A program made the position numbers and the translations under genes. The notes under the pieces are model-generated. The model searched no databases. It saw nothing but the letters and a program-made list of their open reading frames with translations, and was not told the origin of the DNA. From an uncultured Acidobacteriota bacterium (GTDB lineage Bacteria; Acidobacteriota; Terriglobia; Terriglobales; Acidobacteriaceae), in NCBI GenBank assembly GCA_903873705.1, contig CAIQPK010000042.1, positions 1 to 61,896 on the forward strand: DNA of 61,896 nt, read 5' to 3'. Below are positions 1-61,896 of the stretch, piece after piece. Positions within the stretch are counted from its first letter, which is position 1; every line of letters starts with the position of its first letter.

Positions 1-177
<177 letters not shown>

Positions 178-205
178 GGTTACGGCTGACGATTGGGGTT
201 TGGGG

Positions 206-2107
<1,902 letters not shown>

Positions 2108-2201
2108 GGCAGTACTGATTATGGCGCAAGCGGCGGGGGCGAGTGAAGGTGGGTGGATTTGCTAGTCTGCTGGTGTTGGGCGTTGGGTGCTGGAGGTGCG
2201 T

Positions 2202-2609
2202 GTGAGGACTAATCGGTCGGTGCCGCCGTGTGCGGTGATTCCTGTGCTGCGGTATCCGGACCCCGGGGCGGCGGCGGTGTGGCTGGAGCGGGCGTTCGGG
2301 TTTCGGGTGAGGCTGCGGATTGCGAACCATCGGATACAGATGTGGGCGGGGGATGGGTGCTTGACGATCGCGGAGGGCGATGTGACGCCGAACGGGGCGT
2401 GCACGGTGCAGGTGCGCGTGGAGGATGCGCAGGCGCACTGTGAGCGGGCGCGGGCGGCGGGAGCGAGGATTCTATCTGAGCCGGTGGATCATGCGTATGG
2501 CGAGCGACAGTACAACGCGGAGGATTTTGCCGGGCACCGGTGGGACTTTACGGAGTCGGTGCAGGATGTGGAACCGGAGAGCTGGGGTGGGGTTTCGGTG
2601 GAGCTGTGA
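2202..2609 (+). CDS. VOC-superfamily (glyoxalase/bleomycin-resistance-like) protein
   Basis: A small protein of about 135 aa with one vicinal-oxygen-chelate fold: a first beta-alpha-beta-beta-beta half beginning VIPVLRYPDP, with AVWLERAFGF, and a second half VRVEDAQAHCERARAAGARI followed by FAGHRWDF. The final HRWDF is the usual position of a VOC metal ligand or its replacement. I prefer the GTG at 2202 because GGAGG lies five bases upstream; in-frame GTGs at 2187 and 2196 are alternatives. Substrate cannot be predicted: such domains occur in lyases, dioxygenases and antibiotic-binding proteins. A second VOC gene lies at 11.2 kb. Confidence 0.82.
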   Translation: MRTNRSVPPCAVIPVLRYPDPGAAAVWLERAFGFRVRLRIANHRIQMWAGDGCLTIAEGDVTPNGACTVQVRVEDAQAHCERARAAGARILSEPVDHAYGERQYNAEDFAGHRWDFTESVQDVEPESWGGVSVEL

Positions 2610-2667
2610 AGGTGATTGTGGCTTACTCTGTCATCATCCCTACTTTGTTTTGAAAGCGAGACTCCTG

Positions 2668-4281
2668 ATGAAGATGCTTCGTGCTGCGGTGGTTGCTATG
2701 GGTTGTGCTGCTGTGTTGCTGGTGTCGGGTGCGCAGGAGCAGGGCGGCGACAAGGTTGACTTGAAGGCGCTGAATGAGCTGAAGCGGGAAGCGTTTCAGC
2801 ACTCGCAGGTGATGGAGAATCTTTACTACCTGTCAGAGGTGTATGGGCCGCGGGTGAACAACAGCCGGAATCATCGCGCGGCCGCCGAGTGGGCGATGGC
2901 GCAGATGAAGGCGTGGGGGCTGCAGAATGTCCACCTGGAGAAGTGGGGGCCGTTTGGGTATGGATGGCAGATCAAGAAGTATTATGGTGCTCTGGAGACG
3001 CCGGCGTATGCGTCGCTGATTGGGTTTCCGCTGGCGTGGACGCCGGGAACGAATGGGGTGGTGACGGCGGATGCGGTGCTGGCTCCGCTGCATACCGAGG
3101 CAGACTTTGAGAAGTACAGGGGCAAGCTGAAGGGGAAGATCGTGCTGATCTTCGATCCGCGCGAACTCGCGATGCATACCGAAACGGACGCGCATCGGCT
3201 GACGGATGCGGAGGTGGAGGCGCGAACGATGACGCCTGATCCTTCGCGCAATGGTTTTGGCGGCGGTGGCAATGGGCCGCGTCCGGGGGAGTTTACGCCG
3301 GCAACGCTTTCTACTGCGGCGGCTAGCGGGCGCGTGCTGCGTAACAAGGTGAATGCGTTTCTGAAGGAAGAGGGTGTGTTGGTGGCGCTGACGCCGGGGT
3401 ACAACGGCGATGGTGGAACGATCTTTGCGTCGTATGGCGGATCGCAGGACCCGAAGGACCCGGTGGGGCCGCCGATGGCGGCGATTACGCCGGAGCAGTA
3501 CAACCGGATCTGCCGTTTGCTGCAGCATGGGACGACGCCGAAGCTGACGTTCGATATCGAGACGGAGTATCAGAAGGATGATGTGATGGGCTTCAACGTG
3601 ATCGGTGAAATTCCGGGGACGTCGAAGGCGGATGAAGTGGTGATGGTGGGCGGCCACTTCGACAGCTGGCAGGGCGGGACGGGAGCGACGGACAACGGCA
3701 CGGGATCGGCTGTGGCGATGGAGGCGATGCGGATACTGGCAACGCTGCACAAGCCGATGGCGCGCACGGTGCGCGTGGCGCTGTGGGGTGGCGAGGAGGA
3801 AGGGCTGTATGGGTCGCTGGCGTATGTGCAGCAGCACTTTGCTCCGCGAGACACGATGAAGAAGACTGCGGAGTACGACAAGCTGGATGTGTACTTCAAT
3901 GATGATTCGGGGTCGGGTAAGTTTCGGGCGGTGTCGGCGCTGGGGAATGCGGAGCTGGCGGCGGTGTTCAACTCATGGATTGTGCCGGTGAAGGACCTGG
4001 GGATTTCCGCCGTGACGGGATTGACGGCGGGGCCGACGGTGACGCCGGGTGGAACGGACTCGACGAGCTTTTCGTGGATTGGGCTGGACGGGATCGGGTT
4101 TATGCAGGACCCGCTGGAGTATGGGTCGCGTACGCACCACTCGAATATGGACTTGTACGACCGGGTGCAGAAGGGTGATGTGGAGCAGGGTGCGCTGCTG
4201 GAGGCGTGGTTTGCGTATAACGCGGCGACGCGGGCGGAGATGCTGCCGCGGATCGATACGCCGGAGGCGGTGAAGAAGTAG
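2668..4281 (+). CDS. Secreted M28-family zinc aminopeptidase with PA domain
   Basis: An exported metallopeptidase of 537 aa. The signal peptide MKMLRAAVVAMGCAAVLLVS ends before AQEQG. A protease-associated-like insert precedes the M28 di-zinc core. Visible ligands are H330 and D342 (GGHFDSW, ATDNGTG), catalytic and ligand glutamates E376/E377 (WGGEEEGLYGS), D412 (NDDSGSG) and H490 or H491 (THHSNMD). This set matches the M28B / glutamate-carboxypeptidase-like pattern. The ATG at 2668 is chosen because it starts the signal peptide; the frame is open upstream to 2425, but that part is antisense-like and overlaps the VOC gene. It probably hydrolyses peptides in the periplasm. Substrate is unknown. 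Confidence 0.93.
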   Translation: MKMLRAAVVAMGCAAVLLVSGAQEQGGDKVDLKALNELKREAFQHSQVMENLYYLSEVYGPRVNNSRNHRAAAEWAMAQMKAWGLQNVHLEKWGPFGYGWQIKKYYGALETPAYASLIGFPLAWTPGTNGVVTADAVLAPLHTEADFEKYRGKLKGKIVLIFDPRELAMHTETDAHRLTDAEVEARTMTPDPSRNGFGGGGNGPRPGEFTPATLSTAAASGRVLRNKVNAFLKEEGVLVALTPGYNGDGGTIFASYGGSQDPKDPVGPPMAAITPEQYNRICRLLQHGTTPKLTFDIETEYQKDDVMGFNVIGEIPGTSKADEVVMVGGHFDSWQGGTGATDNGTGSAVAMEAMRILATLHKPMARTVRVALWGGEEEGLYGSLAYVQQHFAPRDTMKKTAEYDKLDVYFNDDSGSGKFRAVSALGNAELAAVFNSWIVPVKDLGISAVTGLTAGPTVTPGGTDSTSFSWIGLDGIGFMQDPLEYGSRTHHSNMDLYDRVQKGDVEQGALLEAWFAYNAATRAEMLPRIDTPEAVKK

Positions 4282-4294
4282 GGCGGGGCGACCG

Positions 4295-4696
4295 TTAGCC
4301 TTGTTCGACGCGTGCCTTGATGTCGACGTAGGCGGATTTGATGAGGCGGTATAGGGCTGCGGCGTCAACCGGTGAGTCGGGTTTGAGCTTGACGTGGCGC
4401 ATGGCTTTGCCGGAGCCTTCGAGCAGGTGGTCGGGGTCGGGTAGTGTTGCTCCCTGGAAGACGCCGATGTTGGTGTGCGAGGCGAAGATGTTGACGTAGG
4501 CGAAGGGGTATTCGCCGAAGCAGGCAACGGGGAAGCCGTCGTGGAAGAGCTCGCGGACTTCGTCGCCGCACTCGCGCATGACGCCGAACCAGTGGCGGGC
4601 GGCGACGGCGAGCTCGCCGTGATGCTCGAAGAGCCAGGCGTCGATCCTGGGGTCGCGGGTGAGGGTGTTGTTGAGGCGGAAGAGCCCGGTGTTCAT
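4295..4696 (-). CDS. DUF1801-family protein
   Basis: A 133-aa cytosolic protein of the DUF1801 (YdhG-like) fold. The pattern is typical: a long N-terminal helix containing WFGVMRECGDEVRELFHDG, a strand FAYVNIFASHTNIGVFQG, then LLEGSGKAMRHVKLKPDSP and a C-terminal helix LYRLIKSAYVDIKAR. These proteins are often described as iron-chaperone-like (frataxin-like fold), but no biochemical role can be claimed here. It stands alone, convergent with the M28 peptidase gene (13-base gap), which suggests overlapping 3' ends. Family assignment is good, function unknown. Confidence 0.8.
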   Translation of the reverse strand: MNTGLFRLNNTLTRDPRIDAWLFEHHGELAVAARHWFGVMRECGDEVRELFHDGFPVACFGEYPFAYVNIFASHTNIGVFQGATLPDPDHLLEGSGKAMRHVKLKPDSPVDAAALYRLIKSAYVDIKARVEQG

Positions 4697-4741
4697 GGTG
4701 GCTCCATGCTAATCGTAGGGGCGTGACGTGGATGCTGACGA

Positions 4742-5176
4742 GTGGGGTCGGTTAGTATTTTCGAGCGACATGGGAGGCTTGGATTGAGCGTGGTTCTGGC
4801 AGCAGCGTTGGCGTTGGGTGTGAGGGCGCAGGTGCACGTGGCGACGGTGACCGACCGCGGCCGGGGGCGGTATCTGTATCGCGCTTGCCAAGCGCTGGAC
4901 CGCGTGGGCGCGTTGCCGGCGGGGCAGAAAGCGGACAGCGAGGATGCGGCCTGGGCACATGAGTGTTCCGGCTACATTGATGGCTGGCTGGATGCGTTGC
5001 TGGACGGCAGTGGAGCGCTGGAGCAGCGCGGGATTTGTCCGCGCGCGTGGACCGTGCCGGAGGTGGGTCACCTGTATGTGGTGTATGTGGAAGAGCACAA
5101 GGAGACGATGGAGCTGGAGTCCGGTGAAGTGCTGAAGCGGGCGCTGAAGGAGAAGTTTCCGTGTAGGAAGAAGTAA
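4742..5176 (+). CDS. Secreted Rap1a/Tai-like protein
   Basis: A 130-144-aa exported protein. After the signal peptide core LSVVLAAALALGVRAQ comes a compact domain with four cysteines arranged as in the Rap1a/Tai immunity family: YRACQAL, HECSGYIDGW, RGICPRAW and the C-terminal EKFPCRKK. The conserved C.GYI.G, ICP and FPC blocks fit well. The family includes immunity proteins against type VI secretion peptidoglycan amidases, but no T6SS or amidase gene is nearby, so this may be an orphan immunity or a housekeeping periplasmic protein. The start is uncertain: GTG 4742 gives a charged n-region, whereas TTG 4784 has GGGAGG six bases upstream. Confidence 0.66.
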   Translation: MGSVSIFERHGRLGLSVVLAAALALGVRAQVHVATVTDRGRGRYLYRACQALDRVGALPAGQKADSEDAAWAHECSGYIDGWLDALLDGSGALEQRGICPRAWTVPEVGHLYVVYVEEHKETMELESGEVLKRALKEKFPCRKK

Positions 5177-5181
5177 GGCGG

Positions 5182-5823
5182 CTACTTTGTGTCACCAGAT
5201 CCGCTGTAAGCCGTCCATCCAATGCCTACAACGTAGGAACCGCCCAGAAGTAAAGACAAAACGTCGGCTTCGATAGTTTGTTGACGCTTGAAGCCATCGA
5301 AATGCGTTGGCTGGTGCCTGCTAACAATGCTGATCTCTACTCCGTGAGGTTGCAGCGCTGCTTTGTAAACCTCCAGAAGAGGAACAGAAGCTCGCGCAAG
5401 AAGGCCATTGCCGGTGTCGAGGAGTTCCGAGAGGCGAGAACTTCCATTGATCTCGAATCCGAACGGAAGCCACGAACCGGTTGCTCTTTCGTGTGCTTCA
5501 TAAAGTGCACCGACACAGGCTTCACTATTTTCGGGGACCCCAGAAAAGAAAGCCGATGCGCTCGGGTATTTGAAAGGCCAGAGCGTGGGATGATCGTCCA
5601 CGAGTTCTAGTGAAAATGCGCTTCGCTCCACCAATTTGCTTGCCAGAACATGCTCACAATGAAGGGTCCAGACGCCGGGTTCCGTTTGATCTCCCAGAGA
5701 GGCCTCAATGCTGAGCTCCAGCGATCGCTCTTTCCAAACGGCTTGCGTGAGCTTAAGGATGAGATCTTCTTCGTCGTCAACCCCTGCGATGGCCTCGAGC
5801 AGATCGTGCAACATGGTATCCAT
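5182..5823 (-). CDS. Hypothetical cytosolic protein (213 aa)
   Basis: I do not recognise the family. The protein starts MDTMLHDLLEAIAGVDDEEDL and is acidic, without signal peptide or membrane segment. It alternates strands and helices, including WTLHCEHVLASKLVERS, LWPFKYPSASAFFSG and ENSEACVGALYEAHERATGSW. Its base composition is visibly less GC-rich and its codon use less biased than neighbouring hscA, which suggests recent acquisition. It ends five bases from the convergent Rap1a-like gene. An immunity-like or SMI1-like role is imaginable from size and composition, but nothing in the sequence supports a specific function. Confidence 0.6.
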   Translation of the reverse strand: MDTMLHDLLEAIAGVDDEEDLILKLTQAVWKERSLELSIEASLGDQTEPGVWTLHCEHVLASKLVERSAFSLELVDDHPTLWPFKYPSASAFFSGVPENSEACVGALYEAHERATGSWLPFGFEINGSSRLSELLDTGNGLLARASVPLLEVYKAALQPHGVEISIVSRHQPTHFDGFKRQQTIEADVLSLLLGGSYVVGIGWTAYSGSGDTK

Positions 5824-5876
5824 CGATGGTCTCCGAGAGACTGAGAGTCAGAAAAACGATGTTATTTGGGCGAGGT

Positions 5877-7904
5877 TTAGTCCTCGGTGGATTCGCCTGG
5901 GGTGGAGGGGTTGGCTTCTTCGATCTGGATGAGGTTGGGTGGGGTGCCGTCGTCTACTTCGGCTTTGGCGAAGGCGTGGGGGGCGCTGGTGGGGGCGGCG
6001 AGGCCGGCGTCGATGGTGTCGCTGGCGGCCTGCATTGATTTGCCGCCAAGGGCGCCGGAGACGGCGTTGTCCATCATGATTTCGGCGAAGCGGGTGGTGA
6101 CCTTGTTGAGGCGCTCGATGGCGTTGCGGATGATCTTGTGGTCGTTGCCGAGGAGGCTGGCTTTGAGTTCGACGACGGCGGCCTTGATGTCTTCGTGCTC
6201 GAGGCTGGTGAGCTGTTGCCAGGCGGGAGACTTTTCGCCTTTTTCGACGGCCGTGAGGATGGTGTCGGCTTCGTTGCGGGCTTCGATGACCTGGCGGGCA
6301 GTGATGTCTTCTTCGGCGTAATCGAAGGAGGCGAGGATCATGTTTTCAACCTGCTCGTCGGTGAGGCCGTAGGTGGGTTTGACTTCGACTTCGGCGGCCT
6401 GACCGCTGCGCTGCTCGCGTGCGGAGACGTGGAGGATGCCGTTGGCGTCGATGAGGAATTTGACTTCGATGCGGGGGAGGCCGGCGACCATGGGCGGGAT
6501 GTTCTTGAGGTCGAAACGGGCGAGGGAGCGGCAGTCTTTGGCGAGTTCGCGTTCACCTTGCAGGACGTGGATGGCGACGTTGGTCTGGCCGTCGACGCCG
6601 GTGGTGAAGTGTTCGGTGGCGCTGGCGGGGATGGTGCTGTTGCGCTGGATGATTTTGGCGACTACGCCGCCGAGGGCTTCGATGCCGAGGGAGAGGGGCG
6701 TGACGTCGAGGAGGAGGAGGTCGTTGGTGGCGTCGTTGGCTTCTCCGGAGAGGATCTGGGCCTGGACGGCGGCGCCGAGGGCGACGACTTCGTCGGGGTT
6801 GAGCTCGGTGTGGAGCTTTTTGCCGCGTGAGTCGAGCGAGAAGAGCTGGGTGACGAGGGCGCGGACGGCGGGGATGCGGGTGCTGCCGCCTACCATGACG
6901 ACTTCGTCGATTTGGGAGGGATCGAGGCCGGCGTCTTTGAGGGCTTGCTTGCAGGGGCCGGCGGTGCGTTCGATGACGGGGGCGATGAGTTGCTCGTATT
7001 GGGCGCGGGTGATTTCGCGGAGGTATTGTTTTCCGCCGGGGAGGTCGAGGATGAGGCGGGTGGAGTCGGCGGAGCTGAGGACGATTTTGGCGTCGATGAC
7101 GGCTTTGCGGAGCTGCTGGATGACTTCGGGGTTTTGCGCGATGTCGAGGTTGAGGTCGCCCTTTATGTCATCGATAGCTACGGCGGTGAGGAGGTTGTCG
7201 ATGTCGTCGCCGCCGAGGTGGGTGTCGCCGCCGGTGGCGATGACTTCGAAGATGCCTTCGTGGAGCTTGAGGATGGAGATGTCGAAGGTGCCGCCGCCGA
7301 AATCGTATACGGCGATGATGCCGTCGCGCTGCTTGTCGAGGCCGTAGGCGAGTGCGGCGGCGGTGGGCTCGTTGACGAGGCGGAGGACGTCGAGGCCGGC
7401 TATCCTTCCGGCATCCTTCGTTGCCTGACGTTGCGCGTCGTTGAAGTAGGCGGGGACGGTGATGACGGCCCTGGTGACTTCGGCGCCGAAGAAGCGCTCG
7501 GCGTTGCGCTTGAGCTGGAGGAGGATGTAGGCGGAGACTTCGGGGGGGGTGAGGGTGAGGCCGCCTACGTTGAGCTTGAGGACTTCGCCGGGTTGCAGGC
7601 CTTCGGCTAAGTGGAAGGGGAAGAGCTTGAGTTCGGGCTCGACGTCGGCGAGGTCGCGGCCCATGAGGCGCTTGACGGAGTAGACGGCGTTGGCGGAGTG
7701 AGTGAGCAGCACGCTGCGGGCGGCGTTGCCGACGGAGAAGCCCTGGGTGGTGTCCTGGTCGAAGGCGACGACCGAGGGGACGATGGGCGAGCCGTCTTCG
7801 CCGGGGATGACGGCGGGGGTGCTGCCGTCCATGAAGGCGATGAGGGAGTTGGTGGTTCCGAGGTCGATTCCGACTACGCGCTGCTGAGCTGTCTGTTCTG
7901 GCAC
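5877..7904 (-). CDS. hscA: Fe-S assembly chaperone HscA (Hsp70 family)
   Basis: A 675-aa Hsp70 ATPase that remodels the scaffold IscU with its J-protein HscB. Phosphate-binding motif GIDLGTTNSL is near the N-terminus, followed by VPAYFNDAQRQATKDAG, NEPTAAALAYG, VYDFGGGTFD and the substrate-binding domain with GIEALGG and TTGVDGQT. The opening and the absence of a long Gly/Gln-rich C-terminal tail fit HscA better than DnaK. I choose the GTG at 7904 because AAAGAGG lies six bases upstream; the frame stays open to a GTG at 7946. It is the distal member of the dispersed isc series in this window, and IscU here carries the LPPVK HscA-binding motif, which supports the assignment. Confidence 0.9.
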   Translation of the reverse strand: MPEQTAQQRVVGIDLGTTNSLIAFMDGSTPAVIPGEDGSPIVPSVVAFDQDTTQGFSVGNAARSVLLTHSANAVYSVKRLMGRDLADVEPELKLFPFHLAEGLQPGEVLKLNVGGLTLTPPEVSAYILLQLKRNAERFFGAEVTRAVITVPAYFNDAQRQATKDAGRIAGLDVLRLVNEPTAAALAYGLDKQRDGIIAVYDFGGGTFDISILKLHEGIFEVIATGGDTHLGGDDIDNLLTAVAIDDIKGDLNLDIAQNPEVIQQLRKAVIDAKIVLSSADSTRLILDLPGGKQYLREITRAQYEQLIAPVIERTAGPCKQALKDAGLDPSQIDEVVMVGGSTRIPAVRALVTQLFSLDSRGKKLHTELNPDEVVALGAAVQAQILSGEANDATNDLLLLDVTPLSLGIEALGGVVAKIIQRNSTIPASATEHFTTGVDGQTNVAIHVLQGERELAKDCRSLARFDLKNIPPMVAGLPRIEVKFLIDANGILHVSAREQRSGQAAEVEVKPTYGLTDEQVENMILASFDYAEEDITARQVIEARNEADTILTAVEKGEKSPAWQQLTSLEHEDIKAAVVELKASLLGNDHKIIRNAIERLNKVTTRFAEIMMDNAVSGALGGKSMQAASDTIDAGLAAPTSAPHAFAKAEVDDGTPPNLIQIEEANPSTPGESTED

Positions 7905-8022
7905 TGCCGCCTCTTTCGTGGCGCGTGCTGAAGATAAATGCGCCACTTCCTATTGTCCTACAACTCGGATGGTTTTTGTCCGAGATGGGACGATGCGGGG
8001 CCCGGCGGGGGTTGGAAAGAGC

Positions 8023-8793
8023 TCAGAGCCTAGAGGTGTTGAGCTTAGAAACGCGGTTGCGGGTGAGAGCGATCAGGGCAAAGCAGGCGAGCGCGAGGAC
8101 CGACCATATGGCTTTGAGCAGGAGGTTGAAGCGGGCGGTGCGGGCTTCGCCGTTGAGGAGGCTTTGGCCGGCGAGGACGAAGCCGTGGCCGGGGACTTCG
8201 CGGCCGGTGAGGGCGATGCGGACTCCGCGCTGCGGCTGCCAGGTGACGCTGTCGTTGCCGCGGATGTGAATGGTCGAGAAGACGCCCTGCGGTGGACGGG
8301 GTGACCCGCCGTTGAGGGTGGCGTTGGAGGCGATGAGGTTGGCGTTGGCGTCGTAAATGGCGGCGAAGGTTGAGGTGCTTTTCAGCCAGGTGGGTGAGGC
8401 GAGGTCTGCCGTGGGTGCGGGGAGGGTGAGCGAGGGGGTGTCTCCACTGGCCATTTGCGAGCTGAGGGTTGCGACGAGTTGCTGCGGGGCGTGGTCGGCG
8501 GCGCGGCGGAGGAGTTGTTGGTGGAAGACGGAGATGGTGAGAAGGATTGCGGAGAAGAAGGCTGCGAAGGTGATGACGAAGGCGGGTGAGGGAGGGGCGG
8601 CTGAGCGCATGTGGACCTCGATGAGGGAGCGGAGGGTGTCGGTGGTGAGGGACGCGGCAAAGCGGAGGCTGCTGGGGGTGTCGGCTGAGTGCTGGCGGGC
8701 GGTGGCGAGCATTTCGGCGGCGTAGCGCTCGCGGAAGGCACGGGGATAAAAGCGGAGGGCGTGGGTGTAGAGGGTGAAGATGAGGTGTCTCAT
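8023..8793 (-). CDS. Inner-membrane protein coupled to PadR regulator
   Basis: A 256-aa membrane protein. The N-terminus (LYTHALRFYPRAFRERYAAEM) matches the short prefix seen at the start of acidobacterial macrolide-export-type permeases. A first membrane segment lies around residues 71-90 (AFVITFAAFFSAILLTISVF), an extracytoplasmic sensor-like region of about 130 residues follows, and a second membrane segment (LLLKAIWSVLALACFALIAL) is near the C-terminus, then a basic tail. The start codon overlaps the padR stop by four bases, indicating translational coupling. No transporter core is present, so it may be a modulator or relic of an ADOP permease. Function unknown. Confidence 0.75.
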   Translation of the reverse strand: MRHLIFTLYTHALRFYPRAFRERYAAEMLATARQHSADTPSSLRFAASLTTDTLRSLIEVHMRSAAPPSPAFVITFAAFFSAILLTISVFHQQLLRRAADHAPQQLVATLSSQMASGDTPSLTLPAPTADLASPTWLKSTSTFAAIYDANANLIASNATLNGGSPRPPQGVFSTIHIRGNDSVTWQPQRGVRIALTGREVPGHGFVLAGQSLLNGEARTARFNLLLKAIWSVLALACFALIALTRNRVSKLNTSRL

Positions 8794-9122
8794 GCGCGGA
8801 CCTCCTGGGGGCGGATGCCTTTGCCTCGGGCGCGCTTGATGGCCTGGGCGAAGCGGGCGGTTTCGGCTTCGAGGGATTGCTTGCCGGCAGCGGTGAGGCG
8901 GTAGTAGCGGCGGCGCTCATCGTCGGTGAAGCCGGTCTCGGCGACGAGGCCGGCGGCGAGGAGGCGGTCGAGCGAGCCGTAGAGGGTGCCGGGGCCCATG
9001 GCGATGTGCTCGCGGGCTTCGAGCATGATGGCGTAGCCGTGCTTTTCTCCGTCGGCGAGGGCGAGGAGGATGGCGAAGACGGCGGGGGTGAGGGGGAGTT
9101 GCGGGTAGGCGGCGGTGGGCAT
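8790..9122 (-). CDS. PadR-family transcriptional regulator
   Basis: A 110-aa winged-helix repressor. The PadR signature is clear: LTPAVFAILLALADGEKHGYAIM, MGPGTLYGSLDRLLAAGLV and the wing DDERRRYYRLTAAGK, with a short C-terminal dimerisation helix. The ATG at 9122 gives MPTAAYPQLPLTP, the usual opening; the frame is open to 9158, but that extension would be encoded by the operator palindrome. A perfect 13-bp-arm palindrome sits 6 bases upstream of this start, so autoregulation is likely. It forms a two-gene unit with the downstream membrane gene (4-bp overlap). Ligand unknown. Confidence 0.92.
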   Translation of the reverse strand: MPTAAYPQLPLTPAVFAILLALADGEKHGYAIMLEAREHIAMGPGTLYGSLDRLLAAGLVAETGFTDDERRRYYRLTAAGKQSLEAETARFAQAIKRARGKGIRPQEVRA

Positions 9123-9127
9123 GTGGA

Positions 9128-9156
9128 GACAATATATCCGTACCGGATATATTGTC
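9128..9156. promoter_or_regulatory. PadR operator palindrome overlapping promoter
   Basis: A perfect inverted repeat: arm GACAATATATCCG, spacer TAC, arm CGGATATATTGTC. It lies directly upstream of the padR ATG (9122), and its TATATT could serve as the -10 element of the padR promoter, so bound repressor would occlude RNA polymerase. No Shine-Dalgarno is visible between palindrome and ATG, so the mRNA may be nearly leaderless. Symmetry is seen directly; the operator role is inferred from position. Confidence 0.8.
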
Positions 9157-9216
9157 AACGGTTATAGCGATGCGCGGAGGTCCTGGGGATTTGTGGGCAC
9201 CCCTTAGTTGCGAGCG

Positions 9217-9765
9217 TCAGGGTTTTAGGGAGGGGGCGTACTTGGTTATGGGCTTGATGAAGTTGGCGGGGGGCTTGTTGAGGATGATGCCGGCGTGGAG
9301 GGCGGCCGGGTTGATGATGACCGGTGTGCCGGTGGTGGTGGGCTGCGTCGGGGGAGGGGTGAGGGCTTCGATGTTGATGCTGGCGAAGTTGCCGTCGCCG
9401 GGCTTGAGGGGGACGGAGTTGGAGTAGGGTGCGTAGCCGTGGGCGGTGGTGCTGATGGTGCCCATGGTTTCGGTGGTGCCGATGCCGGGGAGGACGACGG
9501 AGTAGGCGCCGAGGGGGTCAGTGGATTGCTGGACGGATTGGTCGCCGAGCTTTACGGTGACGACGGCGTCGTGGATGAGGGTGTGGGTGGCCGCGTCGAC
9601 GACAATGCCGCTGAGGCCGATTGGGGGGATGGTGGGCGGCGGTGGTGGCGGCGGCGGCGACTGGGTGAAGTGGTAGATGAGTACTGCCGTGAGGACGGAG
9701 GCGACGATGCCGCCGAGCCAGGTGAAGAATGCGCCGGATTTTGAGGGGGAAGTGTCGTCGGCCAT
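9217..9765 (-). CDS. Membrane-anchored protein with CarboxypepD-regulatory-like domain
   Basis: A 182-aa protein with an uncleaved N-terminal membrane anchor (FFTWLGGIVASVLTAVLIYHF), a run of eight prolines, then one carboxypeptidase-regulatory-like beta-sandwich (IGLSGIVVDAATHTLIHDAVVTVKLG, DPLGAYSVVLPGIG, TTAHGYAPYSNSVPL). The C-terminus is Pro/Thr-rich. The pattern G.V.D..t...i..A.V is the usual start of such domains, which are abundant in surface proteins of acidobacteria. It stands alone between PadR and the aldo/keto reductase. It probably faces the periplasm. Function unknown. Confidence 0.72.
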   Translation of the reverse strand: MADDTSPSKSGAFFTWLGGIVASVLTAVLIYHFTQSPPPPPPPPTIPPIGLSGIVVDAATHTLIHDAVVTVKLGDQSVQQSTDPLGAYSVVLPGIGTTETMGTISTTAHGYAPYSNSVPLKPGDGNFASINIEALTPPPTQPTTTGTPVIINPAALHAGIILNKPPANFIKPITKYAPSLKP

Positions 9766-10052
9766 GAGGGTCTCCGCGGTTAGGATAAGCCGCGCGGGGA
9801 GAGATGCCTAGACGGTTCGCAAAAATGGTGCTGCGGCGAGGGACTGCAGGTCTCTCCGCTGCGGTCGAGAGGACAGTTCTGTGGTGAGGTTGAGGAGAGC
9901 GGTCGGGCGTTGCCCGATACCCCACCCTTTCGGGATGCAACTCCGAAAGGATGGGCCACCCGGATTGGTCGAGGATTTGAGGGGATGGGACGTCCTAATG
10001 CGCCCATGTCCGAGAATCCGGACATGGGGCACCCGAGAAGATGCTGGTGCAG
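9766..10052. other. Gene-poor spacer of repeat fragments
   Basis: No convincing gene. The stretch contains a degenerate piece resembling the control-type hairpin repeats (around 9845-9875, CCGCTGCGGTCGAGAGGACA), a segment CCCACCCTTTCGGGATGC near 9921 and one complete family-F hairpin at 10003-10034. Open frames crossing it on both strands are repeat-derived. Confidence 0.7.
10003..10034. repeat. Family F hairpin repeat (copy 1)
   Basis: Inverted repeat with arms CCCATGTCCG and CGGACATGGG around a short AGAATC-type loop, followed by GCACCC. Two further copies lie at 25878 and 27602. It is REP-like in size and form. Confidence 0.85.
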
Positions 10053-11114
10053 CTACTTTGGTGGGGTTGTGGCGCCGGGGCGGGGGGCTTCGGGGTTGAG
10101 GCGGCTGGAGCCTTGTACGGCGAGCATCCAGCCGGGGTACTCGGGTGGGAGGGCGCTGACGGCGTCGAGCTGCTGGAGGTCGTCGGGGGTGAGTTGGAGG
10201 TCGACGGCGGCGATGTTGTCTTCGAGCTGCTCGACGCGCTTGGCGCCGATGATGACGGAGGTGACGACGGGCCGGGCGAGGAGCCAGGCGAGGGCGACGC
10301 GGGCGGCGCTGCAGTTGTGGGCGGCGGCGATGGGATTCATGACGTCGAGGATGCGCCAGGCGCGGTCCTTGTCGACGAGGGGGAAGTCGAATTCAGAGCG
10401 GCGGGCGCCTTCGACCTTTTGCTGCTCGCGGGAGAACTTGCCGGAGAGCAGGCCGCCGGCGAGGGGGCTCCAGACGAGCAGGCCGGTGCCTTCGGCTTCG
10501 AGCAGAGGGACGAGCTCGCGCTCGAGGTCGCGGCCGGCGATGGAGTAGTAGGCCTGGAGGGTGTTGATGCGGGCGTAGTTTTTGAGCTCGGATACGCCGA
10601 GGGCGCGGGCGATGCGCCAGGCCTGCCAGTTGGAGACGCCGATGTAGCGGACTTTTCCCGAAGAGACTAGATCGTCCAAGGCGCGGAGGGTTTCGTCGAG
10701 GGGCGTGATGACGTCGGTGCCGTGGATTTGATAGAGGTCGAGGTAGTCGGTGCCGAGGCGCTGGAGGGTGCCGTCGATGGAGTCCATGATGTGGCCGCGG
10801 GAGGCGCCGATGTCGTTGCGTCCTTTGCCGACGCGGCCGTAAACCTTGGAGGCGATGACGACGTCTTTGCGGGCGATGGAGAGGTTCTTGAGCGACTGGC
10901 CGAGGGTGCGCTCGCTTTCGCCTTCGGCGTAGATGTCGGCGGTATCGAAGAAGTTGATGCCGGCGTCAATGCAGCCTTTGACGAGGGCGTCGGCGCCGGG
11001 CTGGTCGACCTGGCCGACGTGGCGGAACATGCCGGTGCCGCCGTGGAAGGTCATGGTGCCGAAGCAGAGGGTGGAGACGAGGAGGCCGGTGTCGCCGAGG
11101 GTTTTGTATTGCAT
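10053..11114 (-). CDS. Aldo/keto reductase
   Basis: A 353-aa NADP-dependent oxidoreductase of the AKR superfamily (TIM barrel). The catalytic tetrad is visible: Asp in INFFDTADIY, Tyr in the same motif, Lys in VIASKVYG and His in LYQIHGTD. The cofactor end is present as GLLVWSPLAGGLLSGK and TSVIIGAKRVEQLEDN. Opening MQYKTLGDTGLLVSTLCFGTM is the standard family start. It resembles the YajO / general-stress AKR group that reduces small carbonyls. Substrate cannot be assigned. It is divergent from the VOC-DinB pair with a 72-base spacer, so the two units may share a control region. Confidence 0.93.
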   Translation of the reverse strand: MQYKTLGDTGLLVSTLCFGTMTFHGGTGMFRHVGQVDQPGADALVKGCIDAGINFFDTADIYAEGESERTLGQSLKNLSIARKDVVIASKVYGRVGKGRNDIGASRGHIMDSIDGTLQRLGTDYLDLYQIHGTDVITPLDETLRALDDLVSSGKVRYIGVSNWQAWRIARALGVSELKNYARINTLQAYYSIAGRDLERELVPLLEAEGTGLLVWSPLAGGLLSGKFSREQQKVEGARRSEFDFPLVDKDRAWRILDVMNPIAAAHNCSAARVALAWLLARPVVTSVIIGAKRVEQLEDNIAAVDLQLTPDDLQQLDAVSALPPEYPGWMLAVQGSSRLNPEAPRPGATTPPK

Positions 11115-11186
11115 GCGTGATTCCTTTCGGGTGTGAGGCGAAATGTTCGCTTTCCTAACTCTATACAGCGGCGGGGTGGACGCGCG

Positions 11187-11642
11187 ATGATGCTGGTTAT
11201 GAGCGAGACGGCGATGAGGGGATCAACGGTTGTTCCGGGGCTGCGGTACCGGGATGCGCATGCGGCGATTGAGTGGCTGGTGAAGGCGCTGGGCTTCACG
11301 AAGCAGGCCGTGTATGCGACCGAGACGACGGTGATGCATGCGCAGTTGACGCACGGGCTGGGGATGGTGATGCTGGGGTCGGTGAAGGAGGACAATCCGT
11401 TCCATAAGCTGCTGGTGCAGCCGGATGAGATTGGCGGGCGCGAGACGACGACGGTTTGTTTGAACGTGGCCGATTGCGATGCGGTGTATGCGACGGCGAA
11501 GGCGGCGGGAGCGGAGATTATCCAGGAACTGCATTCGCCGGAGTATGGCGGGAAGGCGTTCGGGTGCCGCGACCTGGAGGGGCACATCTGGTGGGTGGGG
11601 AGTTATGATCCGTGGGCTGAGCATGACGAGGTGAAGGCATGA
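11187..11642 (+). CDS. VOC-superfamily (glyoxalase-like) protein
   Basis: About 151 aa with one VOC domain: TVVPGLRYRDAHAAIEWLVKALGF, then HAQLTHGLGMVMLGS, and a second half TTVCLNVADCDAVYATAKAAGAEI with GGKAFGCRDLEGHIWWVGSY. The final DLEGHIWWVGSYDP block is typical of the PhnB/YdeM-like subgroup. The chosen ATG at 11187 follows GGGGTGG; ATG 11190 and 11199 are close alternatives. Its stop overlaps the next gene by four bases (ATGA), so the two are co-translated. Neighbour DinB suggests a small-molecule detoxification unit, but that is only inference. Confidence 0.85.
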   Translation: MMLVMSETAMRGSTVVPGLRYRDAHAAIEWLVKALGFTKQAVYATETTVMHAQLTHGLGMVMLGSVKEDNPFHKLLVQPDEIGGRETTTVCLNVADCDAVYATAKAAGAEIIQELHSPEYGGKAFGCRDLEGHIWWVGSYDPWAEHDEVKA

Positions 11643-12112
11643 GCAACGTTCCTTATGCTTCCGCGCTGGGCGGGAGAGATGCGCAGGTAGTGATCGGCGA
11701 GACGGCGGCGCGGTTGAACCGCATTTATGGTGCGTTGACGACGGAGCAGATTGAGGCGCGGCCGGCGCCGGGGAAGTGGAACCTGCGCGAGGTGATGGCG
11801 CACCTGGCCGACTGCGAAGTCGTGTGGGCGTGGCGGATGAGGTATGCGCTGGAGATGGAGCGGGCGGCGATTCAGCCGTTTGAGCAGGATGCGTGGGCGC
11901 AGATGTATGCGCACTACTCGGTGGAGGAGGCGCGAGCGGCGTTTACGGCGTTGCGGCAGTGGAATGTGGCGTTCGTCGCTGGCCTGAGTGATGCGCAGCG
12001 GAAGAAGGTTTATGTGCATCCGGAGCGCGGGGAGGAGACGCTCTGGACGATTGTGGAGATTATGGCGGGGCATGATCTGCACCACCTGGCGCTGCTGGAG
12101 AAGGTGGTTTAG
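11639..12112 (+). CDS. DinB-family protein
   Basis: A 157-aa four-helix-bundle protein of the DinB/YfiT clan. The first helix begins with LIGETAARLNRIYGALT-like residues, then the signature PGKWNLREVMAHLADCEVVWAWRMRYAL, and the third metal-binding site IVEIMAGHDLHHLALLEKV at the C-terminus. His residues in MAHLADCE and GHDLHHL fit the three-His metal site of the clan. The family includes thiol-dependent transferases. Start ATG overlaps the VOC stop, so this is the second gene of a coupled pair. A second, more distant member lies at 54.1 kb. Confidence 0.88.
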   Translation: MSNVPYASALGGRDAQVVIGETAARLNRIYGALTTEQIEARPAPGKWNLREVMAHLADCEVVWAWRMRYALEMERAAIQPFEQDAWAQMYAHYSVEEARAAFTALRQWNVAFVAGLSDAQRKKVYVHPERGEETLWTIVEIMAGHDLHHLALLEKVV

Positions 12113-12119
12113 GGCAGCC

Positions 12120-12185
12120 AAAGGCAACGAACTTGACGCAGAGTTCGCGAAGTTGAAACGCCAAGTTTCGCGAAGGGGAACTAGC
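12120..12185. repeat. GACGCAGAGTTCGCGAAG dispersed repeat (family I)
   Basis: A non-coding piece between the dinB-like and beta-lactamase genes with ACGCAGAGTTCGCGAAG and a partly inverted second half (CCAAGTTTCGCGAAGG). Related words (CACGCAGAG, CGCTGAGTTCGCGGAG) recur near 41065 and 41175. Dispersed repeat of unknown origin. Confidence 0.55.
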
Positions 12186-12192
12186 GGCGAGG

Positions 12193-13083
12193 CTAGGGTT
12201 TGGTTGCTTGCTGCTTTTTGAGGGCGGCTTCGAAGGTGTGCTGGGATTCGGTGACGAAGGCCTGGTAGCCGGTGGGGTCGATGAAGACGCGGGGGCCCTG
12301 GGATTTGTAGCGGGTGAGTTTTTCGAGCATGTCGAAGTAGCTGCCGTGGGCGCCGAGGAAGAGGTCGCAGGGGAGGGTGTGGAGGACGGCGAAGGTGTGG
12401 GCGAAGTCCTGTCCGATGTTGGGGTAGCTGGCGGGGTGGCCGGGGTGGGCGACGAAGTGGAAGTCGGACCAGAAGCTGGTGCCGCCGACGATGACGACGT
12501 TGCGGAGGGTGGTGGCGGGGTCGCCGGGGATGTGGGTGCGGAAGGTCCAGGTGGTGCAGCCGCGGGTGTGGCCGGGGGTGTGGTGGGCGGTGAGGGTGAC
12601 GTTGCCAAGGGTGACGGTATCGCCGTCGTGGAGAATGCGGTCGACGTAGGCGGGAGGGAAGGTGCCGATGGAGCCGGAGTCGATGAGGAAGTCGGCGCGG
12701 CCGCCGGACTCGACTACGGGGACGTCGCCGTCCATGACCATGTTTTTGGCGTGGGTCTCGTGCAGGATTTGGGCGGAACCGGCCATGTGGTCGAAGTGGG
12801 CCTGGCCGTTGAGGAGGACTTTCGTGTCGGCGTATTTGAAGCCGAGCTTTTCGATGCTGGCGCGGATCTGAGGCGGTGAGGTTTCAAGGTTGGCGTTGAT
12901 GAGGATGTTGCCCTGCGGCGTGGTGATGAGGTAACTGGCGAGGTCCTGGCTGCCGACGTAGTAGAGGTTGTCGGCGATCTTGAAGGGGGCGAGGGGGGTG
13001 GACCACTCGGGCTTGATGGTGACGGCAGCGTGGGTGGTGAGGGAGATGAGTGCGATGGCGAGGAGGGTGAGGAGACGGCGCAT
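12193..13083 (-). CDS. Secreted subclass B3 metallo-beta-lactamase, Q-type
   Basis: A 296-aa periplasmic metallo-hydrolase with signal peptide MRRLLTLLAIALISLTTHAA. The fold and motifs are those of B3 enzymes (PFKIADNLYYVGSQDLASYLI at the N-terminus). Metal residues: Q94-x-H96-x-D98-H99 in NGQAHFDHMAG, H172 in TPGHTRG and H246 in GAHGSYF. Gln in place of the first His is the arrangement known from GOB-type enzymes. Whether it hydrolyses beta-lactams in this organism is not known. ATG 13083 is chosen since the frame upstream (to 13224) is repeat DNA. It interrupts the hscB-hscA interval. Confidence 0.87.
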   Translation of the reverse strand: MRRLLTLLAIALISLTTHAAVTIKPEWSTPLAPFKIADNLYYVGSQDLASYLITTPQGNILINANLETSPPQIRASIEKLGFKYADTKVLLNGQAHFDHMAGSAQILHETHAKNMVMDGDVPVVESGGRADFLIDSGSIGTFPPAYVDRILHDGDTVTLGNVTLTAHHTPGHTRGCTTWTFRTHIPGDPATTLRNVVIVGGTSFWSDFHFVAHPGHPASYPNIGQDFAHTFAVLHTLPCDLFLGAHGSYFDMLEKLTRYKSQGPRVFIDPTGYQAFVTESQHTFEAALKKQQATKP

Positions 13084-13144
13084 GGGTTGTTGATACACCT
13101 TGTGCGAAGGGGAAGATGTGTGGATTCGCTGTGGGAAGCTGGGG

Positions 13145-13225
13145 AGTGAATAGTGAATAGTGAATAAAGCAAAAGCAGGAGCAACGGCAAAAGCAGATTC
13201 CTCCGCTGCGCTGCGGAATGACAAT
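13145..13225. repeat. Compound repeat upstream of beta-lactamase gene (families G + A-like + B)
   Basis: A mosaic of three modules: AGTGAATAGTGAATAGTGAA (family G, 13145-13170), a short hexamer run AAAGCAAAAGCAGGAGCAAC, and a family-B hairpin (13190-13225) with AGCAGATTCC and GCGGAATGACAA ends. It is open in frame with the beta-lactamase gene and would mislead start prediction. Confidence 0.85.
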
Positions 13226-13259
13226 AAGAAGGGCGGAGGCAGTGAAACGGGCGTGTGCG

Positions 13260-13886
13260 CTACTCGAGGGTTTCGTTGACGTCGCGGACGAGGTTGCGGA
13301 TGTAGCTGCGGCGGTTGAGGAGGGCTACCATGGCTTCCTTGGCGGTGGTTTGGGCGGTGGGGTTGTTGGCTTCGGTGGCGGTGTCCCAGGCGGTCCAGAG
13401 GGACTCTAGTTTTTGCTGGGAGTCGGCGAGCATGGTGGTGAAGTGTTGCTGGGCTTGTTCGAGGTCTTTGCGGGTCTGGGGGTCGTCTTCGCCCATTTTT
13501 TTTGCCATGCGCATTTCTTCCAGCTGCATGTTGAGCTCGAAGGCCTCTTCCAGGAGGTCGGGCGGGGCTACCTGTTTCTTTTCGGTGCCGGAGGCTTTGG
13601 CGGCGTCGGTGGCGGCGCGGGATTGCTCTTCGAGGTGGACGCCGTGGAGCGTGAGGAGGTACTCGGTGCGGAGGATGGGGTCGCGGAGGGTGCGGTAGGC
13701 GTCGTTGAGCTGCGAGGAGGCGGCGAGAGCGGCGTCCTGCTCGGCCTGGGGTTGGGAGGCGAAGCGGTCGGGGTGGAGCTTGCGGGATTGGGCGTAAAAG
13801 GACCTTTCCAGCGCGGGGAGATCGATGTGGAGGTGCTGGGGGAGGCCGAACTGGGTGAAGTAGCTGTTGTAGACATCGTGACTCAT
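13260..13886 (-). CDS. hscB: Fe-S co-chaperone HscB (J-domain protein)
   Basis: A 208-aa J-domain co-chaperone that delivers IscU to HscA and stimulates its ATPase. The N-terminal J domain carries HPD at residues 38-40 (KLHPDRF), preceded by YFTQFGLPQHLHIDLPALER, the typical HscB opening, and followed by QLNDAYRTLRDPILRTEYLL. The C-terminal three-helix IscU-binding domain (LLEEAFELNMQLEEMR to RSYIRNLVRDVNETLE) is complete. I use ATG 13886; the frame extends to 14000 but that overlaps the antiporter gene end. Position between iscA and hscA keeps the canonical isc order. Confidence 0.92.
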   Translation of the reverse strand: MSHDVYNSYFTQFGLPQHLHIDLPALERSFYAQSRKLHPDRFASQPQAEQDAALAASSQLNDAYRTLRDPILRTEYLLTLHGVHLEEQSRAATDAAKASGTEKKQVAPPDLLEEAFELNMQLEEMRMAKKMGEDDPQTRKDLEQAQQHFTTMLADSQQKLESLWTAWDTATEANNPTAQTTAKEAMVALLNRRSYIRNLVRDVNETLE

Positions 13887-13926
13887 CACTAACAGGTTAC
13901 TCGGATAGAGGATGCGGCGGGGATGA

Positions 13927-15534
13927 TTACTCGCGGGTATCGTAACGTGCCTCGGCGAGGTCGAGTTCGTACTCCAGCCTGCGGAGGACGTCGTCGCCAA
14001 TGGCGCCGGAGTCGCGAAGCTCGAGCAGGGTGCGACGTTCTACCGCCATGGTTTCGCGGAGTCGTGCGCCGCGGCGCTGATGACGCTGGGTGGTGGCGCG
14101 CTCTTCATCGTTGGCGACGCCTGCGGAGCGGGACAGGCGGTCGAAGACGGTGATGGCTTCGAGGCGATGGCGATAGCGGTCTAGCAGGTCGTCGAAGTCG
14201 TGCTCTTCTTCCGGGGGAGCGGCGGCGCGCTGCCTTTCGAGCGCGGCGATGGCGCGGGTGAGGACCTGATAACGGGCGCGGAGCTCCTCTTCTTCGACCT
14301 CCTTGTTGTTGTCCAGGCCGAGCAGGCGGATGAGTGGAGGAAGGCTGAGACCCTGCACGACGAGGGTGACGAAGATGATGGAGAAGGTGAGGAAGAGGAT
14401 GAGATTGCGCTGTTCGAAAGGGCGTCCGTCGCTGAGGGTGATGGGGAGGCTGAAGGCGGCGGCGAGAGCGACGACGCCGCGCATGCCGGTCCAACCGACG
14501 ATGAAGACGGACCGGGTATCGGGTGCGGACAGGTTCTGATGCAGGAAGGCGCGGCGGACCCAGGCTGAGACGTGAGCACCGGGAAAGACCCAGATCATGC
14601 GGAGCACGATCATGACGAGGCTGAAGACCAGGCCATAGAGCAGGAGCGTCCATGAGCTGTACTGGTGGATTCCGGCGAGGACGTAAGGCAGTTGCAGGCC
14701 GATGAGGAGGAAGACGACGCCGTTGAGCATGAAGTCGAGGGCCTTCCATGCGCTCATGATCTCGATGCGCGCGGGGGCGGAGAGATAGTTGGCGCTACGG
14801 CGGCTGAGGAAGAGGCCGCAGGCGACGACGGCCAGGACGGCGGAGGCGTGAATCTGTTCCGCTGCGAGGTAGGCGACGTAGGGAACGATGAGGCTGACGG
14901 CCATTTCGAGCGGGCCGTCGCTGATCCAGCGCTCGATGAAGTTGGCGATGCGGCCGACGACGAGGCCGATGCCGATGCCTCCGACGATGAGCCAGAGCAG
15001 GCGGAGCAGGCTGCCGCCGATGGAGGGTGCTTCGCCGGTGAGGAGCATGGCGATGCCGAGCTCGAGGGCGAGCAGGCCGGTGGCGTCGTTGAGCAGGCTC
15101 TCGCCTTCGAGCAGGCCGGTAACGCGGGGGGAGAGCCCGAGCGAACGGGCGATGGAGGTGGCAGCTACGGCGTCGGTGGCAGCGGCGACGGCGCCGAGGA
15201 GGAAGCCGCTGCGGAAGTCGAGGGCTGTGATGAAGTGGTCGGCGATGAAAGCGATGCCGAGCACGGTGAAGCCCACCAGTCCGACCGCGAGCATGAAGAT
15301 GCTGATGATGTTGCGGCGGAACTCGCGCCAGTTGGTCTGCCAGGCGGCAGCGTAGAGCAGGGGCGGAAGGAAGACGTTGAACACGAGGTCAGGGTTGAGG
15401 GGAACGCGCGGCACATGCGGGATGAAGGAAATGGCGAGGCCGGCCAGGACGAGGAGAATCGGGTAAGGGAGGTTGAGGCGCCTGGCGAGACCCGCGAAGA
15501 TCGCGACGACGATCAGCAGGAAGAGGCAGAGCAT
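13927..15534 (-). CDS. Na+/H+ antiporter, CPA1/NhaP type
   Basis: A 535-aa integral membrane protein with about twelve hydrophobic segments in the first 410 residues and a 120-residue hydrophilic C-terminal tail. CPA1 signatures are visible: PPLLYAAAWQTNWREFRRN, ATDAVAATSIARSLG and GESLLNDATGLLALELG, the last with the Asn-Asp pair of the ion site. The tail is highly charged and helical (RYQVLTRAIAALERQR), as in CPA1 exchangers with cytosolic regulatory tails. ATG at 15534 opens directly with a hydrophobic helix (LFLLIVVAIFAGLARRL). It probably exchanges Na+ (or K+) for protons. It separates iscA from hscB. Confidence 0.92.
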   Translation of the reverse strand: MLCLFLLIVVAIFAGLARRLNLPYPILLVLAGLAISFIPHVPRVPLNPDLVFNVFLPPLLYAAAWQTNWREFRRNIISIFMLAVGLVGFTVLGIAFIADHFITALDFRSGFLLGAVAAATDAVAATSIARSLGLSPRVTGLLEGESLLNDATGLLALELGIAMLLTGEAPSIGGSLLRLLWLIVGGIGIGLVVGRIANFIERWISDGPLEMAVSLIVPYVAYLAAEQIHASAVLAVVACGLFLSRRSANYLSAPARIEIMSAWKALDFMLNGVVFLLIGLQLPYVLAGIHQYSSWTLLLYGLVFSLVMIVLRMIWVFPGAHVSAWVRRAFLHQNLSAPDTRSVFIVGWTGMRGVVALAAAFSLPITLSDGRPFEQRNLILFLTFSIIFVTLVVQGLSLPPLIRLLGLDNNKEVEEEELRARYQVLTRAIAALERQRAAAPPEEEHDFDDLLDRYRHRLEAITVFDRLSRSAGVANDEERATTQRHQRRGARLRETMAVERRTLLELRDSGAIGDDVLRRLEYELDLAEARYDTRE

Positions 15535-15667
15535 TTCTAGAGTGTGGGTTTCGATCGCGACGTGCCTCCTTGCTGTACCTCTTGCTCTCAGGATAAGCCC
15601 GTGACGGGGAGGATTCGCCGGACGACGCAGGGCGGAGCAGGGGCGCTTGACGATCGCGCCGGGGTTG

Positions 15668-16165
15668 CTAGGCGGAGAAGCTTGAACCGCAGCCGCAGCT
15701 CTTGGTGGAGTTGGGGTTGATGAAGTTGAAGCCCTGGCGCATGAGGGTTTCTTCGAAGTCGAGGACCATGCCGGCGAGGTAGAGGAAGCTCTTGGGGTCG
15801 ACGAATAGGCGGACGGGCCTGGCGCCGGAGGGGTCGTTGGGGGTCTCGATGCCTTCGCCGAAGATGAAGGTGCGGTCGCGGTCGCGGGGCTGAGTGTCGA
15901 AACGGATGTTGTAGCTGAGGCCGCTGCAGCCGCCGCCCTGGATGCCGACGCGGAGGCCGCCCTGATCGGGCGAGACGCCCTCCTTGGCCATCGCCACGCG
16001 GATGCGCTTGAGGGCGTTCCTGGTGATCTCGATGGCGGCCTTGGCGCGGGGCTGCTGGCCTTGGGCGGTGAGGAGGGTCATGCCGGCGAGGGGGTCGCGG
16101 TTGGGGTCGGGCGCGGGGGCGCTCATGGACTGGCTGGTGGAGGTCGAGATGGAGACGGTGGACAT
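15668..16165 (-). CDS. iscA: Iron-sulfur cluster assembly accessory protein IscA/ErpA-type
   Basis: A-type carrier protein. The core from about residue 44 (AIEITRNALKRIRVAMAKEG) has the three invariant cysteines: GGGCSGLSY and the C-terminal pair KSCGCGSSF. Total length 165 aa is longer than the usual 107-120 because of a Ser/Pro-rich N-terminal extension of about 40 residues; a downstream ATG (MTLLTAQGQQPRAKAA, residue 29) may be the true start and would give a 137-aa protein. It lies between iscU and hscB on the same strand, so isc membership is clear although ErpA-like function is also possible. Confidence 0.9.
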   Translation of the reverse strand: MSTVSISTSTSQSMSAPAPDPNRDPLAGMTLLTAQGQQPRAKAAIEITRNALKRIRVAMAKEGVSPDQGGLRVGIQGGGCSGLSYNIRFDTQPRDRDRTFIFGEGIETPNDPSGARPVRLFVDPKSFLYLAGMVLDFEETLMRQGFNFINPNSTKSCGCGSSFSA

Positions 16166-16237
16166 ACGGCTTATTTGATTCTACCGGGTAGTGAGAAGGT
16201 GCGGGGTGATAGGATTTCGCGCAGGAGAGGTGCACTG

Positions 16238-16510
16238 ATGCCAAAGTTTGTGATCGAGCGGGAGATTCCGGGAGCGGGAAAGCTGACAGCGGAACAGTTG
16301 AATGGAATTTCGAAGACCTCGTGCAGCGTGCTGAAGAGCATGGGGCCGCAGATTCAGTGGGTGCAGTCGTTTGTGACCGACGACAAGGTGTACTGCGTTT
16401 ATATTGCGCCGGATGAGGCGTCGGTGCGGGAACATGCGGCGCTGGGCGGGTTTCCGGCGAATTCGGTGGCGCAGGTGCGGAGTGTGATTGATCCGACTAC
16501 GGCGGAGTAG
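16238..16510 (+). CDS. DUF4242-family small protein
   Basis: A 90-aa protein on the strand opposite to the isc genes, with a ferredoxin-like fold pattern: MPKFVIEREIPGAGKLTAEQL, then VLKSMGPQIQWVQSFVTDDK and YCVYIAPDEASVREHAALGGFP. This matches DUF4242 proteins, one of which (from Streptomyces) was reported to bind nickel; metal binding here is not shown. ATG 16238 has AGGAGAGG about nine bases upstream. It ends just before a strong hairpin that may serve both this gene and iscU. Function unknown. Confidence 0.82.
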   Translation: MPKFVIEREIPGAGKLTAEQLNGISKTSCSVLKSMGPQIQWVQSFVTDDKVYCVYIAPDEASVREHAALGGFPANSVAQVRSVIDPTTAE

Positions 16511-16528
16511 GTGCATGCAGATAACAAG

Positions 16529-16558
16529 ACAAAAGCCAGCCTTGCGGCTGGCTTTTGT
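16529..16558. terminator. Bidirectional intrinsic terminator between DUF4242 gene and iscU
   Basis: Perfect 13-bp stem ACAAAAGCCAGCC / GGCTGGCTTTTGT with a TTGC loop. It has A-rich and T-rich flanks on either side, so it can terminate both the plus-strand DUF4242 gene and the minus-strand iscU. Confidence 0.88.
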
Positions 16559-16573
16559 GCGGTTGCGGGAAAC

Positions 16574-16993
16574 TTAGTGGGCGGCTACGGCTACGCCGGC
16601 TTCTTCGGAAACGTTGTTCTTCTTCTTCCAGTCGCCGATGGCGGCGCGGATCGCGTCTTCGGCGAGGACCGAGCAGTGAATCTTGACCGGGGGAAGAGCG
16701 AGCTCCTTGACGATATCGGTGTTGGAGATCTGGAGGGCTTCGGAGACGGTCTTGCCTTTGACCCACTCGGTGGCGAGTGAGCTGGAGGCGATGGCTGAGC
16801 CGCAGCCGAAGGTCTTGAACTTGGCGTCCTCGATGACCTGGGTCTCGGGGTTCACCTTGATCTGGAGGCGCATGACGTCGCCGCACTCGGGGGCTCCGAC
16901 GAGGCCGGTGCCGACCTCCGACGAGCTCTTGTCGAGCGTGCCGACGTTGCGGGGGTTTTCGTAATGATCTACTACCTTGTCGCTATATGCCAT
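16574..16993 (-). CDS. iscU: Fe-S cluster scaffold protein IscU
   Basis: The scaffold on which [2Fe-2S] clusters are built from IscS sulfur. The 139-aa protein has all ligands: C37 with D39 (APECGDVM), C64 (FGCGSAIASSS) and C107 (HCSVLAEDAI). The HscA-recognition motif LPPVK is intact at 100-104, which fits the hscA and hscB genes further along the same strand. Opening AYSDKVVDHYENPRNVG is family-typical. It is followed by its own terminator, so it is no longer in one transcript with iscA. A short Val/Ala tail (EEAGVAVAAH) extends the C-terminus. Confidence 0.96.
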   Translation of the reverse strand: MAYSDKVVDHYENPRNVGTLDKSSSEVGTGLVGAPECGDVMRLQIKVNPETQVIEDAKFKTFGCGSAIASSSLATEWVKGKTVSEALQISNTDIVKELALPPVKIHCSVLAEDAIRAAIGDWKKKNNVSEEAGVAVAAH

Positions 16994-17077
16994 GGGAATG
17001 TCCTCGCGTAGTTAGATGATACTCGCTGGCGTGTCGGTGCGCCAGATCACAGGCGATTGTGACGGCGCTGGCGGCGA

Positions 17078-17458
17078 TTATTCGGGGTGCGGCGGCTGAT
17101 TTTCGGTGGTTTGGGCGCTGGCGAGCAAGCCGAGGATGAGGAAGTGGGGCGTGATGAAGGGCTGATTGTAGTGGTCGGCGTGGGTGGCGGCGGCGGTGAG
17201 CGCGGCGGCGGCGGAGGGTGAGAGCGGGATTTCGACGGTGAGCGAGACACGCTCGGCGTCGGGGTCGTGGGGCGGAAGTTGTTGATACTGCGCGTCGGCA
17301 GTGATGCCGGGGGCGTTCTGGCGGACGAGCTTGGGGGCCTGGCGGAGGAGGCCTAGCCAGAGATGGGCGGGCTCGAGCGCAGGGGAGTTGAGACGGCTGG
17401 CCTCGTAGCGGGCGAGGAAGATGACTTTACGGGCGTCTTCGGTGTAGCGATCGAGCAT
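17078..17458 (-). CDS. Stand-alone Clp N-terminal (Clp R) domain protein
   Basis: A 126-aa protein made of the double Clp-N repeat and nothing else. The first half MLDRYTEDARKVIFLARYEA with LEPAHLWLGLLRQAP is very close to the ClpC/ClpA N-domain; the second half includes LSPSAAAALTAAATHAD and ITPHFLILGLLAS. No AAA+ module follows. Such proteins may act as adaptors or decoys for ClpC-type unfoldases, or be remnants. ATG 17458 is preferred since the frame upstream to 17689 consists of tandem GGTCTGG repeats. It lies just upstream of iscU on the same strand. Confidence 0.8.
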   Translation of the reverse strand: MLDRYTEDARKVIFLARYEASRLNSPALEPAHLWLGLLRQAPKLVRQNAPGITADAQYQQLPPHDPDAERVSLTVEIPLSPSAAAALTAAATHADHYNQPFITPHFLILGLLASAQTTENQPPHPE

Positions 17459-17932
17459 GTGGCTATTGTGCGCTTCTGTGGCGGGGTGTGCGGCGGGTGG
17501 GCACCCCCCTCCAGACCTGGTCTGCAAAGTCTCTGATTCTGCTGGGTGAGGTCTGGTCTGGGGTCTGGTTGGGGTCTGGTTGGGGTCTGCGTGATGGCGA
17601 TGGCCTCCCCCCGTACTCGGGTACGCAAGGTACGGGATTCGTTGGGTGAAGTAGGGCGGTTGGTACGGCGTAGCGTTGGGCAAATACAAAGGCCGTCCGG
17701 GATCGCCGGGCGGCCTGAACTTTTCTTCTAGTTCTATTTTAGTGGATTGGAGAGAATAAGTACGCCAAGTTTTTTGGTCTATCTTCTGCTTGTTTTGTGT
17801 GAGTTAGGAGGGTGGGAGGTTTTTTGGGGGTTGACAGGATTTTCTTGGGCGCGAAGGCGGCCCGAACTGATGATCGGTTGCGATAAGCCGACATATCGTT
17901 ACTCATATGCGGCCCATTAGGATTGGGATGAC
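17459..17932. other. Intergenic region with GGTCTGG tandem repeat and AT-richer promoter region
   Basis: No gene seen. Around 17545-17590 there is a short tandem repeat of GGGTCTGGTT units. A hairpin follows at 17691-17715. From about 17720 to 17930 composition drops towards AT, then leads into the DUF2971-like gene. The drop marks the edge of a probable acquired segment. Confidence 0.6.
17691..17715. terminator. Hairpin, possible terminator
   Basis: GGCCGTCCGG / CCGGGCGGCC stem (one G-U pair) around a GATCG-type loop, followed on the plus strand by TGAACTTTTCTTCT and on the minus strand by TTTGTATTTG. Either orientation could terminate, but no gene clearly ends here. Confidence 0.45.
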
Positions 17933-18994
17933 ATGCCGATAAAACCCTATTGGAGCCAAGTCCAGCCTGCTACAGATTCGGAACTATGGCGATTCATGGA
18001 CTTGCGGAAATTTCGCGACCTCATGGCAAGCGAGGAGTTGTATTTTCGCCGAGCTGATTTGTTTTCCGACGAAAGCGAAGGCCTACCTCCTGAGACGTAT
18101 GCCCTGCGTGTTCTGGGGCTGAATCCGTACGATCTGAATGATCGGTTTACGCTTCATAACCATCTTGGCTTCACCGCTCAAGCCCGCGAGGCGTTCTACG
18201 TGAGTTGTTGGTACCTCTACAAAGAGGGTCTTGAGACGCTCGACATGTGGGGAGCCTATGGTCAGGATGGAGTGGCAATTTGCACTCGCTACGAGCTACT
18301 TCATGACGCATTGAACGGGTTCCAGGACGATGCTCATCTTGGTCGTGTTCAGTATGGCAGCGACCACCTGACCGACCGCTTCAATGGGATGGAATTCATC
18401 TTCACGAAGCAGCTCAAATATGCTCCAGAGTGTGAAGTTCGCGCTCTGATTACGTCTTATGACCCACTACGAAGCGGTAATCGGCATTTCGACTTAGACA
18501 ATTCTCCACATCCCCGCCCCCTACCAATGAACCCACGCAATCCATGGGTTCCTGATTCGAAACGCCGCCGTATAGATCTTCGATCACTCGTTACAGACGT
18601 GGTCATCTCACCTTGGGCTGAACCGGATGCAGTAGAAGAGATTGGGCTCTGGGTTCGAAGCAAAGGATTTGCGTTCTCAGCAAAGAGGTCAGAGTTGACC
18701 AATCCAGCCACGCCAAGCTTGGCGGAATGGAAGAAGCATAAGCAGCTTTTCAGCAAGTTTCCACAAGATTCCGTTGTCGTTGAGATGACAGAAGCTACAA
18801 GGTCTGAACTCGATCAGTTCACTAAGGAGATCTCCGCACTTCCTCTTGAGCGCCTTCGTTGGCTCTATAAACAGCGATGGGAAATTCTACGACTACGCGC
18901 CGGTGACATACCTAGGCTCTCTGACGCACAGTATCTAGAGGCGATCCTGCGGATACTAGACGATCGGAAGAAGCGCGGTACTTCTGTCGGCTAA
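17933..18994 (+). CDS. DUF2971-like protein on an AT-richer segment
   Basis: A 353-aa cytosolic protein. The N-terminus (LWRFMDLRKFRDLMASEELYF followed by RRADLFSDESEG) and the later WGAYGQDGVAICTRYELL resemble the DUF2971 layout, in which a short helix-strand unit is followed by a DxxEG box and a W....G.aI motif. A conserved-looking middle part has FIFTKQLKYAPECEVRALI. The C-terminal 80 residues are helical and charged. Codon use is much less GC-biased than in surrounding genes, the gene is alone on the plus strand inside the minus-strand isc series, and repeat clusters follow it, so lateral transfer is likely. Function unknown. Confidence 0.72.
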   Translation: MPIKPYWSQVQPATDSELWRFMDLRKFRDLMASEELYFRRADLFSDESEGLPPETYALRVLGLNPYDLNDRFTLHNHLGFTAQAREAFYVSCWYLYKEGLETLDMWGAYGQDGVAICTRYELLHDALNGFQDDAHLGRVQYGSDHLTDRFNGMEFIFTKQLKYAPECEVRALITSYDPLRSGNRHFDLDNSPHPRPLPMNPRNPWVPDSKRRRIDLRSLVTDVVISPWAEPDAVEEIGLWVRSKGFAFSAKRSELTNPATPSLAEWKKHKQLFSKFPQDSVVVEMTEATRSELDQFTKEISALPLERLRWLYKQRWEILRLRAGDIPRLSDAQYLEAILRILDDRKKRGTSVG

Positions 18995-19087
18995 ATTGCA
19001 CGATTGACTGCCGTACGGCACGTCGGTACCGATAAACGCCGTTGTCGGAAGTGTCTTGGCGGGATGTTTGTATGGTCCGATGTTGGC

Positions 19088-19168
19088 CGGAGGATGTTCA
19101 CGAAGACGAAGCGAGGAAGGCTCAAAAAGCCGATCCTCTCCTCTCTTCGTTTTAGCGAACATCCTCCG
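19088..19168. repeat. Long imperfect inverted repeat
   Basis: Arms of 30 bases (19088-19117 and 19139-19168), beginning CGGAGGATGTTC and ending GAACATCCTCCG, with 26 of 30 positions complementary and a 21-base loop. It lies just after the DUF2971-like gene. It could be a transcription terminator, a MITE-like relic or a structured RNA element. Confidence 0.7.
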
Positions 19169-19388
19169 TACCTCAGAGCTGGTTGTGGAACGAATGCAAG
19201 GTGCTAGAAGCTGGTCCCGAGAACGTTCTCGGCAGTTGTAGATCTCCATCCTCCCATTCATGAAGTCACTCGCTGGCGCGGTATCCACCGGTGGCGTCGC
19301 TGATATCAAGAGAGGCAATTTGTCGTTACGGCTCCGCCTTCACTCCGGCCTGCGGCAGCGGGGAGGCGCCTTTGGCGCGGGTATTTGT

Positions 19389-19408
19389 GGCCGGACTGAA
19401 GTCCGGCC
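19389..19408. repeat. Perfect short hairpin
   Basis: GGCCGGACT-GA-AGTCCGGCC, a perfect 9-bp stem in the repeat cluster, without T-tract. Likely another dispersed hairpin family. Confidence 0.75.
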
Positions 19409-19543
19409 CTGCCTGGGCGATTGTGGTTCGCGGGCGCGGGCGGGTGGGGTGGATTGGGTTGTCGCTGCGCGTCAGCGTGCTGGTGCTTCGCGGCAACGGT
19501 GATGCTTCCGAGCGTCGAACGGCTGCCAGGTTGGCATTTTTCG

Positions 19544-19581
19544 TTGCGCAGCGCTTTGCTTGAGAAGCGCTGCTGCGCAAC
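19544..19581. repeat. Bulged hairpin
   Basis: Arm TTGCGCAGCGCTT pairs with AAGCGCTGCTGCGCAA, the right arm carrying a 3-base CTG insertion; the loop is about eight bases. Part of the 19-20 kb cluster. Confidence 0.6.
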
Positions 19582-19689
19582 TCGGCTTGTTTGGCTGACG
19601 GCGTTTGTGCTTCCCCACCTGTTCCGCAAAATGCGCGGCACGAATGGGGCACCCGGGGTTGTGGCTCGGCTGGCGAAGAACGGGAGAAA

Positions 19690-19721
19690 AGCAGGTTCCT
19701 CGCTTTAGCTCGGAATGACAA
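19690..19721 (+). repeat. Family B hairpin repeat (array-linked)
   Basis: GCAGGTTCC ... CGGAATGACA with stem TTCC/GGAA. It is immediately followed by palindrome J and the long hexamer array, the same module order as at 33250. Confidence 0.85.
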
Positions 19722-19739
19722 TTTCTCTTTGAGAAATTG
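19719..19739. repeat. Palindrome J (copy 1)
   Basis: CAATTTCTC-TTT-GAGAAATTG, a perfect 9-bp stem joining the hairpin repeat to TCTAAG and the hexamer array. The copy at 33279 has 10-bp arms; the extra pair occurs on both sides. Confidence 0.9.
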
Positions 19740-19740
19740 T

Positions 19741-20165
19741 CTAAGAACAGCAACAGCAACAGCAACAGCAACAGTGAGAGCAACAGCAACAGCAAGAGCA
19801 AAAGCAAAAGCAAAAGCAAGAACAAGAGCAAGAGCAACAGCAACAGCAACAGCAAGAGCAAAAGCAAGAGCAAGAGCAAAAGCAAGAGCAAGAGCAAGAG
19901 CAAGAGCAAGAGCAAGAGCAACAGCAACGGCAAGAGCAACAGCAAGAGCAAAAGCAAAAGCAAAAGCAAAAGCAAAAGCAAAAGCAAGAGCAAGAGCAAG
20001 AGCAAGAGCAAGAGCAAGAGCAACAGCAACAGCAACAGCAACAGCAAGAGCAAGAGCAAGAGCAACAGCAAAAGCAAGAGCAACAGCAAAAGCAAAAGCA
20101 AAAGCAAAAGCAAAAGCAAAAGCCAGAGCCAGAGCCAGAGCCAGAGCAAGAGCGAGAGCGAGAGC
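19741..20165. repeat. Long variant hexamer array AA(C/G/A)AGC
   Basis: About 425 bases of hexamers in which the third base varies: AACAGC, AAGAGC and AAAAGC units in mixed blocks, ending with CAGAGC and GAGAGC variants. Read on the plus strand it encodes (Asn/Lys)-Ser; other frames give Ala-Thr/Arg runs, and on the minus strand nearly pure Leu or Cys-Ser/Phe. It has no start signals and is treated as non-coding. Confidence 0.93.
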
Positions 20166-20220
20166 AAAGGCGGTTCGGGGCTGCAGGGTTCGAGCGGGCT
20201 TGGCGGGTGTCTATGGTGGG

Positions 20221-20380
20221 GCAGGTCCTTCGACTCCCCCCTTCGCTTTGCTCGGGGGTTCGCTCAGGATGACGGCGCTTTTTGGGTTGGAAGAGAACAA
20301 TTGCGAGGGCGAAGGCGAAAGTAACAACAAACGCAGATTCCCTGCGGGAATGACAATCGATACCCTGCGGGAATGACAAC
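20221..20380. repeat. Three B-type hairpin repeats in tandem
   Basis: First a long form (20221-20273): GCAGGTCCTTCGACT ... CGCTCAGGATGACGG, with an inner CCCCC/GGGGG stem. Then two minimal forms at 20331-20380 with CCCTGCGGG cores and GAATGACAA tails. The tail ATGAC is shared by all. Confidence 0.8.
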
Positions 20381-20409
20381 CCATGTTGTGGCGGTTCGGG
20401 GGTTTTGGG

Positions 20410-21486
20410 TTAGTTGGCGCCCGGTTTTGGGGTGGTGTGTGTGGCGTCGGGGGTGGTGGTTTTGGATTGTTCGACGAGGAGGTCGCGGATTTCGCCGCGG
20501 AGGTCGCCGCGGGTGCCGCGGGCGCGGAGGCGGATGGTGCCGTTGCCGTCGAGGATGAAGTAGCTGGGGAAGGCGCCTACGCGGAAGAGGGACTGCAGCT
20601 GGTTCTTGGTGTCGCGGGTTTGTACGCCGCCCATGCGCTCTTTCTTGACGTAGGCAGTCCACTGGGATTCGCTGTCGCCAGAGTCGACTTCGAGGAGGAC
20701 GAACTTGTCGGCGGGAAAGCTGTCGAGCATGGACTGGACGTAAGGGGCGTCGCGGATGCAGTAAGGGCACCAGGTGCCCCAGAAGTCGACGAGGACGATT
20801 TTGCCGGCGAGGGAATCGAGGGAGATTTTTTTGCCGTCGAGGGTGGTGGCTTCGAAGGCGGGTGCGGGCTCCTCGCGGGCGGCGTCGATATTTTGCGAGA
20901 AGTGGAGGACGCGGCCGCACTCGGTGGGGCTGGTTCCGGGGACTGCGGCGCAGGCGATGAACTCCTTGCGGGCGTCGTCGTCGCGCTTGAGAGCGGCGAG
21001 GAGGTGGGCGTGGAGGGCGAGGGTTTGCTCGTTGGTGGGGTCGTCGCGGACAGCTGCCTGGAGCGCGGCTTCGGCCTGGCGAAGGGCTTCCTGGGCGTGC
21101 TTGGGGTTCTTTTCGTAAGCGCCGCCCCCGGTTTCGTAGGCGAAGTGCTGGTCGTAGTAGATCTGGCCGGCGATGGCTTCGGCGCGGGCGTGGATGCGCG
21201 GGCTGGGCGCAGCGGCGGCGGCCCTGGCGATGGTGGCGAGCGCGGCCTTGTCGTCGGTCATTTCGTGCTGGACGCGGGCGATGGATTCCAGGCAATCGGA
21301 GCAACGGCCGGCGAGCTTGAGGGCGGTCTCGAAGCGGTCGAGCGCGACGTCGAGCTGCTGCTTGCCTTCGGCTTCGAGGCCCTGGTTGTAGGCGGCGAGG
21401 GCGGTGGGTGAGATGTCGGGCGTTTGCGCGGTGAGGGCTGGAGCGATGGCGAGGATGAGGGCGAGTGTGCGCAGGTGGCGGCTCAT
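20410..21486 (-). CDS. Secreted TPR-thioredoxin (TlpA/ResA-like) protein
   Basis: A 358-aa exported protein with signal peptide MSRHLRTLALILAIAPALTA. Residues 25-180 are helical TPR-like repeats (AYNQGLEAEGKQQLDVALDR; LRQAEAALQAAVRDDPTNEQ). The C-terminal 150 residues form a TlpA-type thioredoxin: PAFEATTLDGKKISLDSLAG, VDFWGTWCPYC with the redox CPYC motif, and FRVGAFPSYFILDGNG with the cis-Pro. It probably reduces periplasmic disulfides, for example of c-type cytochromes or of another client. ATG 21486 starts the signal peptide. It sits between iscS and iscU on the same strand. Confidence 0.9.
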   Translation of the reverse strand: MSRHLRTLALILAIAPALTAQTPDISPTALAAYNQGLEAEGKQQLDVALDRFETALKLAGRCSDCLESIARVQHEMTDDKAALATIARAAAAAPSPRIHARAEAIAGQIYYDQHFAYETGGGAYEKNPKHAQEALRQAEAALQAAVRDDPTNEQTLALHAHLLAALKRDDDARKEFIACAAVPGTSPTECGRVLHFSQNIDAAREEPAPAFEATTLDGKKISLDSLAGKIVLVDFWGTWCPYCIRDAPYVQSMLDSFPADKFVLLEVDSGDSESQWTAYVKKERMGGVQTRDTKNQLQSLFRVGAFPSYFILDGNGTIRLRARGTRGDLRGEIRDLLVEQSKTTTPDATHTTPKPGAN

Positions 21487-21583
21487 GATTTTCGGTCCCG
21501 GAGTGTGAGGTGGCGACAGGGCCACTATCCTGCATCGCGGGCGGCAATGCAAGGAATTTTCGTTGGAGGGCGTGGGCGGCTAG

Positions 21584-21784
21584 CTAGAGGCCGGAATCGG
21601 CTTTGTGCCATTTGTAGAGGGCGAGCAGCCAGGTGACGGTGGCGGCGAAGAGGGCGCCCTCGACGGCGGGCTGGACGTCGGTCCATGCGAAGCCGGAGTG
21701 GATGACGGTGGCGATGATGAGGTCGAGCGCGGTGTAGAAGGTGAACCAGATTAGCCAGAAGGGCCAGGATGGTTTGGGTTTCAT
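21584..21784 (-). CDS. Small two-helix membrane protein
   Basis: A 66-aa protein with two predicted membrane segments, WPFWLIWFTFYTALDLIIATV and ALFAATVTWLLALYKW, and a short charged tail. Opening MKPKPSW and the length are typical of small acidobacterial membrane proteins, but I do not recognise a family. It lies 130 bases from iscS, upstream of the thioredoxin gene, on the same strand. Confidence 0.6.
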   Translation of the reverse strand: MKPKPSWPFWLIWFTFYTALDLIIATVIHSGFAWTDVQPAVEGALFAATVTWLLALYKWHKADSGL

Positions 21785-21840
21785 GGTGAGTGCCTGGCTG
21801 GTTAGACGGCTGAGTGAGTATTGTGCGGGGGCGGGAGAGA

Positions 21841-21874
21841 AGCGGATTCCTTCGCTGTGCTGCGGAATGACAAT
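21841..21874 (+). repeat. Family B hairpin repeat
   Basis: AGCGGATTCCTTCGCTGTGC then TGCGGAATGACAA, located between the small membrane gene and the iscS terminator. Stem ATTCC/GGAAT. Confidence 0.88.
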
Positions 21875-21914
21875 CCTAAGAAGGTGACGCCCGAGACGAC
21901 GGGGTTAAACGAAA

Positions 21915-21936
21915 GGGCACGGCATGAGCCGTGCCC
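21915..21936 (-). terminator. Intrinsic terminator of iscS
   Basis: GGGCACGGC-atga-GCCGTGCCC, a perfect 9-bp stem; on the minus strand it is followed by TTTCGTTT. It lies about 20 bases after the iscS stop and separates iscRS from the rest of the isc genes. Confidence 0.82.
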
Positions 21937-21958
21937 CGTTGCTTGTGCTGCGCAGGGT

Positions 21959-23230
21959 TTAGTGGGCGGCCCACTCGATTTTTGTGAGGTCGATGCCTTC
22001 TTTGACCATTTCGTAGAGGGGTGATAGCTCGCGGAGTTTCTGGACTACGTCGATGAGTTTGTCGGAGACGTAGTCGACTTCGGCCCTGGTGTTGAAGCGG
22101 CCGAGGCCGAAGCGGATGGAGCTGTGGGCTACGTCGTCGCCGAGGCCGAGGGCCTTGAGGACGTAGCTGGGTTCGAGCGTGGCCGAGGTGCAGGCGGAGC
22201 CGGAGCTGACGGCGATGTCGTTGATGCCCATCAGGAGGCTCTCGCCTTCGACGTAGACGAAGCTCATGTTGAGGTTGCCGGGGAGGTGGTGGTCCATGTT
22301 GCCGTTGACGTGGACGTAGTCGAGGGCCTTCTCGAACTTGGCGCGCATGTAGTCGCGGAGCTCGATTTCGCGGGCGGCTTCGGTTGCCATTTCGTTCATG
22401 CAGAGCTCGCAGGCGGCGCCGAGGCCGACGATGCCGGGGACGTTGAGGGTGCCGCTCCTCATGCCGCGCTCGTGGCCGCCACCGTTGATCTGTTCGGTGA
22501 TCTGGACGCGAGGGTTGCGGCGGCGAACGTAGAGCGCGCCTACGCCCTTGGGGCCGTAGAGCTTGTGGCCGGAGAGGGAGAGGACGTCGATGTTGTCGGC
22601 GATGACGTTGACGGGGATTTTGCCGACGGCCTGGACGGCGTCGGTGTGGAAGAGGACGTTGTTGGCGTGGCAGAGCTCGCCGATTTCCTTAATGGGTTGG
22701 ACGACGCCGATTTCGTTGTTGGCGTACATGATGCTGACGAGAATGGTCTCCTTGTCCATGGCGCGCTTGAGGTCTTCGAGGTCGATGAGGCCGTCAGCCT
22801 GGACGGGGAGGTACGTGACGCGGTAGCCGTTCTTCTCGAGCTTCTTGCAGGTGTCGAGGACGGCCTTGTGCTCGGTGACCTGGGTAATGATGTGGTTGCC
22901 GCGCTCGCGGTACATTTCGGCGATGCCCTTGATGGCGAGGTTGTTGGACTCGGTGGCGCCGGAGGTGAAGATGATTTCTTTCGCGGATGCGCCGATGAGT
23001 TTGGCGATCTGCTCACGGGCCTTTTCTACGCCGGATTCCGCGTCCCAGCCGAAGCTGTGGTTGCGGCTGGCGGCGTTGCCGAAGATGCCGGTGAGGTAGG
23101 GCATCATGGCTTCGAGCACGCGGGGGTCGAGCGGCGTGGTGGCGTGGTTGTCCATGTAGATGGGGAGCTTGACGCCCTCGGGGAGGGGCTCGTTGGTGCG
23201 GGTGACGTTCATACCGAGTGTTTCTGACAT
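21959..23230 (-). CDS. iscS: Cysteine desulfurase IscS
   Basis: PLP-dependent desulfurase that supplies sulfur to IscU, 423 aa. PLP lysine K223 lies in [12 protein letters not shown]; the persulfide cysteine C347 is in [17 protein letters not shown], the short group-I loop. The opening [21 protein letters not shown] and the C-terminus [10 protein letters not shown] closely follow enterobacterial IscS, whose tail binds IscU. An N-terminal extension of about 20 residues precedes the core. ATG 23230 is the start; the frame is open further up through repeat D. It lies downstream of iscR (71-base gap) and ends before a strong terminator, so iscR-iscS form a bicistron. Confidence 0.97.
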
Positions 23231-23270
23231 GTGTGTTTGCTCCTGAACTTTGTGGTGCGTAGTGAGGGCC

Positions 23271-23296
23271 GAGGGCTCAGGGCCCAGGGTCCAGAA
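23271..23296. repeat. Family D repeat between iscR and iscS
   Basis: GAGGGCTCAGGGCCCAGGGT then CCAGA. Low-complexity CAGGG-type element also found inside several genes of this window. Here it occupies the iscR-iscS spacer. Confidence 0.85.
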
Positions 23297-23301
23297 AACA
23301 A

Positions 23302-23772
23302 CTAAATTCCGATGGTGACCAGGCCGCCGGCGATGGCGTGCGAGGCTGTGGCGGCGTCTTCGACGAGGTCGGAGATGCGGATGCCGGAGAGCAGGTCCTT
23401 GATGCTGTCGTTGACCTTGCGCAGCGGTTCTTTGATGGTGCAATGACCGTGCAGGTCGCAGGTTCCGTGGATGGTGATGCAGCTGGTGATGAAGAGGGGC
23501 CCGTCGATGGCGCGGATGACCTCGAAGGCGGAGATATCGTGGGCGGGGCGGGCGAGGGCGTAGCCGCCGTTGGTGCCGGCGTGGGAGACGAGGATGCCGC
23601 CCTTGGTGAGGGTCTGGAGGATCTTGGCGAGGAGCTGCGGCGGGATGTGGTAGGCCTCGGCGATATCCTTGGCGGACTGCGCGGTGGGGTGCGGGGCGGC
23701 AGTGGCCGCCTGCTCGGCGAGGTACTTGAGGGCCATGAGGCCGTAATCCGCTTTTTTAGTGAGCCGGAGCAT
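23302..23772 (-). CDS. iscR: Rrf2-family Fe-S regulator IscR
   Basis: A 156-aa winged-helix repressor that senses [2Fe-2S] status. [21 protein letters not shown] is the Rrf2 opening, with helix-turn-helix [20 protein letters not shown] and wing [10 protein letters not shown]. Cluster cysteines C98, C105 and C111 ([13 protein letters not shown]) fit the C-x5/6-C-x5-C spacing of IscR. ATG 23772 is used; the frame extends upstream without a family-like segment. A sigma70-like promoter lies 50-80 bases upstream. It probably controls itself and iscS; whether it reaches the distant iscU, iscA, hscB and hscA is an open question. Confidence 0.93.
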
Positions 23773-23821
23773 GTTTGAAGGGCCGTGGCGAGCGCTGAGG
23801 CGCTGATTTCTGGCCATTCTC

Positions 23822-23850
23822 AGTGTACGGCGCGGGGTGCGTGGAAGCAA
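23822..23850 (-). promoter_or_regulatory. Probable sigma70-type promoter of iscRS
   Basis: On the minus strand TTGCTT, 17-base spacer, TACACT, ending about 50 bases before the iscR ATG. Good match to TTGACA-17-TATAAT in an otherwise GC-rich region. Assignment rests on sequence only. Confidence 0.6.
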
Positions 23851-23922
23851 GACCAATGCAGTCCGCTTTCTGTAATGGAGCGTGTCCGGGGTTTGCTAGA
23901 CTGCTCCGAACACGAGGTGTGT

Positions 23923-24705
23923 ATGGCCGCTGCCGGGTTGTTTCGCGGGTTCGGGGGATTGGTGGTGGCGGCTGCGCTGTGTTGTCCGATGTGGGCACAG
24001 GAGCAGGCTGCCGATGGCGGCGTGACCTACACACGCAATGAAGAGCTGCTGGAGAGCGTGTTTATACCGATGATGCCGGGTGCGCCCTTCAGCCTGAAGC
24101 TGAGTGCGGAGTGGGCCAAGCCGATGGCCAATGGCGGGACGTATACCACGGCGAATCTGCGGCCGATTATGCGGGACAGCGCGGGGCGGATCTACCAGGA
24201 GCGCTGGCTGATGGCGCCGAAGGGAAGCAGCACCGCTTCGCGGATGAGCTGGATTCAGATAGCGGACCCGGTGGCGCATACGTTTTATGAGTGCACACCG
24301 CGGCAGCATGTTTGCGAGCTGCGGACGCTGAAGGACTCTGCTGCGCTGCGTTTGAATCCCAATGGGATGAGATCCGGGCCGCTGCCGAATGGGCAGGGGT
24401 TTCGGATGCATGAGGACCTGGGGAAAGAGTTCTTCGCGGGCGTGGCGGTGGAGCATTATCGCGACACGACGACCGTGCACCCCGGGGCGATGGGCAATGA
24501 CCTGGCGATGGTGACGACGCGGGAGTTTCGTTTTTCTCCGGCGCTGGGGTTCAACCTGACGTCGGTGCTGGATACGCCGAGCGTGGGCAAGCAGACGTTC
24601 ACGGTGACGGAGATTTCAACGACCGAGCCGGATGCGCGCTATTTTCAGCCGCCTGAGGGCTACCGCATCGTGGATTATCGCAAGGCAGCAGCGCCGCCGG
24701 AGTGA
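23923..24705 (+). CDS. Secreted hypothetical protein (260 aa)
   Basis: I do not recognise a named family. The protein has a signal peptide (LFRGFGGLVVAAALCCPMWA before QEQAAD) and a beta-rich mature part: TYTTANLRPIMRDSAGRIYQE and RWLMAP, then FYECTPRQHVCELR with two cysteines possibly in a disulfide, and a C-terminal LGFNLTSVLDTPSVGKQTF and VTEISTTEPDARYFQPPEGY. The last block (exported, ending in PDAxxFxxPxGY) recurs in many acidobacterial exported proteins whose function is unknown. ATG 23923 starts the signal peptide. It is divergent from iscR. Confidence 0.78.
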   Translation: MAAAGLFRGFGGLVVAAALCCPMWAQEQAADGGVTYTRNEELLESVFIPMMPGAPFSLKLSAEWAKPMANGGTYTTANLRPIMRDSAGRIYQERWLMAPKGSSTASRMSWIQIADPVAHTFYECTPRQHVCELRTLKDSAALRLNPNGMRSGPLPNGQGFRMHEDLGKEFFAGVAVEHYRDTTTVHPGAMGNDLAMVTTREFRFSPALGFNLTSVLDTPSVGKQTFTVTEISTTEPDARYFQPPEGYRIVDYRKAAAPPE

Positions 24706-24742
24706 GTGCGAAATCAGCTAACATGCGAAGAGTCCTCCTTCG

Positions 24743-25327
24743 ATGCCACCGCTGAGCCAACTCGCCGCTGCTCCTAACCTGCTGACCATGCTGCGGCTGT
24801 TTGTGCTGCCGTTTCTGGTGATCGAGATATTGGACGGGCATTGGAAGCTGGCGTTTGTGCTGCTTTGGGTGGCGGGCGTGAGCGATGGGCTGGATGGCTT
24901 GCTGGCTCGGCTGCTGAAGCAGAAGACGACGCTGGGGCTGTATCTTGACCCGATTGCGGACAAGCTGCTGATGAGCACCCTGTTCCTGGTGCTGATGCAT
25001 GTGAACGTGATTCCGCGGTATGTGACGGTGCTGGTGTTCAGCCGCGACCTGGGGATTCTGCTGATTGCGACGGTGCTGTTTGCGACCGGGACGCTGCGGG
25101 ATTTTCGGCCGAGCCTGCTGGGCAAGGCGAATACGGTGGTTCAGATCCTGGGCTTGCTGACCGTGATGACGGTGCAGGTGGTGGACGCGCCGGGGCTGGT
25201 GGAGTTGAAAATGGTGCTGCTGAAGATGATTGCGTTCCTGGCGCCGGTTTCGGCGGCGGAGTATGCGTGGATCGTGGTGAAGCGGATGCAGAGCCCGCCG
25301 GCGACAGCTGTGCCGCGGGACGCTTAG
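24743..25327 (+). CDS. CDP-alcohol phosphatidyltransferase (PgsA-like)
   Basis: A 194-aa membrane enzyme with about five hydrophobic helices. The CDP-alcohol motif is complete: SDGLDGLLARLLKQ followed by LGLYLDPIADK, i.e. D-x2-DG-x2-AR-x8-G-x3-D-x3-D. It most likely makes phosphatidylglycerol phosphate from CDP-diacylglycerol and glycerol 3-phosphate, but other head groups cannot be excluded. The opening PNLLTMLRLFVLPFLV matches PgsA. ATG 24743 is the only sensible start. It follows the secreted protein gene at 37 bases and may be co-transcribed. Confidence 0.9.
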   Translation: MPPLSQLAAAPNLLTMLRLFVLPFLVIEILDGHWKLAFVLLWVAGVSDGLDGLLARLLKQKTTLGLYLDPIADKLLMSTLFLVLMHVNVIPRYVTVLVFSRDLGILLIATVLFATGTLRDFRPSLLGKANTVVQILGLLTVMTVQVVDAPGLVELKMVLLKMIAFLAPVSAAEYAWIVVKRMQSPPATAVPRDA

Positions 25328-25341
25328 TTTGGCCGTTCGGG

Positions 25342-25371
25342 TTGCGGCTGGCGGGGAATTGCATTTAGACT
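25342..25371 (+). promoter_or_regulatory. Possible promoter for tRNA-Val and rpmB
   Basis: TTGCGG, 18-base spacer, TAGACT, placed about 15 bases before the mature tRNA. Moderate match to the sigma70 consensus. Confidence 0.35.
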
Positions 25372-25385
25372 GTAATGACGCATGA

Positions 25386-25462
25386 AGGCGCGTAGCTCAG
25401 TTGGTTAGAGCGCTACCTTGACACGGTAGAGGTCTCCGGTTCGAATCCGGACGTGCCTACCA
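25386..25462 (+). tRNA. tRNA-Val (GAC)
   Basis: A 77-base cloverleaf with encoded CCA. Acceptor stem AGGCGCG pairs with CGTGCCT (one G-U), D-arm GCTC/GAGC, anticodon stem CTACC/GGTAG around TTGACAC with anticodon GAC, variable loop AGGTC, and T-arm TCCGG/CCGGA with TTCGAAT. All stems pair correctly. It lies 82 bases upstream of rpmB on the same strand. It is the only tRNA found. Confidence 0.97.
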
Positions 25463-25544
25463 CTCCCCTCCAAGTTCCGGTCCAATGGGCAGAGCGAGTT
25501 TCGGGAGTTTGCAGCGCAATCAAGTTCTGTTTTGGAGTGAAGTC

Positions 25545-25733
25545 ATGGCAAACGTATGTGATCTTTGCGGCAAAGGTCCGCAGTTCGGCAACAACATTTC
25601 GCACGCGCACAACGTTACACGTCGTCGCTGGAACCCGAATCTTCAGACTGTGAAGGCGCTGGCAAACGGCGTTTCGAAGCGGATGAAGGTCTGCACCGGC
25701 TGCATCAAGAACGGCAAGATCGTCAAGGCGTAG
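25545..25733 (+). CDS. rpmB: 50S ribosomal protein L28
   Basis: A 62-aa ribosomal protein of the large subunit. [20 protein letters not shown] is the exact family opening, followed by THRRRW-like [11 protein letters not shown] and the C-terminal [12 protein letters not shown]. The two CxxC pairs (CDLC, CTGC) form the zinc-binding version. GGAGTG lies about seven bases before ATG 25545. It follows tRNA-Val and is closed by a strong terminator 90 bases downstream. Confidence 0.97.
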
Positions 25734-25819
25734 TTGAGGCGAGACAGGTAACAGCGCACCGGCAACCTTTGTGGATTGCCGGCGGGTTGCCGTATCTGCT
25801 GATGGGTTTTGGATAGTGA

Positions 25820-25848
25820 GAAGCCCCGGTTCTGGCCGGGGCTTTTCT
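25820..25848 (+). terminator. Intrinsic terminator after rpmB
   Basis: AAGCCCCGG-TTCTGG-CCGGGGCTT with a following TTCTGT tract. Another weak stem CCGGCAA/TTGCCGG lies upstream (about 25760-25785). Confidence 0.88.
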
Positions 25849-25877
25849 GTGTCTGTGCTGGCGCTCGACCGTCGTAT

Positions 25878-25909
25878 CCCATGTCCGAAAATCCGGACAT
25901 GGGGCACCC
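25878..25909. repeat. Family F hairpin repeat (copy 2)
   Basis: CCCATGTCCG-AAAATC-CGGACATGGG followed by GCACCCC, placed between the rpmB terminator and msrB stop. Confidence 0.9.
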
Positions 25910-25923
25910 CGAAGGATGATTGG

Positions 25924-26367
25924 TTACTTGGGTTCGAAGCCTAGTGAGGCGGAGTTGATGCAGTAGCGGTTGCCGGTGGGTTGGGGGCCATCGGGGAAGA
26001 CGTGGCCGAGGTGGGCGCCGCAGGTGGCGCAGGTGGTTTCAACGCGGCGCATGCCGAAGGTGTTGTCAACGTGCTCTTCGATGGCGTCGGGGGAGATGGC
26101 ATCGTAGAAGCTGGGCCAGCCGCAGTGGGCGTCAAACTTGGTTTCCGACTTGAAGAGCGGGGCGTTGCAGGCGGCGCAGTGGTAGAGGCCGTCGGCGTGG
26201 TTGTTGGTGAGGGTGCCGGTGAAGGGGCGCTCGGTGCCTTTCTCGCGCATGACGTGGTACTGCATGGGCGTGAGCTGGGCGCGCCATTCGGCGTCGGTCT
26301 TGACTACTTTTTGCTTCGGAGTGTTTTCGGCGTCGCCGAGGGGGCCGCCGGTGGGGATGGTGGGCAT
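25924..26367 (-). CDS. msrB: Peptide methionine-R-sulfoxide reductase MsrB
   Basis: A 147-aa enzyme that reduces methionine-R-sulfoxide in proteins. Two structural zinc CxxC pairs are present ([10 protein letters not shown] and [12 protein letters not shown]). The catalytic cysteine lies in [22 protein letters not shown] and [14 protein letters not shown] are family signatures. An N-terminal stretch of about 20 residues precedes the core, with no signal peptide, so it is cytosolic. ATG 26367 is used. It is a stand-alone gene followed by family-F repeat DNA. Confidence 0.95.
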
Positions 26368-26712
26368 GGGATCGTCTCCTGTTGCTGATGTAAAGATTAG
26401 ATGCTTTGGGGGGCGAAAAGGCGTCGAGGGTGGGGCTGTGTGCGGGACAGGAGTTGAGGTGAAACGGCCATATAGGTCGGGCTTTCAGCCCTCAGGTTCT
26501 TCATCGTGACTCTACCTGGGGCTTCGCCCCAGGCTGGTATAGGGCGCGCCGTTGGCGCTTGGCTGCGGTGGTGGTGCTGGCGTTGTGGGTTCGGCACCGG
26601 GTGTGATGGGGCGCGCCGTGGGTGCTTTGGCTGCGGTGTGGTGCTCGCGTTGGGGCTTTGCCTTGAACTGTTGTTGACCCCGCATGGTGCCGGGGCGCAT
26701 GGGAAGGATCGT
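26368..26712. other. Gene-free stretch with GC-rich hairpin repeats
   Basis: No gene supported. It holds a perfect hairpin CCTGGGGC-TTC-GCCCCAGG (26515-26533), a smaller GGGCT/AGCCC stem near 26479, and two imperfect copies of a GGGCGCGCCGT-G-GCTTGGCTGCGG type module around 26540 and 26610. These look like decayed dispersed repeats. Confidence 0.7.
26515..26533. repeat. Perfect GC-rich hairpin
   Basis: CCTGGGGC-TTC-GCCCCAGG, 8-bp stem, followed by CTGGTATAGGGCGCGCCG. No T-tract. Confidence 0.8.
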
Positions 26713-27549
26713 TCAGCTGCCTTTGACGGCGGCGTGGATGGCTAGCAGGGTTTCGAGGGTGGCTTTGAGGTGGTTGAGGTGGAGGGCGTTGGCGCCGTCG
26801 GATTTGGCGTGGGCGGGATCGTCGTGGACTTCGAGGATGATGCCGGCGATGCCGGCGGCGACGGCGGCGCGGGTGAGGGTGGGGATGAATTCAGGCTGGC
26901 CGCCGGAGGTGCCGCCGGCGCCGGAGGGGGTCTGGACGGAGTGGGTGCCGTCGAAGACGACCGGGGCGAGTGAGCGCATGATGGGGAGTGCGCGCATGTC
27001 GACGACGAGGTTGTTGTAGCCGAAGCTGGCGCCGCGTTCGGTGAGGGAGACGCGGGAGTTGCCGCTTTCGCGGACTTTTTCGACCGCGTGCTTCATGTCC
27101 CAGGGAGCGACGAACTGGCCCTTCTTGACGTTGATGGCGCGGCCGGTTTTGGAGGCGGAGACGAGCAGGTCGGTCTGGCGGCAGAGGAAGGCGGGGATCT
27201 GGAGGACGGCTTCGACGTCGCCGAGGGCTTCGGAGAGCTGGGTGGCCTGGTCGGGGGTGTGGACGTCAGTGAGGACGGGGAGGTTGTTGCTTTTCGCAAT
27301 GCTGCGGAGGATGCGCGCGCCTTCCGCGAGGCCGGGGCCGCGGTAGCTGTGGATGGAGGTTCGGTTGGCCTTGTCGTACGAGGCTTTGAAGATGTAGGGG
27401 ATGGCGAGGTCGGCGGCGATGCGCTGGATGGCGTCGGCTAGGGTGCGGGCGTGGGTCTCGGACTCGATGACGCAGGGGCCGGCGATGAGGAAGAGGTCTG
27501 GGCCGCCGGCGGTGATAGGGCCGATGGCGAATTTTTGAGGATGGCTCAC
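26713..27549 (-). CDS. kdsA: 2-dehydro-3-deoxyphosphooctonate aldolase (KDO-8-P synthase)
   Basis: Condenses phosphoenolpyruvate with arabinose 5-phosphate to KDO-8-phosphate for lipopolysaccharide core. The 278-aa TIM barrel has LFLIAGPCVIES, FKASYDKANRTS, LTDVHTPDQ, IPAFLCRQTDLL, VKKGQFVAPWDMKHA, TERGASFGYNNLVVDMR and VFDGTHSVQ. The Cys in AGPCVIES and His/Glu/Asp residues suggest the metal-dependent class, but I cannot decide from motifs alone. The GTG at 27549 gives the normal length; the ATG-initiated extension to 27630 is coded by a family-F repeat and is not part of the gene. Confidence 0.94.
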   Translation of the reverse strand: MSHPQKFAIGPITAGGPDLFLIAGPCVIESETHARTLADAIQRIAADLAIPYIFKASYDKANRTSIHSYRGPGLAEGARILRSIAKSNNLPVLTDVHTPDQATQLSEALGDVEAVLQIPAFLCRQTDLLVSASKTGRAINVKKGQFVAPWDMKHAVEKVRESGNSRVSLTERGASFGYNNLVVDMRALPIMRSLAPVVFDGTHSVQTPSGAGGTSGGQPEFIPTLTRAAVAAGIAGIILEVHDDPAHAKSDGANALHLNHLKATLETLLAIHAAVKGS

Positions 27550-27601
27550 GGGTTCTATTGGAGCATAAGGTGTGGGGGTGGAGGCGTGGGATTCTGAGGA
27601 T

Positions 27602-27632
27602 CCCATGTCCGGGAATCCAGACATGGGCACCC
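27602..27632. repeat. Family F hairpin repeat (copy 3)
   Basis: CCCATGTCCGGGAATCCAGA then CATGGGCACCCC; arms as in the other copies with one mismatch. It lies just upstream of kdsA and is open in the kdsA frame. Confidence 0.85.
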
Positions 27633-27687
27633 CTCTTCTGCGGAGGAGGACAAGTCGCGGCTTCGCGGCAGATCGCTGATGTAGGGC

Positions 27688-28275
27688 TTAGCGCTTTACG
27701 CTGAGGAAGATGGGTTTGACCATGGCTTCGATTTTTGCGGCCATTTGTTCTGCGGGGATGCGGTTGGGGGTTTCGAACCAGCGGCGGGCGGCTCCGAAGA
27801 TGGCCCAGGCGGCGGTGGTGGCGAGGAGCGTGGGGTCGACGCCGGGGGTTGGCGTGCGGTGGGCGGCGCCTTCGAGGAAGACGCTCTCGACGACCGGGAT
27901 GATGGAGGTTTCTAGCGGCATTTTGAGTAGCGCGGTAGGGCAGCCGGTGGTTTCGGCGAGGTAGTCGCAGACGCCGAGGGCGATGGCGCGGATGGCTCCG
28001 TCGCAGTTGGAGAAGGAGAGGCCGCGACGGGCGACGAGGTCGCGGAAACGGGCGGCGGTCATCGCCTGGAGGAGGGCGTTCTTGTCCGGGTAGTGGAGGT
28101 AGAAGGTGGCGCGGTTGAGGGTGGCCTCGTCGGCGATCTCCTGGATGGAGATGGCGTCGAACTCCTTTTTATTCAGCAACCTGATGAGGGCGTCCATGAG
28201 CATGCGGCGGCTGCGGAGGATGCGGGGATCGACCGCTGCGGGGGCTGCTTCTGCGGGTTGGAGGGTGGAGGCCAT
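27688..28275 (-). CDS. TetR-family transcriptional regulator
   Basis: A 195-aa repressor. The N-terminal helix-turn-helix is clear: LRSRRMLMDALIRLLNKKEFD, then ISIQEIADEATLNRATFYLHYPDKNALL. The C-terminal ligand domain is not assignable to a known ligand. The gene is divergent from the azoreductase gene with a 116-base spacer that carries an inverted repeat, so it most likely represses azoR-doxX and itself. Typical inducers of such pairs are quinones or electrophiles; this is inference. Confidence 0.9.
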   Translation of the reverse strand: MASTLQPAEAAPAAVDPRILRSRRMLMDALIRLLNKKEFDAISIQEIADEATLNRATFYLHYPDKNALLQAMTAARFRDLVARRGLSFSNCDGAIRAIALGVCDYLAETTGCPTALLKMPLETSIIPVVESVFLEGAAHRTPTPGVDPTLLATTAAWAIFGAARRWFETPNRIPAEQMAAKIEAMVKPIFLSVKR

Positions 28276-28327
28276 TTTCCGGTTTCAGCATACCTCTTCT
28301 ATGGCAATAGATGCGTAAGCAACATCT

Positions 28328-28348
28328 GTCGATTTATTTTGAATCGAC
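28328..28348. promoter_or_regulatory. Probable TetR operator
   Basis: Inverted repeat GTCGATT-TATTTTG-AATCGAC in the divergent spacer. A half-site-like ATGTCGATAAAG follows at about 28351. The AT-rich centre may also hold the azoR promoter. Confidence 0.6.
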
Positions 28349-28391
28349 GAATGTCGATAAAGCGTCATATGTCGCATAGGAGGCTTTTGCC

Positions 28392-29033
28392 ATGCCCACA
28401 CTACTTCATATCGACTCCAGCCCGCTTTACGGGCGGTCTGTTTCCCGCGAGCTTACCGGTGCGTTTGTTGCCGACTGGAAGGCTGCTCACCCGGATGGAA
28501 CGGTCGTTGACCGTGACCTGAACTCGACTTCGATCCCGCCGATCGACGGCGGATGGATTGGCGCGGTCTATACGCCGGAAGAGGCGCGGACGCCGGAGCA
28601 GAAGGATCTGCTTACGCTGTCGGAGTCGCTGATTGCGGAGCTGGAGCAGGCCGATGAGTACGTGATTGGCGTGCCGATGCATAACTTCGGTGTGCCGTCG
28701 GTGCTGAAGCTGTGGATTGACCAGATTGCGCGCGCCGGGAAGACGTTCAGCTATGCGGACGGAGCGCCGAAGGGTTTGCTGACGGGCAAGAAGGCGACGT
28801 TTGTCATCGCTACGGGCGGGAATTATGACGCGCAGACGCAGATGGCTTCGTTCAACTTTGTGGAGCCGTATCTGCGGTCGGTGTTTGGGTTTCTGGGCGT
28901 GACGGATGCGACGTTTCTGACCGCCGGTGGAACGATGGCGCTGAATCAGGGGCTGGACCGCGTGGCGTTCCTGGCGCCGCATCTGCAGGCCGTGCACACG
29001 CAGGCGCAGGTGGCGCAGGGAGGTGTGGCGTGA
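28392..29033 (+). CDS. azoR: FMN-dependent NADH-azoreductase
   Basis: A 213-aa flavodoxin-fold quinone/azo reductase. MPTLLHIDSSPLYGRSVSREL is the FMN phosphate-binding opening (S-S.......S); further blocks are EYVIGVPMHNFGVPSVLKLW, FSYADGAPKGLLTGKKATFV and TGGNYD. It reduces quinones and azo compounds with NADH via FMN, usually as part of thiol or quinone stress defence. AGGAGG lies about eight bases before the ATG. It is the first gene of a two-gene unit (4-bp overlap with the next gene) divergent from TetR. Confidence 0.93.
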   Translation: MPTLLHIDSSPLYGRSVSRELTGAFVADWKAAHPDGTVVDRDLNSTSIPPIDGGWIGAVYTPEEARTPEQKDLLTLSESLIAELEQADEYVIGVPMHNFGVPSVLKLWIDQIARAGKTFSYADGAPKGLLTGKKATFVIATGGNYDAQTQMASFNFVEPYLRSVFGFLGVTDATFLTAGGTMALNQGLDRVAFLAPHLQAVHTQAQVAQGGVA

Positions 29034-29419
29034 AGATCGTCTCAACGATTGCGCGGTATCTGCTGGGGCTCATGTTCACGGTCTTCGGCCTGAATGGGTT
29101 TCTGAACTTTATTCCTCAGTCGCCGCCGGCTAATCCGCTGGCACAGCAGTTTTTTGGCGCGGTATTTGCGTCGCATTTTGCGTGGTTCTTTTTTGCGGTG
29201 CAGCTGCTGGGCGGGGTGTTGTTGCTGTCGGGGTACTTTGTGCCGCTGGCGCTGACGTTGTTGGCGGCGGAGCTGTACAACATCCTGGCGTTCCACATTA
29301 CGCTGGCTCCGGGAGCGGCGCCGGCGGTGGTGGCTTGTGTGTTGTGGGTGCTGGTGTTTCAGCAATACCGCGGGAGCTTTGCGGGGATATTGAGGGCGAA
29401 GCCGCTGGTGGAGGGGTAG
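29030..29419 (+). CDS. DoxX-like membrane protein
   Basis: A 129-aa membrane protein with four hydrophobic helices: YLLGLMFTVFGLNGFLNFI, WFFFAVQLLGGVLLLSGYF, LTLLAAELYNILAFHI and PAVVACVLWVLVFQQY. The opening ISTIARYLLGLMFTVFGLNG-type pattern is that of DoxX/DoxX-like proteins, several of which accompany redox-stress enzymes. GTG at 29030 overlaps the azoR stop, so expression is coupled to it. It may support quinone or thiol redox homeostasis at the membrane; this is inferred from the partner gene. Confidence 0.82.
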   Translation: MKIVSTIARYLLGLMFTVFGLNGFLNFIPQSPPANPLAQQFFGAVFASHFAWFFFAVQLLGGVLLLSGYFVPLALTLLAAELYNILAFHITLAPGAAPAVVACVLWVLVFQQYRGSFAGILRAKPLVEG

Positions 29420-29420
29420 G

Positions 29421-30242
29421 TTACTTCCGACCTGCGCGACTAAGCTTGCGCTCGAATAGCGTCTTCTTCTTCAGATCCGAGCCCTGAAGCCCGGTATAGA
29501 CATCCGGGTAGTAGAAGCGGAGCCGCGCCAGCGCACCGGCATCAAAAGCTGCCACCGTTGAGCTACGAAGGTCGGCAAGCAAAGATGCTTGTAGGTCAGC
29601 GCTGGTGGCGGCTCCCCAATCTTTTTTTACCTCGTCAATGAGCTTCGGCGTCTCAATGGGTGAATTTACGATTAGCCCTGCCGTGGGCTGATAACGAACC
29701 GGCGTCAAAGAGCGATTCACTATTTGTCCGATTAGCGCGAAGCAGACATCGCCCACCTTGACGGTGTATCCACCCTTGAATGGACGCTCAAGGAATGAGT
29801 CAGATCGCCTAACTCGCGGTTTGCTCCTGTCGCGTCGATCGTACTCGTCGCCGTAGACCATCCACATGAAGCTGAAACTATTTGATGGAGTTGTCGTGGG
29901 CGGGTTACCGACTTGCAATTTTGTTGGGTGCTGATCGCTAAGGTGCGCCATAAGTTCTGGCAGGACAGCGGGCCCCCTGCGCACCAATTCACGCATCATT
30001 GGTGGCGTTGATGGAGGCGGAGGGCCGAGAAGACCTCCTTCAAATTCGGCAGGGGTATCGTCGGCCATGAAGCTCGAATACATTCCGAAGCTGTCGATGC
30101 CAACCGTTCGCGAATCGAGCGTCGTAAGGCTATCGATGAGGTCTTCGGTTTTCCGGTGGAATTCTTCTGCACTCTGCGCGGACAGGGCGGCAGAGGACAG
30201 CACGAGACAAAGCAGTAAAAAAAGGCGTGACGCTCTGAACAT
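29421..30242 (-). CDS. Secreted hypothetical protein (273 aa)
   Basis: I do not recognise the family. The signal peptide MFRASRLFLLLCLVLSSAAL ends near SAQSAEEF. The mature part begins with a helical DLIDSLTTLDSRTVGIDSFG, continues with a Pro-rich stretch, MRELVRRGPAVLPELMAHLS (HEAT-like) and a conserved-looking VKVGDVCFALIGQIVNRSLT, a pattern also seen in proteins with HEAT-like repeat units and a VGD-C..iGQI.nR motif. Start ATG 30242 has GGAAGG six bases upstream. Base composition is lower in GC than its neighbours. Convergent with doxX (1-base gap). Confidence 0.72.
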   Translation of the reverse strand: MFRASRLFLLLCLVLSSAALSAQSAEEFHRKTEDLIDSLTTLDSRTVGIDSFGMYSSFMADDTPAEFEGGLLGPPPPSTPPMMRELVRRGPAVLPELMAHLSDQHPTKLQVGNPPTTTPSNSFSFMWMVYGDEYDRRDRSKPRVRRSDSFLERPFKGGYTVKVGDVCFALIGQIVNRSLTPVRYQPTAGLIVNSPIETPKLIDEVKKDWGAATSADLQASLLADLRSSTVAAFDAGALARLRFYYPDVYTGLQGSDLKKKTLFERKLSRAGRK

Positions 30243-30302
30243 GGTTTTCCTTCCGGAGAACAACTTATCAGGTGCAATGAAATCACTCTATTGACTTCGT
30301 TT

Positions 30303-33119
30303 TTATGGGCCTGCGCTTTGGGCGGTGATGTGGCCGTCGGGAGTAAGGAGGAAGGTGGTGGCGCCCTGGCGGTCGGTGCGGTAGGTGGGGATGTGGGCGG
30401 CTTCCAAGCGTTCAAGAATCTCCGGGCGGGGGTGGCCGAAGGTGTTGCGGCGGCCGTCGCTGATGATGGCTTCGTGGGGAGAGGCGGCGGCGAGGAAGGT
30501 GGGGTTGGTGGAGGTGAGGCTGCCGTGGTGGCCTATTTTTAGCAGCGTTACGGGGGTGATGCGGTGGTTGGCGATCATGCGGGATTCGCTGGGGCGCTCG
30601 GCGTCGCCTTCGAGGAGGGCGCTGGCGCGGTTGTAGTCGAGGCGGAGGACGAGGGAGTCGTCGTTGAGGGGGCTGGCGGGGTTGGTGTAGGTGGGCTCGG
30701 GGGAGAGGGCGGTGGCGGTGAGGCCGCCGAAGGGGAAGGTGTCGCCGGCTTGGAAGTGACGGATGGGGATGTTGAGCTGGGCGGCGAGGGCGAGGAGGGA
30801 GCGGAAGTCGGGTGAGTTGCCGGGGTCGATGGAGAGCCAGAGCTCGCGGGGATGGAAGTCGCGGAGGATGGCGGGGAGGCCGCCCATGTGGTCGGAGTGG
30901 GCGTGGGTGAGGAGGACGGCGTCGAGGGTGCGGATGCGGCGCGACCAGAGATAGGGGGCGACGACTTCTTCGCCGACGTCCCAGCGGAGAGCGGCGGAGG
31001 CGGGTTGGCCGACGGGGCCGCCGGCGTCGACGAGGAGAGTGTGGCCGTCGGGGGAGACGACGAGGAGGGAGTCGCCCTGACCGACGTCGAGGGCAGTGAT
31101 CTCCAGCGTGTTGGGGTGGAGTGCGGGTGGGGTGGGCCAGAGAGTGGCGATGGGGATGAGCGCAACGGCAAGGGCGCCGGTGAGGGCGAGGGTGCGGCTG
31201 CGTTGGCGGAGAGACCAGGTGGAGTAGGCGATGGCGGTGATCGCGGCGGCTATGGCTAGGGAGGTGGGGGAGGGGATGCGGGTGTCGGCAAAGCGGAGGT
31301 GGCTGAGGTGGGTGATGGCGTAGCTGACAGCGTGGAGGGTGAGGGCGGTGAGCGCGGCGGGGATGAGCGCGAGGGTGGGGCTGAGGAGGGCGGCGCAGAA
31401 GGTGAGGATCGCGAGGGGAGCGAGGATGGCTACGAGGGGGATGGCGAGGATGTTGGCGGGGAGAGCGAACGGGGTGGCGCGATGGAAGTAGATGGCCATA
31501 GGGAGGGCCATGGCGGCTTCGATGACGAGGGAGATGAGGAGGAGTTCGGAGAGGCGTAGGAGGGAGCGGAGGGTGAAGGCGGGGAGGTGGCGGAGGAGGG
31601 AACGAGGGTTCAGGGTGAAGGAGCGAGGGCCCAGGGTCCAGGGCCCAGGGCCCAGAAGGCGAGGAAGAACCGGTGGCATAAGGGCGGCGAGGGTGGTTCC
31701 GAAGAGGCGGAGGAGGACGCGCTGCTGGGCCAGGTATGGGGGGAGTTGGGGGTCGAGCCAGAGGGCGTCCAGGTTGCGGGCGGCGTGGAGGCGGGGGTGG
31801 ATGAGGCGGTGGGCGATAGGGAGCGCGAGGCCGCCGACGGCGATGAGGACGAGGAAGGTCATCTGGAAGCTGGCTTCGGTGAGGGCGCGGGGCTCGAAGG
31901 CGAGGACCGCGAGGGCGGCGGCGCCGAGGGCCTGCAGGATGCTGACGTCGCGGCCAAGCCAGCGGGCGAGGAGGAAGACGGTGGTCATGAGGAGGGCGCG
32001 CTCTACGGGGAGGCCGAAGCCGGTGAGCGTGGCGTAAGCGGTGGTGGCGGCGATGGTGAGGATGGTCGCTGCGCTGCGGGGAGTGCGTAGACGGCGGAGG
32101 GTCCAGAAAAACATGCCGGCGAGCAGGGCGACGTGCATGCCGGAGACGACGAAGAGGTGGAAGGAGCCGGTGCGCTCGAAGCCGAGGCGGAGGTCGCGGC
32201 GTAGGCCGGCGCGGTCGCCGAAGAGCATGGCGCTGAGCATGGCGGCGTCGTCTGCGGTGAGGCGGAAGGTGCGAGGGAGCGTGCGATTGGCTGGGGAGGT
32301 GACGAAGGCGGTGAGGCGGTGGGCGGCCCAGGTTTGGGCGGCGAAGGCGCGGCAGTGGAGCGAAGGGCCAGGGTTCAGGGTCCAGGGCTCAGAGCGCGTG
32401 GTGGCGGGGAGTATCTGGATGGAGGTGGCTTTGACGGTGGATTGGGTGGTGATGCCTTCGGCGAGGAGCTCGTCGGTGTAGGACCAGGCGCCGGCGTCGC
32501 GGTAGAGGTCGGGGGTGTGGAGGCGGAGAGGGAGCTCGAGCTCGTCGCCGCAGTGCAGTGCGGGCGTGCCGTTGAGGAGGGTGAGGCGGACGCCGCCGGT
32601 GACGGGGCGGAGCTCGTCGATGTCGGGGGTGAGGTACTCGACGTGGTCGATGGCGAGATCGAGGGATACGGCTTCGGCGGGGGTTTCGGCGGGGTCGGTG
32701 GTGGGGGCGGAGAGCCAGGGCTGGGGGAGCTCGCCGGCGCGGCGGGCGGTGGGGAGCGCGGGGAGGGTGCGGATGCGGACGACCTGGCCGCGGACGGTGC
32801 GGCTGAGGTTGTCGGCGTAGGGGCGGAGGCCGGTTTGGAGGGAGGGGGAGGGTTGGATCTGTGCGCACCAGCAGCCGGCTACGGCCCAGAGGGCGAGCGT
32901 GGGAATGGGCGCGAGGCGCGGGGATTTGTGGAGGGCGAGGAGGGTGAGGGCCAGCAGGAGAGCGAGGGCGAGGAGGATGAAGGAGGGGAATTGGTGGGGG
33001 AGTCGTGTGCCTGCGGCGAAGGCGATGGCGGCGGCGAGCAGAGGGGCGCGGCGGAAGCGGAGGGGCTCCACCGGCGGGGGGTTGGCCATCCAGAATTGAG
33101 CAGCACCAGGTGACGGCAT
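30303..33119 (-). CDS. comEC: DNA internalisation protein ComEC/Rec2 with two repeat insertions
   Basis: An inner-membrane channel protein for single-stranded DNA uptake in natural transformation. At 938 aa it is longer than most homologues (about 750-850). N-terminal helices and OB-like region, then the competence domain (FERTGSFHLFVVSGMHVALL), then a metallo-beta-lactamase domain with LLTHAHSDHMGGLPAIL and LLKIGHHGSLTST. Two in-frame family-D repeats add Pro/Trp-rich peptides at about residues 242-253 (SEPWTLNPGPS) and 488-505 (GPWTLGPRS), outside the catalytic motifs. Start may be ATG 33119 or 33089. Confidence 0.92.
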   Translation of the reverse strand: MPSPGAAQFWMANPPPVEPLRFRRAPLLAAAIAFAAGTRLPHQFPSFILLALALLLALTLLALHKSPRLAPIPTLALWAVAGCWCAQIQPSPSLQTGLRPYADNLSRTVRGQVVRIRTLPALPTARRAGELPQPWLSAPTTDPAETPAEAVSLDLAIDHVEYLTPDIDELRPVTGGVRLTLLNGTPALHCGDELELPLRLHTPDLYRDAGAWSYTDELLAEGITTQSTVKATSIQILPATTRSEPWTLNPGPSLHCRAFAAQTWAAHRLTAFVTSPANRTLPRTFRLTADDAAMLSAMLFGDRAGLRRDLRLGFERTGSFHLFVVSGMHVALLAGMFFWTLRRLRTPRSAATILTIAATTAYATLTGFGLPVERALLMTTVFLLARWLGRDVSILQALGAAALAVLAFEPRALTEASFQMTFLVLIAVGGLALPIAHRLIHPRLHAARNLDALWLDPQLPPYLAQQRVLLRLFGTTLAALMPPVLPRLLGPGPWTLGPRSFTLNPRSLLRHLPAFTLRSLLRLSELLLISLVIEAAMALPMAIYFHRATPFALPANILAIPLVAILAPLAILTFCAALLSPTLALIPAALTALTLHAVSYAITHLSHLRFADTRIPSPTSLAIAAAITAIAYSTWSLRQRSRTLALTGALAVALIPIATLWPTPPALHPNTLEITALDVGQGDSLLVVSPDGHTLLVDAGGPVGQPASAALRWDVGEEVVAPYLWSRRIRTLDAVLLTHAHSDHMGGLPAILRDFHPRELWLSIDPGNSPDFRSLLALAAQLNIPIRHFQAGDTFPFGGLTATALSPEPTYTNPASPLNDDSLVLRLDYNRASALLEGDAERPSESRMIANHRITPVTLLKIGHHGSLTSTNPTFLAAASPHEAIISDGRRNTFGHPRPEILERLEAAHIPTYRTDRQGATTFLLTPDGHITAQSAGP
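31605..31657. repeat. Family D repeat inside comEC (distal copy)
   Basis: GAGGGTTCAGGGTGAAGGAG then GGGCCCAGGGTCCAGGGCCC and CAGA, in frame within the coding sequence, encoding GPGPWTLGPRSFTLNPRSL on the minus strand. Confidence 0.9.
32363..32395. repeat. Family D repeat inside comEC (proximal copy)
   Basis: AAGGGCCAGGGTTCAGGGTC then CAGGGCTCAGA, in frame, encoding SEPWTLNPGPS. Confidence 0.9.
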
Positions 33120-33249
33120 GGGAAGCGCTGAGGGTTCGGATAAGCGTAGCGCATGGGGGTGGGGTGTGGGGGATTTTGTGGGTTGTGGCAGTGCTGGTGG
33201 CTGAAGTCGTGGCTCTACTTGCGAAAAACGGGAGAAAACAAAAGCGGGG

Positions 33250-33281
33250 AAGCAGGTCCTTCGCTGCGCTCAGGATGACAA
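33250..33281 (+). repeat. B-type hairpin repeat, TCCT/AGGA stem variant
   Basis: AAGCAGGTCCTTCGCTGCGC then TCAGGATGACA. Stem TCCT/AGGA instead of TTCC/GGAA of other copies. Confidence 0.9.
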
Positions 33282-33301
33282 TTTCTCTTTCAGAGAAATT
33301 G
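33279..33301. repeat. Palindrome J (copy 2)
   Basis: CAATTTCTCT-TTC-AGAGAAATTG, perfect 10-bp arms, joined to TCTAAG and the array. Confidence 0.92.
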
Positions 33302-33306
33302 TCTAA

Positions 33307-33402
<96 letters not shown>

Positions 33403-33405
33403 CCA

Positions 33406-33465
33406 ATGCGGGGATCTCTCCACTGCGCATCGCAAAAGCGCGATGCTTCGGTCGAGATGACGGTT
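33406..33465 (+). repeat. C-type hairpin repeat with inner GCGCATCGC stem
   Basis: ATGCGGGGATCTCTCCACTG then GCGCATCGCAAAAGCGCGAT, then TCGAGATGACGG. Outer stem ATCTC/GAGAT; the centre carries an extra CATCGC/GCGATG hairpin absent from copies at 41211 and 45226. Confidence 0.88.
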
Positions 33466-33492
33466 GTGGTGGGGTGGAAGGGTGGTGAGGAG

Positions 33493-34857
33493 TTATTTGC
33501 GGCGGAGGATGGCTACGGTTTCGAGGTGGAAGGTTTGGGGGAAGAGGTCGATGAGGTGGAGGTGGTCTATGCGGTAGTGGGGTTGGAGGGCGGCGAGGTC
33601 GCGGGCGAGGGTGGTGGGGTCGCAGGAGACGTAGACGATTTCGGGTGGGGCGAGGCGGGCGATGAGGGCGCAGGCTTCGAGGCCGGCGCCGGCGCGGGGT
33701 GGGTCGAGGACGATGAGGTCGGGGCGGTCGCGCTGGGTGAGGGATTTTTCGAGGAAGGCGAGTGTTGTTTCGTTGACGGCGCGGTGTTGCGGGCCGAGTT
33801 TTTTGAAGGCGGCGGTGAGGTCGGCGACCGCGGTGGGGTTGGATTCGACGGCAGTGACGTGTTCGAAGTGACGGGCGAGGATGCGGGAGAAGAGGCCGAC
33901 GCCGGAGAAGAGGTCCCACGCGATGCGGCCGGTGCGGGGGGCGCCGTGTTCGTCAGTGGTGACGAGCTTGACGAGTTCGGGGATGAGGAAGCGGTTGACC
34001 TGGAAGAAGCCGCCGCGGGAGATCCAGTAGGTTTCGTCGCCTACGGTGTAGTTGAGGCCGGGTGCGCCGTGCTCGGCGAGGGTGCGGCCGGTGGGGCCGG
34101 TGCGGGGATCGAATGCCGCGGCCGAGGCGCCGGCGATGTGTGGGACTTTTTGCTGGAGCGCGTTGATGAAGCGGATGAAGCTGCCTTGCGGGGCCTTGGT
34201 GCGGGGAGCGACGAAGAGGGTGAGCTGGGTGCGCGAGAGGTCGTGGTTGGTGAAGAGCTCGACTTCAGCGGTGGCGTTGAGCCAGTGCGCGGCGTCGGGG
34301 TCGGCGGCTAGCGAGAGCAGGGCTTCGATGGTGGGGATGAGATTGGGCGCGCTGATGGGGCAGGTGGTGATGGGGAGGAACTGCGTGGTGGTGCGGACGT
34401 TGTAGCCGAAGTGGAAGTCGCCTGAAGGGCTGCGCTGGATGCGGACGCGGATGCGATTGCGGTAGTGGTAGGGCTCGGCGTGGTGCGCGGGGAAGTCGTA
34501 GCTTCCGACTGATGTGTCGACGCCTGCATCTTGCAGAAGGCGACGGAGGATCATGCGCTTGACGGTAAGTTGCTCAGACGCGGAGATCATTTGATACTGG
34601 CAGCCACCGCATGTTCCGAAGTGCGGACAGCGCGGCGACACGCGCTCGACGGCGGGTTCAACGATGCGGACCGGCTGGTTGTTGGAGTCGATCTCGATCA
34701 GCTCTTTGCGTAGAACGAAGGGCAGGCGGACACGATCGTCGATCGAAGCGACCTCCCCTCCGTAGAGCGGATGGTGCATTCGAACGGTTCCTTCGGGGAT
34801 GACATCGTCTGCGCTGAACAACAACTTTAGCTTCGGGAGTGGCTTGTGTTCGCTCAT
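33493..34857 (-). CDS. 23S rRNA (uracil-C5)-methyltransferase, RlmD/RumA type
   Basis: A 454-aa SAM-dependent RNA methyltransferase. An N-terminal Fe-S cluster site is present (CPHFGTCGGCQYQ plus a fourth Cys in TTCPIS). SAM motif WDLFSGVGLFSRILARHF, LDPPRAGAGLEACAL and the catalytic nucleophile in YVSCDPTTLARDL follow, ending DLFPQTFHLETVA. No clear TRAM domain. It probably makes m5U in 23S rRNA (U1939-like), although a tRNA target cannot be excluded. ATG 34857 overlaps the preceding gene by four bases; the longer open frame upstream is antisense-like in composition. Confidence 0.92.
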   Translation of the reverse strand: MSEHKPLPKLKLLFSADDVIPEGTVRMHHPLYGGEVASIDDRVRLPFVLRKELIEIDSNNQPVRIVEPAVERVSPRCPHFGTCGGCQYQMISASEQLTVKRMILRRLLQDAGVDTSVGSYDFPAHHAEPYHYRNRIRVRIQRSPSGDFHFGYNVRTTTQFLPITTCPISAPNLIPTIEALLSLAADPDAAHWLNATAEVELFTNHDLSRTQLTLFVAPRTKAPQGSFIRFINALQQKVPHIAGASAAAFDPRTGPTGRTLAEHGAPGLNYTVGDETYWISRGGFFQVNRFLIPELVKLVTTDEHGAPRTGRIAWDLFSGVGLFSRILARHFEHVTAVESNPTAVADLTAAFKKLGPQHRAVNETTLAFLEKSLTQRDRPDLIVLDPPRAGAGLEACALIARLAPPEIVYVSCDPTTLARDLAALQPHYRIDHLHLIDLFPQTFHLETVAILRRK

Positions 34858-35579
34858 GAGTGTCCCATGTAGAAGAGGCTGAGGCGCGGGAGGTTGTGGG
34901 ACTCCATGAGGCGCTTGTGGAGGAACTGTTGCTGGATCTGGCGGAGTTGCACGGCCTGCATTTTGGAGCGGTACGGAGCGAGTTCGCGGTCGGCCTGCGC
35001 GCGGAGGGCGACTAGTTCGTCTTCGGGCGTGGCCTGCAGGAGGGCGGCGAAAAGTTTTTCTTCGAGGACGGTGAGGGTGCGGTCGAGGTCGTCGAGGGGT
35101 ATGGGGGTGTTGCGCATTTGCGAGGCGAGTTCGCGGAGGCGCTGGGCGGTGGAAGAGGGTCCAGGGCCCATGGCCCAGGGTCCAGCAGACTGCTTTGGTG
35201 CGATCGCCGCTTCGATGGCGGTGGCGTTTTGTTCGAGGAAGGCGGCTACGTGGTCGTGTTCGAAACCGGTTTCCTGTTCGCGGGTTTCGGGTTTGGCCAT
35301 GCCTGTGGCGGCTTCCTGCATTTCTTCCGTGGCCTGCATGACGGCCTGCGCGCACCAGGCGAGGCCGTTGACCTTGCGGGTGCGGGATTTCGCGGTGGCT
35401 TGTTTGGCGTCGTACTTGTCGAAGGCGGAGTCGATGCCGCGGAGGACGGCTTCGAGAGGGATGCCGGCGTCGCGCCAGGTTTCGATGAGGGCCCAGTCGA
35501 GCGTGGAGAGCATGAGGATGGAGCCGCGGCGGCGCTGGAAGCGCTCTTCGATTTCGGAGAAGTAGTGGAAGTAGTTCAT
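34854..35579 (-). CDS. Conserved hypothetical helical protein with repeat insertion
   Basis: A 241-aa mostly helical soluble protein, family not recognised. The first 90 residues (MNYFHYFSEIEERFQRRRGS, STLDWALIETWRDAGIPLEAV, LRGIDSAFDKYDAK) look conserved. A second helical half (LRELASQMRNTPIPLDDLDR) ends in a basic tail. Between the halves, residues 130-141 (SAGPWAMGPGPSS) are coded by a family-D repeat, so the gene tolerates a linker insertion. Its stop overlaps rlmD-like ATG by four bases; the two genes are translationally coupled, hinting at an RNA-related role. Confidence 0.75.
   Translation of the reverse strand: MNYFHYFSEIEERFQRRRGSILMLSTLDWALIETWRDAGIPLEAVLRGIDSAFDKYDAKQATAKSRTRKVNGLAWCAQAVMQATEEMQEAATGMAKPETREQETGFEHDHVAAFLEQNATAIEAAIAPKQSAGPWAMGPGPSSTAQRLRELASQMRNTPIPLDDLDRTLTVLEEKLFAALLQATPEDELVALRAQADRELAPYRSKMQAVQLRQIQQQFLHKRLMESHNLPRLSLFYMGHS
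35156..35187. repeat. Family D repeat inside 241-aa gene
   Basis: AGGGTCCAGGGCCCATGGCC then CAGGGTCCAG, in frame, encoding GPWAMGPGPS. Confidence 0.9.
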
Positions 35580-35598
35580 AGGGGCAGGGCGTAGAGCG

Positions 35599-35644
35599 TA
35601 GAGGGTAGAGCGTAGAGCAGATGCTCACTACGCTCTACCCTCTA
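35599..35644. repeat. Perfect 16-bp stem-loop before the hypothetical-rlmD unit
   Basis: TAGAGGGTAGAGCGTA pairs exactly with TACGCTCTACCCTCTA across a 14-base loop. It is preceded by another GTAGAGC unit and lies between coaX and the 241-aa gene. It may be a terminator of coaX (followed by TTGTCTACTGTCTG on the plus side) or a repeat element. Confidence 0.75.
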
Positions 35645-35660
35645 TTGTCTACTGTCTGCT

Positions 35661-36461
35661 TTACCGGCGGCGGTGGCGGTCGTGGTTGCGTTCCCAGATG
35701 AGGCGGAGGCCGTTGAGGGTGAGCATTTCGTCTACCTGGTGGATGTGCTTGCAGCCGCCGGCGATGAGCTTGGCGAGGCCGCCGGTGGCGATGGTTTTGG
35801 TTTCGGGGCCGAGCTCGGCGATGAGACGTTCGAGGATGCCGTCGACGAGGCCGATGTAGCCGTAGTAGAGGCCGATCTGGATGTTGTCGGTGGTGCTGGT
35901 GCCGATGATCTTGGTGGGCTTCTTGATTTCGACGCGGGTGAGGCGTGCGGCGCGGGTGAAGAGAGCGTCGGCGGAGATGCCGAGGCCGGGGGCGATGGCG
36001 CCGCCGAGGAACTCGCCTTTTTTGCTGATGACGTCGAAGGTGGTGGCGGTGCCCATGTCGACGACGATGGCCGGGCCGCCGAGGAGGTCGAAGGCGGCGA
36101 CGCAGTTGACGACGCGGTCGGCGCCGACTTCTGAGGGGTTGTCGGTGAGGATGGGGAGGCCGGTTTTTACGCCGGGCTCGATGAAGAGCGGCTTGACCTT
36201 GAGGAAGGTTTCGCAGACGCGGCGGAGGGTGGAATCGAGCGGCGGGACGACGGACGAGATGGCGACGCCGGCGATGTTCTCGAGCGACTGGCCGCGCAGG
36301 GTGAAGAGGTTCTGCAGCTGCGAGGAGATTTCGTCGGCGGTTTGTTTATAGGGTGTGGTGATGCGCCAGTCGGCGATGAGTGTGGCGGGTTCGCCTTCAG
36401 TTGCGGTGCGGAAGAGTCCGATGACGGTGTTCGAGTTGCCTATATCGAGTGCCAGTAGCAT
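35661..36461 (-). CDS. coaX: Type III pantothenate kinase CoaX
   Basis: Catalyses the first step of coenzyme A synthesis, ATP-dependent phosphorylation of pantothenate. The 266-aa ASKHA-fold protein has LALDIGNSNTVIGL (phosphate loop), the pantothenate-binding GADRVVNCVAA, VVDMGTATTFDVI and FLGGAIAPGLGISADALF. The family often needs a monovalent cation. It lies downstream of birA on the same strand with a 60-base gap, an arrangement common in bacteria, so both belong to one vitamin/cofactor unit. Confidence 0.96.
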   Translation of the reverse strand: MLLALDIGNSNTVIGLFRTATEGEPATLIADWRITTPYKQTADEISSQLQNLFTLRGQSLENIAGVAISSVVPPLDSTLRRVCETFLKVKPLFIEPGVKTGLPILTDNPSEVGADRVVNCVAAFDLLGGPAIVVDMGTATTFDVISKKGEFLGGAIAPGLGISADALFTRAARLTRVEIKKPTKIIGTSTTDNIQIGLYYGYIGLVDGILERLIAELGPETKTIATGGLAKLIAGGCKHIHQVDEMLTLNGLRLIWERNHDRHRRR

Positions 36462-36521
36462 TGCGCCTGCCTGCCCCGTTTTGAAATGTTTTGCTGCGGT
36501 GGGTGATGCGTTGGTGAAGTT

Positions 36522-37322
36522 TCAGGCTTCGCGGACGCCGCCGGAAAGTACGGTGTGGCGGAGGCCGTCGTCGCCTGCGATCTGGAGAAAGCCGTGCGGG
36601 TCGAGCCCGTCCGTCACGCCAGTATAGCCGCCTGACTCGGCTACGTGGACGCGTTTGCCGCGAACCCAGGTGGAGGCGGTGGTGAAGCGGGTGAGGAGGG
36701 TGGGGTCGTCGGACTCGAGTTGCGTGAGTTCGAGGTCGAGCGCGCGGAGGAGTTCGGTGAGGAGAGTGGTGCGGCTGATGGTGTGGCCGGCTTCGATGCG
36801 GAGTGATGTGGCCTGGGTGGCGAGGTCGGCGGGGAACTCCGGGTGGTTGACGTTGATGCCGATGCCGATGACGGCGTAGCGGAGCTGCTCGCCTTCGATG
36901 GCGGTTTCGACGAGGATGCCGCCTACTTTGCGGGACCCCTGCGGCGTGTTCAGGAGTAGGTCGTTAGGCCAGCGGATGTCGGCGGTGATGTGGGCGGTTT
37001 GCTGGATGGCTTGCTGGGCGGCGAGGCCGGTGGCTAGCGAGATCCAGAGGGCCTGCGCCAGGGGGAGCGGGGCGCGGATGAGGGCGCTGACGTAGAGGCC
37101 GTCGCCGGCGGTGGAGTGCCACTGGTGGCCGCCGCGGCCGCGGCCGGCGGTCTGCTCGTCGGCGACGTAGACGGTGCCTTCGGGGGCGTCGTTGGCGGCG
37201 GCTTCGAGCAGGAGGGTGTTGGTGGAGTCGACTGAGGCGAAGTGCTGGACGCGGCGCGCGAAACGGGTGCCGGCGAGGGCGCGGTTCAGGGCGGCAAGAT
37301 CGATTTGGTCGGTCGCGGTCAT
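36522..37322 (-). CDS. birA: Biotin--[acetyl-CoA carboxylase] ligase BirA
   Basis: Attaches biotin to the acetyl-CoA carboxylase carrier protein. The 266-aa monofunctional form lacks the N-terminal DNA-binding domain of E. coli BirA, so it is not a repressor. Motifs: HFASVDSTNTLLLEAA, the biotin/ATP loop AGRGRGGHQWHS, DIRWPNDLLL and KVGGILVET with the catalytic Lys; a C-terminal SH3-like domain (WVRGKRVHVAESGGYTGVTDG) completes the protein. ATG 37322 is used. It is divergent from a small membrane gene and precedes coaX. Confidence 0.95.
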   Translation of the reverse strand: MTATDQIDLAALNRALAGTRFARRVQHFASVDSTNTLLLEAAANDAPEGTVYVADEQTAGRGRGGHQWHSTAGDGLYVSALIRAPLPLAQALWISLATGLAAQQAIQQTAHITADIRWPNDLLLNTPQGSRKVGGILVETAIEGEQLRYAVIGIGINVNHPEFPADLATQATSLRIEAGHTISRTTLLTELLRALDLELTQLESDDPTLLTRFTTASTWVRGKRVHVAESGGYTGVTDGLDPHGFLQIAGDDGLRHTVLSGGVREA

Positions 37323-37352
37323 CGGGTGTTTCTATTGTGCATCTGATGAGAT

Positions 37353-37778
37353 GTGCCTATTGAATTGAACATCTCGTTGCTGCACCAGTTTGCGGTGTTG
37401 TTGTTGCTGGCTTTGCCGTTGGCTTGTGTGGCGTGGACAGTTACGCATGAGGAAGTTTTTCGCGAGCCGCGGGAGATGTGCAAGGAAGAGAGTGAGAAGG
37501 CGCGGTCGGTCTTCGTGCGGAAATTCTTCTACCTGTTTACGTGCGAGTACTGTTTTTCGCACTATGTTGCGCTGCTGGCGCTTTGGATGGCGCGGTTTCA
37601 GTTGTTGTACGCGGGGTGGCGAGGGTATGTGTTTGCGTGGTTCGCGGTGGTGTGGGTGGCGAATGTTTACATGAGCGGGTTCAACCGGCTGCGGTTGGAG
37701 ATCAAGCACGAGAATGTGGCGATCGCGGTGGAGCAGAAGGAATTGCCGGAAGTGCAGGGTTCAGGGCCCAGGGCTTAG
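37353..37778 (+). CDS. Small membrane protein with CxxC motif
   Basis: A 141-aa membrane protein with two or three hydrophobic helices (LLHQFAVLLLLALPLACVAW; LLYAGWRGYVFAWFAVVWVA) separated by a charged loop that contains FTCEYCFSHYVAL. The Cys pair directly before a helix recalls DUF1360-type proteins, but this is tentative. Start GTG 37353. The last seven residues (VQGSGPRA) are coded by a family-D repeat, so the original C-terminus was probably replaced by repeat insertion. It is divergent from birA. Confidence 0.62.
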   Translation: MPIELNISLLHQFAVLLLLALPLACVAWTVTHEEVFREPREMCKEESEKARSVFVRKFFYLFTCEYCFSHYVALLALWMARFQLLYAGWRGYVFAWFAVVWVANVYMSGFNRLRLEIKHENVAIAVEQKELPEVQGSGPRA

Positions 37779-37860
37779 GGGCCAGGGTTTAGGGTTCAGG
37801 GTTCAGAAAGCGCGTGGTTGTGGCTTTCTGGACCCCGAGCCCTGAGCCCTGGACCCTTTC
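37754..37860. repeat. Family D repeats, inverted pair between membrane gene and valS
   Basis: Left part: GTTCAGGGCCCAGGGCTTAG with further CAGGG units; right part: GACCCCGAGCCCTGAGCCCT, the opposite orientation. Between them is the stem CAGAAAGC/GCTTTCTG. The element reaches both stop codons of the convergent genes and could terminate both. Confidence 0.88.
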
Positions 37861-40800
37861 TACTCTGAGGGTAAGGCTGCCAGCGCAGCTTCGGCTTTTT
37901 GTTTGAGGGCGGTGGTTTCGGCGTACTGCTTTTTCAGGCCTTCGATGATGTGGGCGGGGGCGCGGGAGACGAAGCCTTCGTTGTTGAGCTGCTTTTCGGC
38001 GGCTTCGATGCCCTTGTTGAGTTTGACGAGGTCCTTGGTGAGGCGCTCGCGTTCGGCGGGGACGTCGATCTGGCGTGCATATACGATCGCGACATCAAAC
38101 GTCGCGGTACTACGCGTGTTGATGCCGGAGGGAGCGGCGGAGACGATCTCGACGGAGGCGACGCGGGCCTGTTTGGCCAGCATGTCGGCGTTGGCCTGGG
38201 CGAGCTGCGTGATGTTGGCGGCGGCGAAGAGCTGGATGGGAGCGGCTTCTTTTTCCGGCACGGCGAGGTCTTTGCGCAGGGAGCGGACGGTGATGATGAG
38301 CTCCTGCAGGGTGTTGATGGCGGCTACGCTGGCGGTGTCGGCGGGGTAGTCGGCTGGCTGCGGGTAGCGGGTGAGGGCGATGGATTTGGCGGGCGCGGGG
38401 GTGTCAATCTGCGCGTGGAGCGCGTGCCAGAGCTCTTCAGTGATGAAGGGCATGAAGGGGGAGAGAAGGCGGAGCGCGGCCTCGAAGGTGGTGACGAGGG
38501 CGTTTAGGGTAAGGGCGGTGGTTTCTGTATAGGGCTTGTAGTTGCCGGCTTCATCGGGGAAGAAGTCGAGGCGGAGCTTGACGAGTTCGAGGTACCAGTC
38601 GCAGAACTCGCCCCAGAAGAACTGGTAGACGGCGCTGGCGGCCTCGTCGAAGCGGTAGTCGGTGAGGGCGTGGGCTACTTCGGCGGAGACGGTGCTGAGG
38701 CGGGCGAGGATCCAGCGGGTTTCGAGGGGGGTGGAGGTCGGGAGTGGGGCTACATTTGTGGCCGCCCCGGCTTCGCCGGTACCCACCCTAACCGACGATG
38801 ATGCCGTCGGTGAGGATGGGGCACCCGGGGTGGTGGCCGGGTTGAGGGTGGGTGTGTAGCCGGCTTCCTTGCCGCGCTCGATGTTCATGGCGATGAAGCG
38901 GGCGGCGTTCCAGATCTTGTTGGCGAAGGCGCGGTTGCCTTCGGTGCGGGCTTCGGAGAAGGCGATGTCGGTGCCGGGCGAGGCTTGGGAGGCGAGGGTG
39001 AAACGGACGGCGTCGGTGCCGTATTTTTCGACTATGCCGATGGGGTCGATGACGTTGCCCTTGGTCTTGGACATCTTCTGGCGGTCGGCGTCGCGGACCA
39101 GCGCGTGGATGTAGACGTTGCGGAAAGGGACGGCGTCGGCGAGGGTGCGCGGGGTGCCGTCGGGCATGGGGACGTCCAGCATGAAGTGGGTGCCGAGCAT
39201 GATCATGCGGGCGACCCAGAAGAAGAGGATGTCGAAGCCGGTGACGAGGAGCTGGGTGGGGTAGAAGGCGGCTAAATCAGGGGTCAGGGTCCAGGGCCCA
39301 GGGGCCAGGGGGCCGGACTTTTGCGCGTTGTCGCTATTGCTTCCTGAGCCCTGGACCCTGGGCCCTGAACCCTCATCACCACCCCAGCCGAAGACGGTGA
39401 AGGGGAGGAGGCCGGAGGAGAACCAGGTGTCGAGGACGTCGGTTTCCTGCTTGATGTCGGTGATGCCGCAGCCGGAGCAGGCGGCGGGGGTTTCGCGGGA
39501 GACGGTGATCTTCTGGCAGGCGTTGCAGTGCCAGGCGGGGATGCGGTGGCCCCACCAGAGCTGGCGGGAGATGCACCAGTCGTGGATGTTGTTCATCCAC
39601 TCGAAGTAGGTTTTGGAGTACATCTCGGGGGTGAACTTGATGTGTCCTGCCGGATTCGAAGGGCTATAAACGGCGGCGATGGCGTTGGCGGCGATGGAGT
39701 TTTGTGCGGGGCCGTCTGGAGCAGGGGCAGCCCCGGCTTCGCCGGTACCCACCCTAACCGACGATGAACCTGTCGGTGAGGATGGGGCACCCGGGCCTTT
39801 TTGCGGGGATTTGTTGACGGCGAGGAACCACTGCATGGAGAGGCGGGGCTCGATGATGGAGCCGGTGCGCTGGGAGATGGGAAGGGTGAGGGTGTGGTCC
39901 TTGATGGCGACGAGGTGGCCTGAGGCTTCGAGGTCCGCGACAATGCGCTTACGGGCTTCGAAGCGATCGAGGCCGTGGTAGGGGGAGCCTTCGAGCTTGA
40001 TGCGAGCCTGCTCGTCCATGATGGCGGGCGAGGGCAGGTTGTGGCGCTGGCCGATGGCGAAGTCGTTGGGGTCGTGCGCGGGGGTGACCTTGACGGCGCC
40101 GGTGCCGAACTCGGGGTTGGCCCAGTCGTCGGCGATGACGGGGATGGTGCGATCTGGTTTTCCAGCCGCGGCGCTCAGGGGCAGCGTGAGCTGCTTGCCG
40201 ATGAAGGCGGTGTAGCGTTCGTCGGTGGGGTTTACGGCTACGGCGGTGTCGCCGAGCATGGTTTCGGGGCGCGTGGTGGCGATGACGAGCGAGCCGGTAC
40301 CGTCGGCGAGGTCGTAGCGCACGTGGTACAGGTGCCCGGCGCGCTCTTCGCTCTCGACTTCGAGGTCGGAGACGGCGGTGCCGAGGACGGGGTCCCAGTT
40401 GACGATGTAGGCGCCGCGATAGATGAGGCCCTGCTCGTAGAGGCGGACGAAGGCTTCCTTGACGGCGCGGCTGAGGCGGTCGTCCATGGTGAAGTACTCG
40501 CGGGACCAGTCGACGGAGGCGCCGAGGCGGCGCATCTGCTCGGTGATGGCTCCGCCGTACTGCTCTTTCCACTGCCAGACGCGCTCGGTGAAGGCTTCGC
40601 GGGTGAAGTCGGTGCGGGACTTGCCTTCGGCGGCGAGCTGGCGCTCGACCATCATCTGGGTGGCGATGCCGGCGTGGTCGGTGCCGGGAATCCAGACGGC
40701 GGTGTCGCCGATCATGCGGTGCCAGCGGGTGAGGATGTCCATCTCGGTCTGGTTGAGCATGTGGCCCATGTGCAGGCGGCCGGTGACGTTGGGCGGCGGG

Positions 40801-40937
40801 AGCAGCTGGACGAAGGGATTGGGTGCGTGGCCGCTGGCAGGGGTGGGGACGTCGAAGAGCTTTTCGGTGACCCAGTAGGTGGCCCATTTTTCTTCGATGA
40901 GGGCGGGGTCGTAGGACTTGGGGAGTTCGTTACTCAT
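37860..40937 (-). CDS. valS: Valyl-tRNA synthetase with three repeat-coded insertions
   Basis: Class I aminoacyl-tRNA synthetase, 1025 aa. HIGH-type motif PPPNVTGRLHMGHML lies near residue 50 and KMSKTKGNVIDP near 622. Editing domain, anticodon domain (ILARLSTVSAEVAHALTDYR) and C-terminal coiled coil (ERERLTKDLVKLNKGIEAAE) are present. It exceeds most bacterial ValRS (about 880-950) because of three in-frame low-complexity inserts: residues about 382-403 (SSVRVGTGEAGAAPAP), 521-553 (GSGPRVQGSGS to GPWTLTPD) and 703-725 (SSVRVGTGEAGAATN). These correspond to family E twice and an inverted family D pair. All lie between catalytic motifs. Confidence 0.96.
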   Translation of the reverse strand: MSNELPKSYDPALIEEKWATYWVTEKLFDVPTPASGHAPNPFVQLLPPPNVTGRLHMGHMLNQTEMDILTRWHRMIGDTAVWIPGTDHAGIATQMMVERQLAAEGKSRTDFTREAFTERVWQWKEQYGGAITEQMRRLGASVDWSREYFTMDDRLSRAVKEAFVRLYEQGLIYRGAYIVNWDPVLGTAVSDLEVESEERAGHLYHVRYDLADGTGSLVIATTRPETMLGDTAVAVNPTDERYTAFIGKQLTLPLSAAAGKPDRTIPVIADDWANPEFGTGAVKVTPAHDPNDFAIGQRHNLPSPAIMDEQARIKLEGSPYHGLDRFEARKRIVADLEASGHLVAIKDHTLTLPISQRTGSIIEPRLSMQWFLAVNKSPQKGPGAPSSPTGSSSVRVGTGEAGAAPAPDGPAQNSIAANAIAAVYSPSNPAGHIKFTPEMYSKTYFEWMNNIHDWCISRQLWWGHRIPAWHCNACQKITVSRETPAACSGCGITDIKQETDVLDTWFSSGLLPFTVFGWGGDEGSGPRVQGSGSNSDNAQKSGPLAPGPWTLTPDLAAFYPTQLLVTGFDILFFWVARMIMLGTHFMLDVPMPDGTPRTLADAVPFRNVYIHALVRDADRQKMSKTKGNVIDPIGIVEKYGTDAVRFTLASQASPGTDIAFSEARTEGNRAFANKIWNAARFIAMNIERGKEAGYTPTLNPATTPGAPSSPTASSSVRVGTGEAGAATNVAPLPTSTPLETRWILARLSTVSAEVAHALTDYRFDEAASAVYQFFWGEFCDWYLELVKLRLDFFPDEAGNYKPYTETTALTLNALVTTFEAALRLLSPFMPFITEELWHALHAQIDTPAPAKSIALTRYPQPADYPADTASVAAINTLQELIITVRSLRKDLAVPEKEAAPIQLFAAANITQLAQANADMLAKQARVASVEIVSAAPSGINTRSTATFDVAIVYARQIDVPAERERLTKDLVKLNKGIEAAEKQLNNEGFVSRAPAHIIEGLKKQYAETTALKQKAEAALAALPSE
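38763..38829. repeat. Family E repeat inside valS (copy 1)
   Basis: GCCCCGGCTTCGCCGGTACC then CACCCTAACCGACGATG, ending GTCGGTGAGGATGGGGCACC. Two internal stems: CCGGC/GCCGG and ACCGAC/GTCGGT. In frame in valS. Confidence 0.92.
39278..39376. repeat. Inverted family D pair inside valS
   Basis: Left GGGTCAGGGTCCAGGGCCCA, right CCTGAGCCCTGGACCCTGGG. The two are opposite in orientation around TTTTGCGCGTTGTCGCTATT. In frame in valS. Confidence 0.92.
39728..39793. repeat. Family E repeat inside valS (copy 2)
   Basis: Nearly identical to the copy at 38763: GCCCCGGCTTCGCCGGTACC, then AACCGACGATGAACCTGTCG and GGATGGGGCACCC. Same reading frame and orientation. Confidence 0.92.
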
Positions 40938-40964
40938 AGGTGTTTAAGGGTAGCAGGAGGAATG

Positions 40965-40998
40965 CAGTGAATAGTGAAGAGTGAAGAGTGAATAAAGC
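40965..40998 (+). repeat. Family G repeat (left)
   Basis: CAGTGAATAGTGAAGAGTGA then AGAGTGAATAAAGC; a TGAATAG/TGAAGAG heptamer-like tandem element. Confidence 0.85.
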
Positions 40999-41210
40999 GG
41001 GGCTGTGTGGGGGGAATTTGGGGGTGCTTGTTGGATGCGGCGAAAAGGGCGGCGGCAACGGCGTTTCACGCAGAGAAAAACGAAGGGGGGAAGCGCGCAG
41101 AGAAAGGCGAAGGTTTTTGGGGTGGTCCTGGTTGTTAGTCGTGGGGAGGAGGAGGCGGTGAAGGCTTCGACGCTGAGTTCGCGGAGGAGAACAGGCAACA
41201 GCAAGGGCGA

Positions 41211-41258
41211 ATGCGGGGATCTCTCCACTGCGCTGCGCTTCGGTCGAGATGACGGTTG
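41211..41258 (+). repeat. C-type hairpin repeat
   Basis: ATGCGGGGATCTCTCCACTG then CGCTGCGCTTCGGTCGAGAT and GACGG. Stem ATCTC/GAGAT. Same core TGCGCTGCG as family B. Confidence 0.9.
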
Positions 41259-41271
41259 CCGGGTGCAAGGG

Positions 41272-41306
41272 AAAACGGGAGCGGCTGGTGGGCCGCTCCC
41301 GTTTTT
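41272..41306 (-). terminator. Strong intrinsic terminator after BamD-like gene
   Basis: AAAACGGGAGCGGC-TGGTGG-GCCGCTCCCGTTTT, perfect 14-bp stem with T-tract on the plus side and A-rich on the other; works in both directions. Confidence 0.88.
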
Positions 41307-41334
41307 GCTTTATTCACTATTCACTATTCACTGC
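41307..41334 (-). repeat. Family G repeat (right, inverted)
   Basis: GCTTTATTCACTATTCACTA then TTCACTGC, the reverse complement of the left G copy, touching the stop of the BamD-like gene. Confidence 0.85.
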
Positions 41335-41336
41335 TT

Positions 41337-43115
41337 CTAGAACGGGTTCAGCTTGCCGAGGCCCTTCTTCTTTTTGTTCTTGGAGGAGGACTCGTCGTCC
41401 TTGTCGAAGACGGGCTTGGGGGTTTTCTTGTTGGGGTTGGCGGCCGGTGTGGGAGTGGGGGGCTGCACTTTGCCTTCGGCTTCGTTGACAGCGTCCGGTG
41501 CCGGGGCGGCCTTTTCTACCGGGGGTAGAGCGGCGGCGTCAGCGGGGGCGGCGGTCTTGAGGCCGTAGGAGGTGTCGGCTGCTGTGCCGGTGGGCGGACG
41601 GTCGGGCGAGGCGACGACGGGAGCCTTGACGCCGGGCGTGAGGACTTCGACGCCGACCGAGTTACCGCGTGCGCCGGTAGCAGCGGAGGGCGAGGTGCCG
41701 GTCATGGTGGAGGTTCCGCTGCCGGTGGATCCTTCGCCGGGGCCGGCGACGTCCTGGAAGGCGAGCGGCGCTGCGGGTACGGGTACGGGCTGGTCAGAGG
41801 TGGCGGGAGTGGGTGTGCCGTTGGCATCGCTGATGACGGGGTGACCGCTGGCGGCGCGGGGATCGAGCGCCATGCGGTAGTCTTCCATGATCTGGCGGTT
41901 GATGCTGGGGGCGACGGTGGCGGTGGCGTCGTCGAGGGGCGCTTCGCCGGTGCGAGCGGCGGTGACGGTGTCTGGCCGGCGCATGAACATGACGGCGAGG
42001 CGCTTCTGCAGGTTGTACTGCGCGCGGCTGCCTTCGAGTGCTTCGCTGGCGGCTGCCTGCTCGGGCGTGGGGTTGGGGACGGGGAGGCCCATGGAGACGA
42101 GGCGCTCCTTGGCGTCTTCAACGTGGGTGGCGGCAGAGTGCTCCAGGACTACCTTGCGGTAGGCGGCGGCGGCACGGCCGTCGTAGGTGGCCAGCAGCTG
42201 GGCGCGGGCGCCTTCGGGCAGGTTGGTCTGGGCGCGAACGAGGCGCGACTCCGAAGCGTAGGCGTCGCCAATGGCGATCAGGACGTCGTCCATGTGGCTG
42301 TAAAGCGGGTAGGTGTCGGCGACGGTCTGGAAGCGGGCGATGGTGGCCGGCCAGTTTTCATGGGTGGCGTAGAAGGCGCCGAGTTCGGCTTCGCGCTCGG
42401 CGAGGACTTCCTGCACCTCGCGGAGCTTCTGGTGAGCTTCGGGGATGATCGGCGAATCGGGGTACTGCTTGAGCATCAGGCGGTAGGCGTCCTGCGCCTT
42501 GAGGGCCTTCTGGTAGTCGCGGTCGGGGACGTCCATCTGTTTGAAGTAGATGTCGCCGACGCGCATCTGAGCCTCGGCGGCCTCGGGTACGTTGGGGAAG
42601 AAGGTGATGAAGTCGTTGTACTCCTGCTCGGCCTGGGTGAGGGCAGCGGAGCCGCCTTCCTTGTACCAGCTGTCGGCGATGGCGAGCTTGGCGCGCATCT
42701 GGTACTGGGAGTCGGGGTAGGTGTTGAGCAGGGTTTGCAGGTCGAGACGGGCGACGTCGAAGTGGCCGCTCTTGGTCTGGGCGAGGGCTTTGTCGTAGAG
42801 GGCCTTGTCGGGCAGGTTGGCGTCCTTGCCGGCGAGCGGGTTAAGCTTGGCGTCACGCTTCTGGACGCGGCGCGTGTCCTTGGACTTGACGACGCGGTCT
42901 TCCTTGGTGACCTTCTGCTTCTTGGCCTTCCTGGGTGTCTTCTCATTGGAGAGAGTGGCGGAGGCCTGCGCGGGAGCGGAATCCTGCTGGGCTGCGGGGG
43001 CGGCTGCGGGAGCAGTGGGCTCCTGCGCTGCGAGGGGCAACATCATCATTGCGGCTACTGCGAAACCGGCTGCCTGTGCTGCGCGCTTGCTGCTGAAAAA
43101 GGATCGAACCATCAT
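41337..43115 (-). CDS. Exported TPR protein, BamD/YfiO-like
   Basis: A 592-aa exported protein. N-terminal hydrophobic signal (AAQAAGFAVAAMMMLPLAA), a Lys-rich Ala/Pro linker, then TPR repeats resembling BamD, the outer-membrane-protein assembly lipoprotein: LYDKALAQTKSGHFDVARLD, LLNTYPDSQYQMRAKLAIAD, YNDFITFFPNVPEAAEAQMR and LKAQDAYRLMLKQYPDSPII. There is no lipobox Cys at the signal end, unlike BamD, and the C-terminal 200 residues are a Pro/Thr/Ala-rich tail ending in a basic KNKKKKGLGKLNPF. It probably acts at the inner side of the outer membrane. It precedes a strong terminator. Confidence 0.82.
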   Translation of the reverse strand: MMVRSFFSSKRAAQAAGFAVAAMMMLPLAAQEPTAPAAAPAAQQDSAPAQASATLSNEKTPRKAKKQKVTKEDRVVKSKDTRRVQKRDAKLNPLAGKDANLPDKALYDKALAQTKSGHFDVARLDLQTLLNTYPDSQYQMRAKLAIADSWYKEGGSAALTQAEQEYNDFITFFPNVPEAAEAQMRVGDIYFKQMDVPDRDYQKALKAQDAYRLMLKQYPDSPIIPEAHQKLREVQEVLAEREAELGAFYATHENWPATIARFQTVADTYPLYSHMDDVLIAIGDAYASESRLVRAQTNLPEGARAQLLATYDGRAAAAYRKVVLEHSAATHVEDAKERLVSMGLPVPNPTPEQAAASEALEGSRAQYNLQKRLAVMFMRRPDTVTAARTGEAPLDDATATVAPSINRQIMEDYRMALDPRAASGHPVISDANGTPTPATSDQPVPVPAAPLAFQDVAGPGEGSTGSGTSTMTGTSPSAATGARGNSVGVEVLTPGVKAPVVASPDRPPTGTAADTSYGLKTAAPADAAALPPVEKAAPAPDAVNEAEGKVQPPTPTPAANPNKKTPKPVFDKDDESSSKNKKKKGLGKLNPF

Positions 43116-43219
43116 GCGTAAACCGCCTCACTCCTGCCGGGGGCGAAACTGCGCCCGGGGCACGCCTTATTCTATGCTTTTTGGCGGGAATCCGGCTTTG
43201 GAAAGCGGTCCCGCGGTGG

Positions 43220-43894
43220 TTAAACGGTGACGCTGGCAGCGGCCCTGGCGGTGCGCAGGAAGTCGACTGCGTTGGCTTCGGTTTTGCCGGGAGAGAAGAT
43301 GGCCGACCCGGCGACGAGCATGTCTGCTCCTGCTTGGACGACCGAGGCGACGGTGTCGTGAGCGACGCCGCCGTCGACTTCGATACGGAAATTGAGGCCG
43401 AGGTCCTTGCGAAGCTGGGCGAGCTGGCGGATGCGGGGGAGGCAGGCGGGCAGGAACTTCTGGCCGCCGAAGCCGGGGTTCACGCTCATGATGAGGACGT
43501 GGTGGACCAAGGGGAGGACTTCGACGAGGAAGTCGACCGGGGTGGCGGGGTTGATGACGACGGCGGGTTTGGCGCCGTGGTCGGCGATGAGCTGGAGGGT
43601 GCGGTTGAGGTGGGGGCAGGCTTCCCAGTGGACGGCGATCATGTCGGCGCCGGCGGCGGCGAAGTCGGGGATGAACTTGTCGGGGTTCTCGATCATGAGG
43701 TGGCAGTCGAGGGGGAGGCTGGTGAGGGGGCGGATGGCTTTGACTACGGGTGGCCCGAAGGTGATGTTAGGGACGAAGTGGCCGTCCATGACGTCGACGT
43801 GGACGATGGTGCCGCCGGCGCGGGTGGCGAGGGCGATCTCGTCGGCGAGGTGGGCGAAGTCGGCCGAGAGGATGGAGAAGGCTAGTTCGATCAT
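43220..43894 (-). CDS. rpe: Ribulose-phosphate 3-epimerase
   Basis: Interconverts ribulose 5-phosphate and xylulose 5-phosphate in the pentose phosphate pathway. The 224-aa TIM barrel has LAFSILSADFAHLADEI, VHVDVMDGHFVPNITFGP, DCHLMIENPDKFI, VLIMSVNPGFGGQKF and IEVDGGVAHDTV, which include the metal-binding His and Asp pairs. ATG 43894 is chosen because it gives the family opening; the frame stays open to 44053 across the neighbouring gene end. No co-transcribed Calvin or pentose gene nearby. Confidence 0.95.
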   Translation of the reverse strand: MIELAFSILSADFAHLADEIALATRAGGTIVHVDVMDGHFVPNITFGPPVVKAIRPLTSLPLDCHLMIENPDKFIPDFAAAGADMIAVHWEACPHLNRTLQLIADHGAKPAVVINPATPVDFLVEVLPLVHHVLIMSVNPGFGGQKFLPACLPRIRQLAQLRKDLGLNFRIEVDGGVAHDTVASVVQAGADMLVAGSAIFSPGKTEANAVDFLRTARAAASVTV

Positions 43895-43917
43895 CGCGAT
43901 AAGTTTAGCAGCGGGGG

Positions 43918-44754
43918 CTACTCTTCTACTTCGGGCGGCAGTTCGTAACGACGCCATGCTGCCCCCGGTATCGAGCGTTCGGCATACCAGCCCAAGGGTA
44001 GATCGTGGAGTTCCTCGATCGACGAGTCGTCGTCGACCGGATGATGCAAGCATGAGACAACCGGTCCACCGTGGTCACTCATGGTGTCACCGAGAAACTG
44101 CCAGGCACCGTCCCTGTCGTGAGTGACGAAGACAACCGGCTCTACTTTGTCAAAAACCCTTTGCGAAAGGAATGCATTCGTATGGCGACTCATCGGGAAC
44201 TTCCAAGTTGTTGTGGGGACGTCATCCTCAAGGAAGTCGTGCTCAGTTGGGCCCTCCGGCTCGCCAGGAGTAAACATGGGTTGGCGGAAGTAATCGTTGA
44301 AGCCTGATTCCCATTGGAAGCGACCTTCGAGATCGGGATAGATGAGTTGGAGAGCAGGGACTTCGGCTCCCTTGTAGTACCAGTTGCTTCGCAGCATTGT
44401 TCGCTCATACCAAATACGTCCAACAGGACGAAAAAACACTTCGACATCTCCACCTAGCAAATCGCGGTGGCGACCTTTTGATAGATCAACGCCCTCCTTC
44501 ATGAGATCAACCGCGTAGCCGATCGCAACATGCGCCGTTTTTAACGGAAGGACCGCGGTGATGATTTCCGGGAAGCTGAATATGTCAAATAGGCCTGTGG
44601 TGTAGGCAAAGGAGCGAGACGGTGTGGCGCTTGAGACGAGCATCGCTTGCCAGCCGAACTCTTCGATGTCATCGAGAGTGTCGGCAAAGCTTTTCTTTAG
44701 CTCCTGTGCACGCCAATAGGCGAGGCGCTCACTGCGGTAGGGCGAAGCGCTCAT
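43918..44754 (-). CDS. DUF4262-family protein
   Basis: A 278-aa cytosolic protein. The family block is visible: DDIEEFGWQAMLVSSATPSR followed by SFAYTTGLFDIFSFPEIITAV, then LMKEGVDLSKGRHRDLLG. The middle part (FFRPVGRIWYERTMLRSNWY, LQLIYPDLEGRFQWESGFND) agrees with this group. The C-terminal 100 residues add a DUF-like extension with FVTHDRDGAWQFLGDT and SCLHHP. Codon use is less GC-rich than in rpe and uvrC. The ATG overlaps the uvrC-like stop by four bases. Function unknown. Confidence 0.82.
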   Translation of the reverse strand: MSASPYRSERLAYWRAQELKKSFADTLDDIEEFGWQAMLVSSATPSRSFAYTTGLFDIFSFPEIITAVLPLKTAHVAIGYAVDLMKEGVDLSKGRHRDLLGGDVEVFFRPVGRIWYERTMLRSNWYYKGAEVPALQLIYPDLEGRFQWESGFNDYFRQPMFTPGEPEGPTEHDFLEDDVPTTTWKFPMSRHTNAFLSQRVFDKVEPVVFVTHDRDGAWQFLGDTMSDHGGPVVSCLHHPVDDDSSIEELHDLPLGWYAERSIPGAAWRRYELPPEVEE

Positions 44755-46412
44755 TTGGTTTCTCCGATAATCTCTGCGGGAGTGCTTGTCTTGCGGTTAC
44801 GTGACCGTTTGGGAAGGACCGGCACTTCGCGTTCTACGCCTTCGCGGCCTTCGTGGATGATTTTGGTTCTTAGGGTTTTGGCGGCTTCGCGGTCTACGGG
44901 TGGGGCGGCGGTGGGTGGGCCGAGGGCTACGCGGGCGGCGGCGTTGAGGATGCGGCGGATGGGCCAGACGTCTTTCGTACCGGCTGGGTCGGGGTTGGGG
45001 AGGAGGACTTCGCCGCTGCGTTGCTTTTCGGGGCGGTAGTACCAGCGGCGGAAGAGGGCGAGGGTGTCGCAGCGTTCGGCTATGTCGGGTGGGGGTTGGT
45101 GGGTGGTTTGGGTGGTGAGGTGGGCGAGGACGGCGCGGGCGCGGTCTTCGGGGGTGGCGGAGGGCGAGGGTCCAGGGTTCAGGGCCCAGGGTTCAGAAGG
45201 CGCGGCTTGCGTGCCAGGCGGAGAAAATGCGGGGATCTCTCCACTGCGCTGCGCTTCGGTCGAGATGACGGCTGTGGATGGCATGTGGGTTGAGGTAACG
45301 GCGGTCGATGGTGTTTCGCCCGAAGTGGCGGAGGCTGAGTTGGGTGCTGGGGGTGTGGCGGGTTCGTCGAGGGGGACGGGGGCGAGCATGAGGGGTTGGG
45401 CGAAGAGGGAGCTGCCTACGGCGGTTTGCTCGCGGACGGCGCGGACGCCGAGGGTGGAGAGCGGCTCGGGGCCGACGAGGCGGCCGTTTTCGAGGAGGAA
45501 GACGGCGGCTTCTTCGAGCTTGAGCGTGCGCTCGGGGTGGTGGGGATCGGGGCGGGGGGCGGCTTCCTGGAGGATGACGGCGCTGAGGGCTGCTACGGGG
45601 CGGACGAGTTCGTCGGCGAGGGCGGCGGCGGCTTTGACGCGCTCCCATTGCTTGTGGAGGGCGGCGGCCTGCTCGAAGTCCATGGCTTCGCTGGCGGCTT
45701 CGCGCTGGGCGGCTACTTCGGTGAGGAGGGATTCGCCGCGGGTGGCGAAGAAGGCGTGGACGCGGGCGGCTTCGGCGGCGTAGTCGGCGGGGGTGCAGGC
45801 GGCTTTGCAGGGCTCGATGCACTTCTTCATTTCGCCGTAGGCGCAGCCGGGGTGGTCGGGGTGGACCTGGAGGTCTTCATGGCAGCGGCGGAGCTTGAAG
45901 AGGTCGAGCACGGCGTCGCCGTAGCGCTCGGCGGCGGCGCGGGAGGGGAAGGGGCCGAAGCTTTCGGGGAGAGATCGCGGGGAGAGTTTGTTGGTGGTGT
46001 AGACGCGGGGGTGTTCGTGCTGGAGGGTGATGCGGAGGAAGAAGGGAGCGTGCAGGCGGAGGCGCTTGCGGGCCTGCTCGGGGCCGAAGGCGGCGCGGGT
46101 TGCGCGGTAGAGCAGGAGGGATGACTCGAAGTCGGAGCCGGTGCGGGTGTAGTCGATGAAGCGGACTTTGCTGCGGAGGTTGAGGCGCCGGGAGAGTACG
46201 GGGCGGCCTTGCTCGTCGACGGCTTCAGGTGGAGCGAGGAGGCGGCGGAGACGGCGGCGGAGGTCGGCGGTGCGGGTGAGGTAGGGCTCGGAATTTTCGG
46301 CGGAACCGCGGAGGGCGAAGATGCCGGGAGCGGCGGGGATCTGGCGCAGGAGGGCTTCGGCGTCGGCGGCCTGGAAGACGATGCGGGATTGGAACTCGAA
46401 GGCCGCGCTCAC
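44751..46412 (-). CDS. UvrC-like protein with degenerate GIY-YIG and no RNase H domain
   Basis: A 553-aa relative of the excinuclease subunit UvrC. N-terminal GIY-YIG-like segment PGIFALRGSAENSEPYLTRT then DLRRRLRRLL: GIY is GIF and YIG is YLT, while the Arg is kept. The Cys cluster (CHEDLQVHPDHPGCAYGEMK, CIEPCKAAC) and UVR motif (EAMDFEQAAALHKQWERVK) are intact. No C-terminal endonuclease V/RNase H or HhH region is seen. Residues 380-415 are coded by C-type and D repeats in tandem (VISTEAQRSGEIPAF, EPWALNPGPS). A repair role is inferred only; nuclease activity is doubtful. Confidence 0.8.
   Translation of the reverse strand: MSAAFEFQSRIVFQAADAEALLRQIPAAPGIFALRGSAENSEPYLTRTADLRRRLRRLLAPPEAVDEQGRPVLSRRLNLRSKVRFIDYTRTGSDFESSLLLYRATRAAFGPEQARKRLRLHAPFFLRITLQHEHPRVYTTNKLSPRSLPESFGPFPSRAAAERYGDAVLDLFKLRRCHEDLQVHPDHPGCAYGEMKKCIEPCKAACTPADYAAEAARVHAFFATRGESLLTEVAAQREAASEAMDFEQAAALHKQWERVKAAAALADELVRPVAALSAVILQEAAPRPDPHHPERTLKLEEAAVFLLENGRLVGPEPLSTLGVRAVREQTAVGSSLFAQPLMLAPVPLDEPATPPAPNSASATSGETPSTAVTSTHMPSTAVISTEAQRSGEIPAFSPPGTQAAPSEPWALNPGPSPSATPEDRARAVLAHLTTQTTHQPPPDIAERCDTLALFRRWYYRPEKQRSGEVLLPNPDPAGTKDVWPIRRILNAAARVALGPPTAAPPVDREAAKTLRTKIIHEGREGVEREVPVLPKRSRNRKTSTPAEIIGETK
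45168..45272. repeat. Family D plus C-type hairpin inside uvrC-like gene
   Basis: D part 45168-45198 (TCCAGGGTTCAGGGCCCAGG), C part 45226-45272 (GCGGGGATCTCTCCACTGCG then TTCGGTCGAGATGACGG). Both in frame on the minus strand. Confidence 0.9.
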
Positions 46413-46466
46413 AGGATGAATTTTAGACGGCGGCGACGGTTCTGTTTGGGACTTGATCTTTTGAAG

Positions 46467-46501
46467 TTGTCATTCCGCAGCGTAGCGAAGGAATCTGCTT
46501 G
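46467..46501 (-). repeat. Family B hairpin, left end of GIY-YIG cassette
   Basis: TTGTCATTCCGCAGCGTAGC then GAAGGAATCTGCTTG, in reverse orientation. Stem CATTCC/GGAAT(C). Confidence 0.92.
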
Positions 46502-46528
46502 TTGTTCGGTGCGGCTACAATCTTCGCC

Positions 46529-46822
46529 ATGCCGCGTCGTGAGCTTCAATACTGCGTCTACATTTTGTCGAGCAAGTCGCGGACGCTGTATATCGGCGTC
46601 ACGAATAACCTTGTGGCGCGCGTGTTGAAGCACCGTGACGGCGAGCCTGGGTCGTTCACAGCTCGCTACAAGGTCTATCGGCTGGTTTACTTTGAGCGGT
46701 TTCAGTATGTGGGGAATGCGATCGCGCGGGAGAAGGAGTTGAAGGATTGGAACCGGGCGCGGAAGGTGGCGTTGATTGAGGCTGGGAATCCGCTTTGGGA
46801 CGATCTTGCCGCTGATTGGTAA
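46529..46822 (+). CDS. GIY-YIG endonuclease, UPF0213/YhbQ-like
   Basis: A 97-aa single-domain GIY-YIG nuclease. Catalytic positions are complete: Y11 (CVYIL), Y21 (LYIGVTNNL), R31 (VARVLKH), E68 (AREKELKDW) and N87 (GNPLW). ELQYCVYILSSKSRTLYIGV is the family opening and the end NPLWDDLAADW is typical. ATG 46529 is used; upstream residues are coded by the left repeat. The gene fills almost the whole space between two inverted family-B repeats. Unlike the neighbouring uvrC-like protein, its active site looks functional. Substrate is unknown; hairpin or repeat DNA is a plausible target. Confidence 0.93.
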   Translation: MPRRELQYCVYILSSKSRTLYIGVTNNLVARVLKHRDGEPGSFTARYKVYRLVYFERFQYVGNAIAREKELKDWNRARKVALIEAGNPLWDDLAADW

Positions 46823-46841
46823 TGGGCGGGGGGCGGGCGAC

Positions 46842-46876
46842 AAGCAGATTCCTTCGCTGCGCTGCGGAATGACAAG
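46842..46876 (+). repeat. Family B hairpin, right end of GIY-YIG cassette
   Basis: CAAGCAGATTCCTTCGCTGC then GCTGCGGAATGACAA. Mirror of the left end. Confidence 0.92.
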
Positions 46877-46923
46877 TTTGAAGGGTGGTTAGTTGACCCT
46901 GGAGTGAATGGGGCGAACGCTCC

Positions 46924-48354
46924 CTAGCTTCCGCCGGCAACGGTCATGCCTTCGATGCGTACCGTAGGGACGGCGCCGCTGCTGAGGAACTCGAGGTCGC
47001 TGCCGATGGCGGATACGTTGCGGAACATGTCTTTCAGGTTGCCGGCTATGGTGATCTGCTCTACCGGGTAGGCTAGTTCGCCGTTTTCGATCCAGAGACC
47101 GCTGGCACCTTGCGAGTAGTCGCCCGTGACGAGGTTGACGCCGAAGCCCATCGTCTGCAGGACGTAGAGGCCGTTCGGGACGTCCGCGATGATCTGATCG
47201 CAGGTTTGAGTGCCGGGTTCGAGATAGTAATTGCCGCCGCCGATGCCCGGAGCGCCGGCGAGGCCGCGGGAGGCCTTGCCTGTGGAGGGCATGTTGAGCT
47301 TTCGGCCGGTGTAGGTGTTGAGCATCAGGTTTTTGAGGACGCCTTTTTCGATGACGACGGTGCGGCGGGTGGGCAGGCCGTCGCCGTCGAAGGGCGAGGT
47401 GCCGAAGCCGCCTACCTTGATGGTTTCGCCGTTGGGCAGGGTGTGGTCGAAGACCATGGTGCCGTCGTCGACCATGGTGATGTTTTCGCCGGCTACCTGC
47501 TCGCCGAGTTTGCCGGCAAACATGCTGGCGTTGCGGTAGATGCTGTCGCCGTCGGCGGCGGAGATGAGGTTGCCCATGAGGCCGCGGGCGATTTCGGGAG
47601 CGAAGACGACGGGGCACTGCTGGGTGGGAACGCGGCGGGCGCCAAGACGGCGGAGGGCGCGTTCGGCGGCTTTGCGGCCAACTTCTTCGGGTGAGGCGAG
47701 GAGCTGGGCGGTGCGAGCGCTGGAGTACCAGTAGTCGCGCTGCATGGCGCCGGAGGCGTCCTGCGCAATGGGGGTGACGGAGAAGCCGACGTAGCTGCGG
47801 CGGTAGTTGCCGGAGAAGCCGCGGGAGTTGACCATGACGCGGCGGGCGCTGGAGGCGTCGAAGTGGGCGCCGGAGGAGTTCTGGATGCGAGCGTCGGCGG
47901 CCATGGCGGCGGCTTCGCAGCGGCGGGCGATCTCGATGCGCTCGGCGGCGGGGATGGCGTCGATGTCGTCGAAGTAGAGGTGCTGTGTGGCGGGGTCGTT
48001 CTGGCCGAAGGCTGCACGGTCGGGCAGGCCGGCGAAGGGGTCGGCTCCTGTGACCTTGGCGAGCTCGACGGCGCCGTCGATGAGGCGGGCGATGCCGTCG
48101 GGCGAGAGGTCGGAGGTGGAGGTGCTGGCGGTGCGCTGGCCGCCCTCGCTGGCGAAGAAGACGCGCAGGCCGAGTGCGCCGGAGCCGGATTCGGTGAGCT
48201 GCTCGACCTGGCCGAGGCGGACGGTGACGGCGAACTCTTCGCTTTCGAAGCCGACGGCTTCGGCATCGGTGGCGCCGGCTTTTAGGGCGCTGGCGACGAC
48301 TTCTTCAGCGAGCAGGCTGAGAGGATGTTGCAACTTGGTGGAGATACCCGTCAT
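46924..48354 (-). CDS. pmbA: TldD/PmbA-family protein PmbA (TldE)
   Basis: A 476-aa subunit without the metal motif that pairs with TldD (at 50.7 kb) as a protease complex. The N-terminal DUF1669-like part (VVASALKAGATDAEAVGFES; VRLGQVEQLTESGSGALGLR) and C-terminal beta-barrel blocks (GKLGEQVAGENITMVDDG; TRRTVVIEKGVLKNLMLNTY; GANLVTGD-like GVNLVTGDYSQGASGLWIEN) are typical. ATG 48354 is used; TTG 48360 is two codons upstream. TldD/E trims peptides such as microcin B17 precursor and CcdA in E. coli; no RiPP precursor was found nearby. Confidence 0.94.
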   Translation of the reverse strand: MTGISTKLQHPLSLLAEEVVASALKAGATDAEAVGFESEEFAVTVRLGQVEQLTESGSGALGLRVFFASEGGQRTASTSTSDLSPDGIARLIDGAVELAKVTGADPFAGLPDRAAFGQNDPATQHLYFDDIDAIPAAERIEIARRCEAAAMAADARIQNSSGAHFDASSARRVMVNSRGFSGNYRRSYVGFSVTPIAQDASGAMQRDYWYSSARTAQLLASPEEVGRKAAERALRRLGARRVPTQQCPVVFAPEIARGLMGNLISAADGDSIYRNASMFAGKLGEQVAGENITMVDDGTMVFDHTLPNGETIKVGGFGTSPFDGDGLPTRRTVVIEKGVLKNLMLNTYTGRKLNMPSTGKASRGLAGAPGIGGGNYYLEPGTQTCDQIIADVPNGLYVLQTMGFGVNLVTGDYSQGASGLWIENGELAYPVEQITIAGNLKDMFRNVSAIGSDLEFLSSGAVPTVRIEGMTVAGGS

Positions 48355-48390
48355 AGTCAAAGAAACCTGGTCGATCGGTGGGAGAAATTG

Positions 48391-49530
48391 TTGAGCAGAG
48401 TTGCGAAGAGTGCTTTATCGCGCGCCAGCAGCGCCTGCCTCATTCTAGTCTGCCTGTTGGCGGTGCGGGTGGGGTGCGGACCGGGGCCCACAGTTCTGCA
48501 GCCGGTGAACGTGAGCGCAGCGGCGCGCGCGCGGATTGCGACGGTCACTCACTTTGGCGATTCCGTTACCTGCGGCGCGCTGGCTTATCCGCATGACGGC
48601 GTTCTACCGATCCGGTCGAAGGAAGGCTTTGCGGGCTTGCTGGATATGGCGATTGGGCGGCCGGCTGAGAACTTCTGCTTCTCGGGCGACCGCGCGGCGG
48701 ACATGGCGCGGGTGGTGAACGCCAGGGCTGTTCCGAAGTTGGGGGCGCACCAGCTTTACACGGTGCTGATCGGCGTTAACGATGCGAACGGTTGTGGCCC
48801 TGCGGCGGGTTGCAGGGATAACTTTCGGCAGACGATGCTGGCCTCGCTGGCTTGGCTGGCCATTCCGGCGAGTGATAAGGTGCTGGCCGCGGCGGCTGAG
48901 ACGCGCACGGGCACGTGGAACGCGGACGTGCTTTTCGGCAGCGCGCAGGAGACGCGGGTGAGTGGTTCGACGTTGAGTTTTTCGGTGCGGCAGGCTGTGG
49001 CGGGGCGTTCGGTTTATGTGGCGTACAGGGTTTTTGATTCGTCGGTGGCGCGCGGGGGTGCGGCAACGGTTTTGGTGGATGGTGTGGCTGTTGCGGCACT
49101 GAGTGCGGACAGCGGCGCGGCACCGATTGCGACGCAGAATGGCGTGCACGACACGGTTTTTGTGGCTGCTGTACCGCTGGGTGGGGTTGGGCTGCACCAC
49201 GTCGCGGTGCGGGTGAGCTCGCCTGATGGGGCGGCATTTTCTCTGTTGTGGGTGGGGACGCCGACGGGTAGCTACGCGTCAATGGAGGGCGCGCCGCGGG
49301 TGGTGGTGGGTGGGATTCCTGCCACGACCGATCCTGAACTCAACCAGGTGGTGAGCCGTTACAACGTGCTGCTGGGCGAGATTGTAGCGGGGCTGGTGGG
49401 CGATGGGATGAATATCCAGGTGGCGCCGACGGCGACGGCGCTGAACCCGGGAAGCGATATGGAAGACAAGGTGCATCCGAACAACGCCGGCCATCACAAA
49501 CTGGCAGCGGCGTTTGCCGGAGTGCTTTAG
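48391..49530 (+). CDS. Exported SGNH/GDSL hydrolase
   Basis: A 379-aa esterase-like protein. Block I HFGDSVTCG carries the nucleophile Ser, block III GVNDAN the oxyanion Asn, and block V DKVHPNNAGH the catalytic Asp and His. A beta-sandwich-like insert (about residues 190-300, FSVRQAVAGRSVYVAYRVFD) splits the domain, which is unusual. The N-terminus has a hydrophobic export signal (ACLILVCLLAVRVG before CGPGP). TTG 48391 is favoured because GGGAG lies six bases upstream. Divergent from pmbA with a 36-base gap. Substrate unknown; carbohydrate esters are likely for the family. Confidence 0.84.
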   Translation: MSRVAKSALSRASSACLILVCLLAVRVGCGPGPTVLQPVNVSAAARARIATVTHFGDSVTCGALAYPHDGVLPIRSKEGFAGLLDMAIGRPAENFCFSGDRAADMARVVNARAVPKLGAHQLYTVLIGVNDANGCGPAAGCRDNFRQTMLASLAWLAIPASDKVLAAAAETRTGTWNADVLFGSAQETRVSGSTLSFSVRQAVAGRSVYVAYRVFDSSVARGGAATVLVDGVAVAALSADSGAAPIATQNGVHDTVFVAAVPLGGVGLHHVAVRVSSPDGAAFSLLWVGTPTGSYASMEGAPRVVVGGIPATTDPELNQVVSRYNVLLGEIVAGLVGDGMNIQVAPTATALNPGSDMEDKVHPNNAGHHKLAAAFAGVL

Positions 49531-49535
49531 CAGCT

Positions 49536-49856
49536 TTAGCGGACGGGGCGGCTGGAGACGCGGTACTCGTGGCCGTTGGTGGCGGCGAGGACGCGGACGG
49601 CATCGCAGCAATGCTCGGAATCGGTGCGGGACTTGTGGGTGACGTGGGAACCGCCGCCCTGGGTTGCGGCGCGCTTGTGCAGCTTCACTTCGCCGTGGCA
49701 GTGCTTGCAGCGGAACTCGGTGTCGCCGTCAATGAGGGCTTCGGCGACGGTTTTTACTTTCCAGAACGGCTCATAGCCACCCGCGGCACGGACACGCCGG
49801 CGTTTTACTTCGCACTCGTAAATCTTTTCCTCAACTGCGACTGTCTTGGTTGCCAT
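49536..49856 (-). CDS. Small zinc-ribbon-like hypothetical protein
   Basis: A 106-aa protein with a metal-binding look: EFRCKHCHGEVKLHKRAATQ, then HVTHKSRTDSEHCC. Two Cys of CKHC plus the later His/Cys could bind zinc. The first 45 residues are a charged strand-rich region (VAVEEKIYECEVKRRRVRAA). I do not recognise a functional family. It is convergent with the SGNH gene (5-base gap) and 49 bases from the PIN gene. Confidence 0.68.
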   Translation of the reverse strand: MATKTVAVEEKIYECEVKRRRVRAAGGYEPFWKVKTVAEALIDGDTEFRCKHCHGEVKLHKRAATQGGGSHVTHKSRTDSEHCCDAVRVLAATNGHEYRVSSRPVR

Positions 49857-49905
49857 GGGGCTCTTTTCTGGAGGGGTTCTGAAGAGTGGAAGGGACGTAC
49901 TGTTA

Positions 49906-50373
49906 TCATTCTACGCCTCCGCGAAGAACCTGATCCGGGTGAAGAGCGGTGAGCTCTGGAAAGCGAGCGAAGTCGGACGTATTTCGGGTGAGGATGGCTG
50001 GTATTTGCGAGTGCAGCATGATGGCGGCGATGCGGGCATCGTGTACCGACTTTCCCTGCAGGTTGTAAAGCGCGACGAGCTGCTTCCACAAGTCGTAGCT
50101 CTCCAGCGACTCCGAGAATATGGCCAGGTGGTCTTCAAAGACCTTGATGCGCCGTTGTGCTTCAATGACCGTCATGCCGACGCCATTTGAAGCCACGGGC
50201 CGTGTAGCGACGCAGGCAAATTCGGCGAGATTGGCTACGCTGGTACCGATCGCATATCCGCGGCGTTGGAGTTCAATCGATGCCTTGGACTCGTCGGTGA
50301 GTTGGGCCGGCTGGTCGAACGCCGTACGAAGCAGGATGTTTGTATCGAGGAAGACGTCAACCTCAATCGCCAT
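49906..50373 (-). CDS. PIN-domain toxin (VapC-like)
   Basis: A 155-aa PIN ribonuclease. The four acidic residues are in place: D10 (VFLDTNILLR), E51 (LAEFACV), D112 (SVHDARIAA) and D134 (TSDFARF). This is the VapC arrangement; the fold would cleave RNA with Mg2+. It overlaps the upstream antitoxin-like gene by 11 bases, as in toxin-antitoxin operons. Composition is less GC-rich than the flanking tldD, which fits mobile TA units. The RNA target is not predictable. Confidence 0.88.
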   Translation of the reverse strand: MAIEVDVFLDTNILLRTAFDQPAQLTDESKASIELQRRGYAIGTSVANLAEFACVATRPVASNGVGMTVIEAQRRIKVFEDHLAIFSESLESYDLWKQLVALYNLQGKSVHDARIAAIMLHSQIPAILTRNTSDFARFPELTALHPDQVLRGGVE

Positions 50374-50641
50374 CGATCACGTCGCGCGTGAAGAAATCGT
50401 CTGGGAAGTTGCTTTTTGGTGTGTCGGTACCGGCCAGAGCTTCAAGAGCGTCCGCAAATCTGTCTGCGCTGGAACCCAGGACGGGTGCGCGCCAGATCGG
50501 ATGCGAGTCGTCCACCCTATCCCCATCCGGGAATTCGCGCGCCCAGTTGTTCTCCTGGTTGATCGGCTTGGGACCAGCGCGCAGGAACTCTTCGGGGCTC
50601 AAGGCCACTTGACGGAGGCTGGTTGTCCTGGGTGCCTGCAT
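50363..50641 (-). CDS. Putative antitoxin partner of PIN toxin
   Basis: A 92-aa acidic protein upstream of and overlapping the PIN gene. It shows no clear DNA-binding motif: MQAPRTTSLRQVALSPEEFL may form a short ribbon-helix-like start; the C-terminus (DRFADALEALAGTDTPKSNF, PDDFFTRDVIDGD) is disordered and acidic and could clasp the toxin. Assignment as antitoxin rests on position, size and acidity only. Confidence 0.6.
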   Translation of the reverse strand: MQAPRTTSLRQVALSPEEFLRAGPKPINQENNWAREFPDGDRVDDSHPIWRAPVLGSSADRFADALEALAGTDTPKSNFPDDFFTRDVIDGD

Positions 50642-50735
50642 GCCGACTGTCCTCTCGATTATTTTACTCCGCTTAGCTCGCCGTCTTTCGGATCATCGTA
50701 GCGAACAAAAGATCCTCGCCTAACGAGCTCCATCG

Positions 50736-52199
50736 CTAGCGGCCGGTGCCGCCGACGGTCATTTTATCGAGTTTGATGGTGGGCATGCCTACGCCTACGG
50801 GGACGCTCTGGCCGGCTTTGCCGCAGGTGCCGATGCCTTCGTCGAGGGCGAGATCGTTGCCGACCATGCTGACGTATTTGAGGGCTTCGGGGCCGTTGCC
50901 GACGAGGGTGGCGCCTTTGACGGGCGCGGTGACGACGCCGTCTTCGATGAGGTAGGCCTCGGAGGCGGTAAAGACGAATTTGCCGTTGGTGATATCGACC
51001 GAGCCGCCGCCGAAGTTGACGGCGTAGAGGCCGCGCTTGACGCTCTTGAGAATGTCGGCGGGGTCGTCATCGCCGTTGAGCATGTAGGTGTTGGTCATGC
51101 GCGGCATGGGGATGGCCTGGTAGCTTTCGCGGCGGCCGGAGCCGGTGTTGGGCATGCCCATGAGGCGGGAGCTGAGCTTGTCGGAGAGGTAGGTGCGCAG
51201 GATGCCGTTTTCGATGAGGACTGTTTCCTGGGTGGGATTGCCTTCGTCGTCGACGTTGAGCGAGCCGCGGCGGCCGGCGATGGTGCCGTTGTCGACTACC
51301 GTGACTTTGGACGAGGCTACCTGCTGGCCGATGAGGCCCGCGAAGGCGGAGGTCTTCTTGCGATTGAAGTCGGCTTCGAGGCCGTGGCCTACGGCTTCAT
51401 GGAGGAGTACGCCGGGCCAGCCGGGGCCGAGAACGACTTCCATGTCGCCTGCTGGAGCCGGGACGGCGCCTAGTTGGAGGAGCGCGGTGCGGGTGGCTTC
51501 GCTGGCGAAGTGCTCGGGGGACTTGGAGCCTTCGAAGAAGTCGAGTGCCACGCGGCCGCCGCCACCGCTGGTGCCGCGGGCGGTGTTGGTGCCGTCGGTG
51601 GCGATGACGAGGACGTTGAAGCGGGCGAGGGGCTGGGTGTCGGCGGCGAAGGTGCCGTCGGATGCGGCGATGAGGATGCGGCGGAGCTCGTCGTTGAGCG
51701 AGACGCGGACCTGGGTGATGCGCGGGTCGGCGGCGCGGGCGGCCTTGTCGGCGCGTTCGATGAGCTTAAGTTTGGCGGCGATGGTGGCGTCGTTGCTGGA
51801 GCCGGCGACGGGGTAGAGCTGCGGGGTGCGGGTTTCGGTGAAGCCCTGGACGCGCTCGGTTTGGGGCCCGGAGGCGATGAGTGCGGCGGTGCGGGCGGCT
51901 TTGAGCAGGCGGTCGGGGGAGAGGTCGTCGGTGTAGGCGAAGCCGGTGCGCTCGCCGTAGAGCACGCGTACGCCGCAGCCGACGCTGATGCCCTGCGAGG
52001 CGGTCTTGACGATGCCTTCGTCCATGCCGAGCGAGGTGGAGGTGACGGCCTCGAAGTAGAGGTCGGCGAACTCGCCGCCGGCGGAAAGGGCTTCGCCGAG
52101 GCAGCGCTCGAGCAGGCGCTCGGTGAGGCCGAGCTTATCGAAGAAGTAGCGCTTGTGTTCGATTACTTCCGGTTGGGGAACCCGAGGGGCAGAGGCCAT
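50736..52199 (-). CDS. tldD: TldD metalloprotease subunit
   Basis: A 487-aa zinc protease subunit. The HExxxH motif is in LLHEAVGHGLEADFNRKKTS at about residues 263-275, with the later Cys in IGTCGKAGQSVPVGVG. N-terminal LYFEAVTSTSLGMDEGIVKT and TGFAYTDDLSPDRLLKAART are family-typical. TldD acts with TldE/PmbA (46.9 kb); in most genomes they lie close together but here a hydrolase, zinc-ribbon and toxin-antitoxin genes separate them. All run on the minus strand except the hydrolase. ATG 52199. Confidence 0.95.
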   Translation of the reverse strand: MASAPRVPQPEVIEHKRYFFDKLGLTERLLERCLGEALSAGGEFADLYFEAVTSTSLGMDEGIVKTASQGISVGCGVRVLYGERTGFAYTDDLSPDRLLKAARTAALIASGPQTERVQGFTETRTPQLYPVAGSSNDATIAAKLKLIERADKAARAADPRITQVRVSLNDELRRILIAASDGTFAADTQPLARFNVLVIATDGTNTARGTSGGGGRVALDFFEGSKSPEHFASEATRTALLQLGAVPAPAGDMEVVLGPGWPGVLLHEAVGHGLEADFNRKKTSAFAGLIGQQVASSKVTVVDNGTIAGRRGSLNVDDEGNPTQETVLIENGILRTYLSDKLSSRLMGMPNTGSGRRESYQAIPMPRMTNTYMLNGDDDPADILKSVKRGLYAVNFGGGSVDITNGKFVFTASEAYLIEDGVVTAPVKGATLVGNGPEALKYVSMVGNDLALDEGIGTCGKAGQSVPVGVGMPTIKLDKMTVGGTGR

Positions 52200-52241
52200 T
52201 TGGTTATTCTAGTCTTTTGCTGCTGCGGCTACAGGGGAACA

Positions 52242-53051
52242 CTAATAGTGCGGAAGCGGCGCCCGGTTGAGCGCGGCGACGATCAACGTTTTCGCGTATG
52301 CGCTATCGGCACTTACAGGTGTTCCGAAGACCATTTCCTTTCGCCAGCTTTCGGGTGCTTCAGCATGAACGCCGCTGAGGAGGACGAACCCCTGCCCAGC
52401 GTAACCTTCAACAATCGCAGGGGTTCCATCGGGATATTTCCCAACCACGTCGCCCCACCCGGTAAATTGAGGACCATCCTCCCAATATTGATCGAACGCT
52501 AGGCCTTGGGCGGTGGTCATCCTCACTACTGCCTTGCGCGTACCGCTGGGGAAGAAGCCGAACTTTACGCCTGAGCTCAGATTGAACCCCTTGTAGGGAG
52601 CTGGAAAGCTGCCTGCCAGGAAGCCACCCGCACAGATTCCGAGGTAACTCAAGCCACCGTTCACCGCATCGCGAACATGCTTCGTTGTGCTTTCCGTCAG
52701 GCTATTACCCATGGCCACGAAGTCTCCACCGGGAATGATGAGCAGATGGTATTTCGACATTTGCGCTGCGGTCATCCCATTCAACTGGGCCGAATTCACG
52801 GTTGAATAGCCGAGGTGGTTGTCGGTCAGCAGAGCTTCAATGGCTGCTACATCGTTTGATGAGGTGCCGGTGCCGGTGAAAAGAATGACAGGTCCTGCAG
52901 AAGAAGGTTTGGTGTGCGTGGAGACGCATCCGATTAATGCAGCTGAGGCGGCAAGCATTGAAACGATCGTGAAAGCCCTGTGCAGCTGACTACGGCAGAG
53001 GAAGGTAAGTCGGGAGCAGCTGAGTGGTTTAGCGTTCGTCATTCTGAGCAT
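52242..53051 (-). CDS. Lipoprotein with biotin-protein-ligase N-like (class I amidotransferase-like) domain
   Basis: A 269-aa protein, probably anchored: SMLAASAALIGC is a lipobox (LIG-C) at residue 42, after a long n-region. The domain has GPVILFTGTGTSSNDVAAIE, YHLLIIPGGDFVAM and GLSYLGICAGGFLAG, the nucleophile-elbow GICAG of BPL_N/GATase-like folds, and later GFVLLSGVHAEAPESWR. It likely is an exported catalytic-dead or unknown hydrolase. The start is uncertain: ATG 53051 and 53042 are in a stretch that resembles a repeat tail (GTCATTCTGAGC). Composition is less GC-rich than neighbours. Confidence 0.75.
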   Translation of the reverse strand: MLRMTNAKPLSCSRLTFLCRSQLHRAFTIVSMLAASAALIGCVSTHTKPSSAGPVILFTGTGTSSNDVAAIEALLTDNHLGYSTVNSAQLNGMTAAQMSKYHLLIIPGGDFVAMGNSLTESTTKHVRDAVNGGLSYLGICAGGFLAGSFPAPYKGFNLSSGVKFGFFPSGTRKAVVRMTTAQGLAFDQYWEDGPQFTGWGDVVGKYPDGTPAIVEGYAGQGFVLLSGVHAEAPESWRKEMVFGTPVSADSAYAKTLIVAALNRAPLPHY

Positions 53052-53114
53052 TGAGGGTGGCGGTGCCTCATCATGATGCCGGAAGCTGCATTGTGCGTGC
53101 CATGGAATCAAATT

Positions 53115-54044
53115 CTAGCGTCCGTGAGAGGGATCGGCGTCGGGGGCGACGTCCATGTCTAGGAAAATTTTGGGGAAGTTGGGGGCGTAGCAGTTGCCGT
53201 CGGGGGCGTAGGTTTTGGCACAGCTTTGGGTGATTTCGGGGCGGCGGGGGGATTGGGAGTACTGCCAGGCGATGAGGTTGGGCTCGCCTGCGGCTGAGAG
53301 CGGTTTGGCGGCGAGGGTGCAGCCGGGGGCGGGCGGGCATTGGTCCTGGGTGTCGAAGATGGCGACTTCGTGGAGGTGGGCGGTGGTGACGCGGGAGCGG
53401 ATGTCGCGGATGGTGTCGATCCAGACTCCGGGGTCGTCCTGTACGAGCTGGCCGCTGGCGTAGACGCCGGGCTTGTAGCTGGAGGCGGCGACGGCTTCGG
53501 TCCAGGCGAGGAGGTAGGCGGCTTGCTCGTCGAGGAGGCGGCCGCCTTCTTCCTGGTCGAGGAAGAGGATGGTATGGGCGGGGAAGCCTTCAGCCTGGGC
53601 GGCGGCGACGGCGGTGGCGGCGTCCTGTTGGCCGAGCGCGGCGGGGGTGGTGCCGGATTTTTTGGCTTTGAGGATTTCGGCGTCGAGCTTGCCGTTGGCG
53701 AGGACGAGGAAGCCCCAGCCTTGTTGCTTGAGGAGAGTGCGCTTGCCCTTCCACTGGTTGAACTGTGCGCCGGGAGGGACGGTGAGCCAGTAGCCGGTGA
53801 AGGCGAAGGTGTTGTGGAGCTGCTGCATGGTGTCGTCGCCGGGGTACTCGTTGCGGTCGAAGCCGCGGTAGCCGGCGCCGTCGACGTAACCGACGGGTGG
53901 GTCAGCCAGCGGTGGGCCGGGGGCGACGATGTGCAGCGGGTCGAGTTTGGCGGCGAGGTTTTGTTTTTCAGGAGCTTGCGTGGAGGCGCAGCCGCAGCAC
54001 AGCAACAGGGCCCAAACCATCGCGAGACCAGGAACAGTGCGCAT
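53115..54044 (-). CDS. Lipoprotein with glycoside-hydrolase-like DUF1906 domain
   Basis: A 309-aa exported protein. MRTVPGLAMVWALLLCCGC is a lipoprotein signal (CCG-C). The domain opens GAGYRGFDRNEYPGDDTMQQ, has FAFTGYWLTVPPGAQFNQWK, TILFLDQEEGGRL and LIAWQYSQSPRR, a pattern of Rv2525c/DUF1906 glycosidase-like TIM barrels. It ends FLDMDVAPDADPSHGR. The acidic DQEE could be catalytic, but activity is not shown for the family in general. It follows the other lipoprotein gene on the same strand (3-base-scale gap to its predicted frame), so both may form a small envelope unit. Confidence 0.8.
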   Translation of the reverse strand: MRTVPGLAMVWALLLCCGCASTQAPEKQNLAAKLDPLHIVAPGPPLADPPVGYVDGAGYRGFDRNEYPGDDTMQQLHNTFAFTGYWLTVPPGAQFNQWKGKRTLLKQQGWGFLVLANGKLDAEILKAKKSGTTPAALGQQDAATAVAAAQAEGFPAHTILFLDQEEGGRLLDEQAAYLLAWTEAVAASSYKPGVYASGQLVQDDPGVWIDTIRDIRSRVTTAHLHEVAIFDTQDQCPPAPGCTLAAKPLSAAGEPNLIAWQYSQSPRRPEITQSCAKTYAPDGNCYAPNFPKIFLDMDVAPDADPSHGR

Positions 54045-54132
54045 GGAAAATCCTCATGGTCAGGGTACATGGGGTTGCGGCTACAATCGCTGCAAGGGTC
54101 CTCGCACTCACTCTTAGAACCAAGGACAAAGT

Positions 54133-54666
54133 ATGCCTGGCTTGACGCATGATCCTCGTTTCCCCGTCGGTGATTTCGAGAAGCCTGAGGTCATTACCGC
54201 GGAAGACCGCCGCTACGCGATGGCGAGCATTGCGGAGATGCCGGAGCTGCTGCGCGATGCGATTCGACCGCTGACGCGCGAGCAGATCAATTCACCTTAT
54301 CGCGAGGGTGGATGGACGGTGCGGCAGGTGGTGCATCACCTGGCGGACTCGCACATGACAGCGTTCTTTCGGCTGCGCAAGGCGCTGACCGAAGATTGGC
54401 CCGCGGTGGAGGGGTATAACGAAACGGCATTTGCGACGTTGCATGACATCACCGCGCCGGTGGAGTGGTCGCTGGAAATTGTGGAGAGCGTGCACGCGCG
54501 GTGGGTGATGCTGCTGCAATCGCTGAGTGAAGAGCAGTGGCAGCGTGGGTTTAGTCATGCCGAGCGGGGGAAGATGAGTGTGGAGCTGCAGACGCTGCTT
54601 TATGGCTGGCACTCGCGGAATCACGTGGCGCACATTACGCACCTGCGTGCGGAAAACGGTTGGTAG
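54133..54666 (+). CDS. DinB/YfiT-family putative metal-dependent transferase
   Basis: A 177-aa four-helix bundle of the YfiT/BstA type. DPRFPVGDFEKPEVITAEDR is the special N-terminal extension of that subgroup; the metal site His residues are in VRQVVHHLADSHM and LYGWHSRNHVAHI. BstA enzymes use bacillithiol and related thiols; whether this organism has bacillithiol is not visible here. ATG 54133. It shares direction with the beta-propeller gene that starts 18 bases later, so they may be co-transcribed. Confidence 0.9.
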   Translation: MPGLTHDPRFPVGDFEKPEVITAEDRRYAMASIAEMPELLRDAIRPLTREQINSPYREGGWTVRQVVHHLADSHMTAFFRLRKALTEDWPAVEGYNETAFATLHDITAPVEWSLEIVESVHARWVMLLQSLSEEQWQRGFSHAERGKMSVELQTLLYGWHSRNHVAHITHLRAENGW

Positions 54667-54684
54667 CAGTAGAGAGGCAGCAAC

Positions 54685-56973
54685 GTGAATCGGCTGAGCA
54701 ACAAGATGACGAGCGGGAGAACGGCCGCGGTGTGCGCGCTGGCGATGTTGCCTGCGGTTGTGTGCGGTGCTCAACGGCCCGGGGATTTTCGCGTGCTTGG
54801 CCCGGGCGGCGGTGGAGCGACGTTTCGACCGACGGTGAGTCCGGTCGATCCGCAGACCGCGCTACTGACCAGCGACATGGGCGGCGAGTACATTACGCAC
54901 GATGGCGGCAAGAGCTGGCGCATGTTCAACTTGCGCGGGATGGCGCGTGGGTTTGCGTTCGACCCCAGCGATGCGAAGGTGATGTACGCGCTCGGCATTG
55001 GGCTTTGGCGGAGCCAGGACGGCGGCGACACGTGGCAGTTGCTGGCGCCGCACGCGGACAAGGTCGCGGGATTTTCCGACCCCAGCGACGAAGCGGATGA
55101 GAGCTTGCTGGCGCACGATGGGTCGGACCGGCAACAGGCTTACGTCACGGACCCTTCTGCGATGGTGATCGATCCGCTGGATGGGAAGAAGCTGTACGTG
55201 GCGTTCGGCTCGCACCTGTGGCACTCGAAGGACGGCGGGGTGCATTGGCAGCTGGATGACGATCTGCCGGAGAGCGTCACGCACATGGCCCTGGCGAGGA
55301 AGACGCCGTCGTCGCCGGCGGCGCTATGGATGGCGGGGCCGAAGGGCTTCTGGCTGAGCAAGGGTTTTATGCCGCAGAGCTTCCGGCTGCCTGAGGGCGG
55401 CGAAGAACTGCGGGATGAGTCGATTGACGTGGGCGATGGCAAGGTGACGCTGCTGGCGGTGAAGGGTGACACGCTTTTTGCGGCGGTGGTGGGAGCCGAC
55501 GATCATCCCACGAACCTGGAGTGGCGTGCGCTGAAGCCTCCCGGGGCCAATGCGAAGATCATCACGGCAGCGGGCGGGCATGATGGCAAGACGATCTACG
55601 CGGGCTTTTCGGATATGAAGGTTGGGGGCGTGATCTCGGCGGGCTTTGCAAAGACGGTGGACATGGGGCTGAGCTGGACCATGGCGTTGAAGGACGACGG
55701 CAGCGGGGCGCCGAACTTTGAGGATGGATGGCTGAGCGCCTTCTGGCACGATCCGCCGCTGTCGGTGACGGTGTCGGAGCGCGACCATAACCTGCTCTAC
55801 GCTACTGACCCCGGGAAGACGATGAAGTCGGAGGATGGGGGAGGGCATTGGACGGCGCTGTATTCGCACAAGGGGGCTGACGGCGGCGCGGTGAGCAGCG
55901 GGATCGATGTGCTGACGAACTATGGCGTGTTCTTCGATCCGTTCGACGCGAAGCGGATGTTTGTGGCGTATACGGACATAGGGCTGCAGCGGAGCGAGAA
56001 CGGCGGGGAGTCGTGGTGGTCGTCATACAACGGCTGTCCGTGGCACAACACGACGTACTGGATGGTCTTCGACCCGGCGGTGCAAGGCCGGGCGTGGGCG
56101 GCGATGAGCAATATCCATGACCTTCCGCGACCGCGGGTGTGGCGCGGCCGAGAGCCTGAGAGTTTTGAGGGTGGCGTGTGCGTGACCAGCGATGGCGGCA
56201 AGACGTGGAGCGAGTCGAGTGAAGGGATGGTGCCGTCCGCGGCGACGCACATTGTGATGGACCCGAAGAGCCCGGTTGAGAAACGTACGTTGTACGTGGC
56301 GGCGCTGGGGCAGGGTGTTTACAAGTCAGTGGACGGCGGGCAGAGCTGGAAACTGAAGAACGACGGCATAATCGGGCGGCATCCCCTGGCCTGGAGGCTG
56401 GCGCAGGCCAGCGATGGCACGCTCTACCTGGTGGTGGCGCGGTACGCCGACAACCTGCGTCCGCACGACACGCGCGGCGACGAAGGGAGGGTGTATCGGT
56501 CGAGCGATGGCGGCGAAGGATGGGAGTTGCTGACGCTGCCGCCTGGAGTGAACGGGCCTAACGGGATCACGGTCGATCCGCGCGATCCGAAGCACGTGTA
56601 CCTGGCGGCCTGGCCGCGCAACGAGGGGCGCAACGGGCTCAATGGCGGCATCTACGAGAGCCACGACGCGGGTGTGACGTGGAAGCTGATCTTCAACTAT
56701 CGGCAGCATATTTACGACGTGACCTACAATCCTGCGAACCCTGACGAGCTGTTTGCGACGGGGTTTGAGTCGTCGGCGTTTCGCTCAATGGATGGCGGAG
56801 TTCATTGGCGGCGCATCGTTGGCTACAACTTCAAGGCCGGGCACCGCATCATGGCCGATCCGCAGCACCCGGGCATGGTGTACATCAACACGTTCGGCGG
56901 AGGCTTATGGCATGGCCGCGTGGATGCTGCTGCCGGGACCGAAGATATTACGACCAAAGAAGTGGCACCGTAG
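54685..56973 (+). CDS. Secreted Asp-box (BNR/sortilin-like) beta-propeller protein
   Basis: A 762-aa exported protein (signal MTSGRTAAVCALAMLPAVVC after a GTG start; GAGAGG nine bases upstream). About ten Asp-box motifs S-x-D-G-G-x-x-W occur through the whole length: THDGGKSW, SQDGGDTW, SKDGGVHW, SEDGGGHW, SENGGESW, TSDGGKTW, SVDGGQSW, SSDGGEGW, SHDAGVTW and SMDGGVHW. Such chains form two linked propellers as in xyloglucanases of GH74 and in sortilin-like proteins. No catalytic acidic pair is certain, so it could be an inactive or different hydrolase. Function unknown; secreted. Confidence 0.87.
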   Translation: MNRLSNKMTSGRTAAVCALAMLPAVVCGAQRPGDFRVLGPGGGGATFRPTVSPVDPQTALLTSDMGGEYITHDGGKSWRMFNLRGMARGFAFDPSDAKVMYALGIGLWRSQDGGDTWQLLAPHADKVAGFSDPSDEADESLLAHDGSDRQQAYVTDPSAMVIDPLDGKKLYVAFGSHLWHSKDGGVHWQLDDDLPESVTHMALARKTPSSPAALWMAGPKGFWLSKGFMPQSFRLPEGGEELRDESIDVGDGKVTLLAVKGDTLFAAVVGADDHPTNLEWRALKPPGANAKIITAAGGHDGKTIYAGFSDMKVGGVISAGFAKTVDMGLSWTMALKDDGSGAPNFEDGWLSAFWHDPPLSVTVSERDHNLLYATDPGKTMKSEDGGGHWTALYSHKGADGGAVSSGIDVLTNYGVFFDPFDAKRMFVAYTDIGLQRSENGGESWWSSYNGCPWHNTTYWMVFDPAVQGRAWAAMSNIHDLPRPRVWRGREPESFEGGVCVTSDGGKTWSESSEGMVPSAATHIVMDPKSPVEKRTLYVAALGQGVYKSVDGGQSWKLKNDGIIGRHPLAWRLAQASDGTLYLVVARYADNLRPHDTRGDEGRVYRSSDGGEGWELLTLPPGVNGPNGITVDPRDPKHVYLAAWPRNEGRNGLNGGIYESHDAGVTWKLIFNYRQHIYDVTYNPANPDELFATGFESSAFRSMDGGVHWRRIVGYNFKAGHRIMADPQHPGMVYINTFGGGLWHGRVDAAAGTEDITTKEVAP

Positions 56974-57009
56974 ACGCTGAACGGAGCGGGTGGTGGTAGC
57001 GTAGCTGTC

Positions 57010-58755
57010 ATGCCCGCGCCCCGAGTTGCTAAAGCGGAGAACACGCAGACACCCGCGCAGCTTGCGGCGGCGATAGAGGATTTTCTCTCGGCGCATGCTG
57101 AGGCTGCGGTGCTCGAAGATGGCAAAGTCATCTTCGATATGCGCGGGGCGAAGTACACCGTCTCAACCGAGCATGATCTCTGCACGCTGCATCTCTGGAG
57201 CGACGAGCGAAACGTGGTGCGGCGGGTGGTTGCTGCCGCGGAGCGCGGTGGAGCGTTGCGGCTGGCGACGCTGCGTTTTGGTCATGCGCAGAGCAAGTTG
57301 CTGGAGCTGGTTGCCTCGCGCGAAAGGCGGACGCCGACGACGCGAGAGACAGCGCGCACACGTTATCTGAAGACGCTGGAGCGGATGCTGCTGCGGCAGT
57401 TTCCGGAGTGGAAGGCCGAAGGTTTTCGCACGGCGATGGACCTGGAGCGGAGCTTTGGGCCGGCGTATGCGCGTGGGACGCTGGTGCGCGGACAGCAGGC
57501 GTGGGCGGTGATCGCGGTAAATGCGCAGGAGAGCGCGGCGACGGTCGATGGGGTGTTGACGATGGGGGTTTTATGGCTCGACTACTGCCGCGAACATGCG
57601 GGCGGCAAGCGGCTTTACCAGGGGTTGAAGGTGGTGGTGCCGTGCGGGATGGCAATGACGACGCTTTCCAGGCTGGCATGGATGAACGAGGGCGCAGCGC
57701 AGTGGGAGCTGTACGAGTTCGACGAGAAGGCTGAAGAGCTGACGCCGCGCGATGCGGCAGACCATGGGAACCTGCGGACGCGGTTGATTCATCATCCGGA
57801 TGATGCGGCTGCGGCGGAGCGGTTTGCGCCGGCGGTGGAGCAGGTGCTGGCGCTGGTGCCGGAGCATGAGCGCGGGCGCGTGGAGCAGCGGCTGCGGAAC
57901 ACGGCGGAACTGGCGTTCCTGCTGCATGGGCTGGAGTTTGCGCGGGTGCGGGTGGGGTTTGTGGGGAACAGTTTCCAGCAGGCGCTGGAGACGACGGTGG
58001 GCGTGGGTGAGAGTGAGACGGCGCTGACGGAAGAGAACCGCGGCGAGCTGGCGGCGGCGGTGGCGGAGCTGTTTGCGCGGCGGCGTGCGGACGCGGCGGA
58101 CAAGGCGCGGGACCCGCTGTTTCGGGTGGCGCCGGAGCGGTGGCTGGAGTCGGTACTGCGGCTGGACCTGGCACCGTTGACGCGGCACCTGGCTCCGGAG
58201 ATTCCGCGCGGCGGCGTGAGGGGGCGGAACCGGTTTGCTAACGAAGTTGATCCGGACACGGTGGGCAATCGTGCGGACTCACCGCTGCCGGGGAAGGCGA
58301 TGGAGCACGAGGAGTCGCGGGTGATTCCGCGGTTCGATGCGCGGCATGTTTATACGCAGGTGCCGGCGATTGCGGGGGCGAAGGACCGAGGGATGCTCGA
58401 CCTGTTGGGGGTGACGGCGGACGGGCGGCTGGCGGTGATTGAGCTGAAAGCGGATGACGACCTGCACCTGGCGCTGCAGGGTTTGGACTACTGGATTCGG
58501 GTGCGGCACCATCATTTGCAGACAGCGGATGCGAAGACCGGGCTGGGAGAGTTTCAGCGGCATGGGTACTTCAGCGGTGTGGAGCTTTCGCCGCTGGCGC
58601 CACGGCTGTACCTGGTGGCGCCGGCACTGCATATTCATCCGGCGACTGAGGTGGTGCTGCGGTACGTGTCACCGCGGGTCGAGTGGAACTTGCTGGCGCT
58701 GGATGAGCGGTGGCGGGAGAAGATTCGGGTGGTCTGGCGGAAACAGGGCAGTTGA
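57010..58755 (+). CDS. Uncharacterised protein with C-terminal PD-(D/E)XK-like nuclease core
   Basis: A 581-aa cytosolic protein with no recognised name. The C-terminal 130 residues have a restriction-nuclease-like core: D464 (RGMLDLLGVTADG), then E478-x-K480 in GRLAVIELKADDDLHLALQG, then LDYWIRVRHHH, consistent with D-x13-ExK in NucS- or RecB-like folds. The N-terminal 60 residues (LAAAIEDFLSAHAEAAVLED) and the large middle part (RYLKTLERMLLRQFPEWKAE; LMGVLWLDYCREHAGGKRLY) are unassigned. It is compact with the propeller gene upstream (36-base gap). It may be a DNA-processing enzyme; no partner genes are near. Confidence 0.78.
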   Translation: MPAPRVAKAENTQTPAQLAAAIEDFLSAHAEAAVLEDGKVIFDMRGAKYTVSTEHDLCTLHLWSDERNVVRRVVAAAERGGALRLATLRFGHAQSKLLELVASRERRTPTTRETARTRYLKTLERMLLRQFPEWKAEGFRTAMDLERSFGPAYARGTLVRGQQAWAVIAVNAQESAATVDGVLTMGVLWLDYCREHAGGKRLYQGLKVVVPCGMAMTTLSRLAWMNEGAAQWELYEFDEKAEELTPRDAADHGNLRTRLIHHPDDAAAAERFAPAVEQVLALVPEHERGRVEQRLRNTAELAFLLHGLEFARVRVGFVGNSFQQALETTVGVGESETALTEENRGELAAAVAELFARRRADAADKARDPLFRVAPERWLESVLRLDLAPLTRHLAPEIPRGGVRGRNRFANEVDPDTVGNRADSPLPGKAMEHEESRVIPRFDARHVYTQVPAIAGAKDRGMLDLLGVTADGRLAVIELKADDDLHLALQGLDYWIRVRHHHLQTADAKTGLGEFQRHGYFSGVELSPLAPRLYLVAPALHIHPATEVVLRYVSPRVEWNLLALDERWREKIRVVWRKQGS

Positions 58756-58760
58756 TGCGG

Positions 58761-60086
58761 TCAGGGGTGCTGATTGCGTTCTTTCGATCGCCATGAAAGC
58801 AGGATGATGCCGAATAGAAGGCTTGCCGCGGCAGCAAACATGCCGGTGGCGAAGCTGCCCGAATCCTGGCGGAGTCGGCCGAGGATGGCGGGTCCGGCAA
58901 AGCCGCCGATGTTGCCCAGGACGTTGACCGAGGCGATGGCGGCGGGGATGAAGGCGGCCGGTTGGCGGAGGGTAACCTGCGACCAGAAGGGCGGTGTTGC
59001 ACCCAGAGCGCCGGCCGCACCGAGGCCGAAGGCGGTCAGCAGCAAGGGAATATGCAGCGCGGCGGTTTGCGCGGCGAGGGCCACAGCAGCATAGCCGATA
59101 CCGGCGGCGATGAGGGGGACGATGAGGGTCCAGCGGCGGGACGGTGCGCGGTCAGCGATGCGTCCCCAGAGCAACATGCCCGCGGCAGCGATGAGGTAGA
59201 CGATGGAGACGTGCCAGCCGATGGCAGAGCGGGCTACGCCGGCGTCGCCGAGGATGCGCGGCAGCCAGAAGCTCTGCGCGTAGAGCGCCAGCTGCATGGT
59301 GAAGTACACCGCAGCAAAGAGCAGGATATGGAGCAACTGGGGGATTCCGAGGAGGGGTGAGTGCGGCTGCTCGGCGAGGGATGGGGGTTCGTCGGCGAGC
59401 CGGGCTTCGGCGAGGGTGGTGCGCTGGGGGTCGGTGAGCCAGCTTGCGGTTTTGGGATTGTCGGTCATCAGCCAGGGAAGCAGTGCTCCGGCGAGCAGAG
59501 CGGGGACGGCTTCGACCAGGAGCAGGAGTTGCCAGTCAGTGAAGCGACCGGCGCCGCCGCGAGTGAGTATCCATGACGAGAGTGGTCCGCCGAAGATGCT
59601 GGCCATGGGAATCGCGAAGAGGAACCAGGCGGTGAAGCTGGTGCGGACACGGCGCGGCAGCCAGAGCGTGAGGTAAAGGATGACTCCGGGATAAAAGCCT
59701 GCCTCCGCCACGCCGAGCAGAAAGCGGAGCGCGAGAAAGGCTGTGCCGGTGTGCACGAAAGCCATGGAACCGGAGACGGCTCCCCAGAAGAGCATCAGTG
59801 CACAGAGAGTTTTGCGGGCGCCGAATCGGGCGAGCAGGAGGGTGCTGGGTAGCTGCGCCAGCAGCGCGCCGACGAAGAACATGCCCGCGCCGGTGCCGTA
59901 GAGCGCGTCGCTGAAGCCGAGGTCGCGCTGCATACCGGCGGAGGCGAAGCCGATGTTGATGCGGTCGAGATAGGCGATGAAGTAGAGCAGCGTGAGCAGC
60001 GGAAGGATGCGCCAGCCGATGCGCTTGAGCAGCGTTGCGGTGGGAGCGTCTGAGTTGAGCGTGGGCGCGAGCGCCGGCGGCGGCAT
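58761..60086 (-). CDS. MFS transporter, ACS-family-like
   Basis: A 441-aa transporter with 12 hydrophobic helices. LPLLTLLYFIAYLDRINIGF with the D-R-x-N-I-G-F pattern, and LGVAEAGFYPGVILYLTLWL, are hallmarks of the anion:cation symporter (tartrate / glucarate / phthalate) group of the major facilitator superfamily. The loop between helices 2 and 3 (LARFGARKTLCALMLFWGA) has the MFS RxGxRR-like block. Substrate is likely an organic acid. Single gene between the nuclease-like gene (convergent, 5-base gap) and dus. Confidence 0.92.
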   Translation of the reverse strand: MPPPALAPTLNSDAPTATLLKRIGWRILPLLTLLYFIAYLDRINIGFASAGMQRDLGFSDALYGTGAGMFFVGALLAQLPSTLLLARFGARKTLCALMLFWGAVSGSMAFVHTGTAFLALRFLLGVAEAGFYPGVILYLTLWLPRRVRTSFTAWFLFAIPMASIFGGPLSSWILTRGGAGRFTDWQLLLLVEAVPALLAGALLPWLMTDNPKTASWLTDPQRTTLAEARLADEPPSLAEQPHSPLLGIPQLLHILLFAAVYFTMQLALYAQSFWLPRILGDAGVARSAIGWHVSIVYLIAAAGMLLWGRIADRAPSRRWTLIVPLIAAGIGYAAVALAAQTAALHIPLLLTAFGLGAAGALGATPPFWSQVTLRQPAAFIPAAIASVNVLGNIGGFAGPAILGRLRQDSGSFATGMFAAAASLLFGIILLSWRSKERNQHP

Positions 60087-60097
60087 GACGAAGGGTA

Positions 60098-61396
60098 TCA
60101 GCCCCAGGCGGCGGGGGCGGATTCGAGCTCGGCGTCGCGCTCGAGCTCAGCTTCTTCCTGCGGGGCGTTGGCGCGGGTGGTGAAGAAGATTTCTACCTTG
60201 TCCATGACTTCGGCGCCGCGTTTGGCTTCGAAGATCTGGCGGCGGAGGACCGCTCCGCCGGGGACGCCGTGGGTGAACCAGCTGGCAAACTGCTTCATGC
60301 GGCCGATGGCGTCGCGCTGGGCGGACTCGTGGTTGCGCTTGAGGCGCTTGGAGAGGTCGTCTTCGGCGGGGCCGAGGACTTCGGGGTGCTCGGCGACTTC
60401 ATGCATGAGGCGCTCGAAGTAGTCGCGGATCATGCGGTAGCGGTCCATTTCGGTGGGCTTGTCGTAGGTGCCAGTGCCGGTGGATTGTTTGGTCGCCGTG
60501 TATTGGGCGATCTGGCGGAAGATCCAGGGATTCGCGGGCGCGGCGCGGCCGATCATGACGGCGTCGCAGTTGGTGGCATCGACCATGGCGGCGGCGTCTT
60601 CGGGGGTGCGGATGTCGCCGTTGCCGATGACGGGGATGCGAACAGCATCTTTGATGGCGGCGATGTACTCCCAGCGCGCGTGGCCGGAGTAGCCGTCTTC
60701 GCGGGTGCGGGCGTGGAGAGCGACGGCGTTGAGGCCGCAGTCTTCGGCCATTTTTGCGAGCTCGACGCAGACGATGTTCTTGTCGTTCCAGCCCATGCGG
60801 AACTTGACGGTGAAGGGGATGGTGACGGATGAGCGGATGCTTTCGAAGATGGTCTTGATGAGCGGGAGGTCGCGGAGGAGGCCGCTGCCGCCGTTGCAGT
60901 TGACGACGCGCTTGGCGGGGCAGCCGAGGTTGAGGTCGACAAGGTCGAAGCCGGCGTCCTGGCAGATGCGCGCGCTATCAGCGAGCGTGGCGGGGTTCGA
61001 GCCGAAGATTTGCGCGGAGATGGGGTGCTCGTCCTCGTAGTAGGTGAGGTAGCGCTTGCGCTTGGTTTCGCGCATGCGGGAGAGGCCGTCGGCCGAGGTG
61101 AACTCGGTCATGATGAGGCCGCAGCCGGAGGTTTCGTTGGTGGTGGCGGTGTCTACGGACGAGGGTTCAGGGTCCAGGGCCCAGGGTTCAGAAGACGGAG
61201 CGGCGTATAGGCTGGCGTTCTTGATGAAGCGGCGGAAGACGGTGTCGGTGACGCCGGCCATGGGGGCGAGGACGGTGGCGGGCGCGATGCGGACCGGGCC
61301 GATGTGGAACTCGGCGGGGACGCGGGAGTGCTCGGGCATCTCGCGGTCGATCGTGTTGTTCCATTCCTTTTTCATGTAGACGTCGGTGGTGGGCAT
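60098..61396 (-). CDS. dusB: tRNA-dihydrouridine synthase (DusB-like) with repeat insertion
   Basis: A 432-aa FMN enzyme that reduces uridine in tRNA D-loops. LAPMAGVTDTVFRRFIKNAS is the FMN/substrate opening; DLNLGCPAKRVVNCNGGSGL has the catalytic Cys; HARTREDGYSGHARWEYIAA, IGNGDIRTPEDAAAMV and VMIGRAAPANPWIFRQI follow. Typical Dus proteins are 320-350 aa; here about 25 residues (SSEPWALDPEPSSVDTATTN) are added after residue 66 by a family-D repeat, plus extra tail. The catalytic core is otherwise intact. The start may be ATG 61396 or the later MPEHSRVPAEFHIG (61339). Confidence 0.93.
   Translation of the reverse strand: MPTTDVYMKKEWNNTIDREMPEHSRVPAEFHIGPVRIAPATVLAPMAGVTDTVFRRFIKNASLYAAPSSEPWALDPEPSSVDTATTNETSGCGLIMTEFTSADGLSRMRETKRKRYLTYYEDEHPISAQIFGSNPATLADSARICQDAGFDLVDLNLGCPAKRVVNCNGGSGLLRDLPLIKTIFESIRSSVTIPFTVKFRMGWNDKNIVCVELAKMAEDCGLNAVALHARTREDGYSGHARWEYIAAIKDAVRIPVIGNGDIRTPEDAAAMVDATNCDAVMIGRAAPANPWIFRQIAQYTATKQSTGTGTYDKPTEMDRYRMIRDYFERLMHEVAEHPEVLGPAEDDLSKRLKRNHESAQRDAIGRMKQFASWFTHGVPGGAVLRRQIFEAKRGAEVMDKVEIFFTTRANAPQEEAELERDAELESAPAAWG
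61162..61194. repeat. Family D repeat inside dus
   Basis: AGGGTTCAGGGTCCAGGGCC then CAGGGTTCAGA, in frame on the minus strand, encoding EPWALDPEPSS. Confidence 0.92.
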
Positions 61397-61461
61397 GCTG
61401 CTTTCGGGAGTTGTCCGTTCTTAGTTGTTGGTTGTTAGTTTGAAGACTGTAGTTCAAAGTG

Positions 61462-61490
61462 AAAGGCCCCCGCTGGTGCGGAGGCCTCTC
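61462..61490 (-). terminator. Probable terminator of rpmE
   Basis: On the minus strand AGGCCTCCGC-ACCA-GCGGGGGCCT followed by TTCACTTTG. One stem mismatch. Sits between rpmE and dus. Confidence 0.6.
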
Positions 61491-61507
61491 GGTTGTTTGC
61501 GAGCCGT

Positions 61508-61750
61508 TTACTTGGTGGCTTCTGCTTCGGCCTTCTTGCCTTCGTCGGACTTGGCGAACTTGCGGCGGAAGCGCTCGATGCGGCCCGCAGTGTCGACCAG
61601 CTTCTGCTTGCCGGTGAAGAAAGGGTGGCAGGCGTTGCAGATTTCAACGACGATGTCGCCCTTGTGGGTGGAGCGGGTGACGAACTGGTTGCCGCAGGCA
61701 CACTTGACGTTGGTGTCTGCGTAATGCGGGTGGATTCCTTCTTTTGCCAC
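61508..61750 (-). CDS. rpmE: 50S ribosomal protein L31
   Basis: An 80-aa large-subunit protein of the zinc-containing type: [20 protein letters not shown] gives the first two Cys, [15 protein letters not shown] the second pair. [20 protein letters not shown] is the usual basic tail with an Ala/Glu extension. The start is GTG at 61750, with AAGGAG about eight bases upstream. The zinc type suggests this is the housekeeping copy. It is followed by a terminator before dus. Confidence 0.97.
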
Positions 61751-61896
61751 GGTGGTTCTCCTTAGCTATCCCGCCGCAGAACGGTTCGCTTGCCGGGTGT
61801 CTGGATCAGGAAAAACTCACTGAGGGACGTTGGCCGACATCGATGTTCCTGTCGCGCTGCGAGCTTGGGCCCCGTCTCCCGGGGCTTCAGGCGCTT
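61751..61896 (-). promoter_or_regulatory. rpmE upstream region (leader/promoter)
   Basis: No gene. On the minus strand it leads into AAGGAG and the rpmE GTG. A small hairpin GCCCCG/CGGGGC lies at about 61870-61887, possibly the terminator of whatever gene lies beyond the window. Confidence 0.4.

Follow-up and report, generated by a model that had tools for sequence, protein, structure and literature searches.

What moves the CGTC-type REPs is the open question with which the 2013 survey of these repeats closes (PMC3733652). A short nuclease gene bracketed by its cognate repeat would be a direct and testable answer. We found such an arrangement in the window, by which we mean the whole stretch of 61,896 nucleotides analysed here, from an uncultured Acidobacteriota bacterium. 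The cassette has the following parts.

46468..46874, + strand: whole unit of 407 bp from outer tag to outer tag (TGTC ... GACA), an inverted repeat; the tag boundary is set by analogy with loci L145/L146
46469..46502, + strand: left CGTC-type REP, with a GTC tag, an ATTCC/GGAAT stem, an inner part and the tail CTGCTT; tag outward
46529..46822, + strand: gene for a 97-aa single-domain GIY-YIG nuclease, stop codon included (PF01541, E=1e-13; invariant residues present; PDB 1zg2, E=1.2e-9 by profile search)
46840..46873, - strand: right REP, which is the left REP inverted with 1 mismatch in 34; tag outward

The sequence-only reading of this DNA had described a GIY-YIG gene bracketed by oppositely oriented repeats, with a single mismatch between the inverted ends and nothing else inside. 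Our analysis confirmed all three points. The arms (46464-46502 and 46840-46878) are 39 nt each and 95% complementary, their 34-nt core differs at one base, and only the 97-aa gene lies between them. The arm pair is the sole inverted repeat of 12 nt or more reported within 46400-46950. Unlike an insertion sequence, the unit contains no known transposase; the GIY-YIG gene is alone inside it. As single-stranded DNA, the window arms gave a weak fold (-2.3 kcal/mol) that was no better than those of shuffled sequences. The heptamer TTTGAAG is present as a direct repeat immediately outside the unit (46460-46466 and 46877-46883).

Solitary copies of the repeat had also been named at five places in the window. 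Two of them are of the same family as the cassette arms, but at 19690, 20331 and 33250 the hairpins, though related, have different stems. The dispersed repeats of the window include these.

13196..13222, - strand: solitary copy of the REP family of the cassette arms, by pattern match
21845..21871, - strand: solitary copy of the same family, by pattern match
20336..20377, - strand: related CGTC-type hairpin with the stem ATTCCCG, followed by a second, imperfect hairpin
33413-33461, 41218-41253 and 45234-45269, all - strand: second CGTC-type REP family (GTCATCTCGACCGAAG...GGAGAGATC)

The repeat pattern has 54 matches in the 4.18-Mb genome to which the window belongs, both cassette arms included, and the reversed control has 0. 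Of these, 44 are exact, 3 have one mismatch and 7 have two; in the last group, at least one looks like a chance match. Among these 54 matches, 46469(+)/46847(-) is the sole outward-tag pair within 10 kb. The stand-alone GIY-YIG gene is a single copy in this genome, and the one other PF01541 match lies in a 705-aa open frame that is UvrC-like by size. The copy of the second family at 45234 is intragenic: it lies within the UvrC-like ORF 44751-46412, where the translation has STEAQRSGEIPAF. Repeats of the same type as this second family flank GIY-YIG genes of other genomes.

Residues Y11, Y21, G23, R31, E68 and N87 of the nuclease are invariant in 16 aligned sequences, and we take Y11, Y21, R31, E68 and N87 to be the usual GIY-YIG catalytic Tyr, Tyr, Arg, Glu and Asn. 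The dN/dS ratio was 0.03-0.32 in 10 of the 11 pairs tried, and the eleventh was saturated; by these ratios, the gene is under purifying selection. No NCBIfam model matched the 97-aa protein at 1e-3. Similarity of both sequence and modelled fold places it in the UPF0213 family (BH0048, EF2693). With the AlphaFold model (mean pLDDT 80) as query, UPF0213 BH0048 (1zg2) was the sole Foldseek match under 0.001 (E=1e-4). Next came Slx1 chains at E values of 0.008-0.075 and probabilities of 0.99-1.00, with a second UPF0213 protein among them, and thus the resemblance to Slx1 is the less close. Slx1 is a eukaryotic repair nuclease that has a partner protein, and it processes branched DNA according to the title of a structure entry. 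The modelled fold suggests that the substrate may be hairpins or forks. Our literature search, which covered few subscription journals and no preprints, found no paper on UPF0213.

The bracketing recurs in other genomes. The gene is present in 26 of the 61 genomes around the window (its own included), in up to five copies each. We took all 57 matches, of which 55 had usable flanks. Inverted flanking repeats, defined by an alignment score of at least 15 within 150 bp on each side, were found at 30 of the 55 genes. The same criterion picked out 0 of 135 ORFs that neighbour the gene in these loci and 2 of 1134 intervals placed at random. In a wide scan, we used one genome per species, chose loci by protein similarity only and took the best 80 of 580 confirmed stretches. 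The score was at least 15 in 51 of the 78 usable loci and at least 20 in 36. By their record titles, the positives among these best 80 span 13 phylum-level groups, namely Acidobacteriota, Alphaproteobacteria, Deltaproteobacteria, Bacteroidota, Chloroflexota, Verrucomicrobiota, Planctomycetota, Nitrospirota, Gemmatimonadota, Actinobacteria, Bacillota, Fibrobacterota and Patescibacteria, and single assignments may be wrong because many of the records are metagenome bins. The two sets share a few loci (L011/L144 are the same DNA, as are L062/L148). An inverted flank at the threshold was absent from 25 of the 55 genes near the window and from 27 of the 78 loci chosen by protein. Degenerate TTGCTTTTGCTGTTG-like tracts extend the inverted similarity beyond the tags in L006, L007, L008 and L027.

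Plasmids carry the arrangement as well. The gene matched 33 plasmid records, and eight of the nine taken for variety of organism scored at least 15 with 200-bp flanks; the one below 15 was the Rhizobium tumorigenes plasmid locus. As a control, we examined 11 other GIY-YIG genes. Three were usable, with scores of 9.0-9.5, and the other eight reach the end of their locus.

We then counted a mechanical motif, consisting of GTC, a stem of 5 nt whose first base is A, 4 to about 65 nt of spacer, the complement of the stem and C. With the tag outward, it was present upstream of 69 of 133 genes, downstream of 62 and on both sides of 53, two duplicate loci being entered twice. The control intervals gave 40 of 2700 upstream, 46 of 2700 downstream and 0 of 2700 on both sides. 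The inward-tag motif was rarer (14/133 and 19/133) but still above the control (46/2700 and 55/2700). The prediction that the gene is flanked by the repeat far more often than other genes are is thus borne out by the neighbouring ORFs, the wide scan and the two-sided motif counts.

Outward tags also prevail among close pairs of repeats. Among the places listed there were 23 outward and 3 inward close pairs (22 and 2 on 12 genomes, with G024 and G016 added by eye), and gene-less outward doublets are common. Three of the 23 outward pairs among these places have a spacer of more than 150 nt, and two of the three enclose a GIY-YIG gene (G013, G220). The third, in G024 (L306), has a 206-nt spacer with no GIY-YIG trace and no clear gene. 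This spacer holds an inverted tract around GACGCAAAGAGCGCGAAGGACGC.

CGTC REPs are defined by a CGTC tag, often TGTC or CCTC (Di Nocera 2013, PMC3733652). In the excerpted text of the survey, their stem is 8-9 bp and begins with AT, the loop is 4-5 nt, the unpaired tail is mostly CCA, and HH doublets with the tags outside prevail. The same excerpts equate Neisseria dRS3 with CGTC-1 and count A. lipoferum, S. meliloti and Neisseria among the hosts. We found GIY-YIG gene units flanked by CGTC-type repeats in each of these hosts (A. lipoferum AZO_p3, S. meliloti and N. gonorrhoeae). The A. lipoferum unit has a doublet on each side, and the N. gonorrhoeae gene lies amid clustered copies; therefore, the nearest tags there face inward. 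When 300 kb of AZO_p3 were searched strictly, nine copies were found, three of which are around its single GIY-YIG gene, where a fourth, imperfect copy also lies. The remaining six are three plain doublets with spacers of 35-38 bp. Close pairs in these 300 kb were outward in 4 cases and inward in 0.

The tag is TGTC in the window, CGTC in Azospirillum, Rhizobium and Neisseria, and CCTC in the S. meliloti loci. The repeats share with the CGTC superfamily the tag, a stem starting with AT and the outside-tag doublets. The AZO_p3 copies have stems of at least 7 bp beginning with AT and short loops, whereas the window copies have a 5-bp outer stem and a longer interior. The window tail is CTG and not CCA, which is found in several alphaproteobacterial copies. 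Because the tail and interior length differ and the repeats fold weakly on their own, we call the window repeats CGTC-type and not members of the superfamily. Further, the excerpts of the survey name five host phyla, Acidobacteria not among them, and state that, few fortuitous cases apart, CGTC repeats have no associated transposase genes (PMC3733652). No title or opening of an abstract within our literature search, which left out preprints and many journals, joined GIY-YIG with REP or CGTC repeats. Some of the papers found contain both words; in the excerpts of one of these, PMC9465073, the two genes are no more than entries of one table.

The sequence of the arms is related to that of the protein. 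In the 74 of 165 units with motifs readable on both sides, the likeness of left and right arms had a mean of 0.597, compared with 0.194 when permuted (maximum 0.268 in 10000), and this figure is lowered by chance motifs, for instance on the right of both L145 and L146. The more alike two proteins are, the more alike are their arms (Mantel r=0.467, with 0 of 2000 permutations as high), a match that is confounded in part by host kinship, and only 4 comparisons were within one genome. We also counted compensating changes in 71 units, for which the stem was defined in a single arm and the aligned places were then read in the other. Among stem pairs changed on both sides, 16 still pair and 1 does not. 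Six further pairs differ on one side, and one of these has become G-U. With the roles of the arms exchanged, the counts were 17 compensated, 0 unpaired double and 4 one-sided changes. With 16 compensated and 7 uncompensated changes, we therefore conclude that pairing is kept.

The number of repeats rises with the presence of the gene. The gene occurs in 111 of the 299 genomes of the class. The median number of copies of one fixed pattern was 15 with the gene and 2 without it (p=8.5e-21), a difference in which host kinship is a partial confounder. Of the four families tested, f1 (p=0.02) and f7 (p=9e-5) gave the same result, and the test was weak or null in f5 (p=0.08) and f8 (p=0.69). Within the genus, there were 11.5 copies in 16 genomes with the gene, including G027 on the basis of a 35-residue fragment, and 2 copies in 12 genomes without it (p=9e-4). 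The sequence-only reading had asked whether solitary copies are numerous only in genomes that have the gene. The medians agree with this, but 12 of the 55 genomes with at least 20 copies show no match to the gene. Conversely, 18 of the 146 genomes with three or fewer copies bear the gene. The genome G261, a possible case of loss of the mover, has 114 pattern copies and no GIY-YIG match. G014, from the genus, has 48 copies, and its GIY-YIG match is solely in a 667-aa frame.

Does the cassette move? Near-identical units lie in unrelated flanks, and their identity stops at or close to the outer tags, as expected of the mobile unit that had been proposed. L145 and L146, from two Acidobacteriota bins, share 483 bp at 92.5% in otherwise unrelated surroundings; on the left, the identity extends about 14 bases beyond the TGTC tag, and on the right it extends 2 bases beyond the tag. 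The genome G022 has two copies, L080 and L082, which are 86% identical over 640 bp and unrelated outside. Their identity starts close to the left CGTC tag and stops within the right hairpin, because L080, which lies 265 bp from a contig end, has lost the outer right tag. No target-site duplication, a feature of many families of insertion sequences, was evident in 65 units: the longest shared word had a mean of 3.12, compared with 3.15 in mismatched pairs. The 7-bp TTTGAAG repeat beside the window unit was rejected as a target duplication, there being no excess across these 65 units.

Empty sites, the other sign of movement that had been called for, were found in comparisons between species. 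The A. lipoferum unit sits between sufB and sufC, and these genes adjoin without gene or repeat in all four relatives examined (A. ramasamyi, A. oryzae, B510 and A. brasilense). The window unit sits between UvrC-like and TldD genes. This gene order is kept, in the stretch examined, in 13 of 22 TldD-bearing genus mates, and the nuclease gene is at that site in 0 of the 13. The gap is 38-100 nt in 9 of the 13, one of which (G010) has a degenerate repeat remnant. It is 256 nt in G002 and contains a repeat pair that lacks the gene; in G022, a repeat is accompanied by other inserted DNA, and G027 and G015 have other inserts. Among Sphingobium plasmids, the unit is present in TomMM7A, TYG46 and MM15 and absent in TYG72 and TYG65. 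In TYG64 and TYG74 (L235 and L236, compared with L223), a solo palindrome with a CGTC tag at each end occupies the unit's place. This is as expected if the middle of the unit was deleted between short repeats, and the tree does not settle the order of events. The flanks of the Rhizobium CIAT894 unit gave no clean empty site, their best matches being an IS4 copy. Overall, the sequence comparisons support a unit that is present or absent as a block, with hairpins that go with the protein. We are highly confident that the unit is mobile and that it is linked with CGTC-type repeats.

We think it probable that the unit is a REP element of a new kind. Its nuclease would process the hairpins and thereby spread both itself and gene-less copies, although we infer the catalysis. 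That the nuclease is the mover of the unit is, in our judgment, likely. The proposal of the sequence-only reading, an autonomous cassette with solitary copies as its non-autonomous offspring, is partly supported. The cassette would then be a mobile REPIN-like pair of CGTC-type hairpins, with tags outward, tails inward and the nuclease gene in the spacer. Once its own hairpin is extruded, as might happen on the lagging strand, the nuclease may recognise it and may cut near the CGTC/TGTC tag. To our knowledge, GIY-YIG enzymes are hydrolytic, and we know of no strand-transfer step. Insertion would therefore need host factors, and host repair or replication may join or copy the unit at another place, leaving no target duplication. 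Doublets that lack the gene (REPINs), and single REPs whose hairpin matches, would be either moved in trans or remnants.

We lean slightly toward a broader proposal, that the GIY-YIG/CGTC-REP units are a separate and very widespread class of transposable element. Their sole encoded enzyme would be a structure-selective hydrolytic nuclease, not a transposase; the CGTC REP superfamily, Neisseria dRS3 included, would have its missing source in these units; and each nuclease lineage would be matched to its own hairpin. If so, prokaryotic transposition would gain an enzyme class, and a common class of bacterial repeats its missing mobility enzyme. The units would also explain much of the repeat DNA between genes and some of that within them, and a small hairpin-directed nuclease would be at hand whose specificity could perhaps be read from its own flanks.

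An unlikely alternative is homing, in which CGTC repeats or REPIN spacers that are already in place are cut by the nuclease, its gene is copied in, and something else moves the repeats. Free-standing GIY-YIG homing endonucleases are likewise small mobile nuclease genes. The TYG64/TYG74 palindrome, which occupies the very position of the gene unit, would suit such a history, as would the gene-less repeat pair and repeat at the window's own UvrC-TldD site (G002, G022) and the abundance of gene-less outward doublets. However, the empty site is free of repeats in the four Azospirillum relatives, and the UvrC-TldD gap is at most 100 nt in nine genus mates with a repeat remnant only in G010. Therefore, the repeats came with the gene at those sites. 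Each end of the unit is a complete REP and not half of one. A homing gene would also sit within a conserved target, at the point where its product cuts. Here, the units have hairpin ends and lie at many differing sites with no fixed target gene; the Azospirillum empty sites are repeat-free, and the Sphingobium, G002 and G022 sites are ambiguous.

We consider it very unlikely that a RAYT or another host transposase moves the CGTC repeats with the nuclease gene as cargo. RAYT-family (PF01797) matches were found in all 10 genomes searched, at 41 places, and repeats do persist without the nuclease gene. We inspected the flanks of 30 of the 41. A GTCAT(C/T)C word was near 6 of these 30 genes, on one side; in L114, two such words lie on the same flank, beyond its own ends. 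However, 22 of the 30 have inverted ends (score at least 15) that are mostly GC-rich and of other sequence, and the GTCAT hairpin was a paired end in 0 of the 30. RAYT was thus rejected as the mover, since these 30 genes share no ends with the units. The arm sequence tracks the nuclease, and two of the three long-spacer outward pairs among the places listed enclose its gene, the third having no clear gene. The lack of ties to transposase genes in the survey's excerpts, few fortuitous cases apart, also argues against a passenger role (PMC3733652). The RAYT-family genes (L088-L117) have GC-rich inverted ends of their own, with several sequences within one genome.

The analogy with REP/RAYT elements (REPtrons, REPINs; TnpA_REP) therefore holds for the architecture but not for the enzyme. 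In both, a nuclease gene is flanked by inverted tagged hairpins, which are also dispersed as singles and outward doublets. A REPtron combines GTAG repeats with a Y1 HUH transposase gene; the tag here is GTC/CGTC and not GTAG, and the enzyme is a GIY-YIG protein (PF01541) and not an HUH tyrosine transposase.

That an old resident nuclease gene merely gathered REPs as transcription terminators or insulators, as its purifying selection and the gene copies that keep their place in two genomes (L007/L008, 93.5% over 3.3 kb) might suggest, is hardly credible given the patchy presence of the gene (26 of 61 genomes, up to 5 copies), the empty sites and, unless both pairs are assembly artefacts, the near-identical units in unrelated flanks.

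Two further observations concern neighbouring genes. In the window, the ORF 37860-40937 (- strand), which is presumably valyl-tRNA-synthetase-like, contains a segment like GAPSSPTGSSSVRVGTGEAGAA twice, in frame. On plasmid p1 of Planktothrix agardhii (L224), a GIY-YIG unit has an MmeI-type restriction gene on one side and the DISARM gene drmA on the other.
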